From a virus, in the IMG/VR virus record IMGVR_UViG_3300030333_003276, positions 16,285 through 42,309 of that record: DNA of 26,025 nt; one strand, 5' to 3'. Shown piece after piece: positions 1 through 26,025 of this stretch. The notes under the pieces were generated by a model. The model saw only the letters and a program-made list of their open reading frames with translations. It ran no database searches and was not told the origin of the DNA. The position numbers and the translations under genes are program-made. Each line of letters starts with the position of its first letter. The first letter of the stretch is position 1.

Positions 1-2999
1 TAAGAGCTTAATTTATCTAATGATTTAACTTCTATAAATTCCCTAAACTGCTTAAGCACATACGGATCTCTAAACAAATCTCCAAACATACCGCCTTTTC
101 CAGCATCGCCCATAACAAAATTTCTTAGATTAACAGCTTCCTCATAAGTAAGGTTCTTGTATCCTCTTTCGGTAATAGTAGGGTTTAAATCTTTTACAAC
201 TCTATGAAAATTATCTATAAATAATTTAACTTCGCCAAAATCAGACTCGTTTACACTTTTACCTGACGCATCTAGTTTTGAAATATCAGGAGTATTTCTA
301 AATAAAAAGAAGTTATTAATAAAATCGTTCATAGTATTGACTTGATTTATATCAAAACTATGCTCTTTCCCTCCTGTTAAAACCTCATAAGCTTCTACTC
401 TTTGTTTATGCTTTAGTATATTATTGTATGTTAAGCTCCATACGTCATTAACAAGAATTAAGTCATCTCTATCTGTTATTTTACGCCAATTTTCTCCATA
501 AACTAAATCCATCATATAGTCAGTATATTCTCTTTGAAGATCTTGAATTTTTTTCTGCATTTCACCATCTATAGTTCCAGCTCCTTCTCTAGAAGCTTTA
601 GCCCTACCAGGAACAATCCAATTATTTTTTACACCTGAATTATATAAAGTCGCAACAGTTTCTTGGATAGACATATCTCCAAAATCATATATATCTGTTA
701 TTCTATTAGATTTTAATATTCCGTCTTCAAATTCATAAGGCTCACCCAATATATCTAAAAGCTGTTTCATATAATTTTTAAGAAGATTTACAGGAGCATC
801 TGTAGCTCCTACAACTTTTTTATCAAGCCAAGATCCAAGTTTTCCGCCAGTAATATCAGCCATAGTAAGAGGCGCTTCTCCGTCAAATCTCATTGTAGCT
901 ATTTTATTTACAATTTCATAAGCTTGAGCAGGAGTCATTGACTCTGTATTTACTTCATCTCCTGATGAATTTTTATTATACATATCTAAAATTCTTTCAG
1001 CTATATGGTAATTTTCGTATTTCATTAAAGCTTCACTAGGTGTTAATTCTCCAGCATCTACCATATCTTTTACATGTTTATGATATGCAGTCTTCATATC
1101 AGCACCAGGAATAATATTGTCTTGACTTATTTTCTCAAAAGGTTCAAATATTTCTTTAATAGTTTTAAACTCAGGAGTGTCATCTAGCGTTTTCTTGATA
1201 AGATTATCACCTTGTTTTCTATAAGAAGGATCAACCAAAGGACTGCCGTAAGCTTGAATTAAGCCTGGCATTCTATCTATGTCCATACCCCAAGCTCTCA
1301 TACCTCCAGTAATTTTTCTTAACTTAGAGGCTTTTCCATCTATATATTGTTTTATCTTGCCCGTTTCAAAGACTCTATTAAAACTTTCTTTTGTAAAAGG
1401 AGTATGAAAACTATGAGGTTTTCTAGTAAAGAACATAGCTGTAAATATATTTGCTGATATTTCCTGAGGAGTACCCCCAAAAGCCTGTTGTAAACTTTGC
1501 AAGGAAAGCCCATTTTGTTTAAAAGTGCTAATTAAATTAGGCGCATTCATAGCTACTACTCCAGCTGCCATTCTAGGTAAAGACTTCAAAACATCTCTAC
1601 CAAATTCTTTTGTCCATTCTAATGGAGCTCTAAAAAGAAATTTCTTTCTAATATCGCCCATCATATCTCTCATAAGTTTAGTCTGAGCTTTCTTAGCTTG
1701 ATCATCTAATCCTTTCTTTAACCACCAATTAGCCCCTTCATTAGCATACTTCTTCTTTAAACTTCTATTTAAAAGCCCTCCAGATATTTCATTCATTGCT
1801 GTAAGCTGAGCTTGTAACTCTTTTCTATTCATCTTATTAATAGGTTTCCAATAACTTTTAACACTTTGGGAAACTATACTACCTGCTCTTCTTATATGGC
1901 TAGCACTTGTACCCCCTTTAATAAATGAAGCAGGACCCATTAGAACAAAATGATAAGCGTCTGTAGTAGCGTGATGAAGCCAGCTTTGTGCAAAATCTCC
2001 AAAGGTCATATCAAAATCGCCTGTATAAGCAAACTCTCCTTGACCTGGCTCTCCATACATTCTTTTATCTATCTCACCTACTCTTTCTACACCCCAATTC
2101 ATTTTATAAAATGACTCTGCTACAGCTTTTTGAGTACCTATAGCTACCCCTATAGCAGCATCATAAGCCATAGCTGCGCTTATTCTAGAGCCATGTGGAC
2201 CACTTAAAAGAGGTAATTTAGTTCTTTGAAACATATTTTGAAGAATAAACATAGCATCATCTGGGTTATTTCTGCTTATTATATCTATAGTTTCTTTGCT
2301 AATTTGACTTAAAATATCATCATCTGCTACTTTTATAATTTTAGATAAGCTTGTTTTTAATTTATGGTCGATAGTATTTTCTAAAAACTCTCTTGATATT
2401 GCCCCATCTACTTTATGTAAAGCATTTCCATCTCTCATAAGTTTATAGGAATTTTCTATATAGCTAGAAGCAACATCGTCTGTAAAAGAATCAAAAGCAT
2501 CTTTAGGCATGCCTGTAGGTTTTTTAATTTTAGAAACTGATTCGATTATTTCGTCAGTAGATCTTTTTATAGCACCTGCTATAGGGTCAGACACTATTTT
2601 AGCGCCTTGTTTAATACCTTGCTTAGCTAAAAATCCACCAGTTAGGAACTGAGGGATCATACCTAGAGCTGATCCTACAGATAGACCTGCTCTACCCCAG
2701 GCAGACATATCATAGGAAGAACCTGCTGCATCTCCAGCTATCATCTCATGAAACGAACTATAGTCATCTCCATGGATACCTTCCCCAAAAGCATCATAAG
2801 CAGACATAGCTCCCCATGAAGCTTCATTAGTAGCTCCAAAAATAAAATTACCAAAAAAATCTCCGTACCAAGTACCTGTAGTATTTATGGGAGATTGTAC
2901 TTCATCAACACCAAAATTATCGCCCTCATTAATTCTATTTATGGCATTTAATAAATCTTGCCTACTACTACTTCCTTGCCCAAAAGTCCCATATCCCAT
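1..2999 (-). CDS. Giant helical internal-virion-like protein, at least 999 residues (3' end at or beyond window edge)
   Basis: The frame runs from the ATG at 2999 (AAGGAATTAGTCA upstream gives a ribosome site) to the left edge without a stop; the last two bases visible read TA, so the next codon is Tyr or a stop. The product is mostly polar helix with scattered Gly/Ala hydrophobic segments: residues about 98-130 (MSAWGRAGLSVGSALGMIPQ, then FLTGGFLAKQ), and later AAMAYDAAIGVAIGTQKA and SLPRMAAGVVAMNAPNLIST. A long, mixed helical/hydrophobic protein at the end of the ejection gene series fits the largest internal proteins of podovirus-like phages (T7 gp16 type in role), but no lytic or peptidase motif was found. 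The call is by size, pattern and position. Confidence 0.72.
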   Translation of the reverse strand, partial: MGYGTFGQGSSSRQDLLNAINRINEGDNFGVDEVQSPINTTGTWYGDFFGNFIFGATNEASWGAMSAYDAFGEGIHGDDYSSFHEMIAGDAAGSSYDMSAWGRAGLSVGSALGMIPQFLTGGFLAKQGIKQGAKIVSDPIAGAIKRSTDEIIESVSKIKKPTGMPKDAFDSFTDDVASSYIENSYKLMRDGNALHKVDGAISREFLENTIDHKLKTSLSKIIKVADDDILSQISKETIDIISRNNPDDAMFILQNMFQRTKLPLLSGPHGSRISAAMAYDAAIGVAIGTQKAVAESFYKMNWGVERVGEIDKRMYGEPGQGEFAYTGDFDMTFGDFAQSWLHHATTDAYHFVLMGPASFIKGGTSASHIRRAGSIVSQSVKSYWKPINKMNRKELQAQLTAMNEISGGLLNRSLKKKYANEGANWWLKKGLDDQAKKAQTKLMRDMMGDIRKKFLFRAPLEWTKEFGRDVLKSLPRMAAGVVAMNAPNLISTFKQNGLSLQSLQQAFGGTPQEISANIFTAMFFTRKPHSFHTPFTKESFNRVFETGKIKQYIDGKASKLRKITGGMRAWGMDIDRMPGLIQAYGSPLVDPSYRKQGDNLIKKTLDDTPEFKTIKEIFEPFEKISQDNIIPGADMKTAYHKHVKDMVDAGELTPSEALMKYENYHIAERILDMYNKNSSGDEVNTESMTPAQAYEIVNKIATMRFDGEAPLTMADITGGKLGSWLDKKVVGATDAPVNLLKNYMKQLLDILGEPYEFEDGILKSNRITDIYDFGDMSIQETVATLYNSGVKNNWIVPGRAKASREGAGTIDGEMQKKIQDLQREYTDYMMDLVYGENWRKITDRDDLILVNDVWSLTYNNILKHKQRVEAYEVLTGGKEHSFDINQVNTMNDFINNFFLFRNTPDISKLDASGKSVNESDFGEVKLFIDNFHRVVKDLNPTITERGYKNLTYEEAVNLRNFVMGDAGKGGMFGDLFRDPYVLKQFREFIEVKSLDKLSS

Positions 3000-3010
3000 T
3001 GACTAATTCC

Positions 3011-4291
3011 TTATTTAAATGTTTCTTCTATATGCTCAGGTGCAACAAACTCAAGAAGCTCATCATAACCACTTTGATCTATTATTTTAGTATTATACGA
3101 TATTCTTTTAGCTACATCATCCATGTACTCTTTTGCTTCCTCAAATTTCTTATAGTCATTTGGAGGTCCTGCTTCTAAATTTTCTTGATGCCATGCTAAA
3201 TCAGCTAAGAGTCTATCTAGTTTTTTACTACCAAACTGCTGCTCTTCTTCATTCCATAATATTCTGTAATTATGCCAAACTTCTTCATGATCAGGTACCC
3301 GCCAATCGTGTATGAAAAAAAGAGTTTCCATAACAGTAGCAATAAGAGGGTTCCAGACCATTCCCTTACCTTCTCCTCCTATACCCAACGCACCCAAATC
3401 TCCTAGTTGAATTCCCAAGGGAGTCCATTTTCCAACAAAATCATCTTCTGCTGTTTCCCACTTAGCTAAAGCCGCATCCCTATCTTTTTTAGCTTTTGTT
3501 ATCCATGCCGTATTTTCAGCATTATGGATATTAAATAGATTTTCGACATCCCTAAAAGACATTTTTTCATTAAAAAGTTCAAAGCCGTAATTACTTTTTG
3601 TTATAACAGTGTCAGTATTAGGGTCAATTTGACCTGTTTCTATCGTAGGTAAAATATCAAATTCTTTTAAAAGGTCATAAACTTTTCTTTTATATCTACG
3701 CATATCTCTATTATTTGTCTCAACAATCTCTAATATTTCTGCATTAGTATAATTCCCACTGCTATCAAGAAGACCTTCAGGTGCAATTTTGTCTATCATA
3801 AATGTAGCAACACTATCAGCTAAATTAGGTCTATACTCGATTATATCTCTAACAGGAAGATCTCCGTATTGCTCTACTTGTAAATAATTTCTAGCATCTT
3901 CAAAGCTCATATCTTCCATATTAGCTGCTATTTTAGGCCATATAACCTCATTGAACATAGCATCTATTTCATTGCCAGTTTTAATTTTCATTTCTGATAT
4001 AGCTTTTTTTACTTCAGGTGTATTTTCATCACTAACTACAACAGTAGGAAGAGTCATTGACATAACTAAATCAGTGGTGTATTGTCTTTCTAATTTTGCA
4101 ATTCTTTCTAGCATTTTTTCACTAGATATTCTATCGTTTTGATAATCTTCAATAATTCTCAATTTATCTGCTACAAAAGCACTATCGCTATAAAAATCTA
4201 TATCACTGGAAAAGCCTTCTCCACCGTATCCGTAATAATCTAATTCAGCTTGAGTTAATACAGTTTTAGTCCCTCTATCAGTTTCAGCCAT
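3011..4291 (-). CDS. Helical virion protein of unknown function
   Basis: A 426-residue protein. I chose the ATG at 4291 because AAGGAGG lies nine bases before it; the ATG at 4312 has no ribosome site and would overlap the coiled-coil gene. The protein is acidic and mainly helical (DYQNDRISSEKMLERIAKLE, RDMRRYKRKVYDLLKEFDIL). A Gly/Leu-rich segment near residues 300-330 (LGIQLGDLGALGIGGEG, then MVWNPLIATVMETLFFI) is its only hydrophobic part and could touch a membrane. No catalytic motif is seen. Its place between coiled-coil and giant genes suggests an internal virion protein; that is positional inference. Confidence 0.7.
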   Translation of the reverse strand: MAETDRGTKTVLTQAELDYYGYGGEGFSSDIDFYSDSAFVADKLRIIEDYQNDRISSEKMLERIAKLERQYTTDLVMSMTLPTVVVSDENTPEVKKAISEMKIKTGNEIDAMFNEVIWPKIAANMEDMSFEDARNYLQVEQYGDLPVRDIIEYRPNLADSVATFMIDKIAPEGLLDSSGNYTNAEILEIVETNNRDMRRYKRKVYDLLKEFDILPTIETGQIDPNTDTVITKSNYGFELFNEKMSFRDVENLFNIHNAENTAWITKAKKDRDAALAKWETAEDDFVGKWTPLGIQLGDLGALGIGGEGKGMVWNPLIATVMETLFFIHDWRVPDHEEVWHNYRILWNEEEQQFGSKKLDRLLADLAWHQENLEAGPPNDYKKFEEAKEYMDDVAKRISYNTKIIDQSGYDELLEFVAPEHIEETFK

Positions 4292-4292
4292 T

Positions 4293-5936
4293 TTATTGAG
4301 CCTCCTTCTCATTGATTATCGACTCTAATTCATTTAAAAGTTTTTCATTTTTAATTAAGCTCTGCACCTTATCTACATCCGCTTGCTCTGGGTTAAAAGG
4401 GTCTTCTAATTCAAGATCACCTGATATATCCTGTATAAGGTCTAAACTATCTAGATCTCCTAGAATTGAATGATTATAATATTGCTTTACCCCTATAACA
4501 AATTCTTTAAATGATAAGTCTTCAGGGAATCCAAAGTATTTCCTAGCTAATCTTTCAAACTTAGACATATCTGAGCCTGACTCCATAGCTGCATAATTTT
4601 CCCAAGCTTTATCTACATAGAATACAAAATCGGAATAATCCCCTGTAGAGAATTGTTTAGTTGCAGATAAATATTCACCTCTAGCTGTTTTAATCATCAT
4701 TTCAAATTTAGCTAAATATTCATCAGGTTTTTGAAGAGCCAAATCCTTTTCTCCTATTAGCTCTCCAAACTCTATAGCTATTGTAGCTTTAGCATTTTCA
4801 ACGTTTAATTTGATTTCATTATATTGATCCAACCCTTCCTCAGTGCTTGTATCTATACCAGCTTGGCCGCTTGGATCTGCTAAAATCAATTCTGCTGTTT
4901 TAAGCCCAGAAAGATTTACAGCTCCATCTATTTTAGTAAGCCTTCTATTGAAAAATGTCACAGATCCAGCTTTTAATTTTTTAATCTGACTTTGCTCAGT
5001 TTCTTGCTGATAATATTTATTTTTGCTTACAATCTGCTCTAAATTTATCCTATCTTGTCTTAAATCTCTTAAAGATGCTTGTACAACTGGAGCATTGGCA
5101 TCGAACCATTCTTTCGCAATTTCCCTTTCTCTGTCACTTAAGTCTGGATTTTGAAGTAAAAATGCACTATAGTCTAAATCTGCTGTATCCCATTTAGTAG
5201 GGTCTCCTAGCCCCATTCCTTGATCTCCACCTGCTTGAGCAAATAAACTGCCTTTTCTAACAACTCCTGCTAAAGCTGAATTTATAAGATTAATCTTTTC
5301 TTCTGCATTTTCAGCCATTTGCCAATACATATCGCCTTTTTCTTGATATTGATCTGCTTCATAAGTAGAGAAAGTATCTAATAAATTAAGAGCTTCTTCT
5401 GTAATGTCAGTGTCGTAGAGATTCTCTAACTGAAGACCTGTTTGAAGCCATTTAGCCTCTGCTTCCTTAAGTAATAAATTTGTTTGCTTATGAAGCATTC
5501 TCGCATCTTTATAATGATCAATTTCAGCTGCTAATTCTCTTTCTTCTCTAGCTATAGTTTCCTTAGCATCTAGCTCTTTATCTAATAAATCAAATCTACT
5601 ATCTATTTGTGTCTGAAGATTTGTTGCTTCTGCATCTAGTCTTGTATCTAAGTTTTCAGCATCGGCTGTTAATCTTTTATCTAATAGATCTTCTTGAGAT
5701 GATAGTTTTTTATCAAGCTCTTCTTTCTGAGCATTTAATCTTGTATCTAGTAAAGCAGATTCATGCGTTCTTTGAGCTTCAGCTTGCTCTCTTTCAAAAG
5801 TGTATCTTCTTGCCTCTCTGTCAGCCTCTATCTCCATTTCTTGCTGTCTTAATTGAAAATTTAAGAGTAACTGTGGAAGTTCTGCCATTAACTTACTTAA
5901 AGGGCTTTCTTTTACTACTATATTATAATCAGCCAT
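4293..5936 (-). CDS. Large coiled-coil virion protein with 11-residue repeats
   Basis: A 547-residue, strongly charged helical protein. Residues about 30-180 form a long helix; within it residues 62-127 are six consecutive 11-residue units (LLDTRLNAQKE, ELDKKLSSQED, LLDKRLTADAE, NLDTRLDAEAT, NLQTQIDSRFD, LLDKELDAKET). The 11-residue period gives a right-handed or straight coiled coil. The rest is helical with few hydrophobic runs. No catalytic motif or membrane segment is seen. Such rods are typical of internal or tail proteins assembled next to tail and ejection genes, but other roles, such as structural spacer, are possible. It starts by TAATG overlap with the methyltransferase stop and ends one base before the next gene's ATG. 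Confidence 0.78.
   Translation of the reverse strand: MADYNIVVKESPLSKLMAELPQLLLNFQLRQQEMEIEADREARRYTFEREQAEAQRTHESALLDTRLNAQKEELDKKLSSQEDLLDKRLTADAENLDTRLDAEATNLQTQIDSRFDLLDKELDAKETIAREERELAAEIDHYKDARMLHKQTNLLLKEAEAKWLQTGLQLENLYDTDITEEALNLLDTFSTYEADQYQEKGDMYWQMAENAEEKINLINSALAGVVRKGSLFAQAGGDQGMGLGDPTKWDTADLDYSAFLLQNPDLSDREREIAKEWFDANAPVVQASLRDLRQDRINLEQIVSKNKYYQQETEQSQIKKLKAGSVTFFNRRLTKIDGAVNLSGLKTAELILADPSGQAGIDTSTEEGLDQYNEIKLNVENAKATIAIEFGELIGEKDLALQKPDEYLAKFEMMIKTARGEYLSATKQFSTGDYSDFVFYVDKAWENYAAMESGSDMSKFERLARKYFGFPEDLSFKEFVIGVKQYYNHSILGDLDSLDLIQDISGDLELEDPFNPEQADVDKVQSLIKNEKLLNELESIINEKEAQ
5556..5753 (-). repeat. Six tandem 33-base units encoding hendecad coiled-coil repeats
   Basis: Codons 62-127 of the coiled-coil gene fall into six units of eleven codons with a consensus near xLDxRLxAxxx. 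The DNA units have diverged, so the repeat is clear in protein and only partly visible in DNA. It probably arose by tandem duplication of an 11-codon unit. Confidence 0.8.
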
Positions 5937-6697
5937 TAATTTTTACCTTTCTTTAATATTATGTATTTCATTGAGAAATTCTTCCAACCTAATTTACAAT
6001 TATTACTAACCATGTCTCCAGGGGTATCGTCCTTAACCATACTCTCAAATACTCCAACTCTATTTAAATTTAAGTCCATATTAGGAAATTCAGAAATCTC
6101 ATCTATTATAAATTTTGACTTAGCTACAGCTTTCTTAAAATAGGATTCGTCATATACTGTATATCCGTAAAAACTGCCAACATCTTTTACTGCATTAGGT
6201 TGTTCATCGGCTAATGAAGGTTTTGAAAACATAGTTTTAATAAAAACTAAACCATCTTTATTAACAACCTTAGAACATTCATTAAATACTGACAACAAAT
6301 CATTACAATGCCCAATAGATTCTAGAAAATATATCTTATCAAATGCATTTTCCTTAGATAGAGAATATAATTCGTGAAAATCATGTAATTTAAAAGTTAT
6401 ATTTGACATATTATTTTTCTTAGCAAACTTGGTAGAAAACATAACTTGTTTTGGATCTATATTTATTCCTAATATATTTAAATCAAACAATTTAGAGAAA
6501 TAAAATGCTGGCCCTCCAAATCCTGACCCTGCATCTAATACGCTATCTCCATTCTTTAAATTCATTTTAGCAGCCATAAATGCTAACATTTCAGGAACAT
6601 TTTTAGTCATATAAGACTGTAGAACAAGCCCATATGATTGAAAATATGAAGGATTGTATTTTTTATAATGATCCTTAGTTCTCTGCAAATTATCCAT
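5936..6697 (-). CDS. Class I SAM-dependent methyltransferase
   Basis: A 253-residue protein with a Rossmann-type methyltransferase core: VLDAGSGFGGP at 53-63 (SAM-binding motif I), LGINIDPKQV at 76-85 (motif II acidic region), HDFHEL at 105-110 (post-II) and FLESIGH at 124-130 with KDGLVFIKT after it. The pattern matches small-molecule-type methyltransferases (Methyltransf_11/25 or CFA-synthase-like), not DNA methyltransferases; no DPPY or PC motif occurs. The target is unknown and could be a metabolite, lipid or virion protein. It starts inside the end of the Hint gene (8-base overlap) and its stop overlaps the next ATG (TAATG), so it is tied to the ejection-protein genes. The ribosome site is weak. 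Confidence 0.85.
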   Translation of the reverse strand: MDNLQRTKDHYKKYNPSYFQSYGLVLQSYMTKNVPEMLAFMAAKMNLKNGDSVLDAGSGFGGPAFYFSKLFDLNILGINIDPKQVMFSTKFAKKNNMSNITFKLHDFHELYSLSKENAFDKIYFLESIGHCNDLLSVFNECSKVVNKDGLVFIKTMFSKPSLADEQPNAVKDVGSFYGYTVYDESYFKKAVAKSKFIIDEISEFPNMDLNLNRVGVFESMVKDDTPGDMVSNNCKLGWKNFSMKYIILKKGKN

Positions 6698-7991
6698 TAT
6701 CTTTCTTCATTTTATGATTCTTACCTAGGTAGCTAAATATCCCTAACCAAAATTTTCTTAAAGGCTCAAATACCCATCCTATTCCTTTTTTATGATAGTA
6801 CCATTTCGCCCAAGACTTAGCAGGGTTTACAAATAAATATTTAAAGAACCATTTGACAACCTTATACTTTCTCATAAGCGGAACTACAACTTGAGCTAAC
6901 TTGTAATAGCCAGACCTATTTTCATCATCCATCATCTTGTCTCTATACTTACGGACATCTTTATTTAAACCCTTTTTCTCCTCAACTTCAAGAACAATAA
7001 AACAGCATTTATTATGAACTAAATATCCATCTGCATTATATGTATGGTCTCCAGATAAAGCAAAATTATATAATTGCATTTCAGGGTCACCTGATTTTAA
7101 TGAAATACTCTCTATTTTTACTTGGTCGCTAGAAGTTATTAGTATATCTCCAACATCTAAAGTACCTATAGATGACTCATCTGAAAAAGCGACATGATTT
7201 TCTTTTAAAGTAGCCTTAGGATTAATAGATTTCCAACCTTCTTTAGTCATAAAAGGGTGTTCCTCTGTAACAAAGTAATTGCCTCCATTAATAGAATATA
7301 GTCTTCTTTTCCCTAGTTTAGTGCGATCAAGAGCTAAAACCTCATTATCCCCACTTGCACCTTTAACAGATTCCCCAACTTTTATATCTTCTATATTTTT
7401 CAATGAATCATCAGACATAAGAACTTTTGTTCCAGCAATAAAACAACTGTCGTTATCTGCAGCGTCTTTAGAAATATCATACTGCGCTATTTGCATTACA
7501 CTATCATAAAAATCATCCATAGCACTTCGCTCAGCTTGATAAACCCCCATTTGATATTCAGCCTCAGTTCCTGCAATTCCTTTTTCATATTGAGTAAACA
7601 ATTGATTTGCTGAAGACCCTACCATATCAAGCATACTTTGCTTTGTATAATCTAAACCTCCATGTGTTGCCATATTTGTTTGAGAAATCCCCGAACTATA
7701 CTGATTCATGCTTTTTGAAATGTTTTTACCCATTTCTCTACTACTTTTAGCATATGTATCCTGAAGATCTCTAACTCCTTGTTCTCTTTTTATACCAGCA
7801 AATGTGGCCCCAGATAAGTCTGGTGCAGTTAGATACTCTTTATAATCACCTAGTTCTGGAAAATATTCATCTATAAAGGTATCTAATTGCGCTGGAGTCC
7901 CTGTAAATGCATCAAAAAGGTCGTCATAATCAGGACCTGAACCTGTAGAAACAGGCATTGTAAAATCGTAATCATAATTTTGGTCTGGCAT
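6690..7991 (-). CDS. Virion-associated protein interrupted by a Hint (intein-like) autoprocessing domain
   Basis: A 433-residue protein with three parts. Residues 1-182 are polar and helical, rich in Ser, Gln and Met, like tail internal proteins. Residues 183-327 form a complete Hint domain: CFIAGTKVLM (Cys183, block A), VTEEHPFMT (Thr242, His245, block B), and LYNFALSGDHTYNADG then YLVHN (His326, Asn327, blocks F and G). No homing endonuclease is inserted. Residue +1 is Lys328, not Cys, Ser or Thr, so ordinary protein splicing is unlikely; cleavage at either end remains possible, as in bacterial intein-like (BIL A) domains. Residues 328-433 are basic and aromatic (VVKWFFKYLFVNP, KSWAKWYYHKK) and may act on membranes. 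The last eight bases overlap the methyltransferase start. Confidence 0.85.
   Translation of the reverse strand: MPDQNYDYDFTMPVSTGSGPDYDDLFDAFTGTPAQLDTFIDEYFPELGDYKEYLTAPDLSGATFAGIKREQGVRDLQDTYAKSSREMGKNISKSMNQYSSGISQTNMATHGGLDYTKQSMLDMVGSSANQLFTQYEKGIAGTEAEYQMGVYQAERSAMDDFYDSVMQIAQYDISKDAADNDSCFIAGTKVLMSDDSLKNIEDIKVGESVKGASGDNEVLALDRTKLGKRRLYSINGGNYFVTEEHPFMTKEGWKSINPKATLKENHVAFSDESSIGTLDVGDILITSSDQVKIESISLKSGDPEMQLYNFALSGDHTYNADGYLVHNKCCFIVLEVEEKKGLNKDVRKYRDKMMDDENRSGYYKLAQVVVPLMRKYKVVKWFFKYLFVNPAKSWAKWYYHKKGIGWVFEPLRKFWLGIFSYLGKNHKMKKDNG
7011..7445 (-). other. Hint/BIL-type domain coding segment
   Basis: This segment encodes residues 183-327 of the preceding entry, from the block A Cys to the block G Asn. 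All catalytic residues for the N-S acyl shift (Cys1, block B Thr and His) and for Asn cyclisation (His-Asn end) are present. The host protein remains in frame on both sides, and the flanking codons show no base-composition break, so the domain is old or well ameliorated. The residue after Asn is Lys. Confidence 0.85.
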
Positions 7992-8007
7992 TATTACTTA
8001 TCTCCTT

Positions 8008-8529
8008 TTACTGTACTTTATTTTTAGAACCTATGTCTTCCAAAGAACCCCAATCCCAAGGATCAGTCATTAAATCTTTTATTTTTGCACTATCAGGAGG
8101 TACATATGCTGTACTACCCTTAGTAGCTTCAGTCGCAGCAGCAGTTTTAGCAGCCTCTGATGCGGAAGCGTATTCTTTTGCATAAGCACCAGTACCCGCA
8201 AGAAGAGCAGCTTGTAAAGCTCCTCCTACAGCTTCTTCGCTAAAGAATTTCTTATCAGCTACAGCATCCGCTCTTGCTCCTTTATAAAATTTACCACCCG
8301 TAACATCTCCAGCTATAGCGGAACCTATTCCTCTTCCAGCTAAGCTTCCTAATCCTCCAAGTACTGCAGCTGCGCCCCAACCTACTCCAGGCACCATAGC
8401 TAACAATCCTCCTAAAGAAGAGCCTACTGTTGACCATAAATTTTGTTTTTCTAAATCTTTTTGCAGCTGCCTCTTTTCTTCAGCTGTGTCTTGTTGCAAT
8501 TTGTATGCTTGATATCCTCTTGTTGCCAT
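8008..8529 (-). CDS. Gly/Ala-rich hydrophobic protein, probable internal virion (ejection) protein
   Basis: A 173-residue protein. After a basic, Gln-rich helical N terminus (about 1-30) come Gly/Ala-rich hydrophobic segments: GSSLGGLLAMVPGVGWGAAA through LGGLGSLAGRGIGSAIAG (about 35-74) and EAVGGALQAALLAGTGAYA (about 97-118). The C terminus is acidic and polar. Such small amphipathic Gly/Ala-rich proteins placed next to tail and large helical genes are common among internal or ejection proteins that enter the host envelope with the DNA. That role is inferred from composition and position. A strong GGAG site supports the start. Confidence 0.65.
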   Translation of the reverse strand: MATRGYQAYKLQQDTAEEKRQLQKDLEKQNLWSTVGSSLGGLLAMVPGVGWGAAAVLGGLGSLAGRGIGSAIAGDVTGGKFYKGARADAVADKKFFSEEAVGGALQAALLAGTGAYAKEYASASEAAKTAAATEATKGSTAYVPPDSAKIKDLMTDPWDWGSLEDIGSKNKVQ

Positions 8530-8530
8530 T

Positions 8531-9331
8531 TTAACTCCTATATTTGTATCTTACTATTATTTTTGCGGTAACATCGCTTGTACTGTTACCCTCTACTGTA
8601 GCTAAAACAACTTTAGGGTCGCTACCAGCCTCTATAAATTTTGTATTTATATCCATAGATTTTTTTATTATAGCATCGCTAACAGCACTCATTGTGCCTG
8701 CGTGACTAGCTATTAATACTCCATTTGACAAATCTCCTCCATCAGAGCCATTACTATCATCCATATCATAAGCCATAATGTGAGCAGCTAAACTATTTGA
8801 TGCATCGCAACACCCGTAGAAATCTGCCGATATAACTTCTATATCTAAAGGTAATATCCAATAACACAATAAATAATCTACCGAATTAGAACTAATACTT
8901 AACGATGTTGCAGGATCTGTACCTGTTCCCAAGCCTATTAAATCTGGAGCTGCTGCTCCTGAAGCGTCAAACTTGCTTGTATATAAACAATGATGTTCTC
9001 CTGCAGTAACACTTGCATCATGTATATTAAATTCCATTATTTTGAATATATTATCTTCTAACTCTCTCCCTTTGATAAAATTTTCTCCAGAAGAAGCATC
9101 TTTTAAGTCCCCTTTAGGATAAGCTGCCATAGGTATAGTAAATATACCTCCATTTATCTTAACAAACATTTGAGGACCAAAAGAAGTTAACCATATTTCA
9201 GGTCTATTTTCCTTTAAATCTTTGGCTAAAGGTACGCCTTTTTTAACTTTATTAGTAATCCTTTCTTGTTTTCTGTTATAAATATTAGCAACTTGCCTTT
9301 CTAATAAAGTTGTTTTCCCTAGCTCTTTCAT
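8531..9331 (-). CDS. Virion protein with basic helical N terminus and beta-rich C terminus
   Basis: A 266-residue protein whose ATG overlaps the previous stop (TAATG), indicating co-translation with the tail protein. Residues 1-45 are basic and helical (RKQERITNKVKKG); the remainder is beta-rich with Gly, Ser, Asp and Ala (DLIGLGTGTDPATSLSISSN) and an HIMAYDMDDSNGSDGG acidic loop. Cys residues occur at about five positions, including a CC pair (GCCDASN). The layout of a helical anchor plus beta domain fits a tail fibre or other accessory tail protein. No named domain is recognised. Confidence 0.7.
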   Translation of the reverse strand: MKELGKTTLLERQVANIYNRKQERITNKVKKGVPLAKDLKENRPEIWLTSFGPQMFVKINGGIFTIPMAAYPKGDLKDASSGENFIKGRELEDNIFKIMEFNIHDASVTAGEHHCLYTSKFDASGAAAPDLIGLGTGTDPATSLSISSNSVDYLLCYWILPLDIEVISADFYGCCDASNSLAAHIMAYDMDDSNGSDGGDLSNGVLIASHAGTMSAVSDAIIKKSMDINTKFIEAGSDPKVVLATVEGNSTSDVTAKIIVRYKYRS

Positions 9332-11979
9332 TATTTAGCTCTCTTTAATCTGTATATAATAGATATATCATTGATATAAAATCCAGAAATATTAGTTCCA
9401 GATAAAAGTAATTTAAGAGTGTATAAATTATTCAAATAAGTATCAGAACCATCGGCTACAAAATCTTGAGTCGTCCATTGAGTTTTCATTGTAGCAAAAG
9501 TTCCAGAAAAAGACCTGGTTTGTCCATCTTCTTTCCCATCAGTTTCATACTTTAGTAAAGGTACAGTACCTGCACTTTTATATGTAACTCTTACTTTAAA
9601 AACTTTTTTTCTTACTCCTGCATTACCGAAATCTATATCTTTTGTACTCATATTGGAAGCTCCGTCATTTCCTCCTGTACTATTGTATTTTTTTATAGCG
9701 GTAGTACCATCTTTAAGTATAAGAGTTCCATCATAGTCGTTAACGAAATTAGTCCCATCAGAGTTATCTGCAAGTAAATCAGACGCTTTAGACCAAGAAA
9801 AAACTTTTAAATTAAATACATAACAATTGCCGTTAGTTCCACCTGAAGAAGAATCTCCCCTTATTATTAAATTGTTATTTATAGGGTCGTATCCTATGCT
9901 AGCTGTATCAGTTATAAAAGTAGCCCAATCACTAGCCGATATTCTTTTTCCTACTTTACCATCAAATAAATCTACCAACTGCTTACCATCGTACATATAT
10001 GCGCCATTTTTATTTACAAAAGCTACTCCTAATTCAGTCCTTACTGATGCAGTAGGATTGGGTATACCTCTATGCTGAAAAGTTGCTTCAAGAAACTCGA
10101 CATCTTGAGATACATTTATAATATATAAATTATTCTTTTTAAATTGTAGTACTCTGTCAGCAAATTCTTCAAGCTTTACAATATCATCTCCATCGTTAAC
10201 TACAGCTTCTAATACACTTGTTCCAGGCATAACATCAAATGAATTTGTTGGAGACTTTATCATAGCATCTCCTTTATGCTCTAGTCTTATACCATCAGTT
10301 AAATCACTTCCTGCATCGTGATGAAGCAATACATTTCCATAATAAGTTTTCCTATTAGCTACTACAGCTGTTTTATATTTTGCAAATGAACAAGATTCGT
10401 CTGGAAGCATGCCTGATAGCGCTGAGTATGTATATAACCTAGGCTCAGCATCAAATTCAATCATATTGTCATTTCTCACATGAAATACACCACCTATTGA
10501 ATTTTCTACCCAAGGTTCATAAGTATCTACATTTGCCTTTTTAACGCCTAAATCTAAGTCTGCCTCTAATAATAGATAAACTTCATCTTCAGGTATTACC
10601 GCAGAAGTTACATGTTGCCAATATATTCTAATGCCTGTAATTCTTTTATCTAAGCTTGTAGGGTTTAGTGTAATCCTATATCTTTTTTTAGAATTTTCCC
10701 AAACACTATCATAGCCTAAAAATCCTCTTAAAGGACTTTCTTGTTTTCCATCATATATATAGCTATACCAATACTTTTTATAACCAGTTATTAAGCCATC
10801 ATCAAATTTATTTGCACTTACAGCAAGTTGCACTATTCCCGCTGCTAAAGCAGAGCCAGGCCAACCCGTGTCAGTAGCATATGCATCATCTGCTTCGTAA
10901 CTTTGATAAGGAGACTCAAGCACTGTTGGTTCTGCTCTAGGAGGCCTTTTTACCCATTGATCTGTTAAATACCATTCATTATAGCTTTGCTTTGCATTTG
11001 AGCAAGCTGACTCAGTAGGGGCGTTATTAAACCTACCTCTTTTTATATGGCCATACCATTTGCAAGAAGAATTGTTCCCAAAATTACCATCACCAACTCT
11101 AAGATCTCCATCAGCTTGAAAGAAAACAGGCTCTGGAATTGACGAACCTCCAATGTTTTTAGCTGAAGATGTATGGTCCCAATTATGACTATATATATAA
11201 AAATTGTTACTAGCATCAGCATCCATATAAACTAAATAATGATCTCCTACTGTAGCATTTTCTAAATTATGTAACTGCCATGCATCAGCATTGTCCCAAT
11301 CATTGTCAGTCCCCCCAGATAGATTAGTGGTAAGTAAAGCGCTAGCTGAAGGCTGTTCTGCTACATAAGCTTGTTCTAAATCTAGAGTAGAGCCACTTGC
11401 ATCATCTACATCACCACCAGACCAAGATCCATTATAGTTTTGAGTACCTGTAATGCTAACTGCTGCTCCATTATTAATTCCATGAGCGGAAGCTGTAGTT
11501 ACCTGAACATCACTACCATCTCCATCTGTACCATCAGCAAAATTTGTTATACGATGCTTAGCTTCTGTCACTATACTATTAGATGTATTGCTAACCACGA
11601 TACCTTCGGAACTATCAGTTGTATTTTTTAATGTAGCTCCTATCATTTTATTTACAGGGAAAGACTCTCCGCTATCACTCAAATAACTAGCACCGCTACT
11701 AGCATCATGATTTCCAGATATCCCTGAACCATTATCGCATTTTCCAGAAGCATTTTGAATATCAGAACTCCATGCAAATAAGCCCATAGTTCCAGGATTT
11801 ACAGCGTAACTTGAAGTTGTTTTATAGGAATCAAAAGGACCTAGAACAGTTAATTGCCCTAGTTGATCTACACGAAAATTATCAAGTGCAGAAAACTCAT
11901 GATCCATAATATCTCTAGCGTCAGCTTCACTGTTTAAGCCGCCATGAAATTGATTAATAACTAATGATTGCTTAGCCAT
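9331..11979 (-). CDS. Large tail protein, probable nozzle/tail-tube-like virion component
   Basis: An 882-residue protein beginning VINQFHGGLNSEADARDI, a pattern I associate with large structural proteins of podovirus-like phages ('F.GGLN...DARDI...E'). Residues about 155-207 look like an inserted beta domain (TTASAHGINNGAAVSITGTQ, then NYNGSW) of a kind repeated in many virion proteins. The middle and C-terminal parts are beta-rich with alternating hydrophobic strands and contain RGIPNPTASVRTELGVAFVN and GAYMYDGKQLVDLFDGKVGK, which recall beta-propeller-like tail-nozzle proteins such as T7 gp12-type. No signal peptide, membrane segment or enzyme motif is seen. The ribosome site is weak, so coupling with an upstream frame is likely. 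The exact nozzle role is inference. Confidence 0.72.
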   Translation of the reverse strand: MAKQSLVINQFHGGLNSEADARDIMDHEFSALDNFRVDQLGQLTVLGPFDSYKTTSSYAVNPGTMGLFAWSSDIQNASGKCDNGSGISGNHDASSGASYLSDSGESFPVNKMIGATLKNTTDSSEGIVVSNTSNSIVTEAKHRITNFADGTDGDGSDVQVTTASAHGINNGAAVSITGTQNYNGSWSGGDVDDASGSTLDLEQAYVAEQPSASALLTTNLSGGTDNDWDNADAWQLHNLENATVGDHYLVYMDADASNNFYIYSHNWDHTSSAKNIGGSSIPEPVFFQADGDLRVGDGNFGNNSSCKWYGHIKRGRFNNAPTESACSNAKQSYNEWYLTDQWVKRPPRAEPTVLESPYQSYEADDAYATDTGWPGSALAAGIVQLAVSANKFDDGLITGYKKYWYSYIYDGKQESPLRGFLGYDSVWENSKKRYRITLNPTSLDKRITGIRIYWQHVTSAVIPEDEVYLLLEADLDLGVKKANVDTYEPWVENSIGGVFHVRNDNMIEFDAEPRLYTYSALSGMLPDESCSFAKYKTAVVANRKTYYGNVLLHHDAGSDLTDGIRLEHKGDAMIKSPTNSFDVMPGTSVLEAVVNDGDDIVKLEEFADRVLQFKKNNLYIINVSQDVEFLEATFQHRGIPNPTASVRTELGVAFVNKNGAYMYDGKQLVDLFDGKVGKRISASDWATFITDTASIGYDPINNNLIIRGDSSSGGTNGNCYVFNLKVFSWSKASDLLADNSDGTNFVNDYDGTLILKDGTTAIKKYNSTGGNDGASNMSTKDIDFGNAGVRKKVFKVRVTYKSAGTVPLLKYETDGKEDGQTRSFSGTFATMKTQWTTQDFVADGSDTYLNNLYTLKLLLSGTNISGFYINDISIIYRLKRAK

Positions 11980-12100
11980 CTTTTTCCAAAGTTATGGGAG
12001 AGGTACTTGTAATAGTCGATCTATCAAACCTAGGAGGAACCGTATAAGACCTCTCCCAATAATCTAAAGGTACACTTAACCTAGTCTTTAAGTATAGCAC
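11972..12100 (-). CDS. Possible 42-residue peptide (GTG start) bridging the gap before the tail gene
   Basis: The apparent 100-base gap before the 882-residue gene holds an open frame that starts with GTG inside the previous gene and ends GATGGCTAA, so its stop overlaps the next ATG (ATGGCTAA). The product has a plausible, non-repetitive composition (VPLDYWERSYTVPPRFDRST segment, then ITLEKDG). The downstream gene has only a weak ribosome site, so coupling through this frame would explain its translation. The GTG has no well-spaced Shine-Dalgarno, so the start is uncertain; a frameshift extension of the preceding 60-codon gene is another way to read it. Confidence 0.4.
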   Translation of the reverse strand: MLYLKTRLSVPLDYWERSYTVPPRFDRSTITSTSPITLEKDG

Positions 12101-12263
12101 CTTTAACCACTTCTTCTATTGAGTCATATATAGCTATTAATATCTTCTCCTCAGTCTTTTCAGATATAAAAGGAACATCAACGTTGTCATTCAAGCTCTT
12201 AATAATCTTGTCTTTCATTTCATCGTTAAATAGATAGTCAGCTACTACTTCTTTTAGATTCAT
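12081..12263 (-). CDS. Small acidic helical protein of unknown function
   Basis: A 60-residue protein whose start overlaps the preceding gene by 26 bases. An AGGAG site seven bases before its ATG, inside that gene, supports it. It is helical and acidic (VVADYLFNDEMKDKIIKSLN, then EEKILIAIYDSIEEVVKGA) with no membrane segment or motif I recognise. Compact size and the clear ribosome site argue for a real gene. The function is unknown. Confidence 0.68.
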   Translation of the reverse strand: MNLKEVVADYLFNDEMKDKIIKSLNDNVDVPFISEKTEEKILIAIYDSIEEVVKGAILKD

Positions 12264-12453
12264 TGTTTTTCTCCTGTTTGTTTTCTTTTAATATAAATTC
12301 TATTAATCTGCCTTGTTGAAAGACTGTTGTTTCTAGCTTATCAATTCTTTCATCAGCATCATTTGGGTCTTCTACATATTTTAATACTTTATCTAACTTA
12401 AACTTTTTAGATATAGCTCTTATAATCTTCTCTAATATTATAGCTTTTATCAT
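12238..12453 (-). CDS. Small coiled-coil protein of unknown function
   Basis: A 71-residue protein. I chose the ATG at 12453 because it forms an ATGA overlap with the previous stop and has GGAAG just upstream; the ATG at 12465 lacks a ribosome site. The N terminus is basic and amphipathic (MIKAIILEKIIRAISKKFKL), followed by an acidic hinge (EDPNDADE) and a helix RIDKLETTVFQQGRLIEFIL with heptad-like spacing, then a Lys/Asn/Ser-rich end. It may associate with a membrane or with the neighbouring MscS-like protein. No family is recognised. Confidence 0.68.
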   Translation of the reverse strand: MIKAIILEKIIRAISKKFKLDKVLKYVEDPNDADERIDKLETTVFQQGRLIEFILKENKQEKNNESKRSSS

Positions 12454-12815
12454 TTTTCTTCCCATTTACTTAAATCAAGCATCTGTAACGGCCTTTCTAT
12501 TGTATGCTCCTTAAGCTTATCATTTTGTATTTGTATTTTAGTGCCGCCTTTAACATAAGGCTTTCCTTCAGCCATACCTATATCATAAGCAAAAAATGTT
12601 GTTTTCCATATACCTACTCTAATACATCTAGCAGGTCGACCATCCAATATAACAACATCATCAGTATTTAAGTCTTTCCCCATAAACACTTTTAAACCTT
12701 CTACTACTGTTTCTATAGTAGATTTAAATAATAATAAAGCAATGCCTGATACAAACAACCATACCCAATTGCCTAAAAATCCTTCTGCCTGCTTTTGTAA
12801 TTGTTCTTCATTCAT
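12450..12815 (-). CDS. Single-helix MscS-like (mechanosensitive channel beta-domain) protein
   Basis: A 121-residue protein with one hydrophobic helix at about 14-31 (LGNWVWLFVSGIALLLF), a short amphipathic stretch to about 46, and a beta region at 48-110. The beta region follows the MscS beta-domain pattern: acidic DLNTDDVVILDG, RVGIWKTTFFAYD, KIQIQNDKL and EHTIERPL mirror the 'GD.V...G..G.V..I....T', 'V.IPN..l' and 'I.N' blocks of MscS. Full MscS proteins have three or more helices and a C-terminal alpha/beta domain; both are absent here. It could assemble as a minimal channel-like ring, modify host MscS or serve lysis. The assignment is by motif pattern and needs profile confirmation. Confidence 0.65.
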   Translation of the reverse strand: MNEEQLQKQAEGFLGNWVWLFVSGIALLLFKSTIETVVEGLKVFMGKDLNTDDVVILDGRPARCIRVGIWKTTFFAYDIGMAEGKPYVKGGTKIQIQNDKLKEHTIERPLQMLDLSKWEEK

Positions 12816-13683
12816 TATCTAGCATGTTATAAATCTTTGTTAAACGATCCCATATTCCAGGCTCTATTACTCTATGAGCATCATGCTCTACAGTAGATGA
12901 AATATTATCTTTAACTTCTTCATAGCTTACCATAAAAGGTGTCCATTGGTAAGTAAATTCTACTGCTTCAGGATTTACAACTGCACCTTTACTTATTGCA
13001 TTTTGTAAACTTTCAAACCTTTTTAAAATTTCACCAGTGGCTGCTAAATACTTATCTTTTATTTCTCCATGCTCGGCTTCATACGCAAGCACTTGATCAT
13101 AACTCATAGGAAAATACTCACTTGTTCCATATACTGTCGATGGACCTCTGTCTCCAAATACTATTCTTTGACTTGTATTAGCTCCACTCAAACTATCCCT
13201 AATAGATTGATCGGTCGCCCATTGATCCGCATGAGAAAGCTCAGCTACTAATTCAACTATTAATCTTTCATAATCTGAGCCAAGTAATGCAAGAGTATCG
13301 GGTTCTTCTGGATAATTTTTTGAAGGCTTAAAATAAGCTCTACCTGGGTATCTAGGGAATTCCTCTCCATACAATATATAAGGATTATCATATTCATCTA
13401 AAAGCTGTTTTAACGAAGCTATTAAAGCTTCTTCATTATCTACTATAGTTCCTATTCCTCCAGTATGTCTCGCAATTCTTCCTAACCCATACTCTCTATC
13501 TACCTTTATTTCACCTGTTTCTGGGTTATAATCACGATTTACAACATGCTCATACCATTCTTTATCGTAAGGATTTTCTTCAGCTTCATAAGCTGCTCTT
13601 CTTTCTGCAAAAGAATCCTTTAAAAGATCGAAATAAGCATTTATAGAATCTTCAGCCGTTCTGTTTTCTTTTCTCCAAGTCAT
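12808..13683 (-). CDS. Unknown protein with altered zincin-like motif
   Basis: A 291-residue acidic, mainly helical protein with no family I can name. Seen: ELVAELSHADQW around residues 144-155, which has the layout of an HExxH zinc-protease helix except that the first His is Ala (Ala147, Glu148, His151), and EHDAHRVIEP at 266-275, rich in potential ligands. Between them is SEYFPMSYDQVLAYEAEHG. If it is a peptidase relative, the active site is either degenerate or uses another ligand set. It has no membrane segment. It begins one base after the phosphoesterase stop and overlaps the MscS-like gene by eight bases, so it is co-translated with accessory genes. Confidence 0.75.
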   Translation of the reverse strand: MTWRKENRTAEDSINAYFDLLKDSFAERRAAYEAEENPYDKEWYEHVVNRDYNPETGEIKVDREYGLGRIARHTGGIGTIVDNEEALIASLKQLLDEYDNPYILYGEEFPRYPGRAYFKPSKNYPEEPDTLALLGSDYERLIVELVAELSHADQWATDQSIRDSLSGANTSQRIVFGDRGPSTVYGTSEYFPMSYDQVLAYEAEHGEIKDKYLAATGEILKRFESLQNAISKGAVVNPEAVEFTYQWTPFMVSYEEVKDNISSTVEHDAHRVIEPGIWDRLTKIYNMLDNE

Positions 13684-13684
13684 A

Positions 13685-14461
13685 TTATCCTTTAATCATT
13701 TTACCCCACAATGAAGCAGTTCCATTTATAATCTCAACTACTTCAACTGTAAAATTGCCGCCTTTAAGCCAATTAACTATAGCAAATGCATGATTCCAGT
13801 TTGTCAATCTTCCGCCTAACCAATCCTCATCTGCTTTAATATCTTTTAAACAGCCTAAACTCCAAGAACTTATAGTCCCCCCAGCTTTAGTAGCAGTATG
13901 CCTTTGAAGATCGTGAGTATGCCCATACATTATACTTTCACCATAATGTTCTAAATGCTTTTGAGAATGGTATTTAGTAGTGTATTTCCCATGTGTAAAG
14001 TTTAGTTTCCCAAGCTTTAGACATTTTTTTCTATTATAAGGATGAAACTTATACCCCCTGTCTTTTAACTTTAAAGCGTTTTGAGTCTTATACTGAGTTA
14101 GATAAGGATGCCTTGTAACAAATTTATCAAGCCAAACTTCATGATTGCCTTGAACAAAATGCCTTTCTTTTGTTCCAACCTTATCTAAAGCTTCATCGAT
14201 CCAATCCATTCCTGCATTTACTGCTTTTACATCTAAGTCTAATAAAGGCATTAAATCCTCCATAGGCTTAGCATTCCTTCCCTTCCAATAATGAGTGCTA
14301 AAATATTCCCACTCACCCGTATCTCCTAAATCTACATAGATATCAGGTTTAACAATCTCTATTGCTTTGCAAACAATACTAATTGCTCTCTTATCGTGTA
14401 AAGGAAAGTGCTTGTCAGGCGTAACAATTGCTGTCTTGCCCACAATACTCTCTTTAGACAT
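13685..14461 (-). CDS. Calcineurin-like metallophosphoesterase
   Basis: A 258-residue protein with the complete two-metal phosphoesterase motif set in order: DKH (Asp16, His18), LGDTG (Asp47), GNHE (Asn106, His107), FTHG (His157) and GHTH (His181, His183). Enzymes of this superfamily hydrolyse phosphate esters of proteins, nucleotides or nucleic acids with Mn or Fe/Zn ions. The substrate here cannot be told from sequence. No signal peptide is seen, so it should act in the cytoplasm. An AGGAGG site nine bases upstream (AGGAGGTTTTATG region) marks the start. It sits between a holin-like gene and the 291-residue gene rather than with DNA-replication genes, where phage phosphoesterases are often found. 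Confidence 0.9.
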   Translation of the reverse strand: MSKESIVGKTAIVTPDKHFPLHDKRAISIVCKAIEIVKPDIYVDLGDTGEWEYFSTHYWKGRNAKPMEDLMPLLDLDVKAVNAGMDWIDEALDKVGTKERHFVQGNHEVWLDKFVTRHPYLTQYKTQNALKLKDRGYKFHPYNRKKCLKLGKLNFTHGKYTTKYHSQKHLEHYGESIMYGHTHDLQRHTATKAGGTISSWSLGCLKDIKADEDWLGGRLTNWNHAFAIVNWLKGGNFTVEVVEIINGTASLWGKMIKG

Positions 14462-14469
14462 AAAACCTC

Positions 14470-14619
14470 CTAGTTTTTAAGATCTTTTTTTATCTTTATA
14501 ATCAGATATACTAGAGTAGTGATACCAACAATAATACTGACAAGCTCAGGGAACCAGTTAAAAAAACCTATAACGGATCCCCCAGTGCCAACAGTTACTG
14601 TTTTTAATGTATCTTCCAC
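14470..14619 (-). CDS. Small holin-like membrane protein (GTG start)
   Basis: A 49-residue frame that starts with GTG and has an upstream in-frame stop, so the start is fixed unless a non-standard codon is used. It begins EDTLKTVTVGTGGSVIGFF, then NWFPEL, then a hydrophobic helix of about 17 residues (VSIIVGITTLVYLII) and a basic end KIKKDLKN. Short acidic/Gly-rich N terminus, one or two membrane segments and a Lys-rich C terminus fit small phage holins, which open the inner membrane to let endolysin out. No clear Shine-Dalgarno precedes it; translation probably couples to the preceding gene six bases upstream. Its last codons carry AGGAGG for the phosphoesterase gene. Confidence 0.7.
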   Translation of the reverse strand: MEDTLKTVTVGTGGSVIGFFNWFPELVSIIVGITTLVYLIIKIKKDLKN

Positions 14620-14625
14620 CTAAAT

Positions 14626-14883
14626 TTAAGGTTTTTTCTTACCTGGCTTAGGTGCATGTCCTGATCCTGGTGATGGTCCTGCAGGCCTTCTCCCTAATGC
14701 TTTTTTAGCACCTTTTCCTGCTATTCCTTTAGCTCCTGGACCTTTTTTCACATAGCCACCTGCTTTTCTACCCATAGCTTTACTTCTTGAAGCTGTAGCT
14801 GCAGATTTACTTGCATATGAACCTTTTTTCTTTTTTTCTCCACTAGCAGAAATAAGTCCGCTTAGTCCTATTATTTTACCCAT
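14626..14883 (-). CDS. Extremely basic Lys/Gly/Ala/Ser/Pro-rich protein, histone-H1-like composition
   Basis: An 85-residue protein with almost no acidic residues: after the shared tag MGKIIGLSGL it is a run of Lys, Arg, Gly, Ala, Ser and Pro with short KKK and RR clusters and a KPGKKKP end. The composition resembles the tails of H1-like or other DNA-condensing proteins. The seen facts are composition and the tag shared with its neighbour; DNA binding is inference. A good ribosome site (GGAG, with the ATG nine bases on) supports the start, and its stop lies six bases before the holin start. Confidence 0.72.
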   Translation of the reverse strand: MGKIIGLSGLISASGEKKKKGSYASKSAATASRSKAMGRKAGGYVKKGPGAKGIAGKGAKKALGRRPAGPSPGSGHAPKPGKKKP

Positions 14884-14901
14884 TATTACTCCTGTTTTAA
14901 A

Positions 14902-15228
14902 TTACCCTCTACCAGGTTTTGACCCTTTTGCAATTCTAGCTGCAAGCAGGTTTCCAAGTCTGTTTAATATAGTTGCTTTTCCCATAGGTCCAGCAGCTCT
15001 ATCTGACATCATCGGCTTTTGCCTAGTTTGAGGTTTACCAAATATTTTACGCATTCTTTGATGCAAAGAAGTTTTTCCATATGAAGGCTTATTTGTTCCT
15101 TGCTGTATATATCTACTAGCAGGCTTTTTAGGCGCTGATTTATATAAACTATCAGTACTACCTATATTAGTATCTGCTATAGATTCTGTTATCTTTCTCA
15201 ATCCGTCTAATCCTATTATATCTCCCAT
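14902..15228 (-). CDS. Basic small protein with IIGL-type N-terminal tag
   Basis: A 108-residue, Lys/Arg-rich, low-complexity protein. The first ten residues (MGDIIGLDGL) nearly repeat those of the following gene product (MGKIIGLSGL), while the rest differ. The remainder is basic and probably disordered until a helical-looking C terminus (NRLGNLLAARIAKG). Strong positive charge suggests nucleic-acid binding or packing against DNA inside the head, but no known fold is visible. It starts by close junction with the previous stop. Confidence 0.7.
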   Translation of the reverse strand: MGDIIGLDGLRKITESIADTNIGSTDSLYKSAPKKPASRYIQQGTNKPSYGKTSLHQRMRKIFGKPQTRQKPMMSDRAAGPMGKATILNRLGNLLAARIAKGSKPGRG

Positions 15229-15229
15229 A

Positions 15230-15574
15230 TTAACCTCTATATGCTAAAATATAATCTGATCCTGTGCATGCAATTTTATCAAATACGCCATAAACTATAT
15301 CGCCATTTTCAATTGTAAGCTTTTGACCTGTATTATAAGATCCAGTTTTAGAGAAATCATCTCCGCCTACTCCTGCTAAAGTTCTTGCAGTTACAACAGC
15401 GTCATCATTAACAGCTTTCATTGCTACCCAATATTTAACATCTGTGTATCCTGCTGTAACACCTGCTTCAATTTCAGCTGTACCTTCAAGAACATCAAAT
15501 CCTGATTGACCTATAGCTATATTTGATATTTCATCTGCTGAATAATTTCTTATTCCTTTGTGACCATGTGCCAT
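15230..15574 (-). CDS. Small beta-rich protein, second of a tandem duplicated pair
   Basis: A 114-residue paralogue of the preceding gene product: KGIRNY, DEISN, GFD, ARTL, GDDFSKTGSYN and DIVYGVFDK match it in order. It differs by more Ala, Gly and Val and one Cys near the C terminus (ACTGSDYIL). It begins 11 bases after the first copy's stop. The two share fold and probably role but have diverged strongly, so the duplication is old or the pair is under different selection. The short length and beta content suit a small virion surface or fibre protein. The function is not known. Confidence 0.75.
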   Translation of the reverse strand: MAHGHKGIRNYSADEISNIAIGQSGFDVLEGTAEIEAGVTAGYTDVKYWVAMKAVNDDAVVTARTLAGVGGDDFSKTGSYNTGQKLTIENGDIVYGVFDKIACTGSDYILAYRG

Positions 15575-15585
15575 AATTACCTCTT

Positions 15586-15972
15586 TTATTTACCTAATAT
15601 AAATTTAAATTGTGCATTATTTGTACCTACTTCATCTTTCCATATTACAACCCTATCAAATCTTCCATAAATAGTATCAGCAGATATCATCAATATCATA
15701 TCGTTACTATTTGCAGGAGTTTTATTATATGAGCCTGTTAAAGATAAATTATCTCCTGGAACTCTTGGGCTTTCTAAAACTTTTCTAGCCTGTATCTTAC
15801 CTACTCCATTTATAGACTGTATTCCAACAAAAATATAGCCTTCAGGCGGAGTATATTCAGTATAATTCGCTATCAAGGCATGATTTCGTACAATTATATC
15901 GAAGCCTAAGCCATTAAAGTTTAAATTACTTACTTCTTGCGGATGATATTGTCTTAATCCCTTACTTGGCAT
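15586..15972 (-). CDS. Small beta-rich protein, first of a tandem duplicated pair
   Basis: A 128-residue protein that aligns by eye along its whole length with the next gene product: KGLRQY, EVSN, GFD, an ARKVL segment, GDNLSLTGSYN and DTIYGRFD all have counterparts there in the same order. The pattern is beta-rich with Asn and Ile enrichment; there is no membrane segment or catalytic motif. The start follows a G-rich ribosome site inside the preceding gene. The duplication suggests two related virion components, such as proteins that assemble together or decorate different sites. I do not recognise the family. Confidence 0.75.
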   Translation of the reverse strand: MPSKGLRQYHPQEVSNLNFNGLGFDIIVRNHALIANYTEYTPPEGYIFVGIQSINGVGKIQARKVLESPRVPGDNLSLTGSYNKTPANSNDMILMISADTIYGRFDRVVIWKDEVGTNNAQFKFILGK

Positions 15973-17065
15973 TTCTCATCCCCCAAAATCCTTGAGCTAT
16001 ATACATTCCTCTTTTAAAAGCACTTGATGCTTTTTCTATACCTCTTTTAAATTCTCTCATATAAAATTGCATCCTTTCTAGATCGCCTGCATCTTCAGCT
16101 AATCTTCCTTTTATATATTGTATTAAAGAATTAGCTTGAGTTCTAGTTATATTTATATCAAAAGACTCATCTACCATTAATTCAATATTTTTATAAACAG
16201 TTATATCTTCTTGTGTAACGCCATATATAAATACAGTGTCAGCAGATTCAGCTGCTAAAGCATCTGTATCTTCTGCAGAACTAGCTGTATCGTTATCTAG
16301 GTACCATTTTTTTAAAATTTCAATTCTTCCTGCCGTATCTGTATGACTTGCTGTAAATAGTCCATTATTACTATTATCTGCAGCACTTTCTATCCAAATA
16401 TATTTATTATCAAGATGGGCTGTTTTCTTCATAAATTCTTCTATATCATTTTTTTGAGCAGCAACAGTTCCTTCAAAGTAGCCATTAGTACTTCCTGATC
16501 TAGCAGTAAAATGAACTATAACATCTTTTATCGAAGGAGAATGATATTTAGTTTCTAAAATTAATTTACCTCCATCAGTTGCTCCACTTGGAGATTCCGC
16601 ACTTTTTACTTTATGAAAGCCTGACCATCTCCCTGAGCCTTTAATAAGTATATTATCCCCAGCTGAAAAATTACTAGAAATATCTACCCCAGCTGACCCT
16701 ACAGTAGCTCCTGAAGCAAATAAAGTTAAATTACCTTCATGGGAACCCCAGGATATAAATCTATTAAATGTATCAGTATCTATTTCTCCCTGAGAATCAT
16801 CATTGTAAACAGGAGCATATGAATACTCTATTTCTAATCCTTGATCTACACTTTCTATAGGACTTTTATATGTTCCATAAGTATCTAAATTACCAGAACT
16901 TGAAGGTATCCATTGGCCTCCTGCAGCTTCACATGTAGCTTTAGTGCTATATCCGCTTATAGTGCAATGAGCTACAGCTAAAAAGCCGCTTCCTTGAGCA
17001 GCTTCTTTTTCGACTATAGCAATCTTATTTCCTTTATTATAATAAGAGTAATCTTTAGATGCCAT
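15962..17065 (-). CDS. Virion structural protein of the neck/tail region, beta-rich with helical C terminus
   Basis: A 367-residue protein. I chose the ATG at 17065 because it has GGAGG six bases upstream; a longer frame from 17128 would overlap the previous gene by 74 bases and lacks a ribosome site. Seen: a short cysteine motif near residues 33-51 (two Cys, then GGQW), a Gly/Ser/Thr beta-rich body with an SAGDNILIKG strand pattern, and a helical, charged C-terminal quarter (about 295-360, including DLERMQFYMREFKRGIEKAS). I do not recognise a named family. The beta body with terminal helices and the location between adaptor and small virion genes suggest a structural protein of neck or tail. 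It overlaps the next start by 11 bases. Confidence 0.78.
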   Translation of the reverse strand: MASKDYSYYNKGNKIAIVEKEAAQGSGFLAVAHCTISGYSTKATCEAAGGQWIPSSSGNLDTYGTYKSPIESVDQGLEIEYSYAPVYNDDSQGEIDTDTFNRFISWGSHEGNLTLFASGATVGSAGVDISSNFSAGDNILIKGSGRWSGFHKVKSAESPSGATDGGKLILETKYHSPSIKDVIVHFTARSGSTNGYFEGTVAAQKNDIEEFMKKTAHLDNKYIWIESAADNSNNGLFTASHTDTAGRIEILKKWYLDNDTASSAEDTDALAAESADTVFIYGVTQEDITVYKNIELMVDESFDINITRTQANSLIQYIKGRLAEDAGDLERMQFYMREFKRGIEKASSAFKRGMYIAQGFWGMRNAK

Positions 17066-17336
17066 CTGAATCCTCCGTGCCAGGTTCGTAGACAGATCTT
17101 GGTATAGATTTATAAAGTCCGTCTTCATTTTTATGATGCTTGCACCTTATGTCTAAAATTCTAACAGCTTCTTTAGGTAAAGAGTAGAATCTTTGGTTTT
17201 TATTTATATCCATCCTTACAGTTTTTGTATGGCTTTCTGACAATAAAGCCATTTCTTCTAATCCGTCCTTTATATAGGCTATAGCAAAACCTGTTTTATC
17301 CATACCAACTCTATCCATAATTTCTTGTACAGTCAT
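17055..17336 (-). CDS. Small connector-region protein of unknown function
   Basis: A 93-residue protein. The N-terminal half is helical (IMDRVGMDKTGFAIAYIKDG, then LEEMALLSESHTK) and the middle holds a beta-hairpin-like stretch (MDINKNQRFYSLPKEAVRIL). The C terminus is charged and probably disordered. Similar short proteins with 'FYSLPxDavrI' segments occur in phage neck regions next to the adaptor, so a head-closure or connector-accessory role is plausible but not shown. The start overlaps the preceding stop in a TAATG arrangement. The last 11 bases overlap the next gene, whose ribosome site (GGAGG) lies inside this frame. Confidence 0.75.
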   Translation of the reverse strand: MTVQEIMDRVGMDKTGFAIAYIKDGLEEMALLSESHTKTVRMDINKNQRFYSLPKEAVRILDIRCKHHKNEDGLYKSIPRSVYEPGTEDSDGI

Positions 17337-18235
17337 TATCTCCTACCTTTCTGTTGTTGTTTTGGAGCTTTTTGCTGTCCGCCCATTAAAGCAAAAGCTG
17401 CATCGTATTGTACTTTTAACATTTCCATTCTAGACTGCATCCATTGATATTCAGCCATATTTCCTTGTAATTGTTGTTGCCAAGCCTGTATATAAGCTGC
17501 AATTTTCTGTATTTGCACTTGACCTAGCTCTGGGTCTTCTTCTGTTTCTATTAAATCAGCTGCTATATCCCACCAAGCAGACACATCTAATTGATTAGTT
17601 CCATTAGCTATAGTTCCTGCGGTTATAGCGGCTGTTAATTCTTCGTCTACACCGCCAACAGACGGGTCTTTTATTGAAGATAAATAGTGCAATAGAGATT
17701 GAATACTAGCATATATTGACACTAAGTAATATTTATCCTTAGGGAAATTTCTTATATCTTCAGAGTCGTGAGCCAATGTAGCTGCATCAGAATCTCTTTT
17801 TGGATCATTGTTTATATAATAAACTTTAAAGCCGTTATTAGAACTTCCAGGCGCAGGAAAAACTGATATTTTACCGTTATCTGCTAACATATATACAGGG
17901 TTATACTTAGATGCAAAATGTATACTATCTGCATCAGTAACTCTACTTTCGAGAGCTGGGCTTATTTGTGTGCATTTTCTATAGTCTCCATCAGTCCCAG
18001 TTTCTCTCATAATTCTAAGTATTCTACCTTTTATAGCTAAACTATTATTAGTTTCAGTATCTGAAGATGTCACTGTTTGAAATAAGTAAGAATCCTCAGG
18101 CTTTAAAGCTATGCATCTATTAGTAACATCATAAACTCCATCATGAAGGAATTGAGTCAATTCAGTATTACTAGGGGCATTGCCACTATTTATTGTTAAG
18201 CCTGTTAAAGCATTTACTTGATTTGCAAAAGTCAT
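17336..18235 (-). CDS. Probable head-tail connector/adaptor protein
   Basis: A 299-residue protein that opens with a helical segment and a short motif (NALTGLTINSGNAPSNTELT, then QFLHDGVYDVTNRC), has a beta-rich middle (about 70-140, including NPVYMLADNGKISVFPAP), returns to helix (DKYYLVSIYASIQSLLHYL) and ends with a Gln/Lys/Arg-rich tail. Helix, beta insert, helix is typical of neck adaptors that dock under the portal. No catalytic motif or membrane segment is seen. It is the first gene after the head genes and overlaps the next by TAATG, so both are likely co-translated. The exact family is not recognised; the call rests on position and pattern. Confidence 0.68.
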   Translation of the reverse strand: MTFANQVNALTGLTINSGNAPSNTELTQFLHDGVYDVTNRCIALKPEDSYLFQTVTSSDTETNNSLAIKGRILRIMRETGTDGDYRKCTQISPALESRVTDADSIHFASKYNPVYMLADNGKISVFPAPGSSNNGFKVYYINNDPKRDSDAATLAHDSEDIRNFPKDKYYLVSIYASIQSLLHYLSSIKDPSVGGVDEELTAAITAGTIANGTNQLDVSAWWDIAADLIETEEDPELGQVQIQKIAAYIQAWQQQLQGNMAEYQWMQSRMEMLKVQYDAAFALMGGQQKAPKQQQKGRR

Positions 18236-18250
18236 TTATCTCCTTAATTA

Positions 18251-18293
18251 CCTACCCCCCTAGAGAAGAACCCATCTTCAGTAGGAGGGCAGG
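18251..18293 (-). promoter_or_regulatory. Two-stem RNA hairpin between decoration-like gene and connector gene
   Basis: In minus-strand RNA, CCTGCCCTCC (18293-18284) pairs over ten positions with GGGGGGTAGG (18260-18251), using two G-U pairs. After a four-by-four internal loop, GAAGA (18279-18275) pairs with TCTTC (18269-18265) around a five-base loop. The two G-U pairs would be A-C mismatches in plus-strand RNA, so the structure is strand-specific to the genes' sense. No run of U follows, so it is not a standard intrinsic terminator. It may be a weak terminator, processing site or stability element separating abundant head mRNA from the connector genes. Confidence 0.6.
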
Positions 18294-18318
18294 ATTTATT
18301 TTTATTAGCTATTAATCA

Positions 18319-18804
18319 CTAAGCAGCCCATGCTACCGCTGCACTTACAACGATACGTCCATCAGGCTGTGTTACCACTAAGTATACTGTATCTGCACCA
18401 GCTTCTGTGATATCGATTTCACATGTGCCAGTTGCATCTGTTATTCCTATCCCAGATTGATTAGCAGTAATAGGGACTATTACCCCAGCACCACCATCTG
18501 CAATAGTAGTAACAGCAGAGTCTAGAGCTAGTCCAGCTGCATCTGATGATACATAGTAATTAAAAGACACTGGATGATCTACAGCCGCTCCTGCAGCATC
18601 ATTAAACTGAACTACAAACTCTACTGTAGCGCCATCTGCCACAGAAGTAGCTGAAGGTGTTATAGTGCATTGAGTTGAGTCAGCATCAAGTGCATTTAAT
18701 TCAGCTAAAGAAACAGAAGTTGCCGATAATTCAGCAAGCTTTTGCGCTTTAGCATCAGTGATTTCGCTACTAGGGTTGCCAGCAACCCAGAATTTAGTTG
18801 CCAT
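18319..18804 (-). CDS. Ala/Val/Thr-rich Ig-like virion surface protein
   Basis: A 161-residue protein with a short helical N terminus (about 1-40) followed by an Ig/Big-like domain: TITPSATSVADGATVEFVVQ, then a DHPVSFNYYVSS strand, a GAGVIVPITANQSG segment and a C-terminal ADTVYLVVTQPDG strand. This order resembles bacterial Ig-like (Big_1/Big_2 type) folds that phages use on capsids and tails to bind carbohydrate or surfaces. It is acidic and lacks Lys beyond the N terminus. It follows the 149-residue protein by 10 bases with a GGGGG-containing ribosome site. A structured RNA hairpin follows its stop codon. Decoration or head-fibre function is inferred. Confidence 0.75.
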   Translation of the reverse strand: MATKFWVAGNPSSEITDAKAQKLAELSATSVSLAELNALDADSTQCTITPSATSVADGATVEFVVQFNDAAGAAVDHPVSFNYYVSSDAAGLALDSAVTTIADGGAGVIVPITANQSGIGITDATGTCEIDITEAGADTVYLVVTQPDGRIVVSAAVAWAA

Positions 18805-18814
18805 ATTCTACCCC

Positions 18815-19264
18815 CTATAGTATTGCGTATTTAATATAAATACGACAGTTACCATCTCCATGAGCAGAAGAAACAACTTTTATGTCGTCTTCTCCAACCC
18901 TGAAGATGCATTGATCTGTGTCTATAGTAGTAGGAACAACTCGTGCCTTATCAGTTCCTCCTGACATTGCACTTGTAATAGCCGTTCCTCCATTTTGAAG
19001 AGTATATGTTTTACTAGTAACATTTTCTCCATTAGGAACTATTAACCATACATCTTGAATTTCAAAATCAAAAGGTACAGTAAATGTAACATCTTCACCG
19101 TTGCCAAGGTCGTTAACTCGAAGCTCTATTAAACCTTCTTTAACCTCTGCAGTAGAAACTCCGTCACCACTATCAGTTGCTGTCATCGCATATGCTGCTT
19201 GACTGTCAACCACTTTATCTATAAGTGAGTCAAGTTTATTTGACCCATATAATGGATTTGCCAT
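18815..19264 (-). CDS. Small beta-rich virion protein, possible capsid decoration or stabilising protein
   Basis: A 149-residue Val/Thr/Gly/Asp-rich protein starting 11 bases after the capsid stop. It alternates polar and aliphatic residues typical of beta sandwiches (VTFTVPFDFEIQDVWLIVPN). It has a short helical N terminus and two Cys residues in the C-terminal third. I do not recognise a named family. Position next to the capsid gene, small size and beta content suggest head decoration or head-fibre function; this is inference. A strong GGAG ribosome site supports the start. Confidence 0.72.
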   Translation of the reverse strand: MANPLYGSNKLDSLIDKVVDSQAAYAMTATDSGDGVSTAEVKEGLIELRVNDLGNGEDVTFTVPFDFEIQDVWLIVPNGENVTSKTYTLQNGGTAITSAMSGGTDKARVVPTTIDTDQCIFRVGEDDIKVVSSAHGDGNCRIYIKYAIL

Positions 19265-19275
19265 AATCTAACTCC

Positions 19276-20832
19276 TTATACCCAAAGGGCGTGTGTTTCA
19301 GGGCAGCACCATTCCATACCAGCTTCAGTAAGGATTTGGTCTACTCTACGATCGACCCCAGAGTTCTCTAAAGTTTGAACTCCCACGTAGACACCTGTGT
19401 CTCTGTTAATACCATTACCAACTAATGGACGATATGCACAATATTTCATGTTAATACCTAACATTTTAACATTTGTGCTGTCTAAGTGAACGTTTCTTGC
19501 AACATTCATATCACCATATACAGTTGATATAGTTGAAATATCTACACCAAACACTTTCTTCTTACCTGTTAAAGACATTTCTGCTCTTAGGTTTGGAGAT
19601 TGTTGTAGATTATTCATGAAATATCCAGATAATTTATGTAGCCAATTGTATGTTGTTGTATCACAGAAAAATACAGTTGAACCAGCATTATTATATCTAG
19701 GATCTAGCATTGCTGATAGATCTTCCAAGAAATCATCTTGTGTTTTAGTGCCGTGAGGTAATGTGAAAGAATTACCATATTGAGAAATATAGTCAACTGC
19801 TCCTTGAGTAGTACCATAAGTAGCACTTTGTCTACCAAATAGTAGAGAATTTTCAATATCCCATTTGTGCTCAATTAGCTTTTCTTTCCATATTCTTGCC
19901 CACTCATCGCCTTCATACTTAAGAACAGTAGCTCTATCTGTATTGTTCATCACTGCTGATGTTTTCCAGATTTGAGTTTGTCCGTGAGCAGTACTGTAAG
20001 GCTGATCTTGCCATGTTTCTGGGTAACCAGAACCAGCAGCGTGAGCAGTACCTACTACATAACATTTGAAAGACTCCATAAATTCAGTAGAGTTTGTTAC
20101 AGATGTTATTGAGGCATCGTGCCCTAAACCGCCACTCACACCACCTGTAGCAGCATCAGTAGTAGTAGCGTTAGTAAATCTAACATTACCACCAGAAGCT
20201 TTCACACAAGTAGCATTTACAACAGCTTTATTTACAACTGCACTATTAGCTGTAGCAGCTTCTGGATATATATCCATATCTACAGAATTAACTTTCCATA
20301 GAGTGTATCCAGTTACTGTACCAGCTTGTGAGCCAGTTGTACCGCCGCTTTCAGCGTGAGGCACTTTGATTAATTGACCAGGAACAAAAAACTTAGGCTG
20401 AGTTCCATTAACACCCTCAGCGTAGCTTATTGTTTGGCCATATATATTACTATGATTACCATTTGCATTATAATCAGTAAAGAAACTAAAAGTATATATA
20501 TCTCCTGCAGCTGGATTTAAATCACCAGCATCAGGCGCTGTTCCACTAGGTGTAGCAGAAGCAGATGAGCTTACATCACTCATATATGCATATCTTTTAG
20601 TATAAGACGATCTTTTTTCAGAAAATTTGAAAGAAGGATCATCTGTAGGTTTTTTAGCAACCATGCTAACAAACCTGAAGAACGGATCTTGAGATAAAGC
20701 TAACTCAGATACATAATCGCCGAAATTATACTTTCTGCGTAACGCACCCGTATTTAACTGTACCGAAGATTCGCCTCTTTCTATTGAACCAGAAGTATAA
20801 TTACTCCCAGTTACATTTAGAATATCAGACAT
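19276..20832 (-). CDS. Major capsid protein
   Basis: A 518-residue protein directly after portal and scaffold, the expected place for the head shell protein. N-terminal residues about 25-80 (LNTGALRRKYNFGDYV, then DPFFRFVS and FKFSEKR) look like the N-arm/E-loop start of HK97-fold capsid proteins. The stretch from about 85 to 265 is Gly/Thr/Ser/Ala-rich and beta-like, probably an extended or inserted surface domain. From about 300 a helical region (EWARIWKEKLIEHKWDIENS) and FLEDLSAMLDPRYNN resemble the spine helix and P/A domain of large marine-phage capsid proteins. Its mean composition (Asn, Thr, Tyr, few Lys) differs from the flanking scaffold. The strong AAGGAG site lies partly in a hairpin, suggesting controlled high expression. 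The HK97 fold is inferred from position and pattern, not from a match. Confidence 0.85.
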   Translation of the reverse strand: MSDILNVTGSNYTSGSIERGESSVQLNTGALRRKYNFGDYVSELALSQDPFFRFVSMVAKKPTDDPSFKFSEKRSSYTKRYAYMSDVSSSASATPSGTAPDAGDLNPAAGDIYTFSFFTDYNANGNHSNIYGQTISYAEGVNGTQPKFFVPGQLIKVPHAESGGTTGSQAGTVTGYTLWKVNSVDMDIYPEAATANSAVVNKAVVNATCVKASGGNVRFTNATTTDAATGGVSGGLGHDASITSVTNSTEFMESFKCYVVGTAHAAGSGYPETWQDQPYSTAHGQTQIWKTSAVMNNTDRATVLKYEGDEWARIWKEKLIEHKWDIENSLLFGRQSATYGTTQGAVDYISQYGNSFTLPHGTKTQDDFLEDLSAMLDPRYNNAGSTVFFCDTTTYNWLHKLSGYFMNNLQQSPNLRAEMSLTGKKKVFGVDISTISTVYGDMNVARNVHLDSTNVKMLGINMKYCAYRPLVGNGINRDTGVYVGVQTLENSGVDRRVDQILTEAGMEWCCPETHALWV

Positions 20833-20834
20833 TA

Positions 20835-20872
20835 GTCTATCTCCTTATACTTTAATTAAAGTCTAGATAGAC
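20835..20872 (-). promoter_or_regulatory. Nested RNA hairpin in the leader of the major capsid gene, next to its ribosome site
   Basis: In the minus-strand RNA, GTCTATCT (20872-20865) pairs perfectly with AGATAGAC (20842-20835). Inside lies a perfect 14-base palindrome, ACTTTAATTAAAGT (20862-20849), which can form a second stem. The right arm begins inside the Shine-Dalgarno (AAGGAG) and ends two bases before the capsid ATG. The structure could limit ribosome access, mark an RNase processing site or stabilise the capsid mRNA. This is seen in the sequence; the function is inferred. Confidence 0.5.
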
Positions 20873-20892
20873 GAATATAAAACTATATAAGC

Positions 20893-21798
20893 CTACCCAA
20901 ACAGGTTATCTACACTATCGTCAAACCCAAGGATGTTTTCAAATACAGATCTTTCCTCTGATACTTGACCTCCTTGACTGTTTGCTCCACTCGCAGACGT
21001 AGGCATGTTTCTGACACTTTTCATTTGGTTCATCATTTGCTCTTTAGTGTTTGTGGCTACATTTTGAGCTGCCTTATCTCTATTTAAGAGATAATGAATA
21101 TCGTCTAAAGACATAATGTGACCTTTTGCTTGCTCTTTAAAAGCTTCAAACTCTTGGTCGCTCATATTTTGACGTTTCTTAAACTCCATTTCTTGCATTG
21201 CTTTTTTACGAATGCTTTGCATAGCCATAGCTCTTTTTTGTTCTGTTTTAACAACTTCGCCAACTCTTTTATTGACTAAGCCATCTACGTGAGCATTCAT
21301 AACTTTAGCACTGTCAGAATCAGGGTCTTGCATTGCCTCATTAGCGTCAAACACAAAATCTTCATCAAGCTTTAATTTTTCTTGAATAGATTTAGCAGGT
21401 TTTCCACCGCCTGTTAAGTAATCCCTAACATGATCTACTAGTCCGCTATCATTTTTCATAGCTTGGAGAATAGGCGTAAACTTTTCAACTTGTTTAAACT
21501 TATCTCTCCATTTAATGGCCTCTCTACTGCTATCAGTATATCGTTTTTGCCAGTCTGTGCCATTATTCGACTGTTCTGCTACATTATTGGAGCCAGAGTC
21601 TTGTGTATTGCGAGTTACCTGTACGGGGTCGCTTGGTTGACTTTGGGTTACCTCAGCATCTTGTATTCCACCGTTGACCTGATTTTCAAGTCCTTCAAAG
21701 AATGCTTTGGAGCCTGCTTTAGTACTTTCTATATCCTCAAATGTTTGAGAACTATCCATACCAATATCAGGGTTACCTTGTTCTTTCTTAGGATCCAT
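20893..21798 (-). CDS. Probable scaffolding / capsid assembly protein
   Basis: A 301-residue, highly charged, low-hydrophobicity protein between portal and major capsid genes, which is the standard place for the scaffold that guides procapsid assembly and then leaves. Seen: a Gln/Asp/Ser-rich disordered N-terminal third, a helical stretch beginning near WQKRYTDSSREAIKWRDKF, a Lys/Met/Gln-rich coiled-coil middle (about 170-225), a Gln/Asn/Ser-rich linker, and a short conserved-looking tail FENILGFDDSVDNLFG. Scaffold proteins often bind the coat protein through a short C-terminal segment, which the tail could be. The start follows a strong GGGAGGG ribosome site. The call rests on position and composition rather than on a specific motif. 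Confidence 0.75.
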   Translation of the reverse strand: MDPKKEQGNPDIGMDSSQTFEDIESTKAGSKAFFEGLENQVNGGIQDAEVTQSQPSDPVQVTRNTQDSGSNNVAEQSNNGTDWQKRYTDSSREAIKWRDKFKQVEKFTPILQAMKNDSGLVDHVRDYLTGGGKPAKSIQEKLKLDEDFVFDANEAMQDPDSDSAKVMNAHVDGLVNKRVGEVVKTEQKRAMAMQSIRKKAMQEMEFKKRQNMSDQEFEAFKEQAKGHIMSLDDIHYLLNRDKAAQNVATNTKEQMMNQMKSVRNMPTSASGANSQGGQVSEERSVFENILGFDDSVDNLFG

Positions 21799-21835
21799 AA
21801 ATCCCTCCCTATTTTACGGTTATTTATTGCGTATA

Positions 21836-24139
21836 TTACTCAGACTTTTTCTCTCTTTCCAAGTCTTTTCTATAATTCTGTAATAAGTCTTGAGCTCTTG
21901 ACTGCATTAATAAGGCATCATTGCCCATAGTTTGAACTTGATCCTTCATTTTTAAGTCTTGCTCTGTCTCATTTTTTTCCATTTTATGCTTAACTTCTTC
22001 TTTCTTTTTATTAATCTCGACTTCAGCTTGCATAACTTTTCCTTTAATACCAGCTTGAACAAGTTGTCTTTCAAGGGTTTCAATAGTACCTTCCTTATCT
22101 TTAAGAGCTTCTTGTAATTGCCCAAGCTGTCCTTGCATTTGAGCATACATGCTCTTGCGTTTTGCAATTGTCATTTTATTTTTTATATCTGTTTCAGCTA
22201 AGACAGCTATATCGTCAATAACTCCTAACTGCATTAATTGCTTTAATTCTTCTAAATAAGCCCATCTATTTATAGGTAAAGTCGAACCTGATATTACACG
22301 TATGTCAAATTTATGAGCAGATATATCCATAGATTTTCCTATAGCTTCTCCCATATCATTATATATAGGAATATTTATTTCTTGAGTTTTACCTTCCTGT
22401 ATTGCACTAGGCTGTATAATTCTAAATCTTTTATTAGCTGTATAGGTAGCTTGAGCGTAATTAATGACAACTTGACCTAATTGCTTTAAAGCTGGCTCTA
22501 TACATGTAGACATCCATTGCTTAATTCTTCTAGTTCCATATTCATCTAAAGCCAACATACCTCTATAAGTTTCGCTAGCACCTCTAGAATCTCCCATCAT
22601 AGAGCTGTATATTCCTGCTAAATACTCCATGTCTGATTTACCTTCTTGAACTATTTGGAAAAAAGCATTAGATAATGGTGCTGGTTGAACAGGTGTAGGA
22701 GGAGTTACTCCAGGTCTAATAGGAAGCAACGCTCCAGGACTTGATGAATATTTTTCCCAAGTCTCTGTATCTACACTACCTTCTTCATACATCCATCTTA
22801 AGCTAGAACCTAAAGATGCATTATGCACCATAATTTGATGAGCTTTATTTATTTCTTGCTGCTTTCCTATTAAAGGTGCAACAGCACTAATAGGATAAGG
22901 TGTTCCTGTCCATTTAAAGTGAAAAGGGACTATAGGATACTCAGTAACAGATTCTGGTAAAACTTTTTCATACAGTAATTGATCTCCAGCTACACAAGTC
23001 TGTTTTATTCTAGTTGTGTAAAAATCTATTTTATCTATAATATTTTCAGCTATAATAGGTTGTTGTGATAGTATTTTAAATTCTTTTTCAGATATAATTA
23101 CATTTTCTACCTTAGATGCCTCTGCTTGTAATTTACTCATACATTCTTGTTGGTAAACTTGTAATTGTTGCTGCATCATTTGTTGAGCTTTTTCCATTTC
23201 CAACTGATATCTTTCAGGAAGCATTTTTCCTTCTTGTACAGCTAACTCCATTTGTTTTTGCTGTTCTAACATTGAAACTTGCATTTCTTTTTGTTGCTCC
23301 ATAACCATTACTTCGCATTGTTTTGCAAGTTGCTCTAATACTTCTTTATTAGGAGGTATTCTATAAAATAAATTAACATATAAAACTTTTACCTTTTCGT
23401 ATACTTCAAAAAATTCTACTAATACATCTTCTTGTCCACTTGCATCAGACGCATGTCCCATTTGTTCGTTTGCGTCATTATACATAAATAATTTTTGCTC
23501 ATCATCTCCCATCTTCCTAACAGAATAACCTCTTTGGCTTTGCTCATCGCTGCTAGCCTTTTTAATTTTTAATCTACTTTCAGGAAATAGTTTAATTAAA
23601 TGATTTTTAGGAAGAACTTTTCTAATCATAATATATGCTGCATCTTTAAAAAGCATATCTCTTGACTTAGGGTCTATATAAACATCAAATGGCTCAGGTT
23701 GCTGAACTACAACTTCGCCCATTCCATTGTCTGCATTTGGATCTACAGAAACTAGTAAATAGCCCATTCCTTTAGTAACGCAATCATTGACTGCATTATT
23801 ATAAAGAGTTTGCCCATTAGAATTTGCCCAAATATAATCTGATAAATCTGAAATTACAGAAGCAACATCTGTATCAGAACCATCTACTCCAATAGCTTGC
23901 CATCTTGGACTATTTGCTGTAGCATAAAAATTTAACATTTCAACTACAGGAAGAATCCTGTTAATTGTAAATGTAGGCATTCCTTGTTCTTCAAGAGCGT
24001 CTTTTTCTGTTTTAGTTAATTGTTCATCGTGAGCGAATTCGTAACCTTTTTGATTAACAAATTCCCATTGTTTTCTCGTGTATCCATTTGAAAGATTCCA
24101 AAGTTGTCTTACTTCGTCAGCTCTTTTTTTCCTAGCCAT
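21836..24139 (-). CDS. Portal protein (P22-like)
   Basis: A 767-residue protein matching the P22-type portal pattern. Portals form the dodecameric ring at the head vertex through which DNA is packaged and ejected. Seen: an N-terminal helical region, TFTINRILPVVEMLN near 56-70 followed by the NSPRW segment, VTKGMGYLLV near 121, EPFDVYIDPKSRD near 149, a PYPISAVAPLIGKQQEINKA region near 414, and a long charged coiled coil over roughly the last 80 residues. This order is typical of P22-like portals. Residues about 265-346 are an unusual Gln/Met/Glu-rich coiled coil inserted in the wing region. The start has a clear GGAGAATT ribosome site. It sits upstream of scaffold and capsid genes as expected. 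I found no sign of truncation. Confidence 0.9.
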   Translation of the reverse strand: MARKKRADEVRQLWNLSNGYTRKQWEFVNQKGYEFAHDEQLTKTEKDALEEQGMPTFTINRILPVVEMLNFYATANSPRWQAIGVDGSDTDVASVISDLSDYIWANSNGQTLYNNAVNDCVTKGMGYLLVSVDPNADNGMGEVVVQQPEPFDVYIDPKSRDMLFKDAAYIMIRKVLPKNHLIKLFPESRLKIKKASSDEQSQRGYSVRKMGDDEQKLFMYNDANEQMGHASDASGQEDVLVEFFEVYEKVKVLYVNLFYRIPPNKEVLEQLAKQCEVMVMEQQKEMQVSMLEQQKQMELAVQEGKMLPERYQLEMEKAQQMMQQQLQVYQQECMSKLQAEASKVENVIISEKEFKILSQQPIIAENIIDKIDFYTTRIKQTCVAGDQLLYEKVLPESVTEYPIVPFHFKWTGTPYPISAVAPLIGKQQEINKAHQIMVHNASLGSSLRWMYEEGSVDTETWEKYSSSPGALLPIRPGVTPPTPVQPAPLSNAFFQIVQEGKSDMEYLAGIYSSMMGDSRGASETYRGMLALDEYGTRRIKQWMSTCIEPALKQLGQVVINYAQATYTANKRFRIIQPSAIQEGKTQEINIPIYNDMGEAIGKSMDISAHKFDIRVISGSTLPINRWAYLEELKQLMQLGVIDDIAVLAETDIKNKMTIAKRKSMYAQMQGQLGQLQEALKDKEGTIETLERQLVQAGIKGKVMQAEVEINKKKEEVKHKMEKNETEQDLKMKDQVQTMGNDALLMQSRAQDLLQNYRKDLEREKKSE

Positions 24140-24146
24140 AATTCTC

Positions 24147-24218
24147 CTATCTATCTATATTATATAGCAAATAAAATGTAAACAAACTTAAAACAACTAT
24201 TCCCATTATCAAAGTCAT
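24147..24218 (-). CDS. Possible 23-residue single-helix membrane peptide
   Basis: An ATG directly follows the TAA of the preceding gene and opens a 23-codon frame that is almost one hydrophobic helix (MTLIMGIVVLSLFTFYLLYN, then IDR and stop). The TAG stop merges with the GGAG ribosome site of the portal gene, so the frame fills the otherwise empty 80-base gap. No good Shine-Dalgarno lies before it; translation would rely on coupling with the upstream stop. AT-rich sequence readily produces hydrophobic frames by chance, so it is listed as a candidate only. Confidence 0.3.
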   Translation of the reverse strand: MTLIMGIVVLSLFTFYLLYNIDR

Positions 24219-24602
24219 TTAAAAACCCATATTATTCATAGTATTAATAAGAGTTTTTTCAAGGGGAATAGATTGCCGATTTCTTCTATCAAGTTCATTA
24301 AACCATTCGTGTATAATTCTATCTGCCTTGTCTAATTCTTCTTTTGTTTCATAAATACCAAAATGCCTCATATCTCCTTCTTGCCTGTAATCCCCCTTGT
24401 GCATTCTAGGGACTAATATTGCAGGGAAAGCGTCATCTGGGTCTGCACCTACACTAAAGTATTCAGTAAGTATATTAGAAGGTACACCTTCTTCAAAAAA
24501 ATCTTGAACCATGGGAAATTCTTCAAGACTTAATTCATAATCTCCGCTATAATTAAAATCATACCCCATTTCATCTAGCCATAATTGAAAATCTTCGTTC
24601 AT
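24219..24602 (-). CDS. Acidic protein of unknown function upstream of portal
   Basis: A 127-residue acidic protein with no family that I recognise. It is rich in Asp, Glu and aromatic residues in the first half (MNEDFQLWLDEMGYDFNY) and more helical and charged at the C terminus. There is no membrane segment or catalytic motif. The start codon overlaps the peptidase stop in an ATGA arrangement, so it is probably translated by coupling. It precedes the portal gene by about 80 bases, which hold a possible tiny membrane peptide. Its function is unknown. Confidence 0.75.
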   Translation of the reverse strand: MNEDFQLWLDEMGYDFNYSGDYELSLEEFPMVQDFFEEGVPSNILTEYFSVGADPDDAFPAILVPRMHKGDYRQEGDMRHFGIYETKEELDKADRIIHEWFNELDRRNRQSIPLEKTLINTMNNMGF

Positions 24603-24991
24603 GATTTTATCTCAAAATGTGGAAAATCATCAAACCTATTATCAGCTACTTGAAAGTCTTGGTCCCAGTCTCCTCCCCAACGAAGTTTAATACCCATTGA
24701 TCTAGCGATTCCCAATACGAATCCAGCGAATAAGGTCTGACGCTCTCTATCCTCCCAATCGATCGGGTAAGGCGTGACATCGACAGCACGACTAGGATTA
24801 GTATTATGGCGACCCATAGGAAATCGGACTTTTGTTTTTCCTTCTTCATACAACTTATTTTGTCTGTATTCATCTCTATGTCCTTCAAGTACAGAACAAT
24901 CTACATATTTTATAACTTCATTAAAAACTTTTTGTAATTTTTTATCGCATGTTGATAAATTTTTCTTAGATCTATTCCCGAATCTAGGCAT
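24599..24991 (-). CDS. M15-family (L-Ala-D-Glu/D-Ala-D-Ala type) peptidase, probable endolysin
   Basis: A 130-residue zinc peptidase expected to cut the stem peptide of peptidoglycan. Seen: EGHRD near residue 36, then RHNTNPSRAVDV with likely zinc ligands His62 and Asp71, and DDFPHFE with Asp122 and His125, the DxxH pair that supplies the catalytic acid and third ligand in M15 enzymes. The His-to-Asp spacing is 9 rather than the 7 of VanX or T5 endolysin; the HNTNPSxAVDVxPYPIDW form is one I associate with phage members. It has no signal peptide and no cell-wall-binding domain, so release would depend on a holin. It starts by TAATG overlap with the upstream gene and ends by ATGA overlap with the downstream one. 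A virion-bound role is possible given its place among packaging genes. Confidence 0.85.
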   Translation of the reverse strand: MPRFGNRSKKNLSTCDKKLQKVFNEVIKYVDCSVLEGHRDEYRQNKLYEEGKTKVRFPMGRHNTNPSRAVDVTPYPIDWEDRERQTLFAGFVLGIARSMGIKLRWGGDWDQDFQVADNRFDDFPHFEIKS

Positions 24992-25752
24992 TATCCTTCC
25001 TCCCTTAGTGATTGAAATATATTGTCTTGCTCATAATAATCGTCTACAGCACCTATTCCTTTTTTATATTCATTTACTAAATTCATTATATTAGTCTTTC
25101 CTTCAGTAGAATATACATATGGTATTCCATATAAAAGTATTTTATGCAATTCTTCTCTATCTAGTATTAAAGAGCCATATTTTTTATAAAAGCCTGTTAA
25201 TAATTTATCGTAAGGTCCTGCATCCTCTGATTGGCCTGTAGTAAATTTATCATATAGAAAATTAGCTACTTTTTTTGTATAGTTAAATACATTTCCTTGA
25301 CCTTGATCAGGATTTTTTTGAATTATTTCTTGTATTTTGCCTTGCATTGTAGAATGTACATTATAAAAATAATTTATAACAGGTTGAAAATCAGATTGTA
25401 TAAGCTTATCCACTACATTAGACTTAGCTTTGTCCCCTGAGCCTAAAAAATAATTTGCAGCATCGCTCAATCCAACATGACTATACGCTTCGCTTTCAAC
25501 TTTATCCATAATTGATGCAAGCTCTTCAGGTTCAACCATTTTATTAAAATCTATATTGCCCTGACTTCCTATATAAACATCATAAGCTACTTGCTCTAAA
25601 AGAGCTGCTGGAGCATCTATCCCAGCTTCCTTTATTAATTCCTCTAAAGTACTTTCTAGCTCTGGATTAAAATAATCAATAGGCACACCTTGCTCTAAAT
25701 CATTTTCAAATTGTGCTTTTAGTCCATCCCAATATTCAACATCTTTATTCAT
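24991..25752 (-). CDS. Conserved-looking phage protein of unknown function between terminase and peptidase
   Basis: A 253-residue acidic, mostly helical protein that I do not recognise. No signal peptide, transmembrane segment or catalytic motif is visible. It is rich in Glu, Asp, Asn and Tyr and reads as a soluble cytoplasmic or virion-associated protein. The ATG has a good ribosome site (GGAGAATT just upstream, overlapping the terminase TAG). Its stop overlaps the next start as TAATG, so translation is probably coupled to the peptidase gene. Its place between terminase and portal suggests a role in packaging or head assembly, but that is positional inference only. Confidence 0.8.
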   Translation of the reverse strand: MNKDVEYWDGLKAQFENDLEQGVPIDYFNPELESTLEELIKEAGIDAPAALLEQVAYDVYIGSQGNIDFNKMVEPEELASIMDKVESEAYSHVGLSDAANYFLGSGDKAKSNVVDKLIQSDFQPVINYFYNVHSTMQGKIQEIIQKNPDQGQGNVFNYTKKVANFLYDKFTTGQSEDAGPYDKLLTGFYKKYGSLILDREELHKILLYGIPYVYSTEGKTNIMNLVNEYKKGIGAVDDYYEQDNIFQSLREEG

Positions 25753-25759
25753 AATTCTC

Positions 25760-26025
25760 CTATGCAGTTACCCAGCTTTTTGCCTTAGGTTTGTTTTTAT
25801 ACCAACCGTCCTTACCTTCATTTAGTCCTGCAGGAGGGTAAGCATATTTACAAGCATAAGCTAAAGCATCTATCGTGTCGTCATGAGCCATACGTGGCCC
25901 AAATGTCATAATTTCTCTATGTAAATCGTACTGTGTTTTTTTTATATGAACCTGGCCTACTGAAAATCTTTGAGCTAATATTTCTTGTATTCTATCTCTT
26001 TTGCTCATTCTGTTACCAGGCTTTT
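25760..26025 (-). CDS. Large terminase subunit, C-terminal part (5' end outside window)
   Basis: The visible 88 codons read as the end of the nuclease domain of a phage large terminase, the ATP-driven motor subunit that cuts and packages genome DNA. The seen motif is HDDTIDALAYA near the C terminus. In large terminases the Asp-Ala-Leu-Ala segment closes the RNase H-like nuclease fold and carries the last metal-binding Asp. An ATG lies at 26008, but the frame stays open upstream to the window edge and reads KPGNR before it, a typical terminase lead-in to an RI..L...F segment. The true start is therefore almost certainly outside the window. The stop is TAG and the next gene begins 7 bases later. 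Upstream of portal and capsid genes is the usual place for a terminase. Confidence 0.88.
   Translation of the reverse strand, partial: KPGNRMSKRDRIQEILAQRFSVGQVHIKKTQYDLHREIMTFGPRMAHDDTIDALAYACKYAYPPAGLNEGKDGWYKNKPKAKSWVTA

Follow-up and report, generated by a model that had tools for sequence, protein, structure and literature searches.

A BIL-like Hint domain with lysine at the +1 position in a protein of an uncultured phage

BIL domains are known chiefly from variable bacterial proteins and from a few ciliate genes. The described systems most similar to the one studied here are the type A BILs, for example that of Clostridium thermocellum (2LWY). They have a Hint fold, a Cys at position 1, a C-terminal His-Asn, no Cys, Ser or Thr at the +1 position and no endonuclease. 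They are found in a variable, non-conserved part of the host protein (PMC2814812). Type A BILs chiefly cleave (PMC7664689), and they are also able to splice: a freed amine attacks the thioester, with cleavage as the dominant outcome (PMC4031507). A second system is BIL2 of Tetrahymena BUBL1, which also has no nucleophile at +1 and lies between two independent domains, in this case the ubiquitin-like domains of a ciliate. According to its depositors, splicing ends in an isopeptide bond with a lysine epsilon-amino group, and transfer to other substrates takes place as well (PMC8616854, section 2.4). The lysine used belongs to the downstream ubiquitin-like domain and is not stated to be the +1 residue.

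The DNA which we have analysed (the window) has 26,025 nt, about 26 kb out of a 42.3-kb virus record of IMG/VR, and comes from an uncultured phage. The gene at 6690–7991 (minus strand, as are all the features of its protein) codes for 433 amino acids. A helical, acidic N body (residues 1–182, 7446–7991; helices predicted, net charge −19) is followed by a Hint domain (residues 183–327, 7011–7445), which runs from Cys1 to the terminal Asn. Then come Lys328 at the +1 position (7008–7010) and a helical C-terminal domain of CCFI type (residues 329–433, 6693–7007). A first-pass annotation had noticed a Hint domain with its catalytic blocks and a lysine at +1. This observation is real as a whole; what had been overlooked are the two cysteines after Lys328 (KCCFI), with which a separate, conserved end-domain begins. 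The full-length protein as a query finds only one relative in IMG/VR, and for this reason the Hint, the C-domain and the N body were searched separately. Searches of phage records give no confident relative for the N body (best E 0.04).

The identity of the Hint domain is apparent from several results. On its 145 residues Pfam recognizes Hom_end_hint (2.4e-8) and Vint (2.1e-7), both above the cut-off, and the best sequence match in the PDB is the BIL domain 2LWY. A profile made without the window sequence gives 179.7 bits on the Hint protein, and 5000 shuffles of this protein do not exceed 11.2. AlphaFold2 (40 rows) models the Hint with a pLDDT of about 95 and most of the helical C part with about 90; the helical N part has low confidence. 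When the model is compared with the PDB by Foldseek, significant E-values are found solely for Hint, intein and BIL structures: Tetrahymena BIL2 leads (6Y75 and 6TMM; E 6e-10, TM 0.77 on the target), at only 24% sequence identity to the window Hint, and 2LWY follows. In a library of viral structures the top matches are proteins of uncultured Caudovirales phages named 'Hint domain containing protein': Hint-bearing phage proteins have already been seen and named in public data. The catalytic residues listed in the first-pass annotation are all intact and in place: Cys183 (7443–7445), block B from Thr242 to His245 (7257–7268; codons at 7266–7268 and 7257–7259), HTYNADG at residues 316–322 (7026–7046) and His326-Asn327 (7011–7016).

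These features place the domain close to the type A BILs, as had also been proposed. The Hint fold, Cys1 and the TxxH of block B are present, the C-terminal His-Asn distinguishes type A from type B, Lys328 takes the place of Cys, Ser or Thr at +1, and the domain is found at a linker position, in a variable region of its host protein. Two differences stand out. The family of the window has a fixed basic residue at +1 (Lys, rarely Arg), and its members, with a predicted activity, are found in proteins of phage structural modules ahead of end-domains which resemble the CFI box. Other classes do not fit. A class 1 intein requires Cys, Ser or Thr at +1 and a conserved site in an essential protein; here we find Lys328 and a Hint which lies in, or replaces, a variable linker. 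A mobile intein would carry a homing endonuclease, and the 145 residues hold neither an insert nor an endonuclease domain. In type B BILs and Hedgehog-type domains no C-terminal Asn motif is expected, and His-Asn is present. The Hint of a polymorphic toxin (PT-HINT) is rejected as well: the C-domain matches no toxin family and the next gene codes for a methyltransferase, not for immunity.

The lysine at +1 had been taken as a special departure. This is not the case: it is the rule in the clade of the window. We have compared 66 distinct relatives, mostly 35–58% identical to the window Hint; Lys is found at +1 in 64 of them and Arg in the other two. Cys1 is present in 65 of 65, Thr242 in 65 of 66, and His245, His326 and Asn327 in all 66. 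A loss of Cys1 and His-Asn among relatives had been named in advance as evidence against a self-cutting protein, and no such loss was found. All these relatives come from pattern-based scans, with the best 80 taken from each, so that counts are of loci, many of them closely related. In a profile count of all viral copies, +1 is Lys in 68, Arg in 8, Phe in 3 and A, G, I or E in one each; the residues other than Lys and Arg are confined to low-scoring copies. Cellular genomes have mostly Lys in the closer relatives, and T, S, A, Q, D, G or N in distant ones. In a tree calculated for 132 Hints, 68 rows fall in the clade of the window, all except one with Lys or Arg at +1; Lys/Arg versus any other residue requires 8 changes in this quick tree, which has many weak branches. 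Arg replaces Lys in 9 of the 94 rows with either residue, chiefly in the first members of tandem pairs.

The codons indicate at which level the constraint acts. The +1 lysine is coded by 60 AAA and 8 AAG, the same usage as in the background (3486:528), and the His and Asn codons of the His-Asn motif show synonymous variation among the relatives; the constraint therefore acts on the protein. The invariance of Cys1, the block B His and His-Asn at mostly 35–58% identity suggests that the activity of the Hint is under selection. Furthermore, 16 ORFs terminate exactly at HNK-stop. They belong to a few separate lineages or more (L056, the L061–L075 group and L170; L numbers denote compared loci). 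In these proteins His-Asn is fully kept with a single residue after it, which argues that the lysine should be counted with the Hint and not with a linker: it appears to travel with the Hint. By its sequence, the +1 lysine is fixed throughout a large Hint family in environmental viruses, and the window Hint would be a member of a BIL-type subfamily with Lys at +1 in phage proteins. The use of a Hint in virion maturation had been considered unusual. Hints in proteins of environmental phages are common: a search of IMG/VR with only the Hint as query, using pattern stretches without the C-terminus, finds at least 231 relatives, and public proteins already carry the name.

Among 50,697 records of isolate phages no Hint with His-Asn and Lys at +1 was recognised. 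Two Hint proteins of isolate phages were examined, from Providencia phage PSTNGR1 and Achromobacter phage 2-1 (L330:2057–3010 and L331:1583–3025). They lack His-Asn; their Hint is C-terminal and type B-like, with Cys1 kept, and their genes are in tail regions. Tandem Hints are also found (L007, L012–L024, L034, L042, L046, L048 and L051). In many of them the second copy begins right after HNK with (G)CF; it retains Cys1 and a block similar to Ser/Thr-x-x-His but no longer has the C-terminal His-Asn. An archaeal protein from a Thermoplasmata MAG (L177) has at least six Hints in tandem; at +1 most of them have Thr or Ser, and the final one has Lys. In the open-access literature we came across no paper that deals with Hint domains in structural proteins of phages, although such papers may exist.

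The C-terminal domain, which begins with CCFIVLEV, has a distribution of its own; its identity to relatives is 41–51%. It is 41–43% identical to the C-termini of two proteins of Roseobacter phages, CRP-13 gp55 and CRP-345 gp62, and similar also to C-termini in at least 80 further IMG/VR loci. In all 82 other loci listed it is the last part of a protein which varies elsewhere; it begins with CCFI and has no Hint before it; it mostly stands behind a Gly/Ser-rich stretch, otherwise behind another variable linker. The two Roseobacter phage proteins also have a methyltransferase gene directly after their own, and differ from the window in having no Hint, a poly-Ser or poly-Gly linker, unrelated N parts and methyltransferases which BLAST does not align with that of the window. 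A short overlap with a following methyltransferase-like gene is found in ten loci with a CCFI gene (L123, L124, L128, L134, L142, L155, L161, L163, L004 and L005). A shared system of both genes was considered and dropped: the methyltransferases adjoin about ten CCFI genes and the window gene, but they are not homologous by BLAST. Of 30 CCFI domains, 21 have NCBIfam CFI_box_CTERM (NF041770) as their top match, with E 3e-4 at best. The window domain resembles this family distantly in its CFI start and C-terminal position; with 12 bits it does not reach the curated cut-off (40 bits) and is not counted as a member. It is the most divergent of the 30 and lacks the ARYGxGTMD motif.

The first-pass annotation had proposed that the basic C part acts on membranes. 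This idea finds no support: there is no hydrophobic span (the maximum Kyte-Doolittle mean over 19 residues is 0.78), a fold search with the C-domain model against the PDB gives nothing significant, and the domain is a widespread C-terminal domain of phages which normally occurs without a Hint.

The Hint is also absent from many relatives of other host proteins. After HNK-Gly linkers, other Hint-bearing phage proteins have different end-domains: KIVCTMMN..., CWIARKVYG... or a second Hint-like domain. The KIVCTMMN domain is found without Hint in 64 of the 65 distinct copies listed. The same N body and C-domain occur with the Hint in L035 and without it in L256, L258 and L287. A pair of fibre genes, filled in L002 (3176–3634) and empty in L329 (2560–2620), shows the insert as Hint plus Lys, 3–4 codons from the stop: ...NPMPGW-[SC...HN]-K-AGE-stop versus ...NTPEQ-ASE-stop. 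The 3' flank is conserved and the left border is uncertain by 1–3 residues. In both genes a carbohydrate-binding-like domain is interrupted and seems to resume in the following ORF, which has a ribosome-binding site of its own. Since C-domains and N bodies are found with and without it, the Hint appears to be an optional insert where relatives carry a linker. In the window the 10-mer TGTTTTATTG (Cys-Phe-Ile codons) is found on the minus strand where the Hint begins (7436–7445) and again where the CCFI domain begins (6995–7004); it is a possible recombination point for Hint insertion.

The neighbouring genes agree with the first-pass view that the Hint protein belongs to a structural module. 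A P22-like portal protein (21836–24139, minus strand) marks the module as one of virion genes. Its matches among cultured phages have 22–27% identity, and a protein of 518 amino acids (19276–20832) has no match among cultured phages; the virus appears to have no near relative among them. Also on the minus strand, an 882-aa tail or structural protein (9331–11979) lies upstream of the Hint gene, and a Gly/Ala-rich protein of 173 amino acids (8008–8529) is its direct upstream neighbour in the structural module. A 97% identical relative of the 882-aa protein is known, on a contig which stops short of the Hint gene. Downstream, the methyltransferase gene (5936–6697, minus strand) shares 8 bases with the end of the Hint gene and is followed by a series of very large genes. 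With these neighbours 'structural module' is a fair label for the surroundings, and the protein is probably present in the virion. The very large genes at the window edge, to the left of the Hint gene (window 3–2999, with L327:10209–16298), may code for ejection or other virion proteins.

Most likely the window Hint is an active, type A BIL-like domain which removes itself. The residues present can in principle support both half-reactions of a type A BIL, thioester formation at Cys1 and Asn cyclisation. In the reading we prefer, a catalytically competent Hint of this kind at a linker site would use the Lys328 amine to join the N body to the CCFI domain; we give it a probability of about 0.45. 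Cys183 would attack the Ser182-Cys183 bond (an N-S acyl shift aided by Thr242 and His245) to form a thioester. Asn327 would cyclise with the help of His326 and free Lys328, whose amine would take the N body from the thioester as the Hint departs. The product would be the N body joined to Lys328 and the CCFI domain, with side products from hydrolysis. Since type A BILs can splice by amine attack (PMC4031507), a residue at +1 which is not a nucleophile is compatible with ligation. The divergence of the window CCFI domain, already mentioned, speaks against this explanation.

A possible but less probable alternative is cleavage alone, which is the reading of the first-pass annotation with its membrane role set aside. 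The Hint would cut at one junction or at both, and the N body and the basic CCFI domain would become two free proteins. Cleavage is indeed commoner than splicing in the type A BILs tested (PMC4031507, PMC7664689), which also counts against ligation. Proteins ending in HNK-stop or HNKAGE-stop make sense if the N-terminal junction alone matters, and with a single Lys as the C-extein, ligation cannot select for the residues there. Lys, Arg and Phe are N-end-rule destabilising residues in bacteria; at +1 they would suit release followed by degradation. On the other hand, His-Asn is kept even when just one Lys makes up the C-extein, and C-cleavage there would free nothing useful. Relatives without Hint hold body and C-domain in one chain, which suggests that their separation is not generally needed; for this reason ligation is ranked before cleavage alone.

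It is unlikely that a lysine side chain is the acceptor. In this case the Cys183 thioester would react with the epsilon amine of Lys328, or with a lysine in a different protein, to give an isopeptide bond and thus branched or cross-linked structural proteins. That Lys is fixed at +1, also in proteins which end with it, would fit, as would BIL2 as the top fold match. However, the Arg found in 9 of the 94 rows is incapable of the isopeptide step and speaks against a general rule, and the BIL2 nucleophile is in another domain. Least likely of all is an inactive Hint, a structural spacer which tolerates a remnant of the active site: the loss of His-Asn in second tandem copies and in the two isolate phages would agree with it, but full conservation of Cys1, the block B His and His-Asn in the relatives of the window and an intact modelled fold do not.

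The first-pass interpretation thus stands for the Hint, its intact residues, its BIL-A likeness and the structural module, and finds no support for the exceptional lysine, the rarity and the action on membranes. This viral set is large, keeps all catalytic residues, has one fixed and unexplained residue, the lysine at +1, and offers natural pairs in which one member has the domain and the other lacks it. There is a slim chance that in this large viral subfamily the near-invariant lysine accepts the thioester and yields isopeptide-linked, branched or cross-linked structural proteins, which would be an ATP-independent protein conjugation in virions or during their assembly. With this set, the role of BIL domains for their hosts would become directly testable with a few constructs.
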